Assembly: GCA_018228705.1 (NCBI GenBank)
Contig: CP073694.1
Span: forward strand, 2,480,001-2,544,000
Source: Dysosmobacter sp. Marseille-Q4140
GTDB lineage: Bacteria > Bacillota > Clostridia > Oscillospirales > Oscillospiraceae
Direction of reading: 5' to 3'
DNA: 64,000 nucleotides
The notes beneath the pieces were generated by a model. The model saw only the letters and a program-made list of their open reading frames with translations. It was not told the origin of the DNA and made no database searches. Made by a program: the position numbers and the translations under genes. Of the stretch, positions 1 to 64,000 are shown piece by piece. Every line of letters begins with the position of its first letter. Position 1 is the first letter of the stretch.

Positions 1-1793
1 GCGTTTTCCAGGGGAGAGCCCTTGTAGTAGAGCAGGGAGATGGTCTCCACGCGGAAGCCGGGCCGGTCCATGTAGCGGATCTTCATGAGGTCCACGGAGG
101 TGAGGATGGGGTTGTGGATCTGGAGGACGGCGCAGTTTTCCGGCCGCTCCTCCAGGAGATTGCCGCCGGAGCCCACGTACACGGTGGTGTCGGTGACGAT
201 CTCCTCCCGGATGGCGTCCATGGGGGGATTGGTCACCTGAGCGAAGAGCTGCTTGAAGTAGTTGAACAGGGGCTGATGGTGCTCGCTGAGCACCGCCAGC
301 GGCGTGTCCACGCCCATGGCGGAGGTGGGCTCCGCCCCGTCCCGGGCCATGGGGAGGATGGAGTCCTTGACCTCCTCATAGGTGTAGCCGAAGGCCTTGT
401 ACAGCCGGTCCCGCAGCTCCTGGGGGTGGCGCTCCACCCGCCGGTTGGGGATGGGCAGGTCCTTGAGATAAACAAGATGGGCGTCCAGCCACTCGCCGTA
501 GGGCTGGCGGGCGGCGCAGCGGCCCTTGACCTCCCCGTCCTCCAGCAGCCGCCCCTGGCGCAGGTCCGCCAGCAGCATCTTGCCGGGCTGGAGCCGGGAC
601 TTTTTCACGATGGTCTCCGGCGGCAGGTCCAGCACGCCCACCTCCGAGGACAAAATCAGCCGGTCGCTGTCGGTGAGATACCACCGGCAGGGCCGCAGGC
701 CGTTGCGGTCCAGCACGGCGCCCACGGTGTCGCCGTCGGAGAACACGATGGCCGCCGGGCCGTCCCAGGGCTCCATCATAGTGGCGTAGTAGTGGTAGAA
801 GTCCCGCTTCTCCCGCTCCATCCGCCGGTCGTTGGCCCAGGGCTCGGGAATGCACATCATCACCGCCCGGGGCAGCTCGATGCCGTTCATCAGCAGGAAT
901 TCCAGGGTGTTGTCCAGCATGGACGAGTCGGACCCGTTCTGGTCCACCACCGGCAGGATCTTGTCCATGTCCTCCTCCAGGATGGGGGAGCGCATGGTCT
1001 CCTCCCGGGCCAGCATCCGGTCCACGTTGCCACGGATGGTGTTGATCTCGCCGTTGTGGAGGATGTAGCGGTTGGGGTGGGCCCGCTCCCAGCTGGGGTT
1101 GGTGTTGGTGGAGAAGCGGGAGTGGACCAGGGCCAGGGCGCTCTCGCAGTCCTCCGCCTCCAGGTCAGCGTAGAACCGGCGCAGCTGGCCCACCAGGAAC
1201 ATGCCCTTGTAGACGATGGTCCGGCTGGAGAAGGAGGGGATATAGGTGTTGACATTGGACTGCTCGAACACCCGCCGGGCCACATACAGCTTCCGGTCAA
1301 AGTCCAGCCCCGGGGCGCAGTCCGCCGGACGCTTCACAAAGCACTGGAAGATGGCGGGCATGCAGTCCAGAGCCCGCTGACCCAGCACCTCCGGGTGGGT
1401 GGGCACCTGCCGCCAGCCCAAGAATTCCATGCCCTCCTTGGCCACGATGATCTCCAGCATCTTCTGGGCCTGGGCCCGCTTGAGGGGGTCCGTGGGGAAG
1501 AAGAACATGCCCACGCCGTAGTCTCTGGGTCCGCCCAGGGCGATGCCCTCGGCGGCGGCCGCCCGGACCATCAGGGCGTGGGGGATCTGCATCATGAGGC
1601 CCACGCCGTCGCCGGTCTGGCCGGAGGCGTCCTTGCCGGCCCGGTGCTCCAGCTTTTCCACGATCTTCAGCGCGTCGTCCACCACGCTGTGGGAGCAGCG
1701 GCCCTTCAGGTCCACCACCGCGCCGATGCCGCAGGCGTCGTGCTCGAAGCGCGGGTCATAGAGAGGATAGTGCTTGTATTCAGGTCCCGCCAT
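1..1793 (-). CDS. gltB: Glutamate synthase large subunit, N-terminal part (runs off the window)
   Basis: The first 597 codons of the glutamate synthase alpha chain are present, and the gene continues beyond base 1. The start is ATG at 1791-1793 with GGAGG six bases upstream. Residues HDACGIG follow, and Cys21 is the expected N-terminal nucleophile of the class II glutaminase after propeptide removal. The visible part covers the amidotransferase domain (SRFSTNTNPSWERAHP, HNGEINT, NGLRPCR) and the start of the central domain. The enzyme transfers the glutamine amide to 2-oxoglutarate, giving two glutamates. It lies 53 bases downstream of the ANTAR gene in a glnA-ANTAR-gltB order, which suggests co-regulation with nitrogen supply. 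Confidence 0.95.
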   Translation of the reverse strand, partial: MAGPEYKHYPLYDPRFEHDACGIGAVVDLKGRCSHSVVDDALKIVEKLEHRAGKDASGQTGDGVGLMMQIPHALMVRAAAAEGIALGGPRDYGVGMFFFPTDPLKRAQAQKMLEIIVAKEGMEFLGWRQVPTHPEVLGQRALDCMPAIFQCFVKRPADCAPGLDFDRKLYVARRVFEQSNVNTYIPSFSSRTIVYKGMFLVGQLRRFYADLEAEDCESALALVHSRFSTNTNPSWERAHPNRYILHNGEINTIRGNVDRMLAREETMRSPILEEDMDKILPVVDQNGSDSSMLDNTLEFLLMNGIELPRAVMMCIPEPWANDRRMEREKRDFYHYYATMMEPWDGPAAIVFSDGDTVGAVLDRNGLRPCRWYLTDSDRLILSSEVGVLDLPPETIVKKSRLQPGKMLLADLRQGRLLEDGEVKGRCAARQPYGEWLDAHLVYLKDLPIPNRRVERHPQELRDRLYKAFGYTYEEVKDSILPMARDGAEPTSAMGVDTPLAVLSEHHQPLFNYFKQLFAQVTNPPMDAIREEIVTDTTVYVGSGGNLLEERPENCAVLQIHNPILTSVDLMKIRYMDRPGFRVETISLLYYKGSPLEN

Positions 1794-1846
1794 TGGAACC
1801 CCTCCATTCTCTTGTCAGTGTGTATTTGGACCGGGATCGGCGCCGC

Positions 1847-2377
1847 TCACCGGGTGTAGGTCTCGATGACCAGCCGGGCGGTCTGCTCCAGCCGCAGCCC
1901 CGTGTCCATGCTGCGCTTCTGGAGGAAGCGGTGGGCCTCCGCCTCGCTCATGCGGTTGACGTCCATCAGCAGCTCCTTGGCCCGGCGGATCAGCCGCTGG
2001 GCCTCCTCCTGCCGGGCCGGAGGCGGGCGGCGGCGCCGCTGATGCAGCAGCGTGTCCAGGGAGGCGTACAGGTCCGCCCGGCTGGCCGGGACCGGGAGCC
2101 GGTAGAGGTTCTCCCCCTGGCACAGGTCCAGATTGGCGGCGGAGGCGATCACCAGCACCCCGGTCCCGGGGCCCAGGTCCGCCGCCAGCTCCGGGGCGGT
2201 CATGTCCCGCAGGCGGAAGCCGCACACCACGGCGGCTCCGCCCAGCTTGCCTACCGCCCGGAGCACCTCGGCCCCGGAGGCGAAGGCGCCGGCCACAGGA
2301 TATCCGCCGCTCTCCAGCAGCCGCTGGATCCGGCGCCGGGCGTCCTCATGGGCAAAGGCCGTCACGATCCGCTCCAT
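1847..2377 (-). CDS. ANTAR-domain RNA-binding regulator
   Basis: This 176-residue protein has a receiver-like N-terminal half (about 1-115), without an obvious phosphoacceptor triad, and a C-terminal ANTAR helical bundle (about 120-172; RLIRRAKELLMDVNRMSEAEAH). ANTAR proteins bind tandem RNA hairpins and prevent transcription termination, and in Clostridia they often sit next to glnA. The gene lies 53 bases after glnA and 53 before gltB. The glnA leader upstream contains an intrinsic terminator, the natural target. The start ATG follows an AAGGGGGTG ribosome site. The family is clear; the specific RNA target is inferred. Confidence 0.88.
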   Translation of the reverse strand: MERIVTAFAHEDARRRIQRLLESGGYPVAGAFASGAEVLRAVGKLGGAAVVCGFRLRDMTAPELAADLGPGTGVLVIASAANLDLCQGENLYRLPVPASRADLYASLDTLLHQRRRRPPPARQEEAQRLIRRAKELLMDVNRMSEAEAHRFLQKRSMDTGLRLEQTARLVIETYTR

Positions 2378-2430
2378 GGCACAGCACCCCCTTTCGGCAG
2401 TTCTCCGGTCCGCCGGGCGGACCGGTCAGG

Positions 2431-3762
2431 TCAGTAGGTGACCAGGTACTTCTCCAGCTCCCACTGGGAGACCTGGCTCCGGTATTCCTCCCACTCCCGC
2501 CGCTTGCCGGTGAGGTACTGGGCGGCCACGTGGGGGCCCAGGGCGGCGGTGACGGTCCCGTCGGCCTCCAGGGCGTTCAGGGCCGCCTCCAGGGAGTCCG
2601 GCAGCAGGGGCACCCCCTGGGCCGCCAGGGCGGCGGGGGACATCTCGTAGAGGTTCTCCGTGATCTCCGGCGGCGGCGTCAGCCCCCGGCGGATGCCGTC
2701 CAGGCCCGCCGTCAGGCAGGCGGCGAAGGTCAGGTAGGGATTGCAGGACGGGTCGGGGCTGCGCAGCTCCACCCGGGTGCCCCGGCCCCGGGGGGTGGGG
2801 ATGCGGATGAGGGCGGAGCGGTTGCCGGTGGACCAGGCCACGCAGCAGGGGGCCTCATATCCCGGGACCAGCCGCTTGTAGGAGTTGACCAAGGGATTGG
2901 TCAGCGCGCAGAAGCCCGGCACGTGGTCCAGCAGCCCCGCGATGAACTGATAGGCCAGGGGGGACAGCTGCCGGGGGTCCGCCGGGTCGTAGAAGGCGTT
3001 CTCCCCGTCCCGGAAGAGGGACATGTTCACGTGCATGCCGCTGCCGGCGGCATTCGCCACGGGCTTGGGCATGAAAGTGGCGTGGAGGCCGTTCTTCTGG
3101 GCCAGGGTCTTGACCGCCAGCTTGAAGGTCATGATGTTGTCGGCGGAGCGGAGGGCGCCGGTGTACTTGAAGTCGATCTCGTGCTGGCCGGCGGCCACCT
3201 CGTGGTGGCTGGCCTCGATCTCGAAGCCCATCTCCTCCAGGCACAGGCAGATCTCCCGGCGGGTGGACTCCCCGTGGTCCAGGGGGCCCAGGTCGAAGTA
3301 CCCGGCCTCGTCGCTGGTGCGGGTGGTGGGGCGGCCGTCCTCATCGGTCTGGAACAGGAAGAACTCCAGCTCCGGCCCGGCGTTGAAGGTGAAGCCCATG
3401 TCCTCCGCCTGCCGCAGCGCCCGCTTCAGCACGCCCCGTGGGTCTCCCACGAAGGGCGTGCCGTCGGGATTGTAGACGTCGCAGATCAGCCGGGCCACCT
3501 TGCCGTACTGGGGCCGCCAGGGCAGCACCGCGAAGGTGTCCAGGTCCGGCCGTAGGTACTGATCGGACTCCTCCACCCGGACGAAGCCCTCGATGGAGCT
3601 GCCGTCCATCATGATCTCCCCGTCCAGAGCCCTCCCGATCTGAGAGGCGGTGATGGCCACGTTTTTCAGCTGGCCGAAGATGTCGGTGAACTGCATGCGG
3701 ATGAATTGGATGTCCTCCTCCCGGATCAGGCGGAGGATGTCCTCCCGGGTGTACTTGCCCAT
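2431..3762 (-). CDS. glnA: Glutamine synthetase, type I
   Basis: This 443-residue enzyme makes glutamine from glutamate, ammonia and ATP in the cytosol. The start is the ATG at 3760-3762 (MGKYTREDILRL) behind AAAGGAGAT; the frame stays open upstream but has no homology there. Family signatures include DGSSIEGFVRVEESD near the N-terminus, NAAGSGMHVN in the ATP-site loop and PTPRGRGTRVELRSPDPSCN near the C-terminus. The length and the absence of an adenylylation segment fit the GSI-alpha form of Gram-positive bacteria. It is the first gene of the glnA-ANTAR-gltB run and has an attenuator-like leader. Confidence 0.97.
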   Translation of the reverse strand: MGKYTREDILRLIREEDIQFIRMQFTDIFGQLKNVAITASQIGRALDGEIMMDGSSIEGFVRVEESDQYLRPDLDTFAVLPWRPQYGKVARLICDVYNPDGTPFVGDPRGVLKRALRQAEDMGFTFNAGPELEFFLFQTDEDGRPTTRTSDEAGYFDLGPLDHGESTRREICLCLEEMGFEIEASHHEVAAGQHEIDFKYTGALRSADNIMTFKLAVKTLAQKNGLHATFMPKPVANAAGSGMHVNMSLFRDGENAFYDPADPRQLSPLAYQFIAGLLDHVPGFCALTNPLVNSYKRLVPGYEAPCCVAWSTGNRSALIRIPTPRGRGTRVELRSPDPSCNPYLTFAACLTAGLDGIRRGLTPPPEITENLYEMSPAALAAQGVPLLPDSLEAALNALEADGTVTAALGPHVAAQYLTGKRREWEEYRSQVSQWELEKYLVTY

Positions 3763-3825
3763 GGCTCGATCTCCTTTCACCGGCCGCGGAACCGGTCGAT
3801 TTATCGCTTTAAAGCGGTATTTTAC

Positions 3826-3872
3826 AAAAAACAAAAAGAGCGCGACGGACCCTGAGGGGGGCCCCGTTGCTC
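3826..3872 (-). terminator. Intrinsic terminator in the glnA leader (attenuator)
   Basis: In the minus-strand RNA, GAGC, ACGG and CCC pair with GGG, CCGT and GCTC around a short loop, and the stem is followed by TTTTTGTTTTTT. It lies between the glnA promoter and its ribosome site, so it can only act as an attenuator. The downstream ANTAR gene supplies a plausible antiterminator. The two canonical ANTAR hexaloop hairpins are not cleanly visible. Confidence 0.7.
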
Positions 3873-3885
3873 TCCCTTGGGAGGG

Positions 3886-3915
3886 ATTATACCGTCGCAA
3901 AGCCCGTCCTGTCAA
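3886..3915 (-). promoter_or_regulatory. Promoter of glnA (TTGACA, 18 bp, TATAAT)
   Basis: On the minus strand a perfect -35 TTGACA (3910-3915) is followed by an 18-bp spacer and a perfect -10 TATAAT (3886-3891). Transcription should begin near 3878, giving a leader of roughly 116 bases before glnA. The match to the housekeeping sigma consensus is complete, so control is likely to act after initiation. Confidence 0.8.
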
Positions 3916-4039
3916 CGCTTTCGGCGCTTCCGGGACGGGCTGGCGGCAGATTTTATGGGTTGTTCTAAAATGTGGGGGAGGGAAAAAATCACCTTTGTGC
4001 AATTTCCATACGGGGAAAAATGTGCGCCGGCGGCGAACA

Positions 4040-5056
4040 TCACCGCTCCGCGGCCAGACACACCGCATGGCAGATGCCGGGGATGGACTCTCCCTGACAG
4101 GCGGAGATGGGGGAGAGCAGCGCCCCGGTGGGGGCGAAGAGGAGCCGCTTCCACCGGCCCGCCCGCATCCCGGAGAGCAGGTAGCCGTTGAGCACCGACG
4201 CCGAGCAGCCGCAGCCGGAGGCCCCGGCGTGCATGTCCTGCCGCTGGCGGTCGTAGAGCAGAAGGCCGCAGTCCTGGAAGTGAGCGCCCATGTCAATGCC
4301 GTCCCGGGCGAAGAAGTCCCGGACGATGGCGTGGCCCAGCTCGCCCAGGTCCCCGGTGACGATCAGGTCGAAGTCCCGGGGGCCGGTGCCGGTGTCACGG
4401 AAGAAGGCGGAGAGGGTGTCGTAGGCGGCGGGGGCCATGGCGGCGCCCATGTTGTTGGCGTCGGGGATGCCCTTGTCCACGATGCGGCCGCAGGTCACGT
4501 GGGTGACGTAGGGCCCGGGGCCCTCCCGGTCCAGGATGGTGCACCCGGCGGCGGTGGCGGTCCACTGGGCGGTGGGGGTGCGCTGGTTGCCGTAGGGCAC
4601 CGGCATCCGGTACTGGCGCTCGGCGGTGCAGTAGTGGGAGGAGGTCATGGCGGCGCAGCGGCGGGCAAAGCCCCCGTCGATCAGCATGGCCGCGAGAGAC
4701 AGGGACTCGCCCATGGTGGAGCAGGCGCCGTAGAGGCCGTAGAAGGGGATGCCGAAGTCCCGCAGGCCGAAGGAGGAGCCGATGCACTGGTTGAGGAGGT
4801 CTCCGGCCAGCACATAGTCCAGGTCCTCCGGCTTGAGCCGCGCCTTGTCCAGGGCCTGGCGCAGCACCGCCTGCTGCATGGCGGACTCCGCCTTCTCCCA
4901 GGTCTTTTCCCCGAAGAAGGAGCTGGTCTCCAGCCGGTCGAAGCAGTCCGCCAGGGGGCCCTGGCCCTCGAATTTCCCGCCGATGTTGGAGAAGGCCAGC
5001 ACGGAGGGGGGATGGGCCAGGGCCACGGTCCGGCTGCCCAGACGTTTTTCGTTCAT
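4040..5056 (-). CDS. spoVAD: Stage V sporulation protein AD
   Basis: This 338-residue protein has a thiolase-like fold and belongs to the SpoVA system that moves dipicolinic acid into the forespore and out during germination. The start is ATG at 5054-5056 (MNEKRLGSRTVALAHPPSVL), supported by AAGGCGG upstream. Family features visible are GACSTMGESLS, MTSSHYCTAERQYRMPVPYG and the C-terminal GCGCSASVLNGYLL. The usual partners spoVAC and spoVAEB are not next to it; it stands alone between glnA and a zinc-ribbon gene. It is strong evidence for a spore-forming lineage. Confidence 0.93.
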   Translation of the reverse strand: MNEKRLGSRTVALAHPPSVLAFSNIGGKFEGQGPLADCFDRLETSSFFGEKTWEKAESAMQQAVLRQALDKARLKPEDLDYVLAGDLLNQCIGSSFGLRDFGIPFYGLYGACSTMGESLSLAAMLIDGGFARRCAAMTSSHYCTAERQYRMPVPYGNQRTPTAQWTATAAGCTILDREGPGPYVTHVTCGRIVDKGIPDANNMGAAMAPAAYDTLSAFFRDTGTGPRDFDLIVTGDLGELGHAIVRDFFARDGIDMGAHFQDCGLLLYDRQRQDMHAGASGCGCSASVLNGYLLSGMRAGRWKRLLFAPTGALLSPISACQGESIPGICHAVCLAAER

Positions 5057-5107
5057 GGTGTCGCCGCCTTTTCGTGAGGATTTTCCATAGGTTGTCCGAA
5101 AGACGGC

Positions 5108-5139
5108 AAAAATATGAAGCCCGGCGTTTGCCGGGCTTC
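5108..5139 (-). terminator. Terminator after the zinc-ribbon gene
   Basis: The 10-bp stem GAAGCCCGGC / GCCGGGCTTC with loop AAAC is followed on the minus strand by ATATTTTT. It separates the zinc-ribbon gene from spoVAD. Confidence 0.8.
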
Positions 5140-5151
5140 CAAAGCGTTCCT

Positions 5152-5523
5152 TCATTCGTGCTCATACAGAAAGGGCAGTCCGCAGGCGTAGCAGAAGTTC
5201 CGGTCGCCCCGCTGGCGGCGGCCGCACCGGGGACAGGCCACGGTCTCCAGGGTCCTGGAGGGGAAGCGGGCGGGGGCGTCCGGCGGCGGAGTCTCCGGCT
5301 CGGGCGGCATGGGCGGCAGGATGCCGTGTTCCGAGAGGATCTTCTCCAGGGCCAGCAGCTGGTTTTCCAGCTCCGTGACCCGTTTTTTCAAAGACTGGAT
5401 CTCCTTGTCCTGCCGCTGGTCCGTGGCATAGGAGCTGTTGGCGGCGCTCTCCAGCGCCTCCTGCTTGTCCAGCATCTCCGCGTGCAGGAACAGGTCCGGC
5501 TTCAGATACCAGGGAAAGGACAC
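5152..5523 (-). CDS. Coiled-coil zinc-ribbon protein
   Basis: The predicted protein has 123 residues. The start is GTG at 5521-5523, because AAAGGAGG lies just upstream; an ATG at 5554 would place that ribosome site inside the gene. The N-terminal half contains a coiled coil (RQDKEIQSLKKRVTELENQL), then a proline-rich linker. The C-terminal zinc ribbon has two CxxC pairs (CPRCGRRQRGDRNFCYACG). No enzymatic motif is seen and the function is unknown. It is divergent from the plus-strand zinc-ribbon gene at 5712. Confidence 0.75.
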   Translation of the reverse strand: MSFPWYLKPDLFLHAEMLDKQEALESAANSSYATDQRQDKEIQSLKKRVTELENQLLALEKILSEHGILPPMPPEPETPPPDAPARFPSRTLETVACPRCGRRQRGDRNFCYACGLPFLYEHE

Positions 5524-5640
5524 GGCTCTCGCCTCCTTTTGACGGGATCGGACCATTCTACCACAGGCGGCGGGGAATGAAAAGGGAAAACCTGCGGCAA
5601 AAAAGTGGGGTTAGCCCGCTCTAATGTTTCAAAAATCCCC

Positions 5641-5669
5641 TGTACATCCGCCCGGTGCCGTGGTATAAT
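5641..5669 (+). promoter_or_regulatory. Probable promoter of the 5712 gene
   Basis: TGTACA (5641-5646) and a perfect TATAAT (5664-5669) are 17 bp apart, about 40 bases before the start codon. The -35 matches four of six positions. Confidence 0.5.
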
Positions 5670-5711
5670 CACCACTTAATGAACAGATCCCAGAAAAAGG
5701 AGACAGACGGC

Positions 5712-6320
5712 ATGAGTGAGGAGATGCGGACCTTCGGATACCTCTGCCCGGCGTGCGGCAAGCCCGTTATGGCGGCTCGGTCCGTGTTCGCCCTGGAGGC
5801 CTCCAACGCGGAGGTGGAGTGCGAATGCGGCAAGTCCGCCCTGAGCGTGGGCTTTGACGGGGAGCGGTATCACCTGACGGTGCCCTGCGGCCTCTGCAGC
5901 GAGACCCACGAGGCGGTGTGCCCGCCGGAGCGGGTGCTCCGGGGCGGCACGGCCCTGGCCTGCCCCCAGACGAAGCAATTCTGCTGCTTCATCGGGGACG
6001 AGGGCACGGTGGAAAAGCACCTGCGGGAGCTGGAGATCCTGGCGGAGAAGGAAAAGCGCCAGGAGGAGGGCCCCGAGGCCTTCGCCGACAGCGTCATCAT
6101 GTACGAGGTCCTCTCCGAGCTCAAGGAGATCGCCGCCCGGCCCGGCGGCATCACCTGCGCCTGCGGCTCCCGCCGCTACGGCATGGAGATCCGCCGCAGC
6201 GCCGTGGACCTGATCTGCCGGGACTGCGGCGCCAAGCTGCGCATCAGCGCCGCCACGGACGCGGACCTGGACGATCTGTGCTGTCACATGAAACTGGTGA
6301 TCCCCGGGAACCGGGGATGA
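5712..6320 (+). CDS. Zinc-ribbon protein of unknown function
   Basis: This 202-residue protein starts at ATG 5712 with AAAAAGGAG eight bases upstream. It carries several Cys pairs: CPACG near the start, CECG, CGLC with a following CP, and CACG and CRDCG near the C-terminus. These suggest two or three zinc ribbons flanking a helical middle (about 105-150). There is no signal peptide or membrane segment. It is probably a cytosolic metal-binding or nucleic-acid-binding protein. I do not recognise a named family. Confidence 0.75.
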   Translation: MSEEMRTFGYLCPACGKPVMAARSVFALEASNAEVECECGKSALSVGFDGERYHLTVPCGLCSETHEAVCPPERVLRGGTALACPQTKQFCCFIGDEGTVEKHLRELEILAEKEKRQEEGPEAFADSVIMYEVLSELKEIAARPGGITCACGSRRYGMEIRRSAVDLICRDCGAKLRISAATDADLDDLCCHMKLVIPGNRG

Positions 6321-6519
6321 GGCAGGGCCCCGCCGCCAAGGCGGGGCGCGATTTGCTGAAATGTTTGACGAGCTTGTGAGACGGGAAGGAAGATAGTTAC
6401 GAAAGAAACCCAGGAGGGGTGTCTTTCGTTTTCAATCATAAGTTTTTTTGTTTCAAAAAAACTTGCCCTGCCTGTCGAACTGGTTCGACAGGCAGGGCCC
6501 CGCCGCCAAGGCGGGGCGC
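6320..6519. repeat. Composite hairpin element with 30-bp flanking direct repeats
   Basis: A perfect 30-bp repeat occurs at 6320-6349 and 6490-6519; each contains the hairpin GGCCCCGCC/GGCGGGGC. Between them are an interrupted hairpin (ACGAAAGA/TCTTTCGT, 6399-6429), an 11-bp perfect hairpin (AAGTTTTTTTG/CAAAAAAACTT, 6440-6464) and a 15-bp perfect hairpin with a 4-base loop (6465-6498). The last copy ends in GCGCTTTT and may terminate transcription. The layout suggests a REP- or MITE-like insertion before the CDF gene; a regulatory leader is the alternative. Confidence 0.65.
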
Positions 6520-6565
6520 TTTTAACGAGACGGAGCCGGAGGCTCCCAAAAAGGAGGAATGTGCC

Positions 6566-7726
6566 GTGATCACACTGCTGGCACGGCTGCTGATCAAACA
6601 TCAGGGGGATGAGGGCGCGGTCCGCCGGGCCTATGGCGTCCTCTGCGGCGCGGTGGGCATCTGCCTGAACGTGCTGCTGTTCGCAGGGAAGTTTTTCGCC
6701 GGACTGCTGTCCGGGTCCATCGCCATCACGGCGGACGCCTTCAACAACCTCTCCGACGCCGGGTCCTCTTTTGTGACCCTGCTGGGCTTCCAGCTGGCGG
6801 GGCAGAAGGCCGACGCCGGGCACCCCTTCGGCCACGGGCGGATCGAGTACCTGTCGGGCCTGGTGGTGTCGGTGCTGATCTTGCTGATGGGCGTGGAGTT
6901 GGGCAAGTCCTCCCTGGACAAGATCCTCCACCCGGAGGCGGTGGAGTTCAGCCCCCTGGTGGTGGCCATCCTCTGCGCCTCCATCGCCGTGAAGCTGTAC
7001 ATGTTCTTCTATAACCGGCGCCTGGGGAAGAAGCTGGGCTCCACCGCCATGGAGGCCACGGCCCTGGACTCCCTCAGCGACAGCGCGGCCACTTCCACGG
7101 TGCTGCTGGCCACCCTGGTGGGCCACTTCACCGGGCTCAAGATCGACGGCTGGTGCGGACTGCTGGTGGCGGCCTTCATCCTCTGGTCCGGCATCAGCGC
7201 CGCCAAGGAGACCCTGGACCCCCTGCTGGGTGCGCCGCCCACGGCGGAGCTGGTGGAGCGGATCCGGGATCTGGTCCTGGCCCACAAGACCATCATCGGC
7301 ATCCACGACCTGATCGTCCACGACTACGGCCCCGGCCGCATGATGATCTCCCTCCACGCGGAGGTCTCCGCCTCCGGGGACGTGCTGGAGCTCCACGACG
7401 AGATCGACAACGTGGAAAACGAGCTGCGGGAGAAGCTGGGCTGCGAGGCGGTGATCCACATGGACCCCATCGTCACCGACGACGGGCTCACCCAGGAGAC
7501 CCGCCAGCGGGTGGCCGCCCTGGTCCACTGCATCGACGACGCCATCTCCATCCACGACTTCCGGATGGTGAAGGGCCCCACCCACACCAACGTGATCTTC
7601 GACGCGGTGGTGCCCTTCGGCTTCCGCCTCAGCGACGAGGACGTGGCAAAGAAGATCCGCACCGCCGTCCGGGCGCTGGACGGCAACTACTACGCCGTGG
7701 TGAAGGTGGAGCGGTCCTATACATAA
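6566..7726 (+). CDS. Cation diffusion facilitator (CDF) family metal transporter
   Basis: This 386-residue inner-membrane antiporter exports divalent metals. The start is GTG 6566 behind AAAAAGGAGG; the longer open frame reads through the repeat element. The N-terminal region has about six membrane segments with the metal-site motifs TADAFNNLSD and ALDSLSDS. The C-terminal cytosolic domain (about residues 205-380) is long and contains a duplicated ferredoxin-like portion. The second site reads DxxxD rather than HxxxD, which in this family points to Mn or Fe rather than Zn; that is inference. A terminator follows at once. Confidence 0.88.
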   Translation: MITLLARLLIKHQGDEGAVRRAYGVLCGAVGICLNVLLFAGKFFAGLLSGSIAITADAFNNLSDAGSSFVTLLGFQLAGQKADAGHPFGHGRIEYLSGLVVSVLILLMGVELGKSSLDKILHPEAVEFSPLVVAILCASIAVKLYMFFYNRRLGKKLGSTAMEATALDSLSDSAATSTVLLATLVGHFTGLKIDGWCGLLVAAFILWSGISAAKETLDPLLGAPPTAELVERIRDLVLAHKTIIGIHDLIVHDYGPGRMMISLHAEVSASGDVLELHDEIDNVENELREKLGCEAVIHMDPIVTDDGLTQETRQRVAALVHCIDDAISIHDFRMVKGPTHTNVIFDAVVPFGFRLSDEDVAKKIRTAVRALDGNYYAVVKVERSYT

Positions 7727-7732
7727 TGAAAC

Positions 7733-7776
7733 GCGGAAGAGGGGCGCGGCCGGGCGCCTTTCTTCCGCTGCTTTTT
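7733..7776 (+). terminator. Terminator after the CDF transporter
   Basis: GCGGAAGA...TCTTCCGC with an internal GGGCGC/GCGCC pairing is followed by CTTTTTG. It lies between the CDF gene and the next start codon. Confidence 0.7.
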
Positions 7777-7793
7777 GAAGGGGGGGAGCGGGA

Positions 7794-8705
7794 ATGGAAC
7801 TGGGGTTCTGCGGAAGGGACTGCGGCGTCTGCGACGTCCGGGAGGCGTACGGCTGCGCCGGGTGCCGCGAGAGCGGAGGGGTCCCGCCCCACGGCCCCTG
7901 TCCCGTGGCGGCCTGCTGCCGGGAACGGGATCTGGAGAAGTGCGGAGACTGTCAGGCGCTGGACTGCGCATTTCTGCCGGAGCGGGAAGGCGGGCCGCGC
8001 GCTGCGTCCCGTTTGGCGCCGCTGCGGCGGGAGGGCCTGGGCGGCGCGGACCGGGCGGCGGAGCTGGGCGCGGGACTGCGGCGCCTGTTTTGGATCTGGC
8101 TGGGGGGAGATGCGGCCGTCTATCTGGCGGCCGGGATAGCGTCGGTCCTGCTGGCGCACGGCTGTACCTGGGTCCTGGGGCTGATCCCCGGGGCCCTGGA
8201 GCTGGCGGTGTGCCTGGCCATGGGCCGGACCCTGAGCCGGCTGGGAGAGGCATATCGTACAGTGCCGCCGTTTCTGACGGCCTACGGTGCGGTGCGGGCG
8301 GTGAGCGGCGCCGTGTCCTCCCTGCCGGTGCTGGCGGCGCTGACCCTCCTCCAGGGAGGTCTGGAATTGGTGTGGATCTTCCGGCTGTATCGGGCCAACG
8401 GGGCCCTGCTGGAGCGGATCGGGGACCGGCGGGCCGTCCTCTGGCGGTGCCTGGCCCGGTGGGCCGTGGCGGTGGGAGCGGTGATATGTCTGATGTCCGT
8501 GCCAGTGCCCTACGTGGAAGTTTGGCAAACGCTGCAACTTTGGTCGTGGGTGGACAGCCTGCCCACTGCGGTATTCGTGCTGGCATATGCGCTGGCGATG
8601 GTGCTTCTGGCGGTGAAGCTATGCGCCGCGGTGCTGTGGGTGGTCCGCTGGGTCCAGCTGTGGCGGACGGCGGAGACCTTCCGGCGGCTGGGCACAGAGC
8701 CCTGA
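7794..8705 (+). CDS. Cys-rich N-terminal domain membrane protein (DUF3795-like)
   Basis: The protein has 303 residues and starts at ATG 7794 after GAAGGGGGGG. The first 65 residues hold about ten cysteines (FCGRDCGVCDVREAYGCAGC, CPVAACC, CGDCQALDC), resembling the zinc-binding DUF3795 domain. The rest contains about five hydrophobic segments, for example SVLLAHGCTWVLGLIPGALE and LAYALAMVLLAVKLCAAVL, so it is probably anchored with the Cys domain in the cytosol. The function is unknown. Confidence 0.7.
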   Translation: MELGFCGRDCGVCDVREAYGCAGCRESGGVPPHGPCPVAACCRERDLEKCGDCQALDCAFLPEREGGPRAASRLAPLRREGLGGADRAAELGAGLRRLFWIWLGGDAAVYLAAGIASVLLAHGCTWVLGLIPGALELAVCLAMGRTLSRLGEAYRTVPPFLTAYGAVRAVSGAVSSLPVLAALTLLQGGLELVWIFRLYRANGALLERIGDRRAVLWRCLARWAVAVGAVICLMSVPVPYVEVWQTLQLWSWVDSLPTAVFVLAYALAMVLLAVKLCAAVLWVVRWVQLWRTAETFRRLGTEP

Positions 8706-8754
8706 ACGGCGGCGGAGATGCCGGCCGCGGACCATGGCATCCCTGTTTTCCATA

Positions 8755-8792
8755 AAAGCCCGGCGGACCTTCCAAAAGGTCCGCCGGGCTTT
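8755..8792. terminator. Bidirectional terminator
   Basis: A perfect 17-bp stem (AAAGCCCGGCGGACCTT and its complement) with loop CCAA ends in T runs on both strands. It serves both the Cys-rich membrane protein gene and modC, which converge here. Confidence 0.9.
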
Positions 8793-8794
8793 GT

Positions 8795-9841
8795 TCACTG
8801 CTGTTCCAGGGGCAGGATGCCGCCGGGGTCCACGGCCACGGTGACCGTCTCGCCGGCCCGGGCTGTCCAGGTTTCCCGGTCCGCCTCCATGCGGATGGGG
8901 AGCACGTCCGCCGCCGCGGCCTCCGGCCGCAGCAGCACGGTAAGGGCGTTCACATCCTCCACCACCCGGACCACCCGGCAGGAAAGGGCGTTCACCGCTC
9001 CGGCCTGGGCCGGATGAAAACTCCGGGCCCGGATGCCCGCCCGGCGCACCTGCTCCGGCACCGGGCTCTCACAGGCCAGGGTCACGCCCCACGCCGACAC
9101 GTACACCCCGCCGTCCCGGGGGAGGGCATCCGCAAAGTTCTCGCAGCCGGACAGGCGCGCCGCCGCCTCCGTGCCGGGCCGGGCCATCAGGTCGGCCATG
9201 GGCCGCACGGCCTGGGACCGGCCATGGTCCATGACGCAGACCCGGGGGCAGTTGCGCAGCACCTCCCCCCGGTCGTGGGATACCCAGATCACCGGGCCGG
9301 GAAAGGCCGACAGGGTCTCCCACAGCTCCAGCTCCAGCTGGTGCTTGAGGTAGCTGTCCAGGGCGGAGAAGGGCTCGTCCAGCAAGATGGCTCCCGGCTC
9401 CGAGGCCAGGATCCGGGCCAGGGCGCAGCGCTGCTGCTGCCCGCCGGAGAGCTGGCCCGGCCGCAGGTCCGCCACCGCCTCCAGCTGGAACTGGCGGAGC
9501 TTGTCCGCGGCCACGGAGGCCCGCTGCCTCCGGTCCCGGACCGCCGCGGCGATGTTCTGCCGGACGGTCATGTTGGGGAACAGGGCGTACTGCTGAAAGA
9601 GATAGCCCACCCGCCGCTTTTGGGGCGGCAGGTCGATGTGGGCGGCGCTGTCGAAGAGGGGCACGCCGTCCAGGGTGATCCGGCCCCGGTCCGGGGTCAG
9701 GATGCCCGCCACGCACTTGAGCGTCACGCTCTTGCCGCAGCCGGAGGCCCCCAGCAGGGCCAGGGTCTCCCCCTCCGCCTCAAACCGGACCTCCAGATGG
9801 AAGTCCCCCATGCGCTTTTCGATGTCCACAGACAGACTCAT
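8795..9841 (-). CDS. modC: Molybdate ABC transporter ATP-binding protein
   Basis: This 348-residue ATPase drives molybdate import with ModA and ModB. Walker A is GASGCGKS (about residue 34), the signature is LSGGQQQR, Walker B is GAILLDEPFSALD and the H-loop is WVSHD. Residues from about 230 form a shortened C-terminal region with a single TOBE-like domain. The ATG overlaps the modB stop (ATGA at 9838-9841), indicating translational coupling. It is the last gene of the modABC run and ends just before the bidirectional terminator. Confidence 0.93.
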   Translation of the reverse strand: MSLSVDIEKRMGDFHLEVRFEAEGETLALLGASGCGKSVTLKCVAGILTPDRGRITLDGVPLFDSAAHIDLPPQKRRVGYLFQQYALFPNMTVRQNIAAAVRDRRQRASVAADKLRQFQLEAVADLRPGQLSGGQQQRCALARILASEPGAILLDEPFSALDSYLKHQLELELWETLSAFPGPVIWVSHDRGEVLRNCPRVCVMDHGRSQAVRPMADLMARPGTEAAARLSGCENFADALPRDGGVYVSAWGVTLACESPVPEQVRRAGIRARSFHPAQAGAVNALSCRVVRVVEDVNALTVLLRPEAAAADVLPIRMEADRETWTARAGETVTVAVDPGGILPLEQQ

Positions 9842-10518
9842 CCGCGCCGCCCTCCTTTTTCCGCCTTCTGCCGGGTCTCCAGCAGGTTCACCGCCAGCAG
9901 AAACACGGCGGAGATGGCGATGTTCACCAGCACCCACATGGCGGCCCCGGCGTTGTCGTTGGTGCGCCAGAGCTGGTAGACGGTGGTGGAGATGGTGGCG
10001 GTGCGGCCGGGGGTGTAGCCCGCGATCATGGAGGTGGCGCCGTACTCGCCCAGGGCCCGGGCGAAGGCCAGCACGGTCCCGGCCAGGATGCCCTGCCGGC
10101 ACACCGGCATCTGCACCCGCCAGAATACCCACGTGTTGGACCGGCCCAACGTCCGCCCCGCGTCGGCCAGATTTTTGTCGAAGCTCTCGAAGGCGCCCCG
10201 GGCGGTGCGGTACATCAGGGGGAAGGCCACCACGACGGTTGCGAAGATGGCGGACCACCAGGTCATGACCAGCTTCACATCGAAGGTCTCCAGCACCCAG
10301 GCCCCCAAAGGCCGCTTGGGACCCAGCAGCATCAGCAGGAGCCACCCCACCACCGTGGGCGGCAGGACCAGGGGCAGCGTCAGCACCACGTCCAGCACGC
10401 CCTTCACCAGCCGGGGGAGCCTGGCGATGTAGTATGCCGCCCAGATGCCGAGAAAGAACACGACCACTGTGGAAATGGCGGCGATGCGCAGTGAGTTGTA
10501 AAGGGGAAACCAGTCCAT
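9838..10518 (-). CDS. modB: Molybdate ABC transporter permease
   Basis: This 226-residue permease starts at ATG 10516-10518 (MDWFPLYNSLRIAAI). Five to six membrane segments are visible, with the permease EAA-type loop ARTLGRSNTWVFWRVQMP and FARALGEYGATSMIAG, characteristic of ModB/CysT. The longer open frame upstream is leader, not protein. The first 15 codons and about 68 bases of leader are duplicated upstream at 10691-10803. Confidence 0.93.
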   Translation of the reverse strand: MDWFPLYNSLRIAAISTVVVFFLGIWAAYYIARLPRLVKGVLDVVLTLPLVLPPTVVGWLLLMLLGPKRPLGAWVLETFDVKLVMTWWSAIFATVVVAFPLMYRTARGAFESFDKNLADAGRTLGRSNTWVFWRVQMPVCRQGILAGTVLAFARALGEYGATSMIAGYTPGRTATISTTVYQLWRTNDNAGAAMWVLVNIAISAVFLLAVNLLETRQKAEKGGRRG

Positions 10519-10586
10519 ACAGGGGACCTCCTGAGGGGATGATGGGGGACGCCGTTTCCGCCCGCCAAAGGCGGGCCGCCGCGGCG
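10474..10586 (-). repeat. 113-bp duplication, copy A (start of the functional modB)
   Basis: This copy covers the modB leader, with hairpin GCCCGCC/GGCGGGC and GGAGG ribosome site, and modB codons 1-15. It matches 10691-10803 with only a few differences. Confidence 0.85.
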
Positions 10587-10590
10587 CGGC

Positions 10591-10620
10591 GTACAAGCGT
10601 TTCCTGCAGGGAAACCTTGG
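10591..10620. repeat. Short dispersed hairpin repeat, copy 1
   Basis: GTACAAGCGTTT, a variable loop and AAACCTTGG occur here and, inverted, at 15089-15122. The ends are conserved but the centres differ (CCTGCAGGG versus TGGGCCCCGCCCA), typical of REP-like hairpins. Confidence 0.5.
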
Positions 10621-10675
10621 GGAGGACGGGCTTGGCCCGGCTGACCAAAATCAGATCCGGGGACCCCGTTGGACG

Positions 10676-10735
10676 TCAGTCCAATGGGGCAATGGCGGCA
10701 ATTCTTAAAGAATTCAGAAGGGGAAACCAGTCCAT
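10676..10735 (-). pseudogene. Truncated duplicate of the modB start (19 codons)
   Basis: The frame starts at ATG 10733-10735 behind the same AGGAGG leader as modB and reads MDWFPLLNSLRIAAI, matching modB codons 1-15 with one change, then PLD and a TGA. It lies between modA and the real modB, so ribosomes may initiate here and stop after 19 codons. It may be a duplication scar or a leader peptide. Confidence 0.75.
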
Positions 10736-10803
10736 ACGCGGGACCTCCTGAGGGGATGATGGGGGACACCGTTTCCGCCCGCCGAAGGCGGGCCGCCGCG
10801 GCG
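10691..10803 (-). repeat. 113-bp duplication, copy B (decoy modB start)
   Basis: This is a direct repeat of 10474-10586, offset by 217 bp in the same orientation. The 361-bp modA-modB spacer (10519-10879) also holds a GC hairpin GACCGGCCGGGC/GCCCGGCCGGTC near 10823-10849 and the dispersed repeat at 10591. I see no other gene in it. Confidence 0.85.
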
Positions 10804-10879
10804 TCAAGTGCGTTGCGGCCTTGGACCGGCCGGGCAAAGCCCGGCCGGTCAGGATGGATCCGGGGGTCAGCGCCGGGCC

Positions 10880-11728
10880 TTAGCCCAGCGGGGTAAAGCC
10901 CACGCTCTCAAAGACGGCGGAGGCGTCGGCAGAACTAAGATAGTCCAGGAAGGCCTTGGCCTCGTCGGGGTGCTGGCTGGTTTTCAGCACCGCCGCCGGG
11001 TAGATCACCTGGCCGCACATCTCGGCGGTGGCGCCGTCCACGGTGGCAAGGCCCGCGGAGAAGGCGTCGGTGGCGTAGATGATGCCGCAGTCCACAGCCC
11101 CCTCGCTGACCTGGGTGGTGACCTCCTTGACGTTGGAGCCGTAGGTCAGACATCCGGCGATGGCGGCCTCGTCCAGCCCGTAGTAGGCGAAGATCTTCTG
11201 GGTGTACTGGCCCACAGGCACGTCGCTGTTGCCGATGGCCAGGGCCACGCCGCCGCTCTTGAGCAGCTCCGCCAGCTGGTCAAAGGTCTCGATCCCGGCG
11301 GGGTTGCCCTCCGGCACCGCCAGGGCCACCTTGTTCTCCAGCAGGTCCAGCCGGGTGGCGCTGTCCACAAAGTCCAGGCCCTCGGTGTTTTCCTCGCCGC
11401 CTTCGGCGTCCAGCTGGTTCATCTGCTTGGGGGCCGCGGAGAGGAAGACGTCGCAGTCGGCGCCCTCCTGGATCTGGGTCTTGAGGGTTCCGGAGGAGTC
11501 GTAGGTGGGCACGATGGTGACACCCGGCGCCACTTCCTTGTACTGCTCGATGATCTGGTCCAGGGACTCGGTCAGGGAGGCGGCGGCAAAGACGTACAGC
11601 TCCACCACCTCGGCGGTGTCCTCGGTTTCGGTGCCGGCCTCCTGGGTATCCGCGGTCTCCGTACCGCCGCAGGCGGTCAGGGCCAGGGCCATGGTCAGGG
11701 CCAGCAGCAAAGACAGTGCTTTTTTCAT
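10880..11728 (-). CDS. modA: Molybdate ABC transporter substrate-binding lipoprotein
   Basis: The protein has 282 residues and starts at ATG 11726-11728 behind AAAGGAAG. It has a lipoprotein signal (MKKALSLLLALTMALALTAC, lipobox Cys20), an acidic Thr/Glu linker and a type 2 periplasmic-binding fold with FAAASLTESLDQI, YDSSGTLKTQI and DCGIIYATDAF. ModA captures molybdate or tungstate outside the membrane. It is followed by a 361-bp spacer and then modBC. Confidence 0.92.
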   Translation of the reverse strand: MKKALSLLLALTMALALTACGGTETADTQEAGTETEDTAEVVELYVFAAASLTESLDQIIEQYKEVAPGVTIVPTYDSSGTLKTQIQEGADCDVFLSAAPKQMNQLDAEGGEENTEGLDFVDSATRLDLLENKVALAVPEGNPAGIETFDQLAELLKSGGVALAIGNSDVPVGQYTQKIFAYYGLDEAAIAGCLTYGSNVKEVTTQVSEGAVDCGIIYATDAFSAGLATVDGATAEMCGQVIYPAAVLKTSQHPDEAKAFLDYLSSADASAVFESVGFTPLG

Positions 11729-11747
11729 GGGGGAATCTTCCTTTCTG

Positions 11748-11776
11748 ATGATAATATGTTCTTATCGCCGATGCAA
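11748..11776 (-). promoter_or_regulatory. Probable modA promoter
   Basis: TTGCAT (11771-11776) and TATCAT (11748-11753) are 17 bp apart on the minus strand, 20 bp before the modA start. No ModE site was identified. Confidence 0.5.
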
Positions 11777-11830
11777 GGGCGGGATGGAATCTTCGTGATA
11801 TTCAAGCGAGGATAACGAACAGGGAAGGAT

Positions 11831-11852
11831 ATGCGCCGATGAATCGGCGCAT
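11831..11852. other. Perfect 10-bp inverted repeat between moeA-like gene and modA
   Basis: ATGCGCCGAT and ATCGGCGCAT are separated by GA. No T run follows, so it is either a weak terminator for the moa operon or a protein site upstream of modA. Confidence 0.5.
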
Positions 11853-11864
11853 GTCCGGAGTGCG

Positions 11865-12884
11865 TTATTTTCCGAAGGGGCAGTCCGGCCAGTGGCAGGG
11901 CTTGCACCCCAGGCACAGCCCGCCCTCGCCCAGGGCCACGACCTGCTGCCGCGTCACCGGCACGTCCGCCGCCACGAAGGGCAGCACCAGGTCGAAGATG
12001 GTGGCGCCCGCGTACATGACGCAGCCGGGCAGGCCCATCACCGGGGTGCCGTCGTCGTAGTAGCCCAGCAAAAACATGGCGCCGGGCAGCACCGGGGCGC
12101 CGTAGGTGACGATCTGCGCCCCGCTCTGCTTGATGCCGCCGGGGGTATTGTCGTCCGGGTCCACGCTCATGCCGCCGGTGCAGAGGATCACGTCGGCGCC
12201 GGTGGAGCGGGCCTCGGTGACGGCGCTTGCCACGTTCTCCACCCCGTCGCCGGAGTAGGCCACAGAGATCGTCTCGATGCCGTAGGCGGCCAGCTTGTCC
12301 TTCACCACCGGGGTGAAGGTGTCCTGGATGAGGCCCTTTTTCACCTCGCTGCCGGTGGCCACGATGGCGGCGGTTTTCCGCACCCAGGGCCGTAGCTCCA
12401 GCAGGGGGGCGTCCCCGGCGGCCTGTTCCGCCGCCTGTAATTTCTCCTCCGGGATGATGAGGGGGATGACCCGCATCCCCGCCAGCTTGTCGCCCTTGCG
12501 GACGGCGGTGCCGCCCTTCCGGGTGGCGATCATGATGTCCTCCACGGTGTTGACGGCGATCAGCCTTTCGGAGTTCACCCGGAAGAGGCCGTCGCAGGCG
12601 GCCTTCAGCTCGATCTTGCCCTCCTTGACCTCGCTGCGGTCCATATTGGTATTGGCGCACAGGGCGTACAGCCGCTCGGCGGCGCCGTTCTCGTGGAGCA
12701 TCCCCGGCGTCATCTCCCAGACGTACAGGTGCTCCTTGCCCATGGAGAGCAGGACGGGGATGTCCGCCTCCGTCACCACATGGCCCTTGCGGAACCGGGC
12801 GTCCTTGTACTGGTCCTTGATAATCTGGGTCAGGTCGTGGCACAGCACATGGCCCACGGCCTCCTCGGTTTTGATCAGCTTCAT
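11865..12884 (-). CDS. MoeA-like molybdopterin-binding protein
   Basis: This 339-residue protein has an N-terminal linker-like region and a MoCF/MogA-type domain at about 170-330 (AAIVATGSEVKKGLIQDTFTP, ILCTGGMSVDPDD, LPGCVMYAGATIFDLVLP). MoCF proteins handle molybdopterin-AMP or insert molybdenum. It is shorter than canonical MoeA and ends in a Cys cluster (CLGCKPCHWPDCPFGK) that may bind metal. Its ATG overlaps the MOSC stop by four bases, placing it in the moaA-moaC-MOSC operon. It could be a cofactor assembly factor rather than MoeA itself. Confidence 0.8.
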   Translation of the reverse strand: MKLIKTEEAVGHVLCHDLTQIIKDQYKDARFRKGHVVTEADIPVLLSMGKEHLYVWEMTPGMLHENGAAERLYALCANTNMDRSEVKEGKIELKAACDGLFRVNSERLIAVNTVEDIMIATRKGGTAVRKGDKLAGMRVIPLIIPEEKLQAAEQAAGDAPLLELRPWVRKTAAIVATGSEVKKGLIQDTFTPVVKDKLAAYGIETISVAYSGDGVENVASAVTEARSTGADVILCTGGMSVDPDDNTPGGIKQSGAQIVTYGAPVLPGAMFLLGYYDDGTPVMGLPGCVMYAGATIFDLVLPFVAADVPVTRQQVVALGEGGLCLGCKPCHWPDCPFGK

Positions 12885-13324
12885 GCCTTCGCCTCCAGAA
12901 TCTCGATTTCATCTCCGGGGCGGACGGTGCCCTCTTTCACCACGATCGCGAAGATACCCTCCGTAGGCATGACGCACTTGCCCACGGCCTTTTTGATGGC
13001 GCAGTCGCTGTGGCACTCCTTGCCGATCTGGGTCACCTCCACCTCGGTCTCACCGATGCGCAGGCGGGTGCCCACAGGCAGGTGCTTGAGGTCGATGCCC
13101 CGGGTGTTGATGTTCTCGGCGAACACGCCCTCATTGAGGGGGATGGGGCAGGCGGCGCGCATGGTGTCCACGCTCTCCTCCGCCAGGAGGGAGATCTGCC
13201 GGTGCCAGTCTCCGGCGTGGGCATCGCCCACGATGCCGTGGCGCAGCTTTAATTGAATCTCCGGGACCGGGTGCTTGACGGTCCCTTTTTTCTCACTGAT
13301 GTTGACGGAAACCACCGTGGCCAA
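12881..13324 (-). CDS. MOSC domain protein
   Basis: The protein has 147 residues. The start is probably TTG at 13322-13324, since AAAGGAG lies eight bases upstream and no ATG is available (LATVVSVNISEKKGTVKHPV). MOSC domains carry sulfur on a conserved Cys; here GKECHSDC is the likely site, with LLAEESVD and FAENINTRGIDL nearby. Stand-alone MOSC proteins commonly accompany moaC and moaA in Clostridia and may add sulfur to the molybdenum cofactor. Five bases separate it from moaC. Confidence 0.85.
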   Translation of the reverse strand: MATVVSVNISEKKGTVKHPVPEIQLKLRHGIVGDAHAGDWHRQISLLAEESVDTMRAACPIPLNEGVFAENINTRGIDLKHLPVGTRLRIGETEVEVTQIGKECHSDCAIKKAVGKCVMPTEGIFAIVVKEGTVRPGDEIEILEAKA

Positions 13325-13329
13325 GGGGC

Positions 13330-13809
13330 TCACTCCTTTATTCTGTAATCTCCGCTTTTGCCGCCGGACTTTTCCAGCAGGCGGATGTTGGTGATGCGCA
13401 TGTCCTTCTGGACGGCCTTGCACATGTCGTAGATGGTGAGGGCCGCCACGGACACGGCGGTCAGCGCCTCCATCTCCACGCCGGTGACGCCGGTGCAGGT
13501 GACCGCCGCCCGGATCTCCACCATGGCAGGCTCGTCGGAGAGGGCGAAGGTGATGTCGATGCCGGTCAGAGGCAGGGGATGGCACATGGGGATCAGCTCC
13601 CAGTTGTGCTTGGCCGCCTGGATGCCCGCCACCTGGGCCACCGCCAGTACGTCGCCCTTCTTCATGGTGCCGGCTTTGATCTTCTCCAGAGTCTCCGGGG
13701 CCATGTGGATCTCCCCGGCGGCCACGGCGGTGCGGTGGGTGACGGCCTTGTCCGTCACGTCCACCATCTTCGCCCGGCCCTGCTCGTTGAAATGGGTCAG
13801 TTCTCCCAT
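13330..13809 (-). CDS. moaC: Cyclic pyranopterin monophosphate synthase
   Basis: This 159-residue enzyme converts the MoaA product to cyclic pyranopterin monophosphate. Motifs are [36 protein letters not shown] and [22 protein letters not shown], with the catalytic Lys in VQKDMRI. The length matches the family. It lies three bases after moaA. Confidence 0.97.
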
Positions 13810-13812
13810 GGT

Positions 13813-14757
13813 TCAGCCTCCGATTTGGTTCATGTTCCGGGGGGTGTCGCTCTTCCGCTCTGCCAGATGGTGACGCTGGGGCTTCTGGGTGATGCCCTGC
13901 CGGATAGCATTTTGCAGCTGCCAGCCGTGGAGACCCCTCAGGTCGATCTCCTCCCGGCTGTGAAGGCAGCCCTTCAGCTTACCGTCCGCCGTCACCCGGA
14001 TGCGGCGGCAGTCGGCGCAGAAGTCGTGGCTCACCGGGGAGATCAGGCCGATGGTACCCGCCGCCCCCGGCAGCCGATACCGCCGGGCCACGCCGCTGCT
14101 CTCAATCTGCTCCAGCTCCGGCAGGCGCTCCAGCACCGTGTCCGCGCTTAGAAAGCAAGCCCTGTCCCAGTCCGCGCAGGGGCCCATGGGCATCAGCTCG
14201 ATGAACCGCATCTCCCAGGGGTGGTCCCGGGTCAGGGCGGCGAAATCGGCGATCTCGTCGTCGTTGAAGCCGCCGATGAGGACGGTGTCGAATTTCAGGT
14301 CCCGGAATCCGGCGTCCTCCGCCGCCCGGATGCCCTCCAGCACGTCGGACAGCTGCCCCAGCCGGGTCATTTGGGCAAATCGCTCCGTCCGCAGGGTGTC
14401 CAGGCTGATGTTCAGCCGGTCCACTCCCGCCGCCCGCAGCGGGGCGGCCAGGTCCGGCAGGAGGCTTCCGTTGGTGGTGAGGCACAGCTCCCGGAGGTCC
14501 GGGATGGCCCGCAGCTGGCGGCACAATTCCACGATGCCACGCCGCACCAGCGGTTCGCCGCCGGTCAGGCGGATCTTCCGCACACCGCAGCCCACACAGG
14601 CCGCCGCCACCTCCGCCAGCGCCTCCAGGGTCAGCATCTCCCGGTGCTCCCGTTTGCACACGCCCTCCTCCGGCATGCAGTACCGGCAGCGGTAGTTGCA
14701 CCGGTCCGTGACGGACAGGCGCAGGTAGTCGATGGTCCGTCCGCAGCCGTCGGTCAT
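13813..14757 (-). CDS. moaA: GTP 3',8-cyclase (radical SAM)
   Basis: The 314-residue enzyme starts the molybdenum cofactor pathway from GTP. The SAM cluster is Cys20-Cys24-Cys27 (CNYRCRYC), followed by KIRLTGGEPLVRRG. The second cluster comes from HDFCADCRR and KGCLHS. The protein ends in Gly-Gly, which is conserved and functional in MoaA. The start is ATG 14755-14757 behind GGAGGGGAGG. It is the first gene of the moaA-moaC-MOSC-MoeA-like operon. Confidence 0.97.
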   Translation of the reverse strand: MTDGCGRTIDYLRLSVTDRCNYRCRYCMPEEGVCKREHREMLTLEALAEVAAACVGCGVRKIRLTGGEPLVRRGIVELCRQLRAIPDLRELCLTTNGSLLPDLAAPLRAAGVDRLNISLDTLRTERFAQMTRLGQLSDVLEGIRAAEDAGFRDLKFDTVLIGGFNDDEIADFAALTRDHPWEMRFIELMPMGPCADWDRACFLSADTVLERLPELEQIESSGVARRYRLPGAAGTIGLISPVSHDFCADCRRIRVTADGKLKGCLHSREEIDLRGLHGWQLQNAIRQGITQKPQRHHLAERKSDTPRNMNQIGG

Positions 14758-14807
14758 GGCGTCCTCCCCTCCGTGATACTCAACTTAGGTAAACGGTATG
14801 ATATCCC

Positions 14808-14835
14808 ATTATAAGGCCTTCGGGGTAAAAGTCAA
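14808..14835 (-). promoter_or_regulatory. Promoter of the moa operon
   Basis: TTGACT (14830-14835) and TATAAT (14808-14813) are 16 bp apart on the minus strand, giving a leader of about 44 bases before moaA. Confidence 0.65.
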
Positions 14836-14908
14836 GGAAGAACCCGCCGGGGGAATGGGAAAAGGCGATCGGGCACGCAGGGGCCGGTCGTTTGAAGGCC
14901 CGGAGCGC

Positions 14909-14940
14909 AAAAAAATGCCGCCCGGTTGGGCGGCATTTTG
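14909..14940 (-). terminator. rpsI terminator, copy 1
   Basis: ATGCCGCCC/GGGCGGCAT with loop AACC is followed by a run of T on the minus strand. It belongs to the displaced rpsI 3' end and is duplicated at 15166-15197. Confidence 0.85.
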
Positions 14941-14957
14941 AGAGCCTGGGTAAAAAC

Positions 14958-15011
14958 TCAGCGCTTGGAGAACTGGGGAGCGCGACGGGCAGCCTTCAGG
15001 CCGCACTTCTT
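14958..15011 (-). pseudogene. rpsI: 3' end of rpsI (ribosomal protein S9), copy 1
   Basis: The minus strand reads KKCGLKAARRAPQFSKR and a TGA, the conserved S9 C-terminus (normally KKYGLKKARRAPQFSKR). Nothing upstream matches S9. With the terminator at 14909 it is a displaced gene end, as left by an element that integrates into the 3' end of rpsI. The intact gene should lie at the far end of the element, beyond base 64,000. Confidence 0.85.
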
Positions 15012-15088
15012 GCGCGCCCCGTGCGGCGCTGCCGCCCGGGGACCCCCGGTGGATGGAATATGCTCGGGGCAAGTGAATTGCCCCTGCG

Positions 15089-15122
15089 CCAAGGTTTTGG
15101 GCGGGGCCCAAAACGCTTGTAC
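15089..15122. repeat. Short dispersed hairpin repeat, copy 2
   Basis: This is an inverted relative of 10591-10620, with conserved ends GTACAAGCGTTT and AAACCTTGG. It sits in GC-rich spacer between the two rpsI remnants. Confidence 0.5.
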
Positions 15123-15165
15123 GGCGCGGTGCGCCGCCCCGCGCTGCGGGGCCCCGAAGGAGCGC

Positions 15166-15197
15166 AAAAAAATGCCGCCCGGTTGGGCGGCATTTTG
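15166..15197 (-). terminator. rpsI terminator, copy 2
   Basis: This is a second copy of the terminator at 14909-14940, with the same stem and T run. Confidence 0.85.
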
Positions 15198-15214
15198 AGA
15201 GACTGGATAAAAAC

Positions 15215-15262
15215 TCAGCGCTTGGAGAACTGGGGAGCGCGACGGGCAGCCTTGAGGCCGTA
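15215..15262 (-). other. 3' end of rpsI, copy 2: probable ICE attachment site
   Basis: The minus strand reads YGLKAARRAPQFSKR and TGA. Homology to copy 1 stops at about 15262, where integrase-proximal sequence begins, so this is the probable att junction. The shared core runs from the stop codon through about 40 bases. Together with copy 1 it implies repeated integration (accretion) at rpsI, a known ICE target gene in Firmicutes. Confidence 0.75.
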
Positions 15263-15282
15263 CTAAACTCCTTTGAGCGCCG

Positions 15283-15353
15283 ATTTTCCTTGGTATTCCG
15301 GGCTTTTCCGGCTTTTCAATGTTCAGTTGTCCTATTCCTTAACCAAGGAAAAT
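15283..15353. repeat. 12-bp inverted repeats at the ICE end
   Basis: ATTTTCCTTGGT (15283-15294) and ACCAAGGAAAAT (15342-15353) bracket the stretch between the att site and the first integrase gene. They may be integrase or Xis arm sites. No gene is present in 15263-15381. Confidence 0.6.
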
Positions 15354-15381
15354 GGTGCATTTTCAATCAGCATCCCGCCAG

Positions 15382-16575
15382 TTAAAGCGCGCTGTTCACT
15401 ACCTCGAACAACTCCTCTGGCTTATTATATTTCACCTTTGCGTAAATGTCCATAGTTGTTTTGCTGTTTTCATGTCCTGCAAGGTACTGAACTGTCTTGG
15501 GATCAACGCCTGCATAAAGAAGGTTCGTGATGTAAGTGTGCCGTAACAGGTGTGGGGTAACATCAAAATCCAGCGTATATTGGATATTGGGATTGTTCTT
15601 CTGTGTCATACCCAGCGTTGGCTCCACTGTGTATTTGATGCTCTGCCCATTCACATACTTATAGTAATTGCGGGGTTTGGTGGACCGGACGACTACATAC
15701 TGCCACACCCGTTGAAACTGCGATGCAGCTAAAGGCTGTCCTTCGCTGTCCGCAATCACATAGTCTGATCTGGAGACTGCCTTGGCTTCCCGCAGGCAAT
15801 CAACCAAACACTTGGGGATTGGAATATCTCTTTTTGCCGCCTTAGTCTTTAGCACCGTAGAAACCACGGGCCTGTTATGCTCTGTGCGCCATGCCCGCCT
15901 CACCGAGATATAAGGCGTAGACTCGTCCAGAAATACACAGTCCCATTGCAGTGCAAGGATTTCTTCCCGGCGTAGGCCCGAATACAGGCCGAGCATAATA
16001 AACAGATAAGGTGGAAGTCCCCGGACCGTATCCAGAAGCACCTCTACCTGCTGGTCTGTCAGTGCATCCTTCTTTTTCGCTGGCTTTCCGCCCTTTCCCG
16101 ATATTCCTACACAGGGGTTATACTCAAGTATTTGGCTGCGCTCCGCCGAGTAGAAAATACACTTGAGAAGCATATTCACCGTACTGTATAACCCCTCCGA
16201 TTTATTCGACAGCGGCACAAGTGCCAGTCGAATATCATCAGCCGTCACTTCCTCCATATACATCTCTCCCAAAGGTTTGATGATGTAATTCTTCATGTCG
16301 GTGGTATATCCCTTCAATGTAGCCGTAGATACCTTTGCTGATTGCATCAGTAGCCACTTCTCGCAATACTCAGCCACCGTCGGATGCTGCCGGCGAAAGA
16401 TAATCTCCTCTACCTCGCGCCGCGCCTCTAATTGCTTTTCATACAATTCCTCGCAGGTGGCAGCATACAAGCTCACCTGCTTGCCATCCGCATCCAGAAT
16501 CCGGGTTCTGTAATATGGGATTCCTTTTCTCATAACAGTTCCGTACTGCGGAACCTCCGTTTTTTTCTTAGCCAT
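15382..16575 (-). CDS. int: Tyrosine integrase 1 (Tn916 Int family)
   Basis: The 397-residue recombinase has an N-terminal arm-binding AP2-like domain (about 1-60), a core-binding SAM-like domain (about 65-165) and a catalytic domain. Catalytic residues are Arg in GLRREEI, His and Arg in HLLRHTY, His in LAGHENSKTT and Tyr in TMDIYAKV. It starts at ATG 16575 behind AAAGGAAGG. It is the gene nearest the rpsI att site and is probably the active integrase, although its excisionase is not adjacent. It is clearly paralogous to integrase 2. Confidence 0.93.
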   Translation of the reverse strand: MAKKKTEVPQYGTVMRKGIPYYRTRILDADGKQVSLYAATCEELYEKQLEARREVEEIIFRRQHPTVAEYCEKWLLMQSAKVSTATLKGYTTDMKNYIIKPLGEMYMEEVTADDIRLALVPLSNKSEGLYSTVNMLLKCIFYSAERSQILEYNPCVGISGKGGKPAKKKDALTDQQVEVLLDTVRGLPPYLFIMLGLYSGLRREEILALQWDCVFLDESTPYISVRRAWRTEHNRPVVSTVLKTKAAKRDIPIPKCLVDCLREAKAVSRSDYVIADSEGQPLAASQFQRVWQYVVVRSTKPRNYYKYVNGQSIKYTVEPTLGMTQKNNPNIQYTLDFDVTPHLLRHTYITNLLYAGVDPKTVQYLAGHENSKTTMDIYAKVKYNKPEELFEVVNSAL

Positions 16576-16674
16576 CTTTGACCTTCCTTTCTTGATTACG
16601 TGCAGTTTCCGTATCTACACTCTCTTTTTATCAGAAAGTCCAAATTTAATCAAAGATACGGCCTATGTAAAACA

Positions 16675-16706
16675 AAGAGCGAGACATCCTTGCCTCGCTC
16701 CTGCTC
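16675..16706 (-). terminator. Terminator between the two integrases
   Basis: GAGCGAG/CTCGCTC with a ten-base loop is followed by TTTGTTTT on the minus strand. It ends the xis-int2 unit, so int1 needs its own promoter or read-through. Confidence 0.7.
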
Positions 16707-16730
16707 CATTTCCTATTTTATTGTTTCGCC

Positions 16731-17951
16731 TTATGCTCGTACAGCATCCCATTGAGCAAATGCATTGCCCATCGTTCTGACCAGCTCATCCGGTCTGTTG
16801 TATTTGACCTTTGCGTAGATGTCCATGGTAATTTTGCTGCTTTCATGGCCTGCCAGATATTGAACCGTTTTGGGGTCTACCGATGAATGAATAAGATTCG
16901 TGATGTAGGTGTGCCGCAGCTGATGCGGTGTAACCTCGAAGTCCAAGCTGTAAACCACATGGCCGTTGTTTCGGGCCTTTTCTCCAAGCTCCGGGTAAAG
17001 CATATACTTCACATATTTTCCGTCCACCAGTTTGCGGGCCATTCTCGGTTTCGCGGTTCGCGTCACAATATACTGCCACAGCCGCTTAAACTGCGTATAA
17101 GACAGAGGTTCTCCATCCCGGTTTGCGACCACATACTCCGAAGTCGAATTTGCTTTTGCTTCTTTCAGACATTCTGCCAAGCAGGTCGGAAGGGGGATAT
17201 TTCTCTCCGCAGCCTTTGTCTTTAATTCGTCGAGAATCACCGGCCTGTTATTTTCAGTATGCCATGCCCGCCGCACTGCTAAGTAAGGGAAGTCTCCATC
17301 CAGATAAACCGCATCCCATTTCAAGGCAAGTATTTCTTCACGTCTCAAGCCTGCGTACAGGCCAAGCATAACAAATACATAAGGGGGAAGTCCCTGTACG
17401 GTATCCAATAAGCGCGCGGCCTGATCGTCTGTCAGTGCCGCTTTATCTTTCTGCGGAACGCCGCCACCTTTTGTCGTAAGATAAATCGTCGGGTTATCAT
17501 CAATGATTCGGCTTTCCTTTGCTGCACGAAAAATAGATTTATACAGAATCACGACTGACTTATATACCGATGCGGATTTTTTTGAGACAGGGACAAGCGC
17601 AAGCTGAATATCATCCAGGCTAACCTCTCCCATCCGCTTATCTCCCAATTCCGCAATGATGTGCCGCCTGACCTTTGAGGTGTAATCCGTCAAAGTAGTT
17701 GCCCGTACATGGACAGACTGCATCAGCAGCCATTTCTCACAGTATTCTGCAACCGTGGGCGATTTCCGATGGAATGTGGCGTTGTTGATCTGCTCCAACG
17801 CATTTGTTTCCTTATTATAAAGTTCTTCGGGCGTTCTTGCATAAAGGGCTACGAGCTTCCCATCTGCATCTTCAATCCTTGTTCTGTAATACTCAATACC
17901 ATTGAGCATCACTGTACCGTATTCTGGAATCATCATTTTTCTTTTTGCCAA
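16731..17951 (-). CDS. int: Tyrosine integrase 2 (Tn916 Int family)
   Basis: This 406-residue recombinase has the same architecture as integrase 1. The start is probably TTG 17949-17951, since GGAGGTGA lies six bases upstream and the translation then parallels integrase 1 (AKRKMMIPEYGTVM versus AKKKTEVPQYGTVM). Catalytic residues are Arg in GLRREEI, HQLRHTY, LAGHESSKIT and Tyr in MDIYAKV. With xis upstream it forms a Tn916-like xis-int pair. Two intact integrases at one att site suggest two accreted elements. Confidence 0.92.
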   Translation of the reverse strand: MAKRKMMIPEYGTVMLNGIEYYRTRIEDADGKLVALYARTPEELYNKETNALEQINNATFHRKSPTVAEYCEKWLLMQSVHVRATTLTDYTSKVRRHIIAELGDKRMGEVSLDDIQLALVPVSKKSASVYKSVVILYKSIFRAAKESRIIDDNPTIYLTTKGGGVPQKDKAALTDDQAARLLDTVQGLPPYVFVMLGLYAGLRREEILALKWDAVYLDGDFPYLAVRRAWHTENNRPVILDELKTKAAERNIPLPTCLAECLKEAKANSTSEYVVANRDGEPLSYTQFKRLWQYIVTRTAKPRMARKLVDGKYVKYMLYPELGEKARNNGHVVYSLDFEVTPHQLRHTYITNLIHSSVDPKTVQYLAGHESSKITMDIYAKVKYNRPDELVRTMGNAFAQWDAVRA

Positions 17952-18035
17952 TTCCGTCACCTCCAAAAAATAATCTCCAGCGCTGTATCTTTGTTTTATC
18001 AAACTTCTTCAATTCCAGCAAGGATACGGATTGGC

Positions 18036-18266
18036 TCATGCTTTGGCGTTCCGGGGCTTGCGGTAAGTTGCGCTCTTTTCCATAGGTTTTGCCCGGTGTG
18101 TGCATTTTGCGATATACTCCTGAAGGCCCATATCAGTAAAATATACACAACCGTTCTGCACATACTGAACATAAGAAATCAAGCCATTGTTACGGGCTGC
18201 ATCTAAGGTCGTAATACTGATCCCCAAGATTTTGGCAGCTTCTTTTCGTGTAATCAGTTTTTCCAT
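18036..18266 (-). CDS. xis: Excisionase (Tn916 Xis-like)
   Basis: This 76-residue winged-helix DNA-binding protein (LITRKEAAKILGISITTLDAA) matches the excisionase/MerR-like HTH family. It directs Int towards excision. It starts at ATG 18264-18266 behind GGAGGGAATAT and lies 84 bases upstream of integrase 2, the Tn916 order. Confidence 0.85.
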   Translation of the reverse strand: MEKLITRKEAAKILGISITTLDAARNNGLISYVQYVQNGCVYFTDMGLQEYIAKCTHRAKPMEKSATYRKPRNAKA

Positions 18267-18322
18267 AAATCATATTCCCTCCATTCTGTCAAGGTTGTCA
18301 TCGTGCTTTCAAAATCACATGA

Positions 18323-18352
18323 ATGCACTGGCAGCCGAAACTGCCAGTGCAT
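18323..18352. other. 12-bp perfect hairpin upstream of xis
   Basis: ATGCACTGGCAG and its complement surround loop CCGAAA, 57 bases before the xis start. There is no clear T run, so a control site or a weak terminator is possible. Confidence 0.5.
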
Positions 18353-18437
18353 GGTATCTAACTTTGAAAAGAAAACTGCATCTGAATACTGAGCTGTTGT
18401 TTACAACAAATGGACGCAGCTCTCTTGAATTTTAGTT

Positions 18438-18700
18438 TTGCTTTCGCCACATTTGCCACGCATCCCTGACGATGGGGACATTCCTGATCTCCGCTGGCGC
18501 GGCTGTCATAACTCCGCAGCGTCGTTTTATTCGTGCGCCGCAGGGTTCCGCCTCAAGTCCGTGGGCGGGTGTGAACAAGTATCTTTAAGCCCCCATGGAG
18601 TCCTCGCGCCCGAAGTGCCACCTCCGGGTCTCAGGCTGGCGTTGATCGCTGGGAACAGCCTTGTTTATCACCTCCTTGGGCTGTCCATCTTGGCGGCGCG
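18438..18700 (-). ncRNA. GC-rich conserved-looking block, candidate structured RNA or small-ORF region
   Basis: In 18267-18838, otherwise AT-rich, about 260 bases are sharply GC-rich and rich in local pairings on the minus strand (for example GGCTG...CAGCC at 18634-18660, and GGAG...CTCC). A perfect-looking AAGGAGGTGAT precedes a frame with no standard start codon. A 25-codon frame (18432-18509, MTAAPAEIRNVPIVRDAWQM...) has poor ribosome-site spacing. I cannot assign a protein; a structured RNA is the alternative. Confidence 0.35.
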
Positions 18701-18838
18701 CCTGATTCGCTCGTACATGGGTTATGTACCAGAAATGCCGTCTATTCGATTGTCAAAGTACATCGAAGGGGAGAAACTTGTCCTTCTTATTAACACTGAC
18801 AAAAAGAGTGAAAAACAGGCGCTTCAAATGAAACTTTA

Positions 18839-19252
18839 TCAAAAATATTTTGCTAACTGTTTCAACCCACGCCGGATGCTGTCACGAACACGGCTCGGAT
18901 CTACGCCTTCGGCTCTGGCAATCTCATTTACGCTCATCCCCAGATAGTACCGGGCGTAAATTCTCCTTGCCTGTTTCTTCGGCAAAGCCATCACGGCGGA
19001 GTAAATCTGCTCGCGCAGCTGCTTTTCCTCCAGAAGCATCTCCGGCGTCTCCAGCTTTCGCAGGACCGCATTTTCAATTCCATTCTCACAGTCCAGGGAG
19101 TACTGCGCCTTATAGCGATACATTTTTCGCTCATAGGCTGCTTCAGCTCGCTCGTCAGACTGAAACACCGCTTGTACTTCATCGGTTACTTCCAAAAAGG
19201 CATCGGTTTTATAAACATCGGGATACAGATCCCGAAGATTGACTTTCTTCAT
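18839..19252 (-). CDS. Small sigma-70-like regulator (Tn916 ORF7-type)
   Basis: The protein has 137 residues and a C-terminal sigma region 4 helix-turn-helix (RRIYARYYLGMSVNEIARAEGVDPSRVRDSI). The start is ATG 19250-19252 behind GGAGGTACATA. In Tn916-type elements such a factor lies in the regulatory region near xis-int and switches on transfer functions. Its ribosome site is inside a long hairpin (19259-19304), pointing to translational control. Confidence 0.82.
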   Translation of the reverse strand: MKKVNLRDLYPDVYKTDAFLEVTDEVQAVFQSDERAEAAYERKMYRYKAQYSLDCENGIENAVLRKLETPEMLLEEKQLREQIYSAVMALPKKQARRIYARYYLGMSVNEIARAEGVDPSRVRDSIRRGLKQLAKYF

Positions 19253-19258
19253 TATGTA

Positions 19259-19304
19259 CCTCCATTTCGATTCACGGGTGATTAGCGGGTGAATCGAATG
19301 GAGG
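19259..19304 (-). promoter_or_regulatory. Hairpin that buries the sigma-factor ribosome binding site
   Basis: In the minus-strand RNA CCTCCATTCGATTCAC (19304-19289) pairs with GTGAATCGAAATGGAGG (19275-19259), with one bulged base. The 3' arm contains the GGAGG of the sigma gene, seven bases from its ATG. Translation should need the hairpin to be opened. Confidence 0.75.
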
Positions 19305-19357
19305 CGGGGAACGGCATCGAGGCCGTTTGGGGACATTCGGCAAAAAACGACAAGCAA

Positions 19358-19395
19358 AAGCGCCAGTCTCCCATTCCAGGAAACTGGCGCAACAA
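19358..19395 (-). terminator. Terminator upstream of the sigma gene
   Basis: GCGCCAGT and ACTGGCGC enclose a 15-base loop and are followed by TTTTG on the minus strand. It would stop transcripts entering from the cargo side. The rest of 19396-19716 is AT-rich with no gene recognised. Confidence 0.55.
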
Positions 19396-19716
19396 AAAAG
19401 ATCATTATTATTCCGGTTTGCGCAGAACGATAATACCGACAGGTTGCCGAACTGCCCCGGAGGGGAAGCTACACTTTTTTTAGCAAGTGAAGATTATGAG
19501 AACTGTAAAAGGTTAAAACAAACAAAGCGGCATCCTCCTATATGCCGCTGTAAATAACCTTTCTGTCTACGCAGTATAAAGCGGCAGCTATTCAGCAAGC
19601 CGCGTTTTCATTGAACCATTACTCAATTAACAGCTGCTCGCCATTATTGAGAGCTATGGTATAGAACAGAAAGCAAGATTTACTTTAGATTTATACAAGA
19701 TTTGCACAAGAAATAC

Positions 19717-20403
19717 CTATACTTCGAATTTGTAGCCTATTCCTCGAATGCTTTTAATATGTTCTGATGCAGTTTCCGAACTTTTTAACTTTTTCCGTAA
19801 ATTACTTATATGGCTTGAAATCGCATTGCGTGAATAAAACGAAAAATCATCATGCCAAACAGAATCCATTATCATTTCATAAGTATAGACTTGCCGTTGA
19901 TTCATAATTAGCAGCGCAAGAATATCAAACTCTTTTTCGGTCAAATCAATGCATACCCCAGCTATCTCTACAGACCTGTACTCTAAGCAGAAAGACAAGT
20001 CTTTCACAGTGATGATTGTTAGCGGTCTTCTTTTATCTTTTGGTATTTTCAAACAATTTCTCATACTATTTTTCTCTGAAAACATTTCTACCATAGGATG
20101 ATTATAGGTATGTAAATATTGAGCAGCACCAAAATGGACACATGCATACCGCTGTTCCTCCGAATATGAAGGTGGCACAACAATAATTGGTACCGCACGT
20201 TTTTGTCTCAAGATATCCAAATCGTCTTGTGGAATCACATCAGAGCAAATAGCTACGCATATATATTCTTTAAAAGACAGCATTGCGGCCGCTTGTTTAA
20301 TATTATCAGCATAGTCAAATTCAATTTCAAATTCTTTCCATCGGCCAGCAGTAACCTCATATTCATTATAGGCGTATCCTACGCCCAATACATGCGGAAC
20401 CAT
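19717..20403 (-). CDS. OmpR-type winged-helix regulator with degenerate receiver
   Basis: The protein has 228 residues from ATG 20401-20403, chosen because GGAGGTGAACAT precedes it. The C-terminal domain (about 135-228) is a transcriptional regulatory winged helix (LTEKEFDILALLIMNQRQVY, NAISSHISNLRKKL, IRGIGYKFEV). The N-terminal half is receiver-sized but lacks a clear phosphoacceptor Asp and Lys pattern, so it is probably not controlled by a kinase; none is adjacent. It follows DegV and the radical SAM gene on the same strand and may regulate them. Confidence 0.8.
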   Translation of the reverse strand: MVPHVLGVGYAYNEYEVTAGRWKEFEIEFDYADNIKQAAAMLSFKEYICVAICSDVIPQDDLDILRQKRAVPIIVVPPSYSEEQRYACVHFGAAQYLHTYNHPMVEMFSEKNSMRNCLKIPKDKRRPLTIITVKDLSFCLEYRSVEIAGVCIDLTEKEFDILALLIMNQRQVYTYEMIMDSVWHDDFSFYSRNAISSHISNLRKKLKSSETASEHIKSIRGIGYKFEV

Positions 20404-20530
20404 ATGTTCACCTCCTACTACTTCTAGCAGACAGTTCAAAGCTGCCGAGCATAAGTTACCCGGCAGCTCTAAACAAAACTATATTTTTCTATGATGGAGA
20501 ATGCTTTTTTGCGTATCTACAAATCCTCCG

Positions 20531-21403
20531 TCATCGATTATTTCCCCAGTAAATCAATGCCAGTGCGCCGGGACCGGTGTGTGCTCCGATGATAGGGCCA
20601 ATATAAGCAATACAAATCTCAGAATCCGGGAATTGTTCCAACAACCTTTCTTTCAGCATATCTGCTGCTTCAGGGTCATCGGCATGACCTATCAGAATCG
20701 ATTTACCAAGTTCAGGTTTCCAGCCCTGTTCCATTCGGGCAATCTGAGTGGTAACAGCCTTTTTTCTTCCACGAGGTTTTTCCACTGCTTGCAGCTTTCC
20801 TTCGCTGTCCACATGAAGCAACGGTTTGATCTGCAAAGCCGTTCCCATTGCGGCTGCGGCACCTGAAACCCGCCCGCCATGTTTCAAATGGGTAAAGGTA
20901 TCAACCGTAAACCAATGACATACCTCTAATCGGTGTTCCATGACCCAAGAAGCCAATTCATCAATAGACAGTCCTTCCCTCTGCTTTTTCGCAGCTTCTC
21001 TGACTAAAAACCCTTCACCCACTGCGGCAGCAAGCGTATCAATGCAGATGATTCTTCTTTCCGGATATTCCTGCTGTAGTTCTTCAACCGCTAAAAACGC
21101 AGACTGATATGTACCTGACAGACCAGAGGAAAAACAGAGATACAGAATATCGGTTCCCTGTCGCAGACAGGGTTCAAAATGCTTAAAATAAATCGTTGGG
21201 TTGATTTGTGAGGTCGTTGCAAAATTCCCAGCTCTTTGCAAGCGGTAGAACTCCTTGGCTGTGATTCCTTCCGGGGAACCATATGAGTATTCTGTTCCGC
21301 CGATCTCAACATTCATAGGAATCATTTCAACAGATGGCAGACCTGCGGTTAACTCCGGTGCGAGATCTGAGGTGGCATCTGTGAAAATTTGATAGCCGTC
21401 CAT
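20531..21403 (-). CDS. DegV family fatty-acid-binding protein
   Basis: The 290-residue protein starts at ATG 21401-21403, overlapping the radical SAM stop (TGATG). DegV/FakB proteins bind a fatty acid and present it to the FakA kinase. Family motifs are FATTSQINP, CFSSGLSGTYQSA, FTHLKHGGRVSG and IKPLLHVD. No fakA is nearby, so it would use a host kinase or work otherwise. Tight coupling to a radical SAM enzyme is unusual and suggests a joint task. Confidence 0.88.
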   Translation of the reverse strand: MDGYQIFTDATSDLAPELTAGLPSVEMIPMNVEIGGTEYSYGSPEGITAKEFYRLQRAGNFATTSQINPTIYFKHFEPCLRQGTDILYLCFSSGLSGTYQSAFLAVEELQQEYPERRIICIDTLAAAVGEGFLVREAAKKQREGLSIDELASWVMEHRLEVCHWFTVDTFTHLKHGGRVSGAAAAMGTALQIKPLLHVDSEGKLQAVEKPRGRKKAVTTQIARMEQGWKPELGKSILIGHADDPEAADMLKERLLEQFPDSEICIAYIGPIIGAHTGPGALALIYWGNNR

Positions 21404-22767
21404 CACTTCTTACACCCACTACAGCCCTGACAAGCAGCCCACAGCTCATCGGCCTTCGGCTTCCAGGTTTCTGCATAAAGTGTAGTCTTATCACACAGAT
21501 GGTCAACACTTTCCGGGGACTGATACTCGGTAGAATGGGCACCGGATTTCTTTACCATGCTACGCAGACATTCAGGATTTTCCAGCATAGGACACGGCTG
21601 GAACATATTATCATTAAAGGGCTGACCGTCGTGATAGGCCATAAACAGCGGAGACTGATATGCTTCCAGCAGGGTCTTTTCACGGATGTTGGAGTCAGAG
21701 TAATGGATAAAAGCGCAAGGCTCAATGTCACCATTGGCATTGATATGCAGATAGTTGCGGCCACCAGCAATACAGCCGTTTACAAATTTCGCATCATTCT
21801 GAAAGTCAATTGTGAAAATAGGCTTTGTGCTACGGTATTCGCAGATGCGGTTATACATCTTTTCACGCTGGTCAGGAGACGGGAGCAGCTCCACAGCGGA
21901 ATCGTTGCCCACAGGCATATAGTGGAAGAACCATGCGAACTTCGCACCGCACTCCACCAGATGATCGAAGAACTCATCCGAGCTGATGGAGTCGATGTTC
22001 TTGCTGGTATAGCACCCAGATACGCCGAAAGGCAGCTTCTTTTCTTTCAGAATCTTCATCGCCCGCATAGTAGCCTGATAAGTACCCTTGCCACGGCGGA
22101 AATCAGTAGCTTCCTCGAAGCCTTCAATGCTGATGGCCGGGTAGAAGTTCTTCACCCGCAGCATCTCATCGGCAAACTTCTCATCGATAAGGGTACCGTT
22201 GGTAAAGGCAGAGAATACGCAGTCAGGATGCGCTTCACACAGGCGGAGCAGATCGTTCTTGCGTACCATAGGTTCACCGCCGGTGTAGAGGAACATATAG
22301 GTTCCCAGTTCATTGGCCTGATTGATGATGTCATCCAGTTCCTCATAGCTCAGATTCAGCTTATTACCGTATTCTGCCGCCCAACAGCCGGTGCAATGAA
22401 GGTTGCAGGCGGAAGTGGGGTCCATCAGGATTGCCCAGGGGATATTGCAGCCGTACTTTTCACGATTAGCCACCTGCTTGCGGCTGCCTAAGAGAGATGC
22501 ATTGACAATAAAATTGCGGAAGAACACTTTGCGGACTTCAGAATCAATGTCCGTCCAAAGGCTGTTGATCAGGCGCATCCAGTTGCTGTCAGGCTGCTCC
22601 ATCACCTTACGGATTTGCTGGCGCTGTGTGAGATAGAGGTTATCCTTATCGAACTTATCCGCCCAATCTAACAACTTGGGGAATGCTTCCTGCGGATTGC
22701 TGTCAACATATTTCAGCACTTGATTGACGGCGAAAGCCTGTGCGCTGTCTTTAATAGAATTACTCAT
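21403..22767 (-). CDS. Radical SAM protein with SPASM-like C-terminus
   Basis: The protein has 454 residues and starts at ATG 22765-22767 behind AAAAGGAG. The radical SAM cluster is Cys121-Cys125-Cys128 (CNLHCTGC), with YTGGEPMVRK after it. The C-terminal third has further cysteines (NGCIAGGRNYLHINANGDIE then PC; CPMLENPECLR; CQGCSGCKK), resembling SPASM or twitch auxiliary clusters. About 110 residues precede the SAM domain. No short precursor peptide is evident next to it. The substrate is unknown; coupling to DegV suggests a lipid-related or redox role. Confidence 0.85.
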   Translation of the reverse strand: MSNSIKDSAQAFAVNQVLKYVDSNPQEAFPKLLDWADKFDKDNLYLTQRQQIRKVMEQPDSNWMRLINSLWTDIDSEVRKVFFRNFIVNASLLGSRKQVANREKYGCNIPWAILMDPTSACNLHCTGCWAAEYGNKLNLSYEELDDIINQANELGTYMFLYTGGEPMVRKNDLLRLCEAHPDCVFSAFTNGTLIDEKFADEMLRVKNFYPAISIEGFEEATDFRRGKGTYQATMRAMKILKEKKLPFGVSGCYTSKNIDSISSDEFFDHLVECGAKFAWFFHYMPVGNDSAVELLPSPDQREKMYNRICEYRSTKPIFTIDFQNDAKFVNGCIAGGRNYLHINANGDIEPCAFIHYSDSNIREKTLLEAYQSPLFMAYHDGQPFNDNMFQPCPMLENPECLRSMVKKSGAHSTEYQSPESVDHLCDKTTLYAETWKPKADELWAACQGCSGCKK

Positions 22768-22790
22768 GGTTTTGTCTCCTTTTCTATCTT

Positions 22791-22852
22791 AAAAGCAAAA
22801 AGAGCCGATAATCCGCAGCACAAGGCTAACGGGCTAACGGGTTATCGGCTCT
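22791..22852 (-). terminator. Terminator directly before the radical SAM gene
   Basis: AGAGCCGATAA and TTATCGGCTCT form an 11-bp stem with a 30-base loop containing a repeated CCCGTTAG, followed by TTTTTGCTTTT on the minus strand. It ends about 25 bases before the radical SAM start codon, too close for a normal promoter in between, so it may be an attenuator. Confidence 0.7.
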
Positions 22853-22856
22853 GCGT

Positions 22857-23030
22857 CTATGCGTCTGGCTCTGTGATAACTGTGGTATTGAATTGTTTTA
22901 CGCTGATTATTATTTCCCGTTTGCACTTCGGACAGTATAGCGGAAAATTTTCAAGTACTGTATTATCACAGATTTTAATTCTCGTTTTGTTGTTGCAGTT
23001 GGGGCATAATAGCCATTCGTTTTTTTTCAT
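22857..23030 (-). CDS. Cysteine-rich KTR domain protein
   Basis: This 57-residue protein has two CxxC pairs (LLCPNCNNKTR and YCPKCKREIII) and the typical ending VITEPDA. Such proteins recur in Tn916-type elements near resistance or regulatory cargo; their function is not known. The start is taken at ATG 23028-23030; a TTG at 23069 would add 13 residues. Confidence 0.75.
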   Translation of the reverse strand: MKKNEWLLCPNCNNKTRIKICDNTVLENFPLYCPKCKREIIISVKQFNTTVITEPDA

Positions 23031-23075
23031 TCTTTGTTTTTCATCAGATAATAGAATATCTATGGACAATTACAT

Positions 23076-23861
23076 TTACAACTCACGCAGTTTCCACCGC
23101 CTTGTAGAAACCATTACACACGCGCCCACAATGAGTACTGTTAAGACGATGTAGGAAAGATAGACGCCATTTAGTGCTACTTCATACACATCATAGTACC
23201 GCAGAGGGGTCAGATAATCCAAGAAACGATTCCCTGTGTACTCGGCAGTAAAGGCCAACACATAGGCGGCCAATACGAAAACCGTACCGGCGCGTACCGC
23301 GGCCTTATAAGATTTGAAAAGGCTGGCAAACAGCAGACCCAAGGCAAAAAAGAGAAGCTGGGTAAAGAACATTCCCATCGTTGTGGAAAGCACCGCTCCC
23401 GGCTGATCCAGACCGCCCAAAGGAAGAACGATCGTGAAATAATTGCACACGCCGCTGAACAGGGCGAACACCAGCAGGTTCACTGCTGAAACGATCACCT
23501 TCGCCAGAACAATGGTTTTCCGCTCCACAGGCTTTGTGAACAGGTATTCGGATGTTCCAAATTTCTTTTCCCTCGCCACACAGGACAGGCCCAGAGAGAT
23601 TGCATAGGCAAAGGCCAACAGCCCCTCCCAAAAATAGATACACGCGTACCAACCAAGGGCAGTCGTGAGATCCCCTTTCACACCGAACATGATCATGATC
23701 AAGCGAGGAAATTGGCCGACTGTCCGGGCCATCTCATCCAGACTGTCCTTCAAGGATAAAAGTTCAAAATAGCAGAATCCGCACAGCAGTAACATGATCC
23801 CCAGCCAGATCAGCAGGGTCTTTCTGGTTTGGCGGAATTCGTTTTTCACCAATGTTTTCAT
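23076..23861 (-). CDS. ABC-2 type transporter permease 2
   Basis: The 261-residue membrane protein has about six hydrophobic segments and the motif EYLFTKPVERKTIVLAKV, shared with the neighbouring permease. It is the second membrane subunit of the tetR-ATPase-permease-permease operon. Twelve bases separate it from the upstream permease. The exported substrate is unknown; antimicrobial peptides or drugs are the usual guess for this layout. Confidence 0.82.
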   Translation of the reverse strand: MKTLVKNEFRQTRKTLLIWLGIMLLLCGFCYFELLSLKDSLDEMARTVGQFPRLIMIMFGVKGDLTTALGWYACIYFWEGLLAFAYAISLGLSCVAREKKFGTSEYLFTKPVERKTIVLAKVIVSAVNLLVFALFSGVCNYFTIVLPLGGLDQPGAVLSTTMGMFFTQLLFFALGLLFASLFKSYKAAVRAGTVFVLAAYVLAFTAEYTGNRFLDYLTPLRYYDVYEVALNGVYLSYIVLTVLIVGACVMVSTRRWKLREL

Positions 23862-23873
23862 CTTTGCACCCCC

Positions 23874-24668
23874 TCATGAGCGGAACTGGATGTCTTTTTT
23901 CAAAAAGACACGATAAGACAGCACCAAAAACAGGGCAAACAGCAGTACACACCATCCCAAGTAATCCAACTCATAAAAGCCAGATTTGGAAATCTCAGCC
24001 GCACTAAAGAACGAGTACGGGGACAGAAAACTAATGGCACGGTTGCTGACAATGTTGGAGAAGCTGGTGACGCAGTACTCGACAAAGACAATTAACCCGG
24101 CAGTCAAAAGTGGGCTTCGATTGCGTGAAAATAGAATTCCAACCAAAAGCCCCATAGCTGCAAGGAACAGCGTGACCAGCATGAGGGAAAGAGCAATCAG
24201 AAAGAACTCTCCCCAGTCAATGCCGGAGCGGAACAGGGCCAGCGCCAAAAAAGAGGCGAGAAGATATACCATGCTCACGACCACTACGCCGAAAAAAACC
24301 GTGAACGCCTTTGCCCAGTAAATCGTTTTTCGGGTATGGGGTTTTGTAAACAGATATTCAGAGGTTCGCTCCGAGCACTCCTTGGTGTGAATGGCGATAC
24401 CGAAGTGCATCCCGAAAATACCGGACGCAATCATAAAAAAGCTGGTAAGAAACGCATAAATGCCCAACGGTGAGGTCAGATATTCCATGGACACACCAAC
24501 GCCTTTGTAAAAATCACTCGTACCCAGCGTTTCATAGAGGTCTCCGGTGGAAACATCCATAAAGCTGTAATAGGTAGGCGTCATCACAAAAACACACAGA
24601 GCCAAGGCGATGGCCCAACCCAAAATATATTTGCGGTGCCTTTTCAGTTCATATTTCAAAATGACCAT
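23874..24668 (-). CDS. ABC-2 type transporter permease 1
   Basis: This 264-residue protein starts at ATG 24666-24668 behind GGAGGTGT; the longer frame overlaps the ATPase gene and is not used. It has six predicted membrane segments and the cytosolic motif EYLFTKPHTRKTIYWAKA. It pairs with the second permease as a heterodimeric channel, powered by the ATPase upstream. Confidence 0.85.
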   Translation of the reverse strand: MVILKYELKRHRKYILGWAIALALCVFVMTPTYYSFMDVSTGDLYETLGTSDFYKGVGVSMEYLTSPLGIYAFLTSFFMIASGIFGMHFGIAIHTKECSERTSEYLFTKPHTRKTIYWAKAFTVFFGVVVVSMVYLLASFLALALFRSGIDWGEFFLIALSLMLVTLFLAAMGLLVGILFSRNRSPLLTAGLIVFVEYCVTSFSNIVSNRAISFLSPYSFFSAAEISKSGFYELDYLGWCVLLFALFLVLSYRVFLKKDIQFRS

Positions 24669-24681
24669 GCCCGACACCTCC

Positions 24682-25569
24682 TTACGCATAGTAGTGCATG
24701 AAGATTTCCTCCAAAGAGGGCTCTTCCAAAAGCACATCGTCCAAATGCAGCAGGTGAAGCTTGTCAATAATCGCCGTGATATTTCCGTTATACATAAAGG
24801 AAACAGAGGTCTTATCCGCAGTCTCCGCATAGTTCGCAATGCCGGACAAATCAAAGAAATCGCGAGGGATAGCCTCCTTTGCGCTCAGAGAGACTTTCTT
24901 ATAGCCGCTCTCACGCAGTTCTTTGATGGACTGTATGCCAATAAGCTGTCCCTCTTTCAGAATGGCCACCCGGTCACACAGTTTCTGCACCTCACTCAGC
25001 ACATGGGAGGAAAAAAACACGGTAGCGCCCCGGCTGTTTTCCTCCTTCAGAATATCATAGAAAGCCTGCTGGATCAGTGGGTCTAATCCGCTGGTGGGCT
25101 CGTCCATAATAATCAGTTTGGGCGAAGTCATAATGGCAGACACGATACCCACCTTTTTCTTGTTGCCCAGAGAAAGGTCTGCAATCTTGCGGGACAAATC
25201 CAGATTGAGCCTGTCGGCAAGCTCCTTCATCTTTGTCTTGCAGTCCATGCCGTACAGATCGGCGGTGTACTGCAAAAGTTCACGGACTTTCATGTTTTCG
25301 TAATAGCTGTTCTCGCTGGGCAGATAGCCCACATCCCTGGCGATGACGCTGGCCTTGGAGTGACAGTCCAAATCGAAGATAGATGCGCTGCCTCCGGTGG
25401 GACGGATCAGCCCCATTAGGGTGCGGATCGTGGTGGACTTACCCGCACCGTTGGGGCCGATAAAGCCGAAAAACTCTCCCTGGTTGACAGAGAAACTGAG
25501 GTTATTGATTCCTCGATGCTTCCCATAGTGCTTGGTCAATTCATTCAAGACAATCGCTTGTTCACTCAT
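24682..25569 (-). CDS. ABC transporter ATP-binding protein
   Basis: This 295-residue ATPase has Walker A GPNGAGKST, signature LSLGNKKKVGI, Walker B LIIMDEPTSGLDP and H-loop SSHVLSE. The C-terminal 80 residues resemble the extension of drug and bacitracin-type exporters. Its ATG overlaps the tetR stop (ATGA), so regulator and transporter are translationally coupled. Confidence 0.9.
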   Translation of the reverse strand: MSEQAIVLNELTKHYGKHRGINNLSFSVNQGEFFGFIGPNGAGKSTTIRTLMGLIRPTGGSASIFDLDCHSKASVIARDVGYLPSENSYYENMKVRELLQYTADLYGMDCKTKMKELADRLNLDLSRKIADLSLGNKKKVGIVSAIMTSPKLIIMDEPTSGLDPLIQQAFYDILKEENSRGATVFFSSHVLSEVQKLCDRVAILKEGQLIGIQSIKELRESGYKKVSLSAKEAIPRDFFDLSGIANYAETADKTSVSFMYNGNITAIIDKLHLLHLDDVLLEEPSLEEIFMHYYA

Positions 25570-26183
25570 TTCAAATACTCCTCCTTATAAAAATTTTTCC
25601 GCAGAATTGCGATGTTCTTCTCAAAATCCTCCATGACAGCCTGAAAATCGAAAGCCGCCGCCCCCCGGTACCCGGCCGCATAGCCCTCGGCCATCAGAAG
25701 CAGCATCTGAAAGACCGGCTGGGCATCCTCTGGGTCTTTGAATTTCAAAGCATCCTCTTCCCGCAGAACAAGATCGTTTCGGAATCTGCCGGTCTCCTCC
25801 GTCAGGATCGCCAGCGTATCCGTCACCTCGGGAGAATTTTCCTCCCAGGCACTGGTAATAAACTGCAAGATAAAAGGCTGATTTTGGAGCCCCTCCATTT
25901 TCATGCGGCTGGATGCCAGAATCCTGTCGAACAAATCTGTTTCGGAATCGAGGGCTTCCTTATCAAATAGTCCCTCTATGATTTTCTTGCAGTATTCCAG
26001 CAGGTAAATGTAGAGCTGCTTTTTACTGCCGAAATACTGAAACACAGACGCTTTGGAAATGTGTGCGGCTACCGCAATATCATTGATTGAGGCTTTTTCA
26101 TAACCAAACTTGCCGAAGCACTGGAACGCCGCATTGAGAATGGTCAATCTCTTTTCTTCGGTCAGGGCCAAAAATTTGTCCAA
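25566..26183 (-). CDS. TetR family repressor
   Basis: The 205-residue regulator has an N-terminal helix-turn-helix (ILNAAFQCFGKFGYEKASIND, VAAHISKASVFQYFG) and a ligand-binding C-terminal domain. It starts at TTG 26181-26183; GGAGG is upstream and the ATG between them is out of frame. Palindromic operators overlap its promoter, so it very probably represses the tetR-ABC operon until a ligand appears. Confidence 0.88.
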   Translation of the reverse strand: MDKFLALTEEKRLTILNAAFQCFGKFGYEKASINDIAVAAHISKASVFQYFGSKKQLYIYLLEYCKKIIEGLFDKEALDSETDLFDRILASSRMKMEGLQNQPFILQFITSAWEENSPEVTDTLAILTEETGRFRNDLVLREEDALKFKDPEDAQPVFQMLLLMAEGYAAGYRGAAAFDFQAVMEDFEKNIAILRKNFYKEEYLK

Positions 26184-26256
26184 TTCATTTCCTCCTTTTT
26201 ACACAATAACCGTTTCGGTTATTTAGAGTATAGCACCAATAACCGAAACGGTCAAG
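26086..26256 (-). repeat. 171-bp inverted duplication, tetR copy
   Basis: This segment holds the tetR promoter, operators and first 32 codons. It recurs inverted at 26698-26868 with a handful of differences. Confidence 0.9.
26204..26256 (-). promoter_or_regulatory. tetR promoter with two operator sites
   Basis: On the minus strand TTGACC and TATACT are 17 bp apart. The palindrome AATAACCG TTT CGGTTATT lies just downstream (26204-26222). A second copy, AATAACCGAAACGGT, overlaps the -35 (about 26239-26253). Repressor binding would block initiation. Confidence 0.8.
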
Positions 26257-26406
26257 TATTTTGGAGTATGATTCAAAAGTTTTCTTTTTATACTGTTAGA
26301 CCAACGAAGATTAGTCTCGAAAGTACCGGTGTGTTCAAGTCAGCAGTTGCACGAAAATGTAATTCGTTCAAATACTACTACCTGAAATATAAAATTACAT
26401 TGGGTG

Positions 26407-26769
26407 ATGTCTATGAAATTTGAACGCGATGAGCGCAAATTTGATTTCCACGATATAGGGTGCGAGATAAAGCGCAAAAGAGAAACCAGCGGGATGACAC
26501 AGGATCAACTGGCCCTTATCATTGACCGTGATCCCCGCACCATCATATATAACGAAAACGACGGTCAGCATCCGAGCTTGAACACTTTTTATCAGATGGT
26601 GACAATGTTCGATATATCGGTGGATCAGTTCTTTTATCCAGACATGAGCGCAGATGACGCTTGCAAAAAGCGCATCAATACACTTGCTGCATTAACACTT
26701 GACCGATTCGGTTATTGGTGCTATACTCTGAATAACCGAAACGGTTATTGTGTAAGAAGAAGGAAATGA
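26407..26769 (+). CDS. XRE-type helix-turn-helix protein with a replaced C-terminus
   Basis: The protein has 120 residues and an HTH at about 15-70 (IGCEIKRKRETSGMTQDQLA, DPRTIIYNENDGQHPSLNTF). The last 23 or so residues (LDRFGYWCYTLNNRNGYCVR...) are encoded by the duplicated tetR operator region, so the original 3' end is lost. The start codon is uncertain (GTG 26404, ATG 26407 or 26413) and the ribosome site is weak. It may be inactive. Confidence 0.6.
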   Translation: MSMKFERDERKFDFHDIGCEIKRKRETSGMTQDQLALIIDRDPRTIIYNENDGQHPSLNTFYQMVTMFDISVDQFFYPDMSADDACKKRINTLAALTLDRFGYWCYTLNNRNGYCVRRRK

Positions 26770-26868
26770 ATTGAACAAATTTTTGGCCCTGACCGAAGAA
26801 AAGAGATTGACCATTCTCAATGCGGCGTTCCAGTGCTTCGGCAAGTTTGGTTATGAAAAAGCCTCAAT
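26698..26868 (+). repeat. 171-bp inverted duplication, truncated copy
   Basis: This is the inverted partner of 26086-26256, same length, and contains operator, promoter and the first tetR codons. The -35, -10 and palindrome remain, so TetR could still bind here and control plus-strand transcription into the hydrolase gene. Confidence 0.9.
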
Positions 26869-26935
26869 GTCGATTCTGTTATATTACGCATATCGCAGAA
26901 AATTAAGTAAGAAAACTGCCAATGACAAAGAGTAA
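26771..26935 (+). pseudogene. tetR fragment fused to an unrelated tail
   Basis: From TTG 26771 the frame gives the first 32 residues of TetR (NKFLALTEEKRLTILN...), then switches after KASM to SILLYYAYRRKLSKKTAN and stops at TAA 26933. The switch is the end of the duplication. It cannot be a working repressor. Confidence 0.75.
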
Positions 26936-26964
26936 GTTATACCCACGTTATGAAAGGACGTGCT

Positions 26965-27945
26965 ATGAAGGATTCATTGAAAAAAGGATTGATAATAGGT
27001 GCTGCCGGTAGTGCGATTTGTGTGCTTTGGCATCATCTTCTAACCAAAAAGATGATGCAGCTCGCCATGGATCGGGTTGCGCCGCAGGACAGAAGCAACG
27101 GAAAAATGCGTGTGTCCGGTTCACCTGAAATGATAGAAACCACTGAAATTGTAAAAAAGGCAGCTGGTCAGCTCGAAAAAAGCGGCTGTGACGTGGTGGA
27201 AATCACTGCTCACGACGGAATTTCATTGATTGGGCATTGGTGTCCCTGCGAAGAACCGAAAAGAACTATAGTTGCCATGCACGGGTGGCGTTCCTCCTGG
27301 TCACATGATTTTGGTCTAATCGCAGATTTCTGGCGCAATAATCATTGTTCTGTACTCTACGCAGAGCAGCGGGGACAAAATAATAGCGGCGGCGACCATA
27401 TGAGTTTAGGTTTGCTGGAACGCTACGATTGCCTGGCATGGACAAATTGGATAAACGAGAAAACAGGAAAAAGCATTCCCATCTATCTTGCCGGGGTATC
27501 CATGGGTGCAACCTCTGTGCTAATGGCGTCCGAACTGGAACTGCCGGATAATGTATTTGGAATCGCAGCGGACAGTGCATTTACTTCGCTCCATGCAATT
27601 TGGAAACATGTCTCCGAAAGCAATCTGCATATTCCTTATGCTCTGCATAAAACAGGTGCCGATAGGATGTGCAAAAAGCGCATCCAAATGGATGCTGATG
27701 CTGCCTCAACTACAGAAGCGTTGAAGCACTGCCAAATTCCTGTTCTTTTTGTCCACGGAACAGATGACCACTTTGTTCCGGTTGAAATGACATACGAAAA
27801 CTATAAAGCCTGTACATCAGAAAAGCGTCTGCTGATTGTTCCGGGCGCTGACCACTGTATGAGCTATCTCGTAGGAAAAAGCACCTACGAGCGCATTGCA
27901 AAAGAGTTTTGGGAATTTTGCGAACAGCGGAAAAAGAATCCGTAG
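26965..27945 (+). CDS. Alpha/beta hydrolase with N-terminal membrane anchor
   Basis: This 326-residue protein starts at ATG 26965 behind GAAAGGA. A hydrophobic stretch (GLIIGAAGSAICVLWHHLL) anchors it. The hydrolase fold shows the nucleophile elbow GVSMGAT, oxyanion region AMHGWRSSW, Asp in HGTDDHFVP and His in GADHCMSY. The substrate is unknown; relatives are lipases or peptidases. A copy of the tetR operator-promoter lies upstream, and cardiolipin synthase follows 27 bases downstream. Confidence 0.82.
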   Translation: MKDSLKKGLIIGAAGSAICVLWHHLLTKKMMQLAMDRVAPQDRSNGKMRVSGSPEMIETTEIVKKAAGQLEKSGCDVVEITAHDGISLIGHWCPCEEPKRTIVAMHGWRSSWSHDFGLIADFWRNNHCSVLYAEQRGQNNSGGDHMSLGLLERYDCLAWTNWINEKTGKSIPIYLAGVSMGATSVLMASELELPDNVFGIAADSAFTSLHAIWKHVSESNLHIPYALHKTGADRMCKKRIQMDADAASTTEALKHCQIPVLFVHGTDDHFVPVEMTYENYKACTSEKRLLIVPGADHCMSYLVGKSTYERIAKEFWEFCEQRKKNP

Positions 27946-27972
27946 ATTTGAGTTTGAAGGGGGGGAATCATT

Positions 27973-29508
27973 ATGCGCCAGCGTTGGCTCCGTGTCTTAT
28001 TCCGTAGAAGGATGTTGACGATACTCCTGCTACTTTTACAGGTATATTTTCTTATATGCCTTGTACTTGGGGGAAGTCAGCTTTCCCGAAATTTCAGTCG
28101 CCTACTGACAATCGTCAGTATCATTGCGGTGCTTTATATCGTTTCCCAGAAAGACAAAGGCGCCTACAAAACTGCATGGGCGATCCTGATCCTAACCTTC
28201 CCGTTGTTTGGTGGACTGATGTATCTTTTGTCTAATGCACAATCCTCGAAATGGCGCTTTGCAAAAAGTGTCCTCCATACACAACAAAAGGCAAAACCAC
28301 TCTATGCACTCCCCGGCATTTGCTATGAAAGCGCAACAAAACAACTGCCTGAATATTACCCTCAAATTCATTACTTGCAGGAATACACGGGGTTTCCAAT
28401 ATATGCAGATACAGAAACACATTACCTTACACCGGGTGAACGAAAGCTGGAAACACTTTTGGCAGAACTTGAAAAAGCCGAGAAGTACATATTTCTGGAA
28501 TATTTCATCGTGCAGGAAGGCGTTATGTGGAACAGCATCTTGGAAGTTTTGAAGCGAAAAACCACGCAAGGCGTAACTGTGCGACTGATTTATGACGATA
28601 TGGGTTGCTTTCTCACTCTTCCGAAAGACTACGCAAAGCAGCTAAAAAAACACGGTATCCAGTGCGCCGTATTCAATCCCTTCCGACCTGTTCTGACCGT
28701 AAAGCAAAATAACAGAGATCACCGAAAAATAGCGGTCATTGATGGAAAGGTGGCTTTTACCGGAGGTATCAATCTGGCAGATGAATACATCAACGCCATT
28801 GAGAAACACGGACACTGGAAAGATGCAGCGATCATGCTGAAAGGCAAAGCCGCATGGAGTTTCACACTAATTTTTTTACAGACGTGGGAAATTTGTACCC
28901 ATACAGACGAGGACTACGAAATCTTCTACCCATGGAAAGAACAAGAGTGCCCTGTTACTGCAAAGGGGTTTGTTCAGCCATACGCTGACAGTCCAATGGA
29001 TGAAGAAAATGTGGGCGAACACGTTTACCTGCATATCTTAAACAATGCAAAGAAGTACGTGTATATCAACACCCCATATCTGATTGTCGATGATAGTATG
29101 CTTTCCGCTTTGCGTCTTGCGGCAAAAAGTGGTGTGGATATACGCATCATCACACCCCACCGCTGGGATAAATGGTGGGTACACATGACCACACGCTCGT
29201 ATTACCGAGAGCTGATAAAATCAGGCGTTAAAATCTACGAATATACCAATGGTTTCATCCACTCCAAAACCTTTGTGTCCGATGACCGTACTGCAACAGT
29301 CGGGACAACAAATTTGGATTTTCGCAGCTTATATCTGCACTATGAATGTGGTGCTCTGCTCTATGAGGCCAAAGCTGTTATGGAAGTCAAGGAGGATTTT
29401 CTGCAAACGCTGGAGATATGCCAACAGGTGACAGAAAAGGATTGCAAAACAAATATCGTAGTGCATCTGCTCCAGGATATACTGCGGCTATTTGCACCAC
29501 TAATGTAA
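27973..29508 (+). CDS. cls: Cardiolipin synthase (phospholipase D family)
   Basis: This 511-residue membrane enzyme joins two phosphatidylglycerols into cardiolipin. Two N-terminal membrane segments (about 10-65) precede two PLD domains with HKD motifs HRKIAVIDG (about residue 249) and HSKTFVSDD (about 429). The start follows GGGGGGAATCATT. It sits between the hydrolase and an AI-2E-family permease. Extra cardiolipin synthases can alter sensitivity to membrane-active peptides. Confidence 0.93.
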   Translation: MRQRWLRVLFRRRMLTILLLLLQVYFLICLVLGGSQLSRNFSRLLTIVSIIAVLYIVSQKDKGAYKTAWAILILTFPLFGGLMYLLSNAQSSKWRFAKSVLHTQQKAKPLYALPGICYESATKQLPEYYPQIHYLQEYTGFPIYADTETHYLTPGERKLETLLAELEKAEKYIFLEYFIVQEGVMWNSILEVLKRKTTQGVTVRLIYDDMGCFLTLPKDYAKQLKKHGIQCAVFNPFRPVLTVKQNNRDHRKIAVIDGKVAFTGGINLADEYINAIEKHGHWKDAAIMLKGKAAWSFTLIFLQTWEICTHTDEDYEIFYPWKEQECPVTAKGFVQPYADSPMDEENVGEHVYLHILNNAKKYVYINTPYLIVDDSMLSALRLAAKSGVDIRIITPHRWDKWWVHMTTRSYYRELIKSGVKIYEYTNGFIHSKTFVSDDRTATVGTTNLDFRSLYLHYECGALLYEAKAVMEVKEDFLQTLEICQQVTEKDCKTNIVVHLLQDILRLFAPLM

Positions 29509-29520
29509 GGAGGGTCTTGA

Positions 29521-30711
29521 ATGTTTGAAGATATTGAAACACACAAAAAATTATCAAAGTGGATTATCGGAACGTTTACAGCCTGCATTTTGATTTATCT
29601 TGGCATCCGACATATTAGTCATGTAGCTGATGCCGTGATGTGGTTGAAAGACCTGCTGAACCCACTTTTAATTGGATTGATTTTGGCGTTGTTTCTGAAT
29701 GTTCCGTTGGGGGTTATTGAAAGACATCTGTTCCCCAAACATCCGACATCTAGGAAAACGAAAATGCGCCGCCCGCTTGCGATCCTGCTTTCATTTATTT
29801 TGGTGATAGGGGTCTTTGTCGGTGTTGCTTTTCTTGTTATTCCCGAATTGATCGATGCAGTATCTATTGTCATATCATCCTTGACGAATGGTCTGGATCA
29901 ACTGGTGGCATTTGAAAGCACGGCTGACTATTCTAAAATCCCATTCGGAGAACAGCTGTCCCAAATTGATATTGATTTTCTTGAACTGAAAGACAATTTG
30001 AATGAATGGTTGAATCAATTGGGAACCACCATTATGGACACTGCTGCTTCCGCATTTGGAAGCGTGGTTGCGACGGCAGTCGATTTTGCGATTGGTCTTG
30101 TGTTCTCAATTTATATTTTGGCCAATAAGGAGAAATTAAAAAGTCAGATCACCCGAATTGTCCGTGTATGGATTCCAGCATGTTTTGCCGAGCGGGGCAT
30201 TCATGTGGCAGCTGTCTGTGAAAAAAACTTCAAGCTTTTTGTAGCAGGGCAAACGACTGAGGCAATAATTTTAGGCAGCCTGTGTGCAATCGGTATGTTA
30301 ATTCTGAGAATACCATATGCGCCGATGATCGGTGCGCTTGTTGGGGTAACAGCACTGATTCCCTATGTCGGTGCCTGGATTGCTACACTTGTGGGTGCAT
30401 TTTTGATTCTGACAGTCAATCCTTTTAAGGCACTGGTATTCATTATTTTCCTGCTTACTTTGCAACAGATCGAAGGAAATGCAATCTATCCGAAAGTTGT
30501 GGGCGCAAAAATCAACCTTCCTGCCATGTGGGTTTTAGCGGCAATCACAATAGGTGGCAATCTGGCTGGACCAATCGGTATGTTGCTTGGCGTACCTGCC
30601 GCAGCAGCCACTTACGCTCTTTTGAAAGAAGCAACCGATAAGCGGGAAACGCATCTGAAAACACAAGAAAAAGAGCAGATGGGTAATTCACATAAACAGA
30701 ATATATCCTAA
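29521..30711 (+). CDS. AI-2E family (PerM/TqsA-type) membrane transporter
   Basis: This 396-residue protein has seven to eight membrane segments, a large extracytoplasmic loop and the family motifs GQTTEAIILG, PYAPMIGALVGVTALIPYVG and QQIEGNAIYPKVVG. Family members export small molecules or act as cation antiporters; the substrate here is unknown. It lies 12 bases after cls behind AAGGAGGG, so the two are co-transcribed. Confidence 0.85.
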   Translation: MFEDIETHKKLSKWIIGTFTACILIYLGIRHISHVADAVMWLKDLLNPLLIGLILALFLNVPLGVIERHLFPKHPTSRKTKMRRPLAILLSFILVIGVFVGVAFLVIPELIDAVSIVISSLTNGLDQLVAFESTADYSKIPFGEQLSQIDIDFLELKDNLNEWLNQLGTTIMDTAASAFGSVVATAVDFAIGLVFSIYILANKEKLKSQITRIVRVWIPACFAERGIHVAAVCEKNFKLFVAGQTTEAIILGSLCAIGMLILRIPYAPMIGALVGVTALIPYVGAWIATLVGAFLILTVNPFKALVFIIFLLTLQQIEGNAIYPKVVGAKINLPAMWVLAAITIGGNLAGPIGMLLGVPAAAATYALLKEATDKRETHLKTQEKEQMGNSHKQNIS

Positions 30712-30739
30712 AAAAATTATCTCAAGATAAAAACTCATA

Positions 30740-30801
30740 GTAGGGTGTAAGGACTCATGATATAAAAATATCAAGGGTCTTTGCGCCCTATTCGTTTTTT
30801 A
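30740..30801 (+). terminator. Terminator after the hydrolase-cls-permease operon
   Basis: A long imperfect hairpin (TAGGGTG...TGATAT AAAA ATATCA...CGCCCTA) is followed by TTCGTTTTTT. Confidence 0.75.
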
Positions 30802-30898
30802 TATTACAAAATCGGCATTATCATACCTTTTAGCGGGCATAATAAGGTTATTCCTCAAAACAAATCGGCACGATACAATGTTATTGAGGTGAATGATT

Positions 30899-31255
30899 AT
30901 GCCGATTGACGATTTAACCGCTTTGGGTCAAATAATGCGGGAGGCCCGAAAGAAAAAAGACCTGACACAGCAGGAGCTTTCAGACCAGAGCCATGTTTCT
31001 GTAAAACAAATTGCCAACATTGAAAAAGGGCAGATGAATCCTTCCTATTTGATTTTAAGAGCATTGGCCAAGGTTTTGAACATCTCTCTGGATTCTCTGA
31101 TAAATCCGGATGTTTCTCCAGAAGATGAGGGAGCCAACCAGATGAAAATGCTTTATTCCAGCTGCCCGTCAGAAATGCGTGAAACCCTGCTGCACCATAC
31201 ACAGGAGACCATGCAGGAATTAACAGAGCTATCTAAGAAAATTGAAGCGAATTGA
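30899..31255 (+). CDS. XRE family transcriptional regulator
   Basis: This 118-residue regulator has an HTH at about 8-65 (LGQIMREARKKKDLTQQELS, HVSVKQIANIEKGQMNPSYL) and an acidic helical tail. ATG 30899 is preferred over 30893 because GAGGTG is then seven bases away. It lies between the cargo and the transfer module and may control either. Confidence 0.82.
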   Translation: MPIDDLTALGQIMREARKKKDLTQQELSDQSHVSVKQIANIEKGQMNPSYLILRALAKVLNISLDSLINPDVSPEDEGANQMKMLYSSCPSEMRETLLHHTQETMQELTELSKKIEAN

Positions 31256-31330
31256 GCCAGTGAGTGAAATTTGACGGTTTCCTCTCTGGCTCTTTTCATT
31301 TCTGCAAAGAAAGCGGCAAGCGATGCCTGT

Positions 31331-31430
31331 GGCTATCCAGATAGCCCCACGCGCTTGTTGAGGGAAGTCCCCCAAGCCCCTTTGAACACAGATTTTCAAT
31401 CTGTGGCTGCGCGTTCTTGCGAACGCTTTT
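31331..31430 (-). other. Candidate origin of transfer (oriT)
   Basis: Just downstream of the relaxase gene are hairpins GGCTATC/GATAGCC (31331-31346), CACAGATT/AATCTGTG (31387-31405) and GCGTTC/GAACGC (31411-31426). On the minus strand GGGGCTTGGGGGACTTCCC occurs (about 31361-31380), resembling nic regions of MobP-type relaxases as I remember them. The last hairpin with TTTT may also terminate the XRE gene. Confidence 0.4.
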
Positions 31431-31443
31431 GACCGCGACCAGC

Positions 31444-32856
31444 TCACCGCTGGCCGTGGTCTTTTTCTTTCTGTTGCGGCTCGGTCTGCTCCATCGCCAA
31501 GACCCTATCCACATTGTTCTTGACCGTCAGCAGCTCCCGCATGGCAGTGCGGGCCTGTCGGTACTCGCCATAAGCCTTTTTCTTATCCGCCAGCAGTTGG
31601 GCGTACTCGGTCTGAAGCTCCTTGATGGTGGGCAGCTTCTTCACATTCAGCTCGTTGAAGGCTTCCTTGGCGGCCTGGTGCAGCAAGATTTCCTCCTCAT
31701 GCTCCTGCCGGAATTTCTTTGAATACCCGGCCTTGCGGTAGGCCACATAGGTGTCGCGGGTCTTGGCGTAGTTGACGATATGAGTTCGCAGCACGGCGAT
31801 CTCGGCCATGCGCTTCTCGGCGGCCTTGATCTGATCGGACAGCGCATGGTAGCGGGCCGTCGCCTCTGCTGTTTTGGTTTCTAAATCGGCATAATCCAGC
31901 AGCCCGTGTTCAGACAGGTAGTTGAGGGTCTGGGCCATCTGTTTGAGGTTGAACACCTTGGCCCAGCGAGCATACCCGGCGCCTTTTCCGGCCTGGAGTT
32001 TTGCCTGGATGTCCACCAACAGATTGACCTTGGGTGGAGCGGTCTGTACAGCGGTTTTCTTGCGGGGCGTATGCTCTTTCTGGCCGGAGAGGACCGCCAG
32101 CAGATCGTCCAGCGCGTAGCCGTCCCCCAGCCGGTCAAAGCGGACGTTGTTGCCCCAGCCCTCCGCGCCGATGGAGATGGTTTTGCCGCGCTGGTGAACG
32201 GTAAAGCCGTCCTGTTCCAGCAGGCACAGCAGCTCCTCCAGGCTGGCCGGTTTCTGTGCCAGCGCCCGGTCAATGGCCTGGCGCAGCAGCTCCTTGTGGG
32301 AGGGCTTGGCCGCATCGCCCAGCCACTTGTTGTAGCTCTGGCCGCGCCGCTTGGGAGCCTCCACAATGGAGTAGCCATTCTCGATGCAGATGGTATCGCT
32401 CAGACGGTGGACAGCGCGAGTGCTGCCCCAAAAGTTGCGGAACTTGCGGTCACACTCCAGCGTGGTGGAGTTCCATATAATATGGTTGTGGACGTGAGCC
32501 TTGTCGATGTGGGTACAGACGATGAAAGCGTGCTTGCCTTTGGTAAAGCGCCGGGCCAGCTCCACGCCCAGGCGGTTGGCTTCCTCCGGCGTGATCTCGC
32601 CCGGCACAAAGGACTGCCGCAGGTGGTAGGCGATCACGTCGTCCGCACCGCGCACCCGGCCAGTGCGGGCGGCGTAGGTCTGCTTGTCCAGCAGGAACTG
32701 CGCGTCGGCCACGCGGCTGTCACACTGGTAGCTGGTAATGAGCCTGCCGTGGTCGGTCTTTTCTGGATTTTTTACATAGTCGATGATGTCGCTGATCGCC
32801 TTGCCGACCATGCGGCCCTTGCCGGCGTGCAGCGGTATGATGCGGGTGGTGGCCAT
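31444..32856 (-). CDS. Relaxase (MobP/Tn1549 type)
   Basis: This 470-residue HUH endonuclease nicks oriT and pilots DNA through the conjugation channel. The start is ATG 32854-32856 behind AAAGGAGG (MATTRIIPLHAGKGR). The metal-binding motif HIDKAHVHNHIIWN is near residue 118; the catalytic Tyr is probably among the N-terminal tyrosines (DYVKNP, TSYQCD). The C-terminal part is helical and Lys/Glu-rich. It is separate from mobC, with abiE genes between. Confidence 0.9.
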   Translation of the reverse strand: MATTRIIPLHAGKGRMVGKAISDIIDYVKNPEKTDHGRLITSYQCDSRVADAQFLLDKQTYAARTGRVRGADDVIAYHLRQSFVPGEITPEEANRLGVELARRFTKGKHAFIVCTHIDKAHVHNHIIWNSTTLECDRKFRNFWGSTRAVHRLSDTICIENGYSIVEAPKRRGQSYNKWLGDAAKPSHKELLRQAIDRALAQKPASLEELLCLLEQDGFTVHQRGKTISIGAEGWGNNVRFDRLGDGYALDDLLAVLSGQKEHTPRKKTAVQTAPPKVNLLVDIQAKLQAGKGAGYARWAKVFNLKQMAQTLNYLSEHGLLDYADLETKTAEATARYHALSDQIKAAEKRMAEIAVLRTHIVNYAKTRDTYVAYRKAGYSKKFRQEHEEEILLHQAAKEAFNELNVKKLPTIKELQTEYAQLLADKKKAYGEYRQARTAMRELLTVKNNVDRVLAMEQTEPQQKEKDHGQR

Positions 32857-32956
32857 GCGGGGTCCGCCTCCTTTCCAAAAAATAAGCGGCCTGCTCATCA
32901 CAGACCGCATCGGTTTACTCTATATCAGTTTCCTCGTCCATATAAAAATCGAAATC

Positions 32957-33265
32957 TTACTCAAAGTCATCTTCCAATTCATCCAGTTCTATCCTGGGCG
33001 GGAACCTCATTTCATACTGTTCCGTTGCCAAGGCCCGCACGGTGTCCCGTCGGTCTTTCATCCGCTTCCTCAGCCACGAAAGCTGTCCTTTGGATAATCG
33101 CCAGGGAAGGTTGACAAGCTGGGTAAGTGTCATTTCTTCCGCCTGCTTTTCTGGCGGGAGAGCGGCGCAGGTTTTACAAATGTGCGCGGCGTGACCCTTG
33201 CTGGAAAACTTTTCGTTTGCCTTATACTCGCCACAGACCTTGCAGTAGTGTCCACGTTTTTTCAT
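32957..33265 (-). CDS. Small zinc-finger protein downstream of abiEii
   Basis: This 102-residue protein has two Cys pairs at the N-terminus (HYCKVCGEYK and HICKTCAALP) and a basic helical middle (RLSKGQLSWLRKRMKDRRD). Its start overlaps the abiEii stop by four bases, so it is coupled to the toxin-antitoxin operon. The function is unknown. Confidence 0.7.
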   Translation of the reverse strand: MKKRGHYCKVCGEYKANEKFSSKGHAAHICKTCAALPPEKQAEEMTLTQLVNLPWRLSKGQLSWLRKRMKDRRDTVRALATEQYEMRFPPRIELDELEDDFE

Positions 33266-34110
33266 ACCTCACCCTCGCAACGAGAGAACAGCTGCCGCAC
33301 CGCAGCCATGACCGTATTCCAGTCAAGGTCGGACGCATAGGAAAACTTTTTCTGATAGGCCGCCCACAGGTCCTGCATGACCGGGCTGTTCTCCACTTCA
33401 TCAAAGACTTCGGCGGCCTCGGCCAGATGGCGCTCGGTGCCGCGCTTGTGGGCTGTCGCCAGCAGCGCGTCATGGAGAACGTGCGGGTCCAGAGTGCTGC
33501 CATAGAGTTGTTGCAGGATGGCGATGTCGTAAAAATCTCTCATACGGGTGTTGGTCGTAGTGCGGGTGATGATGGTTTCCAGCTTTTCGGCCAGCACGGT
33601 CTCCAGGTTATAGGCCCAAACGTCGATGGAGCGGTCCTCCAGCATGAGCTTGAAGCTGTACCGCACCTCTTTAGGGGTGATGGCGTCGCCGGTTGAAATG
33701 TCGATTTTCAGCGGGGTGCGCACCCCGTCAAAGAGCGTTGTCACCGTGACCCGGATACCGGGATATTCCGCTTCATCCATGATTTCCGAAATGCTTTTCA
33801 CCTGGAAGGTAACGCCGTCGTCAATGGGAACAGCGATGATCTCGGCCATCATGTTCTCCACATCCTCTATGCTGACGTTAGCTCCCTTGACCGTTGCGTC
33901 CAGGTCCATCGTGGAGCGGGCGTCCAGGCCGACCATCGCGGCCACCAGCATCCCGCCCTTGAGGATGAATTTGTCCCGGTAGGACGAGAGAGAAATGCGT
34001 TCCAGAAAACGCTCCATCATATAGTTGCGCATCAAAATCTGCGCATCCGCAGCATTTTTCTTTGACAGGTTGCGGATCAAATCTTTCAGCTGTCTGGCTG
34101 TCTTTATCAT
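33262..34110 (-). CDS. abiEii: AbiEii toxin (nucleotidyltransferase)
   Basis: This 282-residue type IV toxin belongs to the DNA polymerase beta-like nucleotidyltransferases. The motif FILKGGMLVAAM is followed by STMDLDATVKG, the expected GS/DxD metal site, and later LKIDIST. AbiEii modifies an RNA target and stops growth, aborting phage infection. Its ATG overlaps the abiEi stop. Confidence 0.88.
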   Translation of the reverse strand: MIKTARQLKDLIRNLSKKNAADAQILMRNYMMERFLERISLSSYRDKFILKGGMLVAAMVGLDARSTMDLDATVKGANVSIEDVENMMAEIIAVPIDDGVTFQVKSISEIMDEAEYPGIRVTVTTLFDGVRTPLKIDISTGDAITPKEVRYSFKLMLEDRSIDVWAYNLETVLAEKLETIITRTTTNTRMRDFYDIAILQQLYGSTLDPHVLHDALLATAHKRGTERHLAEAAEVFDEVENSPVMQDLWAAYQKKFSYASDLDWNTVMAAVRQLFSRCEGEV

Positions 34111-34700
34111 AGCAGTACCTCCAAATACTGGCGTAAAATCTTCTCGACACGGAACAGCCTGGCATAGCGCATCAGCGTCCGCAGGTCCTTGTCTTTCCGG
34201 CGGGCATACGCTTTCAAAGCGTCCTGAAATGTCTGCATCTCGATGTGGCTCCGGCTGCGCAGCACATCGCAGATCGTCCGTTCCATATCATAGACCGGCA
34301 CATCGTGACCGAAGGGGGTCTGCGCGGCTGTCAGGCCGACCTCATGCAGCTCCGCCTTGATGGTAAAGACCTGGACGCCCTCACCTTTAAGCCGGGTGGG
34401 GTTGTACCCTGTCTTGACCGTGACAGAATAGGCCAGCGGCTCCCGGTCGGTCAGGTCGTGGAAAAACAGCGCCGTTTCATGGGAAAAAACCGCCTGCGGA
34501 CAGCGAAGATGCAGCAGATACATGGCGTCCACCCAGGCATCTTTGGAAAGATAAATCCCATGCGCCGCCTGTTCCAGCCCACGAGACTGCACGAATTGAT
34601 AAAAAACAGGTTTTGAGATCCCGGCCGCGAGGACCTGCCCGGTGCGCAGCATCCCATCCTGACGTTCCATCAGCTGGTCCAGCTGTTGAAATTTGCTCAT
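34107..34700 (-). CDS. abiEi: AbiEi antitoxin and autorepressor
   Basis: The 197-residue protein has an N-terminal winged helix (LMERQDGMLRTGQVLAAGIS) and the AbiEi C-terminal domain (AHGIYLSKDAWVDAMYLL, SHETALFFHDL). ATG 34698-34700 is preferred over GTG 34709 because GGAAGG is well spaced. It neutralises AbiEii without forming a complex and represses its own promoter. In an ICE the pair both protects against phage and stabilises the element. Confidence 0.88.
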   Translation of the reverse strand: MSKFQQLDQLMERQDGMLRTGQVLAAGISKPVFYQFVQSRGLEQAAHGIYLSKDAWVDAMYLLHLRCPQAVFSHETALFFHDLTDREPLAYSVTVKTGYNPTRLKGEGVQVFTIKAELHEVGLTAAQTPFGHDVPVYDMERTICDVLRSRSHIEMQTFQDALKAYARRKDKDLRTLMRYARLFRVEKILRQYLEVLL

Positions 34701-34726
34701 GTTCTTCACCTTCCTTTCATGCTAAT

Positions 34727-34755
34727 ATTATACGCGAAATTAGCGCGAAAGTAAA
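34727..34755 (-). promoter_or_regulatory. abiE promoter with operator-like direct repeats
   Basis: TTTACT (34750-34755) and TATAAT (34727-34732) are 17 bp apart. The spacer contains the heptamer TTTCGCG twice, 11 bp apart (one helical turn), a likely AbiEi site. Confidence 0.65.
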
Positions 34756-34756
34756 G

Positions 34757-34790
34757 TCAAAAAATTGCCGGGCAATCACTCCCGGCAATT
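34757..34790 (-). terminator. Terminator before the abiE operon
   Basis: AATTGCCGGG/CCCGGCAATT with an eight-base loop is followed by TTTT on the minus strand. It ends the CD1845-like gene transcript. Confidence 0.8.
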
Positions 34791-34803
34791 CTTCGCTTCC
34801 TAT

Positions 34804-35115
34804 TCAGCCGTACACCGCGTCCTGGATCGCATACCGCAGGTCCTGCACCTTGCCCACCAACCATGCAGCAGCCATCGGCAGGCCCAGCGGGCTGACCAGG
34901 AAGGCAATCACCAGCAGGATCACACCGTTTTGCGGCGAGTAGGTCACAAGCACCGCGATCCCCAGCAGCGCCACCACTGTGGAGGCCAAGCCGAAGATAA
35001 AGCTGGACACATACAGTAGCCCGAAGCACAGCCAGGTGAACAGCATCAGCGCCAGCACTACCGGCGCAGCAAGGATTTTCAGCCCCAATTTCAAAATAAA
35101 CAGCACCGCTCTCAT
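34804..35115 (-). CDS. Small membrane protein (CD1845-like ICE protein)
   Basis: The 103-residue protein starts at ATG 35113-35115 behind GGAGGCGC and overlaps the upstream stop by four bases. It has three hydrophobic segments (ILAAPVVLALMLFTWLCFGL, STVVALLGIAVLVTY, ILLVIAFLVSPLGLPMAAAW). Similar proteins accompany Tn1549-like transfer genes; the role is unknown. Confidence 0.7.
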   Translation of the reverse strand: MRAVLFILKLGLKILAAPVVLALMLFTWLCFGLLYVSSFIFGLASTVVALLGIAVLVTYSPQNGVILLVIAFLVSPLGLPMAAAWLVGKVQDLRYAIQDAVYG

Positions 35116-35417
35116 TTCAGCGCCTCCTTCCGCCAGTCCAGGTATGGCTGGCACAGTTCCTCTACGGCCTTTTCGTCCGCCTCTGTGACCTCCCGGCGTC
35201 CCCGCGTCCGGCAGATCATGGCAAAGTCCTGAAAATCCGAGAGAAGTATATCGAACAGCTCCTCCGGGGTCCGGCAGAGAATGCCGTCCACGCAGTAGCG
35301 GGAATCCTTGTCCCAGGCCAGTCGGACGTAGCCGCGTTTGCAGGGAAGAACTTCTTCCTCCGGGTCGCGCAGCAGGTATTCTTGAAAAATCTCTAAGACG
35401 TTTTCAAACGTTAACAT
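35112..35417 (-). CDS. Conserved ICE protein of unknown function
   Basis: This 101-residue acidic protein (MLTFENVLEIFQEYLLRDPE) has no membrane segment or known motif. It is coupled by a four-base overlap to the small membrane protein. The pair lies after the terminator of the main transfer operon, so it needs its own promoter. Confidence 0.65.
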   Translation of the reverse strand: MLTFENVLEIFQEYLLRDPEEEVLPCKRGYVRLAWDKDSRYCVDGILCRTPEELFDILLSDFQDFAMICRTRGRREVTEADEKAVEELCQPYLDWRKEALK

Positions 35418-35482
35418 CAGCCATCACCTCGTTTCTGACTCCATTATCAATCACAGCCCGCCAAAACGCAACGATACCGGCA

Positions 35483-35536
35483 AAGAAAAAAAGAGGGAGG
35501 CCCGGCGATGCAGCCTGCACGCGCCGGACCTCCCTC
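35483..35536 (-). terminator. Terminator of the main transfer operon
   Basis: A strong stem (GAGGGAGG, CCGGCG and complements) is followed by TTTTTTTC on the minus strand, about 20 bases after the mobC stop. Confidence 0.85.
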
Positions 35537-35558
35537 ACAGCAGGGGCGTATGCCCCTG

Positions 35559-35903
35559 TCACGTCAGCTTTGCCAGCTGGGTCAATACCTGATGCACCCC
35601 GTCCCACAAAGCCTCCTGCCTCCGGGATATATCCTCCAGGTCGGCGTCGTAAATGCGCCCGGTTTCATGCGCACGGCGGGCCAGCTGGTTCAAGTTATTG
35701 CTGGAATAGCGCATCAGGGACACCAGCTCCTTCAGCTCCGGCAATTCCAGGCGCACCACATAGCCGTCCAGGGCCATCTTGCGCAGGTACGCCTCCCGGT
35801 TTTTTGTCCCCAGCTGGGTCATCTTCTGCTCGATCAGCGCCAGTTCTTCCGGCGAGACCCGGAAGTTCAGCTGCACCTCCCGCTTGCGCTTGGGGGCGCT
35901 CAT
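35559..35903 (-). CDS. mobC: Relaxosome accessory protein MobC
   Basis: This 114-residue protein has a ribbon-helix-helix N-terminus (KREVQLNFRVSPEELALIE) and the MobC signature YSSNNLNQLARRAHETG. It helps the relaxase open oriT. Its ATG overlaps the upstream stop by four bases, and it is the last gene before the operon terminator. Confidence 0.88.
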   Translation of the reverse strand: MSAPKRKREVQLNFRVSPEELALIEQKMTQLGTKNREAYLRKMALDGYVVRLELPELKELVSLMRYSSNNLNQLARRAHETGRIYDADLEDISRRQEALWDGVHQVLTQLAKLT

Positions 35904-36976
35904 CGCTCCGGCTCCTTTTTCTTATGGATGGGGGATTTTTTCTCCGGCTTTTCAGCGGGGCGCGGCTCCTGTTTCAGCTGGCGACGGACCGAGGGGCGGC
36001 GCTGACGCAGCTCCTTGGAGCGGTCCTCACTGGCCAGGATGGTGACATAGGTGCCGGGCAGGTCCTTCATGCCGGTGATCGCCAGACTGCGGAATGGCAG
36101 CAGCGTTATCAGCTGGTCGTGGGCCTGGGTGCCTGCGCGGGCCAGAAAATCCGGCGAAACGCGGGCCATGTAGTGGGTGCCGTGGGGGCTGTTGGGCGTA
36201 TCCGGCGCACGAAGCTCCTGCAAGAGCCGGGCGGCCTCGGCGCGGATTTCCTCTGGCGTCAGCGGCTGGAGCCGCAGATAGTCCTGCCGCGCCTGGCTCA
36301 AGAACAGATCGACCAAGCCGGAGTGGCTGTCCACCACAAAGTCCAGGTTGCGTTCGCCGCCAAAGCCGTCCGGGTTGGGCGGGATGTCCACCGTCCTGGC
36401 CCACGTCTTGTTGGCCGGGCTGAAACGCTCATCCCACTCTTTCTGCTGCACGGTGTTTGCCAGCACATAGAGGGTGCGGGTGTAGCCGAACTGCTCGATC
36501 ACCTGGGGCACCGCGTCCTTGTCCAGCCGGTTGTCCCGGTAATGTTCTGAAATGGACGCCTCGATGGCCTCCTTGCAGGCGATGTTGGCGCGGCGGGACG
36601 CCCGGTACAAATCCAGGTCGCCCTGTTCGCGGGCATGGGCGGCGTCGTGCCGGTAGAGCGGCAGTTCCCGCTGGGCGTCCAGCGCCGCCTCGGCCCGCTG
36701 CTCGATACTGTCCCGCACCACATCCATGTAGGAAGTCTCCCGATCAGAAAACTCCTTGTAGACATCGGCCAGCGGGGACGGCGACGCCAGCAGCGCGGCG
36801 GCCCGGCTTTGTGGCAGGTCCAGCTCCTCCATCGCCATCAGGATGTCCTCCCGGACCGTGTACTCATAGGTATGCTTTAGAATTTCCTCCAGGGGCTGGC
36901 TTTTCAGCCAGTCCCGGAACTTATCCTGTTCGGCGGCCATCTTCTCATAGAGGGCCGTGTTTTTATCGGTATTCAT
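35900..36976 (-). CDS. DUF3849/DUF3848-like ICE protein
   Basis: The protein has 358 residues. The N-terminal third (EILKHTYEYTVREDILMAME) resembles the DUF3848 domain, the middle (LPLYRHDAAHAREQGDLDLY, YVLANTVQQKEWDERFSPAN) resembles DUF3849, and the Lys/Pro tail is disordered. These domains occur only in mobile elements and their role is unknown. It begins two bases after the helicase 3' exon stop. Confidence 0.75.
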   Translation of the reverse strand: MNTDKNTALYEKMAAEQDKFRDWLKSQPLEEILKHTYEYTVREDILMAMEELDLPQSRAAALLASPSPLADVYKEFSDRETSYMDVVRDSIEQRAEAALDAQRELPLYRHDAAHAREQGDLDLYRASRRANIACKEAIEASISEHYRDNRLDKDAVPQVIEQFGYTRTLYVLANTVQQKEWDERFSPANKTWARTVDIPPNPDGFGGERNLDFVVDSHSGLVDLFLSQARQDYLRLQPLTPEEIRAEAARLLQELRAPDTPNSPHGTHYMARVSPDFLARAGTQAHDQLITLLPFRSLAITGMKDLPGTYVTILASEDRSKELRQRRPSVRRQLKQEPRPAEKPEKKSPIHKKKEPER

Positions 36977-36977
36977 G

Positions 36978-38837
36978 TTATCGCACCTCCTGTTCGTGGT
37001 GTTTTGGTTTCTTTTCGGGATTGCGCGGAACCGGGCGTTTCAAGCCCTCCAGCACCGAGGGGCGGCTGCTCTTGGCAAGAACCGCCTCCGGCGCAGGGCG
37101 GCCCCGGCCGTCCATGTTCAGCAGTACGTCCAGTTCGGCCAGCCGGGCGGACTTTACCCGCAAATCATCCTCAAAAGGGAATGGCTTACCCACCTCCGCC
37201 TTGGCGGCGGCCTGCTGCTGGTAGAGATTGTCCAGTTGGTTCTTCACCGCCTCCAGCCGCTGGGGCATCTGACTGAGCGCATTGTCGATACGGGTGAGGT
37301 TGCCGCGGGGGTCTGTGCCCAGCGTCGCCCGGTGGGTCATCTGGCCTTTCAGCAGGAGCATATACTCTTGCCGGAAAGCGTCAAACGACACCGACATAGC
37401 GAAGCCCCGGTAACTGCCCACCGGCACCGGGTCGGTCCCTTTGACCTCCTTGCAGGCGTCCAGCAGCGCGGCCCCGGCGTTCTCCTTGTCGGTGAGGGTG
37501 TCGCCACGGACTTCCATCCCGGCAAAGCCGTCCTCCGGGTGCGGGTGTTCCGCCAGCGTTTTCATATCCGCTTCCAGCCCGGCGATAAATCCCTTGTTTT
37601 TCTCGATCTCCTCCGGGAAGGTTTTGAGCAACTGGTCCTCCAGGCGGTACTGCTTGCTCTGGTGGTCGGCCTTCATCAGCTTTAACCGCGCCACGTCCAC
37701 ATCCAGGTCCATGCGCTCTTTGATGCGCGGGTCCCCGGCGCACAGCGCCTTGATCTCGGCAAAGGACAGCGCCGTTTCGTCCACATCGTCGCAGCTTCGC
37801 ACCGGCGATTTGGAGGTCATGATCTGGCTGATGAATTTCTGCTTGTTTTCCACCGTCTGCCAGAGGTAGGCGTCAAACGTCCCCTCGGTGACATAGCGGT
37901 ACACATGGACGGTCTCGTTCTGGTTGCCCTGGCGCTCGATGCGCCCCTTTCGCTGGGCCAGGTCGCCGGGCCGCCACGGACAGTCCAGATCATGTAGCGC
38001 CACCAGGCGGTCCTGGACGTTGGTGCCCGCGCCCATCTTGGCGGTGCTGCCCAGCAAAACGCGCACCTGGCCGGTGCGGACCTTGGAGAACAACTCCTTT
38101 TTGCGCACCTCGGTGTTGGCCTCATGGATAAAGGCGATCTGCTCGGCGGGCACACCTTTAGCGATGAGCTTCTGCCGGATGTCCTCATACACGGTAAAGG
38201 CCGGTTCCGGCTCATCCAGCGGCACCGCGTCCTCCAAAGCGTGGAGGGTCGGGTTGTCCAGCGCCTTGGCTACCTTTTTGGCGGGCCGGGCCTGGGGCGT
38301 GGAGATGTCGCAGAACACCAGCTGGGTCAGCTTGTCAGCCTCGCCGTCCCGCCAGATCTGCATGATGTTGTTCACGCACTGATTGACCTTGGTGCCCGGC
38401 TCATCCGGCAGCAGCTGGTTGATGATCCGCTGGTCCAGGCCCAGCTTGCGTCCGTCGCTGGTGATCTTGAGCATATTGTCCTGGGACGGGTCCACCGTAC
38501 CGCTGTGTACCAGGGAAGCGCGCTCCGAGAGCGCCTTCACCATTTCCTGCTGCTGTTCGGTGGGCTGGGCCACGATGTTGTGGTACTCCACCTGGGGCGT
38601 GGGCAGGTGCAGCTGGTCGGCGGTTTTGATGTCCGCGACCTCCTTAAAGAGGTTCATCAGCTCCGGCAGGTTGAAAAACTTGCTGAATCTTGTTCTTGCC
38701 CGGTAGCCGGTGCCCTCCGGGGCCAGCTCCAGCGCCGTCACGGTTTCGCCAAACCGGGACGCCCAGCAGTCAAAGTGGGCCATGCCCAGCTCTTGCAGCC
38801 GGTCATATTGGAGATACCGCTGCATGGTGTAAAGCTC
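36978..38837 (-). CDS. SNF2-type helicase/N6-methylase, 3' exon (619 residues)
   Basis: This is the C-terminal part of the giant helicase, reading ELYTMQRYLQ from the intron junction. It contains the helicase C domain: QLVFCDIS, the late motif GSTAKMGAGTNVQDR and the arginine-finger region QRKGRIERQGN. A helical C-terminal region follows. Frame and homology join exactly to the 5' exon when the group II intron is removed. Without splicing, the protein would lose motifs III-VI. Confidence 0.85.
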   Translation of the reverse strand, partial: ELYTMQRYLQYDRLQELGMAHFDCWASRFGETVTALELAPEGTGYRARTRFSKFFNLPELMNLFKEVADIKTADQLHLPTPQVEYHNIVAQPTEQQQEMVKALSERASLVHSGTVDPSQDNMLKITSDGRKLGLDQRIINQLLPDEPGTKVNQCVNNIMQIWRDGEADKLTQLVFCDISTPQARPAKKVAKALDNPTLHALEDAVPLDEPEPAFTVYEDIRQKLIAKGVPAEQIAFIHEANTEVRKKELFSKVRTGQVRVLLGSTAKMGAGTNVQDRLVALHDLDCPWRPGDLAQRKGRIERQGNQNETVHVYRYVTEGTFDAYLWQTVENKQKFISQIMTSKSPVRSCDDVDETALSFAEIKALCAGDPRIKERMDLDVDVARLKLMKADHQSKQYRLEDQLLKTFPEEIEKNKGFIAGLEADMKTLAEHPHPEDGFAGMEVRGDTLTDKENAGAALLDACKEVKGTDPVPVGSYRGFAMSVSFDAFRQEYMLLLKGQMTHRATLGTDPRGNLTRIDNALSQMPQRLEAVKNQLDNLYQQQAAAKAEVGKPFPFEDDLRVKSARLAELDVLLNMDGRGRPAPEAVLAKSSRPSVLEGLKRPVPRNPEKKPKHHEQEVR

Positions 38838-41343
38838 ATAAGGTAGGAAACGCCACGCCATACTTCCTTTCGTCCGTGGTCTTGGCGTAACCCCCTCCAG
38901 AACCGTGCTTACACCTCTCGATGTACACGGCTCGCCATCTTTCATAGTTTAAGTGATTTTGTCTTTGCTTCTTCGTAGCATTTCGGGCAGAGAGCCAATG
39001 ACTTCCGCCTTTTCAGTAGCATCAGTTCATCAAATTCATTATCAGCGTTCAAATCTTTTAAGCGCTTTACATGGTGCATATACACTTTCACGGGGTTTGC
39101 TCCGCACATCTCGCATTGTCCGCTTTTTAAACGTCCTGCAAGACTATTCGGTTTTATCTGCCCTCTGTATTTCGGCATAATGTCTACAAATTCAGGTGCG
39201 ATATTGTTATTACGCCTAAATCCTTCATTGTAAAACTCACACCGCTTTGTTCCACTCTTGGTTTTGTAATCTGCGCCAAAGTCGCCCTTTACGCTACGGT
39301 ATTTCTTATACATCTTCATAACAGAAGAATTATATTTTGCCGCCAACGTCTTTAAACAGCTTCCACGCATGATAGAATGAAATTTCCCCAGATTGCATAC
39401 ATTGATTGCTAACCTGTAATAATTGTACAATCCTCTGATTTCAGAATTATATTTACTGATGATTGCCACATCGTCTAATGGCATAAGCGCCCCTCTGTGG
39501 AGTGGCTTCCAAATCTCTTTGCCGTTTTCGTCTTTTTTGATTTTAAACGCACCGTATTCGTGCAGTTTCGCAATCCATTTTTCTTTCGGCATATATAACT
39601 GCACTTTTCCATACCACACCCGTTGCAGACCTTTTTTCGTCCGCTTTGTGTCCTGACTTCTTGATATTCTTATGTCGTATCCAAGATACCGCACCTTTTC
39701 AGAGGAATGGGTAACGTGAGTTTTCTCCTCCGACATTGTGAGATTTAGCTTGTCTTTTAGAAATATCTTTACCTGTTCCTTGATATTTTCAGCATCCTGC
39801 TTTGAACCTGTTATTGAAATCAGGAAATCGTCAGCGTAACGGTTGTATTGAAGTCTTTTGTAATTCTCATCCATCTCGTCTAAATGTGGTGTGGACAACA
39901 TCACTTTCCTTGCTTCTTTAAATGCTGCTAGGTTTGCTTCTGTGCGCTCTATTTCCAGATTTTTCTGCGCTTTCCGATAAGCCCAGCGTACCTTATCATG
40001 GTCTTTGTGGACTTTACGGCTTCTTGTATCGCCTTTGTCAAAACTCTTTTTCATCCTTGCCATGAACTCATCAAGTTCATTCAGATAGATGTTGGCAAGT
40101 ATCGGACTGACACCGGAGCCTTGTGGACTGCCGGAGTACGTTTCATGGTATGTCCACTGTTCCATATATCCTGCCCTTAGAAACTTCCACATCAGCGATA
40201 TGAACGCTTCATCTTTTATGCGCTTTCTCAAAAGCTGTATTGTGATATGGTGGTCGAAGCTGTCAAAACAAGCCTTAATGTCTCCTTCGATTATCCACTT
40301 TGCACCAGTGAACAGCGTTACGATTTCTTTTAACGCTGTGTGGCAACTTCTTTTCGGTCTGAAACCATGTGAATTATCAGAGAATGTCGGCTCATAGATT
40401 GCTTCAAGTATCATACGGACAACTTCCTGTAACAGTTTATCGTCCGTTGACGGAATCCCCAATGGGCGCTTTTTACTGCTGTTTTTCTTCGCAATATAAA
40501 CACGCCTTGCAGGGTTCGGCTGGTATGAGTGGTCTCTCAGCTTCTGAATGAGCTTTTCAATGCGCTCCATGCTCATACCGTCAAGAGTGAATCCGTCTGC
40601 ACCTGCCGTCATGCTCCCCTGAGAGGTCGCAATATTCTGGTATGCAAGCAGATAGAACTCTGGGTTGTACAGGTTACGGTATAATCTCTCGTACCTGTAC
40701 TCTTTGTTTTTTGCTTTTTCACTTAAACTTTTCAATACATTTTCGGGACTTCTCATAATGCCTCACGCACCTTTCCTTATTATTTGTATTGAAGAAAGAC
40801 TGTCTCCCTTCGCCATGTGGACGGCTTTCCCGTCCTCGGACTACTACGGAGACTCTGTTGCCATAGTAAATATTCAGAGTCACTTTTCTCATAGCACTCA
40901 TAGCCGATTTTCGGCATTTTACCTTAGGCAATCCCCGTTTAGAACTGTAATAACATAAGCCTGTTATGATTTCGGATGTGACGTTCGTCGTTTTCCATTA
41001 TCCTATGGCTGATTTACTCTGGGTATCTTGTGGATACGCATGGCCGACTCATATCCACCAGAGTACATGCGAGTATAACTTCCTTACGCATGGAGCAACA
41101 TTTTGCCCAATCTCCGACTGTCATTCAGGCAGTTTAGCTTTCATCCTTATTCATAACTTTTCGCCACTACCACGCAAACACTTTGGAAGTTTCCGTGTTT
41201 CGTGCCCTCCGACATGCTACACTCCCCATCGGGTTTCCCCTTTTGGATAAGTCGGGTGACGATAGGGTGCGGATTATTCCGCTTTGATACCTTGCCCTAT
41301 TACTTGCTCAAGGTAAGATTATTACAGCCCCTTACGGGCGCAC
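38838..41343 (-). mobile_element. Group II intron (complete, 2,506 bp)
   Basis: The intron starts GTGCGCCCG at 41343 and ends CCTACCTTAT at 38838. Domain V (38900-38933) begins GAGCCGTG and ends CACGGTTC, the catalytic 34-base hairpin; domain VI follows. Domains I-III occupy 40757-41343, and the maturase is encoded in domain IV. Removal joins TCC ATG ACC to GAG CTT TAC in frame (SMT-ELYTMQRY), so both intron boundaries are well defined. It is in the same orientation as the host gene and should be able to splice. Confidence 0.9.
38942..40756 (-). CDS. ltrA: Group II intron reverse transcriptase/maturase
   Basis: This 604-residue protein has an RT domain with SGSPQGSGVSPILANIYL and the catalytic NRYADDF, a maturase (X) domain, and a C-terminal HNH endonuclease (CEMCGANPVKVYMHHVKRLK, LALCPKC). 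All catalytic residues appear intact, so splicing and retrohoming look possible. An insertion of about 60 residues (KVHKDHDKVRWAYRKAQ) lies within the RT fingers-palm region, as in some clostridial introns. Confidence 0.93.
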   Translation of the reverse strand: MRSPENVLKSLSEKAKNKEYRYERLYRNLYNPEFYLLAYQNIATSQGSMTAGADGFTLDGMSMERIEKLIQKLRDHSYQPNPARRVYIAKKNSSKKRPLGIPSTDDKLLQEVVRMILEAIYEPTFSDNSHGFRPKRSCHTALKEIVTLFTGAKWIIEGDIKACFDSFDHHITIQLLRKRIKDEAFISLMWKFLRAGYMEQWTYHETYSGSPQGSGVSPILANIYLNELDEFMARMKKSFDKGDTRSRKVHKDHDKVRWAYRKAQKNLEIERTEANLAAFKEARKVMLSTPHLDEMDENYKRLQYNRYADDFLISITGSKQDAENIKEQVKIFLKDKLNLTMSEEKTHVTHSSEKVRYLGYDIRISRSQDTKRTKKGLQRVWYGKVQLYMPKEKWIAKLHEYGAFKIKKDENGKEIWKPLHRGALMPLDDVAIISKYNSEIRGLYNYYRLAINVCNLGKFHSIMRGSCLKTLAAKYNSSVMKMYKKYRSVKGDFGADYKTKSGTKRCEFYNEGFRRNNNIAPEFVDIMPKYRGQIKPNSLAGRLKSGQCEMCGANPVKVYMHHVKRLKDLNADNEFDELMLLKRRKSLALCPKCYEEAKTKSLKL

Positions 41344-44300
41344 GGTCATGGAGTTGGAAACCGGCGTGCCGGTGGCAAAGATGACGCCCCGGCTGCCGGT
41401 GATCTCGTCCATGTAACGGCACTTGGCGAACATATCCGAGGATTTCTGCGCGTCCGTCGTAGAGAGGCCCGCCACGTTGCGCATTTTTGTGTAGAGAAAG
41501 AGGTTCTTGTAGTTGTGTGCCTCGTCCACGAACAGCCGGTCTACGCCCAGCTGTTCAAACGTCACCACATCGTCCTTGCGGCCCTCGGCTTGCAGCTTTT
41601 CCAGCCGCGCTTCCAGAGACTTTTTCGTGCGTTCCAGCTGCTTGACGGTGAACCGTTCCCCGCCGCTGGCCTCCACCTCGGCGATGCCCTCGGTGATTTC
41701 CCAAATCTGCTCATGCAGCAGCCGCTCCTGGCGTTCCTTGCTGATGGAAATCTTCTCGAACTGGGAGTGACCCATGATGATGGCGTCGTAGTCGCCGGTG
41801 GCGATGCGGGCGCAGAACTTCTTGCGGTTGTGCTTCTCGAAGTCCTTTTTGGTCGTTACCAGGATGTTCGCGGACGGGTACAGCCGCAGGAACTCCGAAG
41901 CCCACTGTTCGGTCAGGTGGTTGGGCACCACAAAGAGGGATTTCTGGCACAGACCCAGCCGCTTGGCCTCCATCGCGGCCCCCACCATTTCAAACGTCTT
42001 GCCTGCGCCCACCTCATGAGCCAACAGCGTGTTGCCGCCGTACAGCACATGGGCGATGGCATTTTTCTGATGTTCCCGCAGGGTGATGGCCGGGTTCATA
42101 CCGCCGAAAACGATGTGACTGCCATCATACTCGCGGGGCCGGGTGGCGTTCATTTCCTCGTTATATTGGCGCACCAGCGCCTGCCGACGCTCTGGGTCAC
42201 GCCAAATCCAGTCGCGGAAAGCGTCTCGGATGGCCTGCTGCTTTTGCGCGGCCAGGGTGGTTTCCTTGGCGTTCAGCACCCGGCGCTCCTTGCCGTCCGC
42301 GTCCTCCACAGTGTCGTAGATACGCACGTCCCGCAGATTGAGGGAATCTTCGAGGATTTTATAGGCGTTGGCGCGGCCGGTCCCGTAGGTCGAGTAGGCG
42401 GCCACGTTGTTTTGCCCCACGACATTTTTGCCGGAGATCTGCCACTCCGCCGTAAAGGGGGTGTAGTGGACTTCAATGCTGCGCTGGAGGTAAAAAGGCG
42501 TGTCGAAGGTCTCGTACATGAATTGCTGGATGTACTCCTTGTCGATCCACGTTGCCCCCAGCCGCACCTCGATCTCGGAAGCGTCCAGGTCTTTGGGCTG
42601 GGCGGCGGTCAGAGCCTCCACGTTGACCGCAAAGGCCGGGTCCTGCTCCGCTGCCCGCTGGGCCTGGCGGAGCTTGCGCCGCACGTTGCCGGACAGGTAC
42701 TCGTCGGCGGTCATATAATGGGGCGTTCCGTCCGGCTCAGTCTGGCCCGGTACACGGAAGATGACACCGCGCAGCTCGTCAGCCAATTCTTCGCCGGTTT
42801 TGCCGGTGAGCTGTTCCATGTAGGCCATATCCACGCAGGCTTTTTCAGAAATGGAGACTGCCAGGGCCTCGCTGGCCGTGTCCACGGTGGTGACGGCCTC
42901 ATGGGGCTTAATCGTGCGCTTGGTGAACATATCTGCCTTGCGCTCCAACCGGCCATCCTCGTCCAGTACCTCCAGCGCGCAGAGCAGATAGTAGCTGGAA
43001 TCATCGGCAAAGGCCAGCCGGTTCGCCCGGTCATTGATAAGGCCGTACTTGGCAGAGAAATCGTCATAGCGGCGGTTCAGTTCGGCCATCTGCGCCCGGA
43101 TGTCGGCATCCGGCGCGGCGGCGTCCATCTCCAGGTCGATGAGCCGTTGCACACAATCCCGCAGCCCCACCAACCCATTGACACGTGCTTCGGCGGTAGC
43201 GTTCAGGTCAGGGCGCACCATGCGGCTGTTTTCCCGGAAGTACACCGCGCCGTCCACCACCGTGTAGGAGTAATTCTTCACATTGGGGTCAGCCGGGAGG
43301 GATTCGTCGATGTCCTCGCCCTCGCCCAGCTCCGGCAGCGCGGCCTCCTGGTAGGTGCCGTGAATGTGCTGTACGGCGTCGTGCAGCTGATCGGCCAGCT
43401 CCAACCCCTCGATGGGGGCCACGGTGTAGTCCTGCTTGCCGTATTGGGTGCTTTCGGCGGTGGGACGGCCCAGCACCATCTCCGGGTGGTCGAGAAAATA
43501 TTGGTTGACCGTGAAGCCTTCCTCGGTCCGGCCGGTTTGGGTCCAGTCCGGGGCGATGTCCAGCGGACGGTCCCGCTTTTGCAGAAACAGGATGTCGGAT
43601 ACCACATCGGTCCCGGCGTTGGCGCGGAAAGCGTTGTTGGGCAGGCGGATCGCCCCCAGCAGTTCGGCCCGCTGGGCTAAATACCGGCGCACGGTGGAAT
43701 CCTTGGCGTCCATTGTATAGCGGCTGGTGACGAAAGCCACCACGCCGCCCGGACGCACCTGATCCAGCGCCTTGGCAAAGAAGTAGTTGTGAATGTTGAA
43801 GCCCAGCTTGTTGTAGGCTTTGTCGTTCACCTGATACTGGCCGAAAGGGACGTTGCCGATGGCAAGGTCATAGAAGTCCCGCCGGTCGGTGGTCTCGAAG
43901 CCCGCCACGGTGATGTCGGCCTTGGGGTAGAGCTGTTTAGCAATCCGGCCGCTGATAGAATCCAGCTCCACGCCGTACAGACGGCTCTCGGTCATGCTCT
44001 CCGGCAGCATCCCGAAGAAATTGCCCACGCCGCAGGACGGCTCCAGAATGTTGCCGGTACGGAAGCCCATCCGCTCCACGGCCTCATAAACGGCGCGGAT
44101 AACGGCGCGGATAACGGTGGGGCTGGTGTAGTGGGCGTTGAGGGTGGAGGCACGTGCCGCCTCATATTCCTCCGGGGTCAGCAGTTCCTTCAGTTCCGCA
44201 TACTCGGCGGCCCACGCGGGTTTGTCCGGGTCAAAGGCATCCGCCACGCCGCCCCAGCCTACATATTGCGAGAGAATATGCTGTTCTTCTGGGGTGGCAT

Positions 44301-47001
44301 AGTGATTTTCCTGCTCGATCTGCTTCAGTGTGGCGATTGCTTTGATGTTGCGCCAGAACTTTTCCTTTGGCCCGCCTTTCCCCAGGTCATCGTCCAGAAT
44401 GCGGAAATTCTCAGGCGGACGCTGTTCGGGCGGCGTGGGTTCGGGCCGGTCAACGTGCAGCCGCTCCACCACCACGTCATAGGGAAGTCCGTTTTTGTCG
44501 CCGGGGTAGACAGCCACCGTCTCGGAGTGGAACGCCGGTGCCTCGGCGGCTTCTTCAATGGGCTTGGCGGGTTCGGCAGGTTCTTCCACGGCGGCAGGGA
44601 CTTCCATATACGGTTCATCCTGCTCCTGTACGAAGCCGTCCAGCTGGCGGGCATACAACCCGCGCAGCAGCGGCGCGACTTCATCCCAGCGGAAGAACAG
44701 CATGGCCAGCCGCTTTTCGTCCGCGTCCAGCACTTCCAGCTCAATGCCTTCGGGTATGGTGCGGTAGTCGGAGGTATCGCCGGTCTCCAGCTCCATCGTC
44801 TCGATGATGTCAGGATAGGCCCGGCTCAGCCACAGGGCGACCTCCCGGTTGCTCTTGCCGGTACGCAGCAGTTCGGAAAGCTCCGCCTTGTCCGGCGCGC
44901 CGATGAGGCCGTGGGTCAGCACGTCCCGTAGGTCCTGGTCCGCCGTGTCGGGGTTGACAGGCAGGAACTCGGTGTAAAAGTCGTTGCGGTTGTCTGCCCG
45001 CAGAAGCTGCTCGAACCGTTCCCGGCTTTCGGCCCGGTAGATGGGATAGCTCATGCCGGTGGGCAGCAGCTGCACCGTATCCTCTCGCAGTTCGGTAATC
45101 TGGTGGGCGCGGTCATCCAGATAGACGGTATCGCCCACGTTGTAGACCGGGGCGGACGGGTCGTAAGAGGTGCGCTCCGGGATAGTGCCCCGGATGGCGG
45201 CATATTCCTCGTCCGACACCGTGATGTCGATCTCATGGGTGGGTTCACCGCTGCCGATGGTGAGGGTGTCTCCCTCGCGGGTGACGGGCTGGCCGGATAA
45301 GTCCGGCACAGGCGGCTTCGATGCGGCCTCGGCCTGTTCTTCTGCCGCGACGGCCTCCACATCCCGCATGACCTGCTGGATGAACGGGTCGTTGTCCAGC
45401 TTTTCCGGGTCCACCACCTGGCCGTTCACGATCCCGCGCTCGGCCAGGACCTCCCGGATGGCGATGGGGTCGATGTTGTCAAAACGGTCCTGCTCCGCCT
45501 CGGTGTAAAACCGATCTTCCTTGATGAGCTGTGCGATCCGGCGCTGCACCTTGGGCCAGGGCACATCGCCCGCCGCGCCGTCCACCGTCACAGGCAGGGC
45601 CGGGAGGTCATCGCCGTACTCCTGCCGCAACCAGGCGGCGGTGTCCTTTTCACGGGCGTGGTCCTTCATGTAGCGGACAACTGCGTGCTTGCTCTCGATC
45701 TTGCCGTTCCATTCCTGGATGGCGGCGTCGATCTCCGCCTGGGTTAGCGCCCGGCGCACAGGTTCCGCCTGCGCAGCGGGCTTGGACATAGAAAAAGCAG
45801 AGGGCGTTTTCACACTCTCTGCTTCGTCGATATTCTGGATTTGTTCCGCTTCGGAGAGGAACAGGTTTAGGGTCAGCTGTTGATAAGCTCCGCCAGCAGA
45901 ATCTCCTCCGCCTGGGCCTTGCAGGTGTTCATCAGGCCCACCCAGGCCATCGGGTCGCGGGCTTTCAGTTCCTCCGTCGCGCCCGCCGACTCTGCCAGCC
46001 GGGGCATCATCTGATCCAGACGGCTGTTCGCGGTCTCGTCGATCTCCCGAAGATGCGGGTACAGCTTCTCGCTCATCAGCAGCTGGTTGTAGAGGATGGG
46101 CCGGTGTTCTTTCAGGTACGCTTTCCTCATCCTGCCGTACTTGCCCAGGGGCTTCTCCGGCTGTTCGGACAGCTTCAGGTCGGGGATCAGGTAATCGCCG
46201 TTCCTCGTGTAAGTCAGGTTGTTCTCCATGTGTGGCACTCCTTTCCGCGCTCTTGGCGCGCTCATAGTTCTGGATGGTGACGCCGATCTGCCGCAGCACC
46301 TGCTGGTTTATCTGGCTGACCGCCGTGCCCAGCGCCCCCACGGTAGCGGGGGTATTGAAGTCGAAAATCGCCATGAAATCCTCATGGCTGAAATACTGCT
46401 CCGGCTCCAGCCCACAGCGGGACATCAGGGCGTAGGTGATGCTGACCGTGGCGGCGGATTTGAACTGCATCCCGATGTTTTCTTCATCGTACTCTTCCAA
46501 AAAGGAACCGTCAACGATGTAAAGAATGTCTTGCCGGTGGTCCGTCCAGTATTCTTCCGCCAGACCGGCAGCCACATCGGCCAGCTGCTGGGCCAGGTCT
46601 CCGCCGCCTACGTCATAGTTTCGCTCCAGCATCGCCATGACCGGCGCGGTGTGTTCCTCGTTCATCGTCCACAGCCAGGGTGTGCGGGAGTGTTCACGGG
46701 TGCCGGTGTCGGAAATATCAAACACATACCGCAGCCGGGGCCGGTCCCCGGAATCATCCACCAGGGCGATGCCCTTGGACCCGCGCCGCACATACCGGCC
46801 CATGCGGTTGTTCCACAGGTCGTACTCGGCGCAGGCGGTGGCGTCCGGGCGCTGGGCGTAGATCATCAGCTGCTCATGGAACGGATATTTGTAAAGCCGG
46901 GCGGCGGTGGTGAGAAAGCCCGCCCACTCCTGCCAGCTGCCGGTGAGCTGCCGCGCCACCTGGTCGGCCATCTGCGCATATTGTTCTGCTTTGGTTGGCA
47001 T
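41344..47001 (-). CDS. SNF2-type helicase/N6-methylase, 5' exon (1,886 residues)
   Basis: This giant protein of Tn1549-like ICEs has an ArdC-like N-terminus (about 1-110), a low-complexity Arg/Pro/Gly/Asp linker (about 258-376) and an N6-adenine methylase domain (LEPSCGVGNFFG near 985, GNVPFGQY near 1049). The helicase N-terminal domain follows (Walker A EVGAGKT near 1664, FVDEAHNYKN near 1826), ending at motif III GTPVSNSMT. The start is ATG 47001 behind GGGAGG. The linker coincides exactly with an out-of-frame tnpV gene. With the 3' exon the product has 2,505 residues; it probably prepares or protects transferred DNA. Confidence 0.87.
45873..46229 (-). CDS. tnpV: TnpV family protein, overprinted in the helicase linker
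   Basis: This 118-residue frame starts at ATG 46227-46229 with AAAGGAG well spaced. The sequence (ENNLTYTRNGDYLIPDLKLS, RMRKAYLKEHRPILYNQLL, YPHLREIDETANSRLDQMMP) matches the TnpV family of transposon-encoded proteins and looks like a folded helical protein. It lies on the same strand as the helicase but in another frame, and covers exactly the helicase's low-complexity linker. Both frames are open through the whole stretch. Confidence 0.75.
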   Translation of the reverse strand: MENNLTYTRNGDYLIPDLKLSEQPEKPLGKYGRMRKAYLKEHRPILYNQLLMSEKLYPHLREIDETANSRLDQMMPRLAESAGATEELKARDPMAWVGLMNTCKAQAEEILLAELINS

Positions 47002-47077
47002 GGGGTTCTATCCTCCCTTCCTTCGGATATGAAAATGGGGCGGCACGGCGGCCGCCCCGGCTGGTTAAAACAGGGGT

Positions 47078-47293
47078 TTACTCGTCAAAATCCGGGTACA
47101 GCTCCAGCTCGTCAAACTCGGCGTCGGGCATGGCGCGCAGCTTGGCGAGGGTGCTGTCGGTCAGGGCCAGCAGCTCGGCCTCGTCCGCCTGCAAGTGGCC
47201 GCGCATCTCGGTCAGGGCCTCGATGGCCCCCTGGCGGGTGCCGGGGTTGTAGATGCACAGCAGGTTGGTTTCCTCAAAGGTCAAAGTGTTCAT
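47078..47293 (-). CDS. Transposon-transfer assisting protein (TTRAP family)
   Basis: The 71-residue acidic protein (MNTLTFEETNLLCIYNPGTR) matches the small TTRAP family found in Tn1549-like elements. It starts at ATG 47291-47293, one base after the upstream stop. The role is unknown beyond its association with transfer. Confidence 0.78.
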   Translation of the reverse strand: MNTLTFEETNLLCIYNPGTRQGAIEALTEMRGHLQADEAELLALTDSTLAKLRAMPDAEFDELELYPDFDE

Positions 47294-47294
47294 A

Positions 47295-50267
47295 TCAGAT
47301 CTCCCTTTCCGCGCTCTTTTTTGGCGCTGTCTTTTTATGTTCGGGTTTGGGCTGGCTTTTCAGCTGCTCCACAACGGATTTCTTCTTGTCCCGGTCCTCC
47401 CGGTGAGCGGCGGCAGCCAGGTCCATCAGGGAAATGGGCTGGCCGCTGCGGGCCTGCTGTTCCAGCTGGGCCACCGTCTGCTCCTTGGGGCCGTTGTTGA
47501 GAATCCCGTCGATCATGCCGTAGTCATCCTCCACGGCCATCTCTGCATTTTTCAGCGGATTGTCCGGCAGGAAGCCGGGCACCTCGGCAAAGCCGAAGCT
47601 GTCGCAGTAGTGACAGGATACCTTGCCGTCCTTCTTGATGGCAACAATGTCGCTGACGCTCATGGACGGGTGGCGGTAGTCGGCGGGGTGTTCGTTGTTG
47701 AAGCGGTATTCAAGATTGTCCAGCACGCTGCCTTTCAGGTCGCCGGGGGCCAGCGGCGCGGTGTAGACCAGATCATAATTGTCCCGCTGCACCGTGCGTC
47801 CGATGGACTTGATCCATTCCAGCCCCTCATAGCGGATGTCCCGCAGCTCATCGGTGTGCTTCACCTGGTAGATGGCAAAGCAGTCGCCCTTGTGGCCGAG
47901 GAACGCCTGTTCCCGTTCCTGCTGGTGATCCATACGCTCCTTAACCTGGGCATCGAAAGCCGGGCTTTCCTCCCATTCCTCGCGGGTGACGGCGAAGATC
48001 CCGTCATGGGCGTCCAGGTCAGTGGTATCAAAAGCCATCGCCGGATTCTCGCCCTGCTGAACCATGTAAACGGTCAGGTCCTGCGCCATCAGCTCATAGG
48101 CGCGTTCTTTAGAGAGGGGCAGAAGGTCCCCGTCCAGATAGCCGCATTTCTCCAGATCGTCCTGGGTCAGCGAGGGGTCGGGCATAGGGTATTCGTCCAG
48201 GTGCTGTTCCGGGGCGTCCGGCAGCATGGTAGTTTCCGGCGTGGTGGCTTGGGCCGCTGCCTGCATTTGTTGGACAGCCGCCTCCTGCAAAGTTTCGATC
48301 ATGGACAGCGGCGCATACTGAACGGATTTGCTGCCCATGTCGTGCATCTCACAGATTTTCAGTGCGGCGGTGGACAGGGGCAGCTCCGGCGCGTCCTTCT
48401 GGCCGCCGTCCAGTTGCTTCCTGGTGGCGGCATCGTAGAGTGTGTAATCCCAGCCGGTGTCGCAGGACTGAACATGAAGATAGGTGGCTTCATCAACCAG
48501 CAACAGGGCCTCCTGGGCTTCGGTGCTGGGGGAAGGTGTGTCGGGCATTTCTTCTGCGGGCTGCTGGGGTTCAGCCTGTTCCGGCTGGGCGGTCAGGTCA
48601 ATACCGCGCTCCTTGCAGATTGCTTTATAGTGCCGGTCAATATCTGTGATCAGCTCTCCGGCGGCCGTGTTGATGGTTTCCAGACTGGCCCGCAGCTCTG
48701 GCAGCGTCTTGTCCTGGCTCCAGGTGGCGATATAGCCGAAGCTGTTTTCGCCGGTTTGGATGCCGTAATACTGGCAGACGGCGTAGGAGATGCTCTCGGC
48801 CTCCACCTCCTCGGTGTTGCGGTTCTTGACAGCCTGTTTCACCGCCGTCAGATCTTCCTCCACCTCCAGCCGCCACTCAAACTGATTTTCGTCCACATAG
48901 CGCCAGTCATCCTCGGCGGCGGCCTGTTCTGCCTCTGCTTCGGTGGCGAAGTCCAGGCGATAATCGTGCTTGACACCGCCCCCACTCACCATCACGATTT
49001 TCCAGGTCGGCTCCGCCTCATACTTTTTGGGGTCGTGCAGCTTGCTGTGGGCGATCTCATGGACGGCGGCGGAAACGGTCTGTACCTCGCTCATGCCTGC
49101 TCGGATGGCGATGCGCTGCTGGTCCGGAGAGAAATACCCGTCCATGTTGGCGGCCATCGGCTCCACAGAAAGCGGCACCGGCGCGGACCGGCGCAGGGCT
49201 TCCATGAAAGCCTCGTAGTTCTGGACGTTCCCGGACAGGGAGGACGCCAGCTCCGGCAGCGGTTTCCCGTCTGTCTGGCTTACATCGAACACCTTCACCG
49301 GACGGAACATGGGAATCTCAACTTCCCGTTCCTCCATGATGATCTTGCCCTCTGCATCCAGCATGGGGGCTTTGGTGTCCGGGTCCAGTTTCTGTTCCTC
49401 GATCTTTTTCTTGAACGGTGTGGGCGCGATGATGGTAATGCCATGCTCACCGCGCTTCACATGGCGCTCAAACTGATTTTTCCACTTGTTGTATCCGGCC
49501 ACCAGCGTGGCGTCCGGCTTCTGCATATAGATGAGCATAGTGTTGTTGACGGAGTAGCGGTGGAACCGGGACATCACAGACAAGTAACGCATATACTTTT
49601 CGCTCTCAAACAGCTCTTTGATGCCCTGCTCGATGCCCACCGTGATTTGCTGCAACCGTTCCCGGTTGGTGGGTTTGTCAGCCATGATTTTCACTCTCCC
49701 TTCTATGGCCGAAATTTCAGCGGTATGTTCTGCGATCCACTGGTCCTGTTCCTCGGTACTGCTGTCGAGAAAGGTGTCCAGCAGATAGCCCATGTAGTCT
49801 TTTTTCTGGACGGCCTCCAAAAAGCGCGGGTGCGGGTCCTCGTCCGGCGTCTTGGGGGAATAGTCGGCCTCCCATTTTCGGAGCAAGTGATAGTAGTCCG
49901 TCAGGACGCGCCAGCCGTGTTCTCGTTTTTCTTTCCGCACCTGCGCCTCAGATTTTTGCCGGACATAGCTTCGCCGGAGCGGGGCCTTGCTGTCATAGGA
50001 AAGGCCAAAATCCTGGGCCAGCTTCTCGGCGGCCTCCTTGGGGGACAGGTCATAGAGACGGGCGGTGAAGTCGGTCACGTCGCCGGTGGCCCCGCAGCCA
50101 AAGCAGTAGAAGTAGTCCTCGTTCAGCTTCAGGCTGGGGTGCCGGTCATCGTGGAAGGGACAGCAGGCCATGCCGCCCCGGTTGACCTCGATGCCGTACA
50201 GTTCTGCCGCCTCCCGGACGGTGACGGACTGTTTTACGACTTCAAATACGCTCTCGCCCATACTCAC
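47295..50267 (-). CDS. CHC2 zinc-finger primase / ArdC-like / DUF4316 fusion protein
   Basis: The 990-residue product begins with a CHC2 primase zinc finger (MACCPFHDDRHPSL, YFYCFGCGATGDV; ligands near residues 35-58). From about 195 an ArdC-like ssDNA-binding region (FHRYSVNNTMLIYMQKPDAT) and a metallopeptidase-like VHEIAHSKLH (near 402) follow. The C-terminus (about 760-930) resembles YodL/DUF4316 domains. An internal ATG at residue 196 (MADKPTNRERLQ) has GGGAG just upstream; related elements usually encode two proteins here, so both a fusion and a separate second product are possible. Confidence 0.8.
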   Translation of the reverse strand: MSMGESVFEVVKQSVTVREAAELYGIEVNRGGMACCPFHDDRHPSLKLNEDYFYCFGCGATGDVTDFTARLYDLSPKEAAEKLAQDFGLSYDSKAPLRRSYVRQKSEAQVRKEKREHGWRVLTDYYHLLRKWEADYSPKTPDEDPHPRFLEAVQKKDYMGYLLDTFLDSSTEEQDQWIAEHTAEISAIEGRVKIMADKPTNRERLQQITVGIEQGIKELFESEKYMRYLSVMSRFHRYSVNNTMLIYMQKPDATLVAGYNKWKNQFERHVKRGEHGITIIAPTPFKKKIEEQKLDPDTKAPMLDAEGKIIMEEREVEIPMFRPVKVFDVSQTDGKPLPELASSLSGNVQNYEAFMEALRRSAPVPLSVEPMAANMDGYFSPDQQRIAIRAGMSEVQTVSAAVHEIAHSKLHDPKKYEAEPTWKIVMVSGGGVKHDYRLDFATEAEAEQAAAEDDWRYVDENQFEWRLEVEEDLTAVKQAVKNRNTEEVEAESISYAVCQYYGIQTGENSFGYIATWSQDKTLPELRASLETINTAAGELITDIDRHYKAICKERGIDLTAQPEQAEPQQPAEEMPDTPSPSTEAQEALLLVDEATYLHVQSCDTGWDYTLYDAATRKQLDGGQKDAPELPLSTAALKICEMHDMGSKSVQYAPLSMIETLQEAAVQQMQAAAQATTPETTMLPDAPEQHLDEYPMPDPSLTQDDLEKCGYLDGDLLPLSKERAYELMAQDLTVYMVQQGENPAMAFDTTDLDAHDGIFAVTREEWEESPAFDAQVKERMDHQQEREQAFLGHKGDCFAIYQVKHTDELRDIRYEGLEWIKSIGRTVQRDNYDLVYTAPLAPGDLKGSVLDNLEYRFNNEHPADYRHPSMSVSDIVAIKKDGKVSCHYCDSFGFAEVPGFLPDNPLKNAEMAVEDDYGMIDGILNNGPKEQTVAQLEQQARSGQPISLMDLAAAAHREDRDKKKSVVEQLKSQPKPEHKKTAPKKSAEREI

Positions 50268-50541
50268 TTGCTGCTCGCTTTAGGGATGGGCGGCCTGTAC
50301 CCGGCAGCCTTGGCCCGTTCGCTGGCGGCCTTGCGGCGCTCGGCGCTGTACGGCTCCCGCACCGACACGCAGCGTTTGGGCACTGTGAAGGTCTGGCGGT
50401 CCTTTTTCACAATCTGGTCCGGGTACTTCTCGGCCAGCCGCCGCAGCTTTTCCAGCAGGCGCGGGTCGTGGGAATAGACCTCGGCGGTGGCCTCGGCTTG
50501 GTTATAGAGGATAATCGTTTCCTGTTCATACAAACTCAGTT

Positions 50542-50545
<4 letters not shown>
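50264..50545 (-). CDS. Conserved small ICE protein
   Basis: This 93-residue basic protein (MKLSLYEQETIILYNQAEAT) has no known motif but is regular in Tn1549-like operons between topoisomerase and primase. Both ends overlap neighbours by four bases, so it is translationally coupled on each side. Confidence 0.72.
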
Positions 50546-52624
<2,079 letters not shown>

Positions 52625-52644
<20 letters not shown>

Positions 52645-53311
52645 CTTCCTCAACCTCCATTTCTTCGTTGGATTTTTTCAGTTTTCTGGAAACGCTGTTG
52701 CCATCGTCCAGAAGGCAGTCATAGCCGACGTTGTAATCATAACGGTACAGCTTTCCCAGCAGGTCGTTGATGATGACCCGGCAGGCCAGCAGCACACGCT
52801 CCTTATCCACCTGCATGAGCTGGTAGCGGCGGTAATCGCTGAAATATTCCTCGCGCTGGCGGGTCCGGGCGGCGGTTTCCTCCATCAGAATGTCAATCAC
52901 GTCCTTGTCGCCGTCCTCTTTCGCGCCCTCGGCGTAGTTCAGCATCTCCATCACCATCGGGAAGCTCTGCTCATCCATCGGGGCTTCCTCTTTGAGATAG
53001 CCGATCAAGGCGCAGAACAGGAACCTGGCCGCTGTCTGCTCCGGCTCGGTCAGGGCGGAAAGGGTTTCCTGCCCACTGGGCAGAAGTTTGTTGCAGACAA
53101 AATCGCGGACCTCGCCGCGGAACAAGTGGCGGATGGCGTCGATAGACAGCGGCGGTTCAGCGGGTTCGTCCTCCACCTCAAATTCATAGGGGTCTTTCTG
53201 GCCCGGTTTTTTGCGCACCTTGGCGAGCGCCGTACAAATGATGTCGCCGCCAAAGTAAACGCCGAAACAGATCAGGTCGAACACAATGAGAAATTGGATA
53301 AAATCATTCAT
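52625..53311 (-). CDS. Membrane-anchored protein resembling the VirD4 all-alpha domain
   Basis: This 228-residue protein has one N-terminal membrane segment (FIQFLIVFDLICFGVYFGG). The middle (FLFCALIGYLKEEAPMDEQ, then EMLNYAEGAKEDGDKDVIDI) aligns by eye with VirD4 of this same element (LLYCALIGYIHYEAPAEEQ, then EMINSMEVREDDEEYKNAVD), and YRRYQL/YKKYKL continues the match. No Walker motifs are present. It may therefore be a partial paralogue of the coupling protein acting in substrate recognition. The known name of the family is unclear to me. Confidence 0.75.
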
Positions 53312-53508
53312 TTTGCTTTTCTCCTTTCACGCAGCCAGGCAGTCAGCTCTTTGTGGCAAAAACCCACGCAGGGCTGGCCGGGGCGGTAGTTTCCACAGCC
53401 ATAACAGGGGTGGCCGGGAGATAAAGAGGGAGGGCGGGAAGCTGCCTTCCCGCCCTCCGGCCTGCGTGTCATCATGGGTTCAAAGGGGCTGTCGGTGAAC
53501 CGGGTCAT
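53308..53508 (-). CDS. Small Cys-rich ICE protein
   Basis: This 66-residue protein (MTRFTDSPFEPMMTRRPEGG) has a CYGCGNYRPGQPCVGFCHKE cluster that could bind zinc. Its ATG overlaps the upstream stop and its own stop overlaps the next start, each by four bases. Similar proteins recur at this place in Tn1549-like operons. Confidence 0.72.
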   Translation of the reverse strand: MTRFTDSPFEPMMTRRPEGGKAASRPPSLSPGHPCYGCGNYRPGQPCVGFCHKELTAWLRERRKAK

Positions 53509-54272
53509 TTGGCCGGGTTCTCGCTTTCCTCACCGCCGCCCCCGTCGGCGTCCTCCGGCTCAGTCTCCCAGGTCTCATCCTCCGGGAGTTCCTCGTCCTC
53601 GCCGTAGTCGTAATCATCCAGGTCATCGCTGCCTTTGGTCTTAGGCTTCTGCTTGATGAATTTGAAGTAGACCAGCGCACCGATGCCGCCCAGCACAGCC
53701 AGTACCACCAGCAACATCGTCGGGTTCAGCCCTGCCGGTTCCTGTTCCGGCTCAGTTTCTGCCTCCGGGTCAGGGGTGGGTTCCGGTTCCTGGCCCGTAC
53801 ACTCTGCCATGTTCACGGCGCACACCGGGCAGGCCGTGTCCACCGCACCGGCGGCGCATTTTTCCGTGCAGTTGCAGACAGCGGGCGTTTCCTCCGTAGT
53901 CTCTCCGTCCTCCATCAGCGCCATCAGGTCGGCCTCGTCCACCTGGTTTAAGAAGTGGACGGCGGTTTCCTTGTCCTCGTTGGCACGGTCGATGAGGATA
54001 TAGAAGTAGTTGCCCGCCTTGGTGGTGACGGTGATGAGCTGCTTGTTGCCGCCAAAGTCATCCACCAGGGCGGCGTTGCCCTCCGGGGTCAGGGGCGGGC
54101 TGTCCTCGGTTTCCTCCACCACCACGTTGCTGTCGTTGGTGGCGTCCGCAGCCGGTGTGGCCGTGGGCGCAGGGTCGGTGCCCTGGGCAAAGGCGGTCAC
54201 AGAGAAGCCGCCCATCAGCACCAGGCAGGTGCAAAGGGCGGCAAGGGTTCTACAAATTTTCTTATTCTTCAT
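53505..54272 (-). CDS. CD1107-family (DUF4366) surface protein
   Basis: The 255-residue protein has a signal peptide (KNKKICRTLAALCTCLVLMG...AFAQ), an extracellular DUF4366 domain (about 60-125; ITVTTKAGNYFYILIDRANE), a Cys cluster (CNCTEKC, CPVC), a proline/glutamate stalk, a membrane segment (MLLVVLAVLGGIGALVYFKF) and an acidic cytosolic tail. It belongs to the transfer machinery and sits outside the membrane, possibly assisting mating-pair contact. Confidence 0.85.
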   Translation of the reverse strand: MKNKKICRTLAALCTCLVLMGGFSVTAFAQGTDPAPTATPAADATNDSNVVVEETEDSPPLTPEGNAALVDDFGGNKQLITVTTKAGNYFYILIDRANEDKETAVHFLNQVDEADLMALMEDGETTEETPAVCNCTEKCAAGAVDTACPVCAVNMAECTGQEPEPTPDPEAETEPEQEPAGLNPTMLLVVLAVLGGIGALVYFKFIKQKPKTKGSDDLDDYDYGEDEELPEDETWETEPEDADGGGGEESENPAK

Positions 54273-54516
54273 GGGTCATATCCTCCTGTTCGGGATCGGC
54301 GGGAACCGCGTCCCGGCCGGGCACCATGCCGCCAGACAGCATGGCGGACAGCTGGGCCGGGGTCATGCGCACAGCGCGCACCATCTGGACGATCTCCAGA
54401 TTCTCCGCCTCGGTTTTCTGCGCTTCCAGGGCCTTCAGCTTTTCCTGCTGTTCCGCGATCTTCTCGCGGGTCTTGGCGATCTCCTGGTCAATGCGCTCGA
54501 TTTTGTTTTTAGCCAT
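54262..54516 (-). CDS. DUF4315 coiled-coil protein
   Basis: This 84-residue protein starts at ATG 54514-54516 behind GGAGTG. A coiled coil (RIDQEIAKTREKIAEQQEKL) is followed by MTPAQLSAMLSGGMVPG, the DUF4315 pattern. It overlaps the CD1107-like gene by 11 bases. Confidence 0.82.
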   Translation of the reverse strand: MAKNKIERIDQEIAKTREKIAEQQEKLKALEAQKTEAENLEIVQMVRAVRMTPAQLSAMLSGGMVPGRDAVPADPEQEDMTHEE

Positions 54517-54549
54517 AGTCAAATCACTCCTATTCTTCATAAAAATTTG

Positions 54550-56295
54550 TCACCAGTTCATCAAGCCGTAGCCCTTGATGCACTCGTAGGTCAGGGAATA
54601 ACTCTTGATTTTGCAGGCGTCGCCGGAATTACCCTCTACGGTGTAAACCCGGCTGCCGTCGGTGCCCACTACGATGCCCACATGGTCGGCGCTGCCATCC
54701 AAGTCCCAATCGAAGAAGATAGCGTCGCCTGGGGCGATGTTGGCGTAATCCCGCCCGCCCCATTGTCCGTGCGACTGGAACCAGGGGATGCCCTGGGACT
54801 GGCAGGCGGCAAAGCGCGGCTCGGAAAGGCCCATCTGGCCGTAACACCAGGACACGAAGCAAGCGCACCACTCCACGCGGGAATTAAAGCCGTACCAGCT
54901 CCAATAGGGCTGGCCGCCCACGTTGCCCACCTGGCTTTTGGCGATGTCCACCACCGCCTGATTGCCGGGACGGGTGCCGTTTACGAACTCCACACCGGCC
55001 AAACTCTCGGAATCGCTGGTGTCGGCGGAACCACCGCCGAAGATCAGCGGCTTGTTGCCCAGCGTCTGCCGGTACACCTGGTACATTTCCAGTTGTTCCG
55101 CTGTCAGCAGCTCCGAAGCCACAGAGGATATGGGCTTGCTGGTGAGGGTGACATTTAAGATGTAGTAGTTGTAGGGCACCTCAACGTCATATTCGTTGCC
55201 CTCGCTGTCCGTCCGGGTTTCAGTGCGGTAGCGCACCTCCACTTCCTCGGTCAGCGTCAGCTCATACTGTGCCGCAAACACCCGGTCCAGCTCGGCCTGG
55301 GCGCTCGCCTGCGTGTAGCCTTGCAGCACGGCGGACAGATAGGCCGCCAGCTCATGGGGGTCATGGCCGATCATATCCAGGTCATAGCGGTACTCGTCAT
55401 ACCCTGGGTGGCTGCTCTCGATGTTGTCGATCTCGGCTTGCAGCGCCGCCTCCTTGGCGGCATAGTCGGCCTCCACCGCCACCAGCTCCGGGTCATCGGA
55501 GGGGTAGGTGGTGCCGGATATGGCTGAACCGATGCTCTGTGCCATCATGGAGCAGGAGGACATGGTGTTGAGCAGCAGGCAGACGATCAGAAACAGCGCC
55601 AGGGCGATGCCGAAGCCTTTCTTGTGACGCATCACATAGGCCCCGGCCTGCTGGGCCTTCTCCTTGACCGTCTTGGCCGCCTTGCCGGTGGCCTCCGCAG
55701 TCTTGGCGGTATTCCCGGCAGCCTGACCGGCGCGCTTGGCGGCGGCGTACTGCTTTTTAATCTGCTGTTTCTGCTGCCAGCGGGAAATGGGGTTGCTGGC
55801 AAGCTGGGGGTTCTCCTGCAAAGACTTCTGATACAGGGCGTTCACGTTGGCCTTTTCCAGCCGCCGCTCCGCCTGGGCCGCCTTGCGGTAGGGTTTCAGC
55901 TTATGGCTGCGGTAGCCCTCCTGCACCAGATGTACGCCGGTCTCCACCGCTTCCTCGGACTTGTGGGCGCTCTCCACGCCCACATTGTCCTGTTCAGTCT
56001 CCCGGATTTCCTTGTGGATTTTCCCCGTCACAGCGTTGGCGGGCGCATCTCGCACCGCATGAGACAACTTGGAGGGCGGTTTTTTCTTATCCACTTCCTC
56101 AAATTTGAGACGGACGGTTTTCTTGCCGGTGGCCGGGTCCACGACCGTTTCCCTGGTCTTGACCGTTTTTTTCGGGATTTTGGCCTGCGCCTTATCCGCT
56201 TTGGCGGCGGCCTTCTCCGCCTTGCGGATGGGCTTCTCCAGCGCCGGGTCAGCCCGTTCCTCGTCCGTAAAGCGCAGGCGCGGTTCCTTAGTCAA
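54550..56295 (-). CDS. CD1108-family peptidoglycan hydrolase (CHAP domain)
   Basis: This 581-residue protein has a basic cytosolic N-terminus (about 1-225), one membrane segment (GFGIALALFLIVCLLLNTMS), an extracellular region and a C-terminal CHAP domain with Cys in VEWCACFVSW (near 476) and His in ADHVGIV (near 535). It opens the cell wall for the conjugation channel, like VirB1/Tn916 ORF14. The start is probably TTG 56293-56295 after GGGGGA, overlapping the upstream stop by eight bases. Confidence 0.87.
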   Translation of the reverse strand: MTKEPRLRFTDEERADPALEKPIRKAEKAAAKADKAQAKIPKKTVKTRETVVDPATGKKTVRLKFEEVDKKKPPSKLSHAVRDAPANAVTGKIHKEIRETEQDNVGVESAHKSEEAVETGVHLVQEGYRSHKLKPYRKAAQAERRLEKANVNALYQKSLQENPQLASNPISRWQQKQQIKKQYAAAKRAGQAAGNTAKTAEATGKAAKTVKEKAQQAGAYVMRHKKGFGIALALFLIVCLLLNTMSSCSMMAQSIGSAISGTTYPSDDPELVAVEADYAAKEAALQAEIDNIESSHPGYDEYRYDLDMIGHDPHELAAYLSAVLQGYTQASAQAELDRVFAAQYELTLTEEVEVRYRTETRTDSEGNEYDVEVPYNYYILNVTLTSKPISSVASELLTAEQLEMYQVYRQTLGNKPLIFGGGSADTSDSESLAGVEFVNGTRPGNQAVVDIAKSQVGNVGGQPYWSWYGFNSRVEWCACFVSWCYGQMGLSEPRFAACQSQGIPWFQSHGQWGGRDYANIAPGDAIFFDWDLDGSADHVGIVVGTDGSRVYTVEGNSGDACKIKSYSLTYECIKGYGLMNW

Positions 56296-56674
56296 ACCAT
56301 TCCCCCAGCATCAGGGAGGCCATCATGTAGCGCAGTTCCACATAGAGAACCAGCCCCAGGGGACCGCCGGAGGGATGCCGGAGCAGATGGGCGTAGATCT
56401 GCGCCACCAGATTCGCCAGCAGCTCCATCTGGTCCCCCTCAAAGATGATGACGCTGGGGGCATCGGGAACGCCGTTCACGGCGCACCAGATTTCCGTCAG
56501 GCGCAGCAGCCCGGCCTCGCCGTCCCCGGTCAGTTCCGCCGCCTGATTCGCCGCCGTGCGGGTCTCACTGACAGCATCCGCCAGTTCGGTAAGCAGGTTG
56601 GCGCGCTGTTCGTCCTGCGCCGCCTCAAAAAACATCATAGAATTCAGTTCACAGGTATTGGGTTTCATGGTCAT
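56288..56674 (-). CDS. Conserved ICE protein (DUF3851-like)
   Basis: The 128-residue helical protein (MTMKPNTCELNSMMFFEAAQ) has no catalytic motif. Its ATG overlaps the virB4 stop by four bases. Similar proteins occupy this position in Tn1549-like operons. The family name is a guess. Confidence 0.65.
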   Translation of the reverse strand: MTMKPNTCELNSMMFFEAAQDEQRANLLTELADAVSETRTAANQAAELTGDGEAGLLRLTEIWCAVNGVPDAPSVIIFEGDQMELLANLVAQIYAHLLRHPSGGPLGLVLYVELRYMMASLMLGEWFD

Positions 56675-59115
56675 TCAGCCTCCTTTTTCAGTTCCTGGGG
56701 TTTGGTGGTCATAATGCGGTACAGCTCGGTATTCTTCGGGAAGTGGTCCACAAAGGGCAGGATGGTCGCGCCGTAGAACAGCAGCCCCTCGCCCTCGCCG
56801 GAGTGGGTCACATAGGACAGCTGATGCGGAGAAATGCCCAGCTGCTTGGCCAGAATCTGCCGGTCCCCGCCAGCCTGGTTGAGCATATACACGAAGTCGG
56901 AGTTCTCAAAGATGTTCTCCACCTCGCGGGAAGAAAGCAGGTCTTTGACGTTCTGCGTGATGCCGGTGGGGATGCCGCCCCACTTGCGGAACCGCTTCCA
57001 AATCTCCACCGTATAGGCGGCGGTCTGTTCCTCTTTCAAGAGCAGGTGCATCTCGTCGATGTAGTAGCGGGTGGACTTATGGGCGGCGCGGTTGATGGTG
57101 ACACGGTTCCACACCTGGTCCTGGACCACCAGCATCCCGATCTTTTTGAGCTGCTTTCCCAGCTCCTTGATGTCGTAACAGACGATGCGGTTGTGAATGT
57201 CCACATTGCTCTGGTGGTTGAACACGTTGAGGGAGCCGGTGACGTAGATTTCCAGCGCCGTGGCGATGTACTGGGCCTCTTTCTCGTCCTGCGCCCGCAG
57301 CAGGTTGTAAAGGTCCTCCAAAATCGGCATATTCTCCGGGCGCGGGTCATTGAGGTACTCCTGATAGACCAGCCGCACACAGCGGTCGATGATGGTTTTC
57401 TGCACCGGCTGCAAGCCCTCCTTGCCGCCCACAATCAGCTCACACAAGCTGAGAATGAAGTCAGACTTGAGGGACAGCGGGCTTTCATCGTCCGAGTAGT
57501 CCAGGTTCAGGTCCATCGGGTTGATGTAGTTGCTGCTGGTGGGCGAAATCTTGATGACCTGCCCGTGCAGGCGCTCCACCAGGGGCGCGTACTCGGCCTC
57601 CGGGTCGCAGATGATGATGTCATCGCTGGTGAGCAGGAAGCAGTTGGCGATCTCGCGCTTGGCGGAAAAGCTCTTGCCGGAACCCGGCGTGCCGAGAATC
57701 AGGCCGTTGGGATTTTTCAAGAGCTTCCGGTCCACCATGATAAGGTTGTTGGACAGGGCGTTGATGCCGTAGTACAGTGCCTCCTTGCCGCTCTGGAACA
57801 ACTCCTGGGTGGTGAACGGAACAAAGATGGCCGTGGAGCTGGTGGTCAGCCCCCGCTGAATCTCGATCTGATTGAGGCCCAGGGGCAGAGAGGACATCAG
57901 CCCTTCCTCCTGCTGGAAGTCAAGCCGGGTCAGCTGGCAGTTGTACTTCTGCGCGATGCTGGATGCCTGGAAGATGTTGTTGTCCAGCTGCCGGGGATTG
58001 TCCGCCGTGTTCAGCACCAGGAAGGTAACCAGAAACATTCGCTCGTTGCGGCTCTGCAAATCCTGCAAGAGCTTTTTGGCCTCATTGCCGTAGGTAGCAA
58101 GGTCGCTCGGAATGATGTCCATATCGTATCCGGCACGGACGGCCTTTTTCTGTTCCTCGATCTTGCTGCGGTCCAGGTCAGTGATTTTCCGCTTGACCGT
58201 CTTGATGGCCTTGATCTGGTCCACCGACTGGATGTGCAGGCTGACGATCAGAGAGCTTTCCATATCCAGAAAATCTGCCAGCATCCGGTCGTTCAGCTCC
58301 GGGGCCAAAATCTGCAAAAAAGAAACAGCTCCGTATTTTTTCCCCATACGGAACTGCTTGCCGGTGCGGAACTCGAAGCCGGACGGCGCGATAAAGTCCT
58401 TGGTGGACAGACCGGACGGAGCCAGCCACTCCCACTCAAACCGGAACGGAATCTGTTCGTCCATGTGGAAGATTCCGTGGAACTGGGCCAGCCGCGCCTT
58501 GCCGTCCAACACCTCGGCGGCCACGCCCAGGCGCTTGAAGTTGTTGAGAATGTCGGTTTCGATGCGCTCCAGCCGGGGCTTGGCGGCCTTGAGACTGTCC
58601 GCCTCGATGCTGAAGGTCAGATACTTGGTCTTGATAAGGCCATTGTTGCCCCGCGCCAGCTGGTTTTGCAGCATGGTGGTGTACTCCGTCCGAATGCTGT
58701 CAAAATCATCGCCCTGGAGGGGGATGTTGATAGCGCGGGCGAAGGTTTCCTCCGAGGCCACGAGGTTCAGAAAAGACAGCTGGAACTGAATCGAGCTGTC
58801 GAAGTAGTTGAGAAAATCACACCAGCCCTCAAAAATCGCGGTCTTGTCCTCGTTCTGCGAGAGCTGGTAATTGATGTCCTGGAACTGGACGGTTTTCGTG
58901 TAGCGGCCATCCGCCACCTTGCAGATGCCGTCCGGCCACATCCGCTCATAGGGGATGCTGTCCTGGGCCGATTTTTCCTTTTTATCCGTGCGGTTGGCGC
59001 GGGCAATCGCTGCCTCGATCTGTTTTCGCTCGGCGCGGGACAGCTTACGCCGGGTTTTTATCTGCGGTTCCGCCTTTTCGTTTTGCCGCTTTTTCTTTTC
59101 CGCGAACAATGTCAT
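56671..59115 (-). CDS. virB4: VirB4 family conjugation ATPase
   Basis: This 814-residue ATPase starts at ATG 59113-59115 behind AGGAGG. Walker A is GTPGSGKSFS (near 478), Walker B DDIIICDPEAEY, and later motifs include HLLLKEEQ and GGIPTGITQNVKDLL. It powers assembly of the transfer channel and substrate passage. It overlaps the PrgI gene by 71 bases, a long overlap for this operon. Confidence 0.93.
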   Translation of the reverse strand: MTLFAEKKKRQNEKAEPQIKTRRKLSRAERKQIEAAIARANRTDKKEKSAQDSIPYERMWPDGICKVADGRYTKTVQFQDINYQLSQNEDKTAIFEGWCDFLNYFDSSIQFQLSFLNLVASEETFARAINIPLQGDDFDSIRTEYTTMLQNQLARGNNGLIKTKYLTFSIEADSLKAAKPRLERIETDILNNFKRLGVAAEVLDGKARLAQFHGIFHMDEQIPFRFEWEWLAPSGLSTKDFIAPSGFEFRTGKQFRMGKKYGAVSFLQILAPELNDRMLADFLDMESSLIVSLHIQSVDQIKAIKTVKRKITDLDRSKIEEQKKAVRAGYDMDIIPSDLATYGNEAKKLLQDLQSRNERMFLVTFLVLNTADNPRQLDNNIFQASSIAQKYNCQLTRLDFQQEEGLMSSLPLGLNQIEIQRGLTTSSTAIFVPFTTQELFQSGKEALYYGINALSNNLIMVDRKLLKNPNGLILGTPGSGKSFSAKREIANCFLLTSDDIIICDPEAEYAPLVERLHGQVIKISPTSSNYINPMDLNLDYSDDESPLSLKSDFILSLCELIVGGKEGLQPVQKTIIDRCVRLVYQEYLNDPRPENMPILEDLYNLLRAQDEKEAQYIATALEIYVTGSLNVFNHQSNVDIHNRIVCYDIKELGKQLKKIGMLVVQDQVWNRVTINRAAHKSTRYYIDEMHLLLKEEQTAAYTVEIWKRFRKWGGIPTGITQNVKDLLSSREVENIFENSDFVYMLNQAGGDRQILAKQLGISPHQLSYVTHSGEGEGLLFYGATILPFVDHFPKNTELYRIMTTKPQELKKEAE

Positions 59116-59461
59116 ACACCTCCTTGTCGAGTTTTGCCTGCCGCTCCAGAGCGGCATAGAAGTTATTGGTCTTAAACGGGCGCTGCTTGGGCCGGATGAC
59201 CGCCACCTTGAGGATGTTGCCCACGATCTTTTCCAGGGGCTGGCCGTGCTTTTCGTACATCGCCAGCATGAAGAAGGGCAGCATGACCAGCATCATGCAC
59301 ATGGCAGCCACGCTGTTTCCCGCAGGCTCCCGGAGCAAAAAGAACAGCGGCACGCCGATGAGCGCCCCGCTGCCGAAGCAGACCAGCTGCCTCTTGGTTA
59401 AATTGAACGCGACCTTGGTTTTGACTTTCGTCAGGTCTTTGGGTACGGGTACATAAGCCAT
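59045..59461 (-). CDS. prgI: PrgI family (VirB3-like) channel protein
   Basis: This 138-residue protein (MAYVPVPKDLTKVKTKVAFN) has two membrane segments (QLVCFGSGALIGVPLFFLL, SVAAMCMMLVMLPFFMLAMY) and a basic tail. PrgI proteins sit beside VirB4 in the inner membrane. Its last 71 bases also encode the start of VirB4. Confidence 0.88.
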   Translation of the reverse strand: MAYVPVPKDLTKVKTKVAFNLTKRQLVCFGSGALIGVPLFFLLREPAGNSVAAMCMMLVMLPFFMLAMYEKHGQPLEKIVGNILKVAVIRPKQRPFKTNNFYAALERQAKLDKEVYDIVRGKEKAAKRKGGTADKNPA

Positions 59462-59482
59462 TTTCGGGTTCCTCCTTCCTGG

Positions 59483-60352
59483 TTAATGTGCATTGAACAC
59501 GGATTTTGCGAGGCTGCCGGTCTTAAAGAGGGTAAAGCACAACAGGACCGTGTAGCCCACGCAGCTCCAGATGGCCATGATAATGTCATCCTCGGTGGCG
59601 ATGTTCTGCACCAGAACGGCGTAGATCGCCACGCAGACGATGATGAGAAATGCCTGAAATCCCAGGGCGATCAAAGAGCGCAGATAGTTCTGGCCCATAC
59701 CGCCCCATTCCTTGCCCATCATGGTGGCCATAGGGATCGGGGCCACGGACGTGACAAGGTAAATCTCAATCATACGGCCATAGATCACGATAAAGATACA
59801 AATATACAGCGCCCACATGGTAATGCCGATAAAGAGCGACTGGAACCACAAGCCGAACAGCGGCCCCAGTTCCATATCCATCAGCCGGGACTCCATATCG
59901 GTCATGACAGAGGAGATGTCGATGGAAGCGTCGGAACCGATGATGCCCGCCGCCTGCGCCACCACGCTTTGGGCGGCGTCAAACACGCCCATCACGATGT
60001 TCCATGTGTTGGTGACAATCAGGATGGCTGCGGCGGATTTGAACACCCACTTGAAGATCATCCAGGTGTCCACATCATGCAGGTTGTTTCGGTCGGTAAT
60101 CATCTGAATCAGTTCCAGCGTCATCACGATGGCCAGGATCACACCTGCAATCGGCACCATGATGGTGTTGGACAGATTCTGGATCATGCTGAAAATGTCA
60201 CCGTTCCACGCCTGCGGCGTTTGCCCCACCTGCACGGATATATCCGCTACCTGCTGGTTCACGCTGTCGAACATCCCCGATAGGTTGCTCATAATGCCGC
60301 CCACCAACATTTCCTTGAGCCAGTTGGTAAGGGCATCCAGTAAGAAATCCAT
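59483..60352 (-). CDS. VirB6/TrbL-like polytopic channel protein
   Basis: This 289-residue protein has about six membrane segments (IMVPIAGVILAIVMTLELIQ, AAAILIVTNTWNIVMGVFDA, IGITMWALYICIFIVIYGRM) and starts at ATG 60350-60352 behind GGAGG. It matches the CD0411-like membrane component of Tn1549-type systems, equivalent to VirB6. Confidence 0.85.
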   Translation of the reverse strand: MDFLLDALTNWLKEMLVGGIMSNLSGMFDSVNQQVADISVQVGQTPQAWNGDIFSMIQNLSNTIMVPIAGVILAIVMTLELIQMITDRNNLHDVDTWMIFKWVFKSAAAILIVTNTWNIVMGVFDAAQSVVAQAAGIIGSDASIDISSVMTDMESRLMDMELGPLFGLWFQSLFIGITMWALYICIFIVIYGRMIEIYLVTSVAPIPMATMMGKEWGGMGQNYLRSLIALGFQAFLIIVCVAIYAVLVQNIATEDDIIMAIWSCVGYTVLLCFTLFKTGSLAKSVFNAH

Positions 60353-60433
60353 ACGGTGCTAACCTCCTTTCAGCCGCCCCCGCTGGGGGCAGGGGCGGCA
60401 AGAGGATTTCTCAGGGCTGCTTGCGGGAAACGA

Positions 60434-60652
60434 TCAGACAGTGAACAGGCCGGACAGCAGGGGCACCAGCACCATGCCGACGATGGCGACGCCAGCGCCC
60501 GCCATGAGCTGCTTCATTCCCTGGCTTTTCGCGCCGGGGTTGTCATTGCCGTAACCTTCCAGCAGGTTGATGACGCCCCACACGCCGAGACCGGCACCCA
60601 GGGCAATGACGAGGGTCTGGAGAACGGTGATTGCCTGATTGAAAAATTCCAT
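60434..60652 (-). CDS. Maff2 family mobile element protein
   Basis: This 72-residue protein has two membrane segments (VLQTLVIALGAGLGVWGVIN, MKQLMAGAGVAIVGMVLVPL) separated by a short loop, the Maff2 pattern. Size and topology resemble VirB2-type subunits. A GC-rich hairpin (60370-60400) separates it from the VirB6-like gene. Confidence 0.88.
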   Translation of the reverse strand: MEFFNQAITVLQTLVIALGAGLGVWGVINLLEGYGNDNPGAKSQGMKQLMAGAGVAIVGMVLVPLLSGLFTV

Positions 60653-60864
60653 AAATAAAGTTGGCCGGAATCAGTTTGAACAGTTTGATTTAGTCATGGT
60701 TCATAGGCATACAAAAGCCGGACAATCGCCCCGGTGTCCGGGGTCCGATTCCGGCCTTCCTCCTTTTTCATTATTTTTATAGAGATCGTCCGCTTTGTAC
60801 GCCGATGGCCCCTTTTGGGGCGGTTGAGGCGGATAGATACGATCACTCCCTTCACAGCGGAACA
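60653..60864 (-). other. virD4-Maff2 spacer with a long-range inverted repeat
   Basis: GGCCGGAATC (about 60751-60760) and GATTCCGGCC (about 60663-60672) can pair across about 80 bases. Inside lies the strong hairpin CCCCGG/CCGGGG and a six-codon frame (MPMNHD). A GGAGGAAGG lies at the outer edge. No other gene is seen in these 212 bases; a control leader for Maff2 is possible. Confidence 0.45.
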
Positions 60865-62694
60865 TCATTCATTGGCTGCGGCGTTGATCTCATACACGTC
60901 GCAGACCTCGTTGGGACGGAGCTTCAGCCGGGCCTTGAGATAGCCTTCGATGTCAAAGGCGTTTTTCGGGTCGGCGTCAGCGGTGTACTTGTAGTTGGGG
61001 TGCTGGGTGATGTCGTACTTGTCCGACAAAAACGGACGCACACCACGCAGCTGGAGGATGCACTTGCCGCCGTCCATGACGGCCAGCTCATCCTGGCTCA
61101 TCAGCTCTTTCCCCAGTTTTTGATAGTTAAGCGAGTGGGAAGTCTCCCGCCCACGGCTCTCGCCGGTGTTGTAGGTGTCGATTGTCTCCTTGCCCAGCAC
61201 GGCGGCCAGCTCCTTGAGGGTGGTCGGCTCCTTGCCGCCCAGAAAGATGGAGGTATCCATGTTGCCGATGATGGTATCGGCGTTGTCCTTGTAGATGGCC
61301 TTGAGCTGGGACTGTGCCTGCAACACCAGACAGGCGGAGATTTCACGGCTTCGGATGGTCGCCACCAGTTTCTCCAGCCGGGGAATCTGGCCGATGTTGG
61401 CGCACTCGTCAATGAGGCACCGCACATGGACCGGCAGCCGACCGCCGTACACATCGTCGGCCTTTTCACACAAGAGGTTAAACAGTTGGGTGTAGCACAT
61501 GGAGATCAGGAAGTTAAAGCTGTCGTCCGTGTCGCTCATAATGAGGAACAGGGCGGTTTTCCGGTCTCCCAGGGTGTCCAGCTCCAGCTCGTCGTAGGAT
61601 GTGACCTCCCGAAGCTCCGCGATGTCGAACACGGCCAGGCGCGCACCGCAGGAAATCAGGATCGACTTGGCTGTTTTGCCCGCCGCCAACTTGTATTTCT
61701 TATACTGGCGCACCGCAAAGTGGTTGGGCTTTCTGGATTCCAGCTCATCGAACATCAAGTCCACAGCATTTTTGTATTCTTCATCGTCCTCCCGGACCTC
61801 CATGCTGTTAATCATCTCGATGAGGGTGGAGAAGTTCTGTTCCTCTGCCGGGGCCTCGTAGTGGATATACCCGATGAGGGCGCAGTATAAAAGCGTTTCC
61901 GCCTTGACCCAGAAATCGTCTCCGGCCTTGCCCTCGCCTTTGGTGTTGGCGATCAGCGTTGTGACCAGCTTCAAGATGTCCTTTTCCGAGTGGATGTAGG
62001 CAAAGGGGTTGTAGTGCATGGACTTCTTGAAGTTGATGGTGTTCAGCACCCGAATCTGGTACGGCTCATAGATGACCTTGCCGCGCTTATCCTTCATGGG
62101 CTTGCCGTCCTTGCCCAGCTTGGGCGCACCCCGCTGGAGCATTTTGCCGCACTCCACCAGGATGGTGCCCTTGGGGTCGGTGACAACATAGCTGCTGTGC
62201 ATCTGCATCAGGTTCGGTTTCAGCCAAAAGCGGGTCTTGCCGGAACCGGAACCGCCGATCACCAGCACATTTTTGTTTCTGGCGGTCTTGGGGTCCTTGG
62301 GGCGGCTGTTCATGGTCAGGCTCTCGGTTTTTGTCAGGATGACGTTATTCTGGAACACCGGGTCGATGTAAGGGGCAATATCGTCATGGGTGCCCCAACG
62401 GGCGCTGCCGTACTCTACATTGTGGCGGTATTTCTTGGCGTTCTTGGATTTCAGGTACACCGCCAGCCGCAGGCCAGCGCCGCAGCACAGGCCCACAGCC
62501 AGGTCCAGCGGGTGCAGGCTGGGCCAGAAACTTTGCAGCGCTCCGGGCAGGACAGAGAACAGGGAAAGAAATTTCTCGGAAGCATTTGCCCCCGCAGCCA
62601 GCCGCCACGCCTCCCCGAAGTTGGTGGCGAACAGGCCCAGCAGGATATAGGGCAGGTTCAGAAGAACCAGCTTTTTCACATTCAGCTGCTTCAT
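60865..62694 (-). CDS. virD4: VirD4/TraG type IV coupling protein
   Basis: This 609-residue ATPase has two N-terminal membrane segments, Walker A GGSGSGKTRFW (near 151), Walker B CLIDECANIG (near 428) and an all-alpha domain between (ALIGYIHYEAPAEEQNF). It delivers the relaxase-DNA complex to the channel. Its ATG overlaps the pcfB stop by four bases. Confidence 0.93.
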   Translation of the reverse strand: MKQLNVKKLVLLNLPYILLGLFATNFGEAWRLAAGANASEKFLSLFSVLPGALQSFWPSLHPLDLAVGLCCGAGLRLAVYLKSKNAKKYRHNVEYGSARWGTHDDIAPYIDPVFQNNVILTKTESLTMNSRPKDPKTARNKNVLVIGGSGSGKTRFWLKPNLMQMHSSYVVTDPKGTILVECGKMLQRGAPKLGKDGKPMKDKRGKVIYEPYQIRVLNTINFKKSMHYNPFAYIHSEKDILKLVTTLIANTKGEGKAGDDFWVKAETLLYCALIGYIHYEAPAEEQNFSTLIEMINSMEVREDDEEYKNAVDLMFDELESRKPNHFAVRQYKKYKLAAGKTAKSILISCGARLAVFDIAELREVTSYDELELDTLGDRKTALFLIMSDTDDSFNFLISMCYTQLFNLLCEKADDVYGGRLPVHVRCLIDECANIGQIPRLEKLVATIRSREISACLVLQAQSQLKAIYKDNADTIIGNMDTSIFLGGKEPTTLKELAAVLGKETIDTYNTGESRGRETSHSLNYQKLGKELMSQDELAVMDGGKCILQLRGVRPFLSDKYDITQHPNYKYTADADPKNAFDIEGYLKARLKLRPNEVCDVYEINAAANE

Positions 62695-63191
62695 CGTTCC
62701 AGCTCCTTCCGCTTGTTCCGGTCCACAACCGCATTTTTGATAAGCGCCTTGAAGTGGCTGAGCTTGGCCAGCACCGACGGGCGCTCGCTGCGGTCTGCCT
62801 TCTTGACCTTCTTCTGGGTGTATTCCGAGAATGCAGCCGTCAGGGCGTCCGCATCGCGGGCCTTGAAGAAGATCAGATACTTGGGCGGGGAGCTGCTGCG
62901 GTCTTTTTTCACCGCATAGTCCACGCCGTACTTCCGGGCGATCTTCTCAAACTCCTTGATGGACGGATCGGTGATCTCGATGTTGGACACACCCTGATTC
63001 TGGCCGATCAGCTGCTTGACCGTCTGTTTGCCCTTGGGGGTGACGGGGGAATCCCGGCTGCGCTGCTTTTCCAGCTTTTTCTCCCTGCGGTGGGCCATGT
63101 ACTTGGTAACGGCGGCTTTCAGCAGCCGTCCGGTGAACTTGGTGCCGCTGACTACCAGCGTCAAAGTTCTGTTTTCTACTTCCTCCTGCAT
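62691..63191 (-). CDS. PcfB family (DUF3801) accessory protein
   Basis: The 166-residue basic protein (TKFTGRLLKAAVTKYMAHRR, KQTVKQLIGQNQGVSNIEIT, YGVDYAVKKDRSSSPPKYLI) matches the PcfB/DUF3801 family always found before VirD4 in Tn1549-type operons. In pCF10, PcfF and PcfG process DNA while PcfB-type proteins are less defined. Confidence 0.87.
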   Translation of the reverse strand: MQEEVENRTLTLVVSGTKFTGRLLKAAVTKYMAHRREKKLEKQRSRDSPVTPKGKQTVKQLIGQNQGVSNIEITDPSIKEFEKIARKYGVDYAVKKDRSSSPPKYLIFFKARDADALTAAFSEYTQKKVKKADRSERPSVLAKLSHFKALIKNAVVDRNKRKELER

Positions 63192-63279
63192 AGGTCATCG
63201 CCTCCTTTCTCCGGGGTTTGCAGGGGTGGCGCTTGATACTAAGGCGGGACCACCAGCCGCCGCAGCAGATGCCGGTGCC

Positions 63280-64000
63280 TCATACTGTCACCAGGATCAG
63301 GTCACGCAGATCGGCAAAGTAGAGCTTGCCCTTGGGCGTTACCAGGGTATAGGAGCCGGAATGGCCGTTGCGGTAGTAGTCCTTCACGCAAAACAGGCCC
63401 TCATTGCTGCTTTTGGCATAGGGCAGCACGCAGCCGGAGGGGGTGCGGTAGACAAACCGCTGTTCCAGCAGAAACCGGACAAACTGCCGCTCCGGCACGA
63501 CCAGCTCTTTGGCGGTGGTACGCAGGTTGGTGCTGTGGTGCAGGTCGATGAACAGGTCGTAGTAAGCCGCTTTGCCTTTCAGGCGGGCATTGTCCGCCCG
63601 CAGCGCCGCGTTTTTCTCCCGCTCAGCCAGCAGGTCGGAGCAGAGCTTCATCAGCGCCTCCGGCGAGGTGGCGACTTCCCACAGCTTTTCCTTGGTCATG
63701 TAGGCCCCGTGCTTGCGGATAGAGGGCAGCACCTCAGACGTAACCCACCGGCGAAACTGCTTTGCTTTGGGGAGCTTGCTGGACAACACCAAGGAATACA
63801 GACCGGATTCATTGATGATGGTGATTCCACGGTTCGGGATGTCAAAGGTCGCGTTTTCCGACCTTTGGACAATCCGCTTGTCCTCGGCATCGACGTGGGC
63901 TGACAGCGCATCCTTGGCATTTTTGTACCCCAACGCCAGAGCTACGTCCTTGCCCACCAGCCAGGGTTCGCCATCAATCTCTACGGCGCGGATGCTGCCA
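63280..64000 (-). CDS. Phage-type antirepressor (BRO-N plus ANT/KilAC-like), 5' end outside the window
   Basis: The visible 239 codons begin GSIRAVEIDGEPWLVGKDVA, so the true start lies past base 64,000. The BRO-N domain (LALGYKNAKDALSAHVDAED, FRRWVTSEVLPSIRKHGAY) is followed by a helical segment and an ANT-like C-terminal domain (TAKELVVPERQFVRFLLEQR). Such proteins relieve repressor control in prophages and ICEs. It is the first visible gene of the transfer operon; 88 empty bases separate it from pcfB. Confidence 0.85.
   Translation of the reverse strand, partial: GSIRAVEIDGEPWLVGKDVALALGYKNAKDALSAHVDAEDKRIVQRSENATFDIPNRGITIINESGLYSLVLSSKLPKAKQFRRWVTSEVLPSIRKHGAYMTKEKLWEVATSPEALMKLCSDLLAEREKNAALRADNARLKGKAAYYDLFIDLHHSTNLRTTAKELVVPERQFVRFLLEQRFVYRTPSGCVLPYAKSSNEGLFCVKDYYRNGHSGSYTLVTPKGKLYFADLRDLILVTV

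What the first reader, a model, noticed from the sequence alone, without database searches (positions are those of the whole stretch)
45873..46229. A tnpV gene is overprinted inside the helicase/methylase gene
Directly visible: a TnpV-family frame with its own ribosome site lies on the same strand, in another frame, across the 5.6-kb helicase exon. The helicase residues over exactly this stretch (about 258-376) form an odd Arg/Pro/Gly/Asp linker that looks like an out-of-frame translation, while TnpV looks like a normal folded protein. Inference: a tnpV gene was inserted without breaking the host frame and the linker was born by overprinting, giving one mRNA with two nested products.
Basis: partly seen in the sequence, partly recalled or inferred. 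Interest (0 to 1): 0.72.

Follow-up and report, generated by a model that had tools for sequence, protein, structure and literature searches.

The report
tnpV gene nested inside helicase gene
One stretch of DNA in a bacterial mobile element can be read in two frames, as a small folded protein (TnpV) and as a floppy linker of a giant helicase, and the same arrangement turns up in many distantly related mobile elements.

Summary
46229-45873(-) is a full-length TnpV gene (PF14198, E 3e-44) with an AAAGGAG ribosome site, wholly inside helicase codons 258-377 in the +1 frame. It is no local accident. Of 165 different TnpV proteins in the loci gathered, 108 lie just behind the same ArdC-like helicase N-terminus: 107 in the same frame, 107 without a helicase-frame stop, at tnpV G+C of 28-64%. 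Where a T would make a helicase stop, tnpV uses T in 1 of 2380 cases, against 361 of 1158 in standalone tnpV genes: the helicase frame is kept open by selection. Sequence constraint follows TnpV; the linker keeps openness, some hydrophilicity and little else. Three close helicases without tnpV lack the linker. So the overprinted part is the linker, not tnpV. TnpV and helicase N-terminus diverge in step (Mantel r 0.93). Internal initiation, insertion and TnpV's function are inferred. Standalone tnpV genes fall among nested ones and look like repeated escapes. No report was found in the papers searched. It is an unusually widespread variant of a known kind, nested overlapping genes.

The parts
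45873..46229 (-). tnpV CDS, 118 aa, nested
   Evidence: PF14198 E 3.1e-44 over the full profile; codon-position pattern of a constrained protein
46238..46244 (-). ribosome site AAAGGAG of tnpV, 8 nt before ATG
   Evidence: sequence; an SD-like site of 5 or more nt at 3-12 nt in 50 of 63 non-redundant nested tnpV genes, and in 20 of 40 standalone ones
41332..47001 (-). host gene: first exon of the ArdC-like/methylase/SNF2-type helicase, 1889 codons
   Evidence: open frame; ResIII and SNF2-rel_dom over their cut-offs, methylase models below theirs
46252..47001 (-). helicase N-terminal domain (here called UP), ArdC-like, residues 1-250
   Evidence: AlphaFold2 mean pLDDT 92.4; best PDB matches are ArdC of R388, probability 1.00, E 3.3e-3, TM 0.47
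45871..46230 (-). helicase linker, codons 258-377, antiphase reading of tnpV
   Evidence: composition and G+C by codon position; absent from close helicases without tnpV
45859..45879 (-). QLTLNLF, helicase residues 375-381, a variant of a Q..LF motif that other members carry; overlaps the tnpV stop
   Evidence: sequence; strict Q..LF motif in the first 80 aa behind the linker in 17 of 61 nested helicases against 7 of 628 later windows, Fisher 2.9e-14. The window's own QLTLNLF does not match the strict pattern

Best explanation
tnpV is a real gene lying in the +1 frame of an ArdC-like/SNF2 helicase gene. Most likely one ancestral tnpV came to sit between the ArdC-like N-terminal domain and the rest of the helicase in a way that left the helicase frame open. 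The helicase now carries a 120-residue disordered-looking linker that is tnpV read out of frame, and ribosomes make TnpV by starting inside the helicase message at tnpV's own SD and ATG. Selection acts on TnpV's sequence, and on the linker mainly to stay stop-free and hydrophilic. The pair has been inherited together through great divergence; tnpV copies have left several times to become standalone genes. Shown: both frames open, tnpV-frame constraint, stop avoidance, SD frequent, TnpV and UP diverging in step, linker absent with tnpV in three close comparisons. Inferred: internal initiation, insertion rather than birth in place, single origin, and that TnpV works with the ArdC-like helicase.
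For: Pfam match. 107 of 108 unique TnpVs behind UP are in the same frame, 107 of 108 have no helicase-frame stop; T in front of a stop-making codon in 1/2380 against 361/1158 standalone, Fisher 1.6e-192. Codon shuffling predicts 182 stops and about 5 of 68 genes open; observed 0 stops and 68 of 68 open. Substitutions 0.169/0.116/0.281 in the tnpV frame. Four-fold tnpV sites, which are linker first positions, change 175 times against 210.7 expected from the flanking helicase. SD-like site in 50 of 63. UP and TnpV distances agree over 97 nested loci: Mantel r 0.93, 0 of 999 permutations as high; r 0.82 among distant pairs. Searches not based on TnpV: 24 of 25 UP-bearing loci among 29 have it, and 20 of 21 UP hits in 299 phylum-wide genomes (read off by coordinates). 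L177, L187, L188 have UP, no tnpV and only a short spacer. In L190 and L191 tnpV is a separate gene directly upstream of the UP ORF.
Against: No expression data. The direction of birth rests on parsimony: nested and standalone tnpV are mixed in a tree of only 114 columns, root unknown, so birth of tnpV inside a pre-existing linker is not excluded. A stop-poor ghost frame in standalone genes near nested ones is clear in L112 (and P 0.01 in L097), with no overall trend (Spearman -0.16, p 0.25). 8 of 117 unique UP domains lack nested TnpV; L189-L191 among them have another architecture and L011 and L185 are short ORFs, so only three are clean tests of 'no tnpV, no linker'. The SD-like site is also in half of standalone genes, and 4 of 63 nested ones had no start codon found.
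Confidence: 0.82

Rival explanations
1. tnpV was born in place: a disordered helicase linker existed first, an alternative frame in it became TnpV, and TnpV later escaped to become the standalone family.
For: Nested members are spread over the whole tnpV tree and standalone ones fall among them. 107 of 108 nested copies share one frame and place.
Against: TnpV has normal codon-position G+C and a confident model (pLDDT 88.4) while the linker has the antiphase pattern; L177, L187, L188 have no comparable linker.
Confidence: 0.15
2. The helicase is really two proteins: the ArdC-like domain ends near tnpV and the rest restarts behind it, so the linker is never made.
For: Public annotation can drop the N-terminal part: in a Selenomonas plasmid TnpV is annotated and the SNF2 gene is started behind it. 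L161 has one stop in the helicase frame inside tnpV.
Against: The helicase frame is stop-free across tnpV in 107 of 108, down to 28% G+C, where codon shuffling predicts several stops per gene; such stop avoidance needs read-through of the whole frame.
Confidence: 0.06
3. tnpV is a dead passenger kept open only because the helicase frame must stay open.
For: TnpV is very divergent in 6 of 108 nested copies (26-34 bits: L013, L021, L178, L183, L202, L206).
Against: Constraint follows tnpV codon positions, not helicase ones; an open helicase frame does not by itself keep the tnpV frame open; SD-like sites and ATG are frequent.
Confidence: 0.03

Closest known systems
TnpV of Tn4451-type mobilizable transposons (PF14198)
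   Same: Same protein family. In PMC3158075 (passages read) TnpV homologues sit in elements with large serine recombinases; here 5 of the 10 standalone tnpV genes whose neighbour was scanned lie beside one (L056, L062, L063, L068, L110).
   Different: There a separate gene; here wholly inside a helicase gene in another frame.
Same-strand nested overlapping genes made by overprinting, as in viruses and a few E. coli cases (PMC8227390, PMC4683798: only the starts of their abstracts in a search listing)
   Same: One DNA stretch codes for two proteins; one reading looks disordered and lacks sequence conservation.
   Different: Here the host gene's linker looks like the overprinted part and the nested gene belongs to an existing folded family; the pair recurs across many elements.
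SNF2/LtrC-like helicases of Tn1549-like and related ICEs (names recalled)
   Same: Host gene: ArdC-like N-terminus, methylase-like and SNF2-type helicase regions.
   Different: The 120-residue linker is not a helicase domain but tnpV read out of frame.

Membership tests
TnpV (PF14198) | Match over the curated score along the whole profile | tested here: met
   149.9 bits against 27, profile 1-111 of 111
Tn4451-like transposon gene | tnpV as a separate gene beside a large serine recombinase | tested here: not met
   It lies inside the helicase gene. Neighbouring ORFs scanned: helicase parts, TTRAP, a group II intron reverse transcriptase, a CHC2/ArdcN protein, a topoisomerase, a DUF3848/3849 protein and one without a match; the rest of the window was not scanned for recombinases
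lambda Xis-like excisionase (postulated for TnpV in the literature, PMC3158075 passage) | Xis-like fold | tested here: inconclusive
Nested overlapping gene pair | Both frames open beyond chance | tested here: met
Nested overlapping gene pair | Both frames under selection | tested here: met
   tnpV: codon-position pattern. Helicase frame: stop avoidance and fewer hydrophobic residues than codon shuffles in 60 of 63; its sequence constraint is slight (175 changes against 210.7 expected, p 0.027)
Nested overlapping gene pair | Both proteins are made | not testable with these tools
   no ribosome profiling or proteomics held
ArdC-like domain (helicase N-terminus) | ArdC fold | tested here: inconclusive
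   ArdC of R388 (6i89, 6sna) are the only matches with probability near 1 (0.98-1.00), but E is 3.3e-3 to 1.4e-2 and TM 0.37-0.47; no Pfam ArdcN match in the helicase itself; tblastn of the window's UP hits Listeria plasmid genes annotated ArdC-like over residues 17-100 at 42.9%
Sliding-clamp binding motif behind the linker | Q..LF pentapeptide (consensus recalled) | tested here: inconclusive
   17 of 61 nested helicases; the window has QLTLNLF, outside the strict pattern

The most novel reading that the evidence does not exclude
An old, single nesting of tnpV in the helicase gene of a large class of Bacillota conjugative and mobilizable elements has been kept while the helicase N-terminus and TnpV diverged to 20-35% identity. 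In it a de novo 120-residue peptide is held open by continual purging of stops. TnpV is an obligate partner of the ArdC-like helicase, and the standalone tnpV genes of Tn4451-like transposons are repeated escapes from this nest. It would be among the most widespread same-strand nested gene pairs of bacteria, hidden because annotation programs report one gene or the other.
Probability: 0.55. Interest if true: 0.85.

Novelty: new variant of a known kind. Interest (0 to 1): 0.74.

Why it matters
Long same-strand overlaps outside viruses are described as few (PMC4683798 and PMC5810103, abstract starts in the listing). This one comes with about a hundred divergent natural copies, standalone tnpV genes as a built-in control, and a clean statistical signature (almost no wobble T in front of stop-making codons), so it makes questions about overprinting testable: how long a de novo peptide can be kept, and what is selected in it. 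It also warns annotators that mobile-element helicases may be cut short at the N-terminus or miss a gene, and it ties TnpV, whose function is unknown, to the ArdC-like helicase.

Tried and rejected
Own genome search: the assembly is not held (an error). Viral contigs with the helicase N-terminus: no match. E. coli genomes, near mode: no match. Fold and sequence searches of TnpV in the PDB gave no usable match; so no claim about Xis. Considered that the overlap was a chance open frame of GC-rich DNA: rejected, since it holds at 28-45% G+C too and in one frame only. Considered that the linker is a conserved domain: rejected by near-neutral change at linker first positions. Considered that standalone tnpV near nested ones keep a stop-poor ghost frame: clear only in L112, no trend. 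Considered that the nest is at the 11-bp site used by tnpV-bearing mobilizable elements in the snf2 gene of Streptococcus suis ICEs (PMC9815147, passages): window matches with up to 2 mismatches are no more than chance (23 against 19.6 expected). First tree labels counted contig-edge loci as standalone; corrected, where rows L013, L148, L176 and L178 were dropped for long branches, L113 and L122 as unclear, rows under 88 residues and rows over 78% identical to a kept row of the same label were left out. The 'down' alignment is unreliable where the helicase behind tnpV is swapped or interrupted (e.g. L029, L043).

Not published? Searches of the held open-access library listed no report of a tnpV nested in a helicase gene (listings seen; passages of PMC3158075, PMC11913394 and PMC9815147 read). 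Subscription papers are mostly not held, so this is weak.

Full report
What is there. On the minus strand, 46229-45873 is a 118-codon TnpV gene (PF14198, E 3.1e-44, whole profile) with AAAGGAG 8 nt before its ATG. It lies entirely within the 1889-codon ORF 47001-41332(-), the first exon of a helicase with ResIII and SNF2-type matches. tnpV codons start at helicase codon position 2. G+C by codon position in the tnpV frame (0.59/0.36/0.87) looks like the helicase on both sides, and the helicase frame over the same stretch is its rotation (0.87/0.59/0.36). The residues made (258-377) are 87% R,P,G,D,E,Q,S,A,H.

It is conserved. Relatives came from genome contigs by the helicase N-terminus (27 loci), relatives of the nearest held genome (26 matches in 17 of 61 genomes), TnpV searches (62 of 146 genomes; 8 loci), a helicase-core search (21 of 98 genomes), helicase N-terminus hits without a TnpV neighbour and a few others, and plasmid and phage records. 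With profiles built here, 207 loci (the window included) hold 165 different TnpV proteins; 108 lie just behind the helicase N-terminal domain (called UP). 107 of the 108 are in the same frame; the exception, L005, has a shifted frame between UP and tnpV, its helicase frame inside tnpV being still open. 107 have no helicase-frame stop within tnpV; L161 has one. In L051 and L052 the helicase frame is broken ahead of tnpV. The set includes records from Bacilli (Cohnella L200, Enterococcus faecalis L204, Virgibacillus L205), Negativicutes (L203) and Tissierellia (L202) as well as Clostridia. Since these are mobile elements, host breadth is not age; divergence is the better sign of depth: in alignment A1, 12 of 14 rows are 23-40% identical to the window's UP, and over 97 nested loci identity to the window falls to 22% in UP and 21% in TnpV.

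Co-inheritance. Over those 97 nested loci the distances of UP and of TnpV agree: Mantel r 0.93, no permutation of 999 as high, and r 0.82 among the 4222 pairs with UP distance over 0.4. The tnpV inside a helicase has therefore mostly stayed with that helicase N-terminus.

Because the loci were partly found with TnpV, I checked association with searches that did not use it. In the helicase-core search 29 of 30 places were fetched (L156-L184; the 30th, in G062, was already known to be nested, L073): 24 of 25 loci with UP have TnpV in place, and none of 4 without UP does (one of these, L179, is cut by its contig end). In 299 phylum-wide genomes, 20 of 21 UP hits of 190 or more positions have a PF14198 match directly behind (compared by coordinates; one of the 20, in G212, is below Pfam's cut-off; the miss is in G314).

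The helicase frame is kept open. A stop appears in the helicase frame only where a tnpV codon ending in T is followed by AA., AG. or GA. Counting tnpV codons that could end in T in front of such a codon, T is used in 1 of 2380 cases in UP-associated genes and 361 of 1158 in standalone ones (Fisher 1.6e-192; contig-edge loci L057, L065, L111, L113, L122 left out of the standalone set; related sequences are not independent, so the p is nominal). Elsewhere T is used in both (1088/5038, 962/2497). In the first set, 68 UP-associated genes had 0 stops where codon shuffling gives 182, while the other forward frame had 897 against 867 expected; 54 standalone genes had 370 against 421, with none open. 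The UP-associated set was chosen by the presence of UP, not by openness. It spans 28 to 64% G+C.

Which frame carries the protein constraint. Over 29 disjoint pairs, differences per codon position are 0.169/0.116/0.281 in the tnpV frame, against 0.166/0.112/0.357 in the UP domain. In the helicase frame the same stretch is therefore fastest at codon position 1. Four-fold tnpV sites that cannot make a stop changed 175 times against 210.7 expected from the flank (Wilcoxon p 0.027), stop-prone ones 109 against 141.7. So the linker sequence is nearly, not wholly, free. It is a little less hydrophobic than codon shuffles of the same genes (0.131 against 0.145, lower in 60 of 63) and far less than the same frame of standalone tnpV (0.245). 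The strong signal is openness, the weak one hydrophilicity.

No tnpV, no linker. Eight of 117 different UP domains with room behind them lack nested TnpV. L011 and L185 are short helicase ORFs (218 and 282 codons). L177 goes from UP through about 50 residues to QISLF; L187 and L188 have short K/E-rich spacers; none has the linker. L131 (=L191) and L136 (=L190) have another architecture behind UP, and there tnpV is a separate gene directly upstream of the UP ORF; L189 is of that kind too, with a tnpV about 3.7 kb upstream. That tnpV can stay next to UP when not nested suggests that the two work together.

History. In a 100-row tnpV tree (61 nested, 39 not) the label changes 12 times, at least 6 by well supported branches. 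Standalone genes fall among nested ones; the standalone rows nearest to the window are L068 and L056. Of ten standalone genes whose neighbour I scanned, five lie beside a large serine recombinase (L056, L062, L063, L068, L110), two beside a Mob_Pre relaxase, and three beside other genes. Since nested copies share one place and one frame, repeated escape from a single nest is simpler than repeated insertion. This is inference: the tree has few columns and no root, and the expected stop-poor ghost in escaped copies is clear in one only (L112: 4 stops against 9.4).

How it may work. TnpV would be made by starts inside the helicase message (SD-like site in 50 of 63 nested genes, 20 of 40 standalone; ATG in 57 of 63, no start found in 4). 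TnpV is predicted as a beta hairpin plus helices (pLDDT 88.4) without a PDB match at E 0.001; its function is unknown, and the literature's Xis idea (PMC3158075, passages) could not be tested. The UP model resembles ArdC of R388 remotely (E 3.3e-3, TM 0.47). Behind the linker a Q..LF motif, like the sliding-clamp binding pentapeptide (recalled), is enriched (17 of 61 against 7 of 628 windows); it is also in L177, so it may predate the linker. A working guess is that the ArdC-like domain and TnpV act together on single-stranded or replicating element DNA, with the linker as a tolerated tether.

Why it was missed. In the plasmid records looked at, the annotation shown gives one gene or the other: TnpV with the SNF2 gene started behind it (Selenomonas), TnpV without the helicase N-terminus (Cohnella, with an antisense gene over UP; Monoglobus), or the helicase alone (Anaerococcus, E. 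faecalis, Virgibacillus, Ruminococcus albus). The PLSDB gene table is incomplete, so this is indicative only.

Noticed in passing
window 38838-41332: The helicase gene is interrupted by a group II intron: Rfam RF00029 at 38838-38935(-) and a reverse transcriptase/maturase ORF 38942-40756(-); a C-terminal helicase part lies in ORF 36978-38945(-).
   Followed up: partly
L001, L002, L041, L044 against the window: UP and tnpV are 79-86% identical to the window, but some 10-35 residues behind the linker the helicase becomes unlike it (19-26% in a rough alignment): UP+tnpV seems to move as a cassette.
   Followed up: partly
L190:3771-4871(+), L191 minus strand 1568-2636: tnpV as a separate gene directly upstream of a UP-bearing giant ORF that has no nested tnpV.
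   Followed up: partly
helicases behind the linker, e.g. L045, L050, L160, L170, L177: QLSLF-like motif, a possible sliding-clamp binding peptide, behind the linker, in some overlapping the tnpV stop.
   Followed up: partly
window 47295-50267: Neighbouring gene with CHC2 zinc finger, ArdcN, LPD16, YodL and DUF4316 domains; in related loci a second upstream ORF also matches about the first 80 residues of UP.
   Followed up: no
window 47078-47293: A TTRAP gene (PF14203, E 3e-25) lies just upstream of the helicase gene.
   Followed up: no
plasmid records H84-H88: A TnpV 41.7% identical, annotated as its own gene, occurs on Salmonella, Klebsiella, Enterobacter and Citrobacter plasmids.
   Followed up: no
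PMC9815147 (passages): tnpV-bearing mobilizable elements insert into the snf2 gene of Streptococcus suis ICEs; whether those snf2 genes already hold a nested tnpV was not checked.
   Followed up: no
L112:2965-3306: Standalone tnpV 76% identical to nested L010 with 4 helicase-frame stops where 9.4 are expected: a likely recent escapee or remnant.
   Followed up: no
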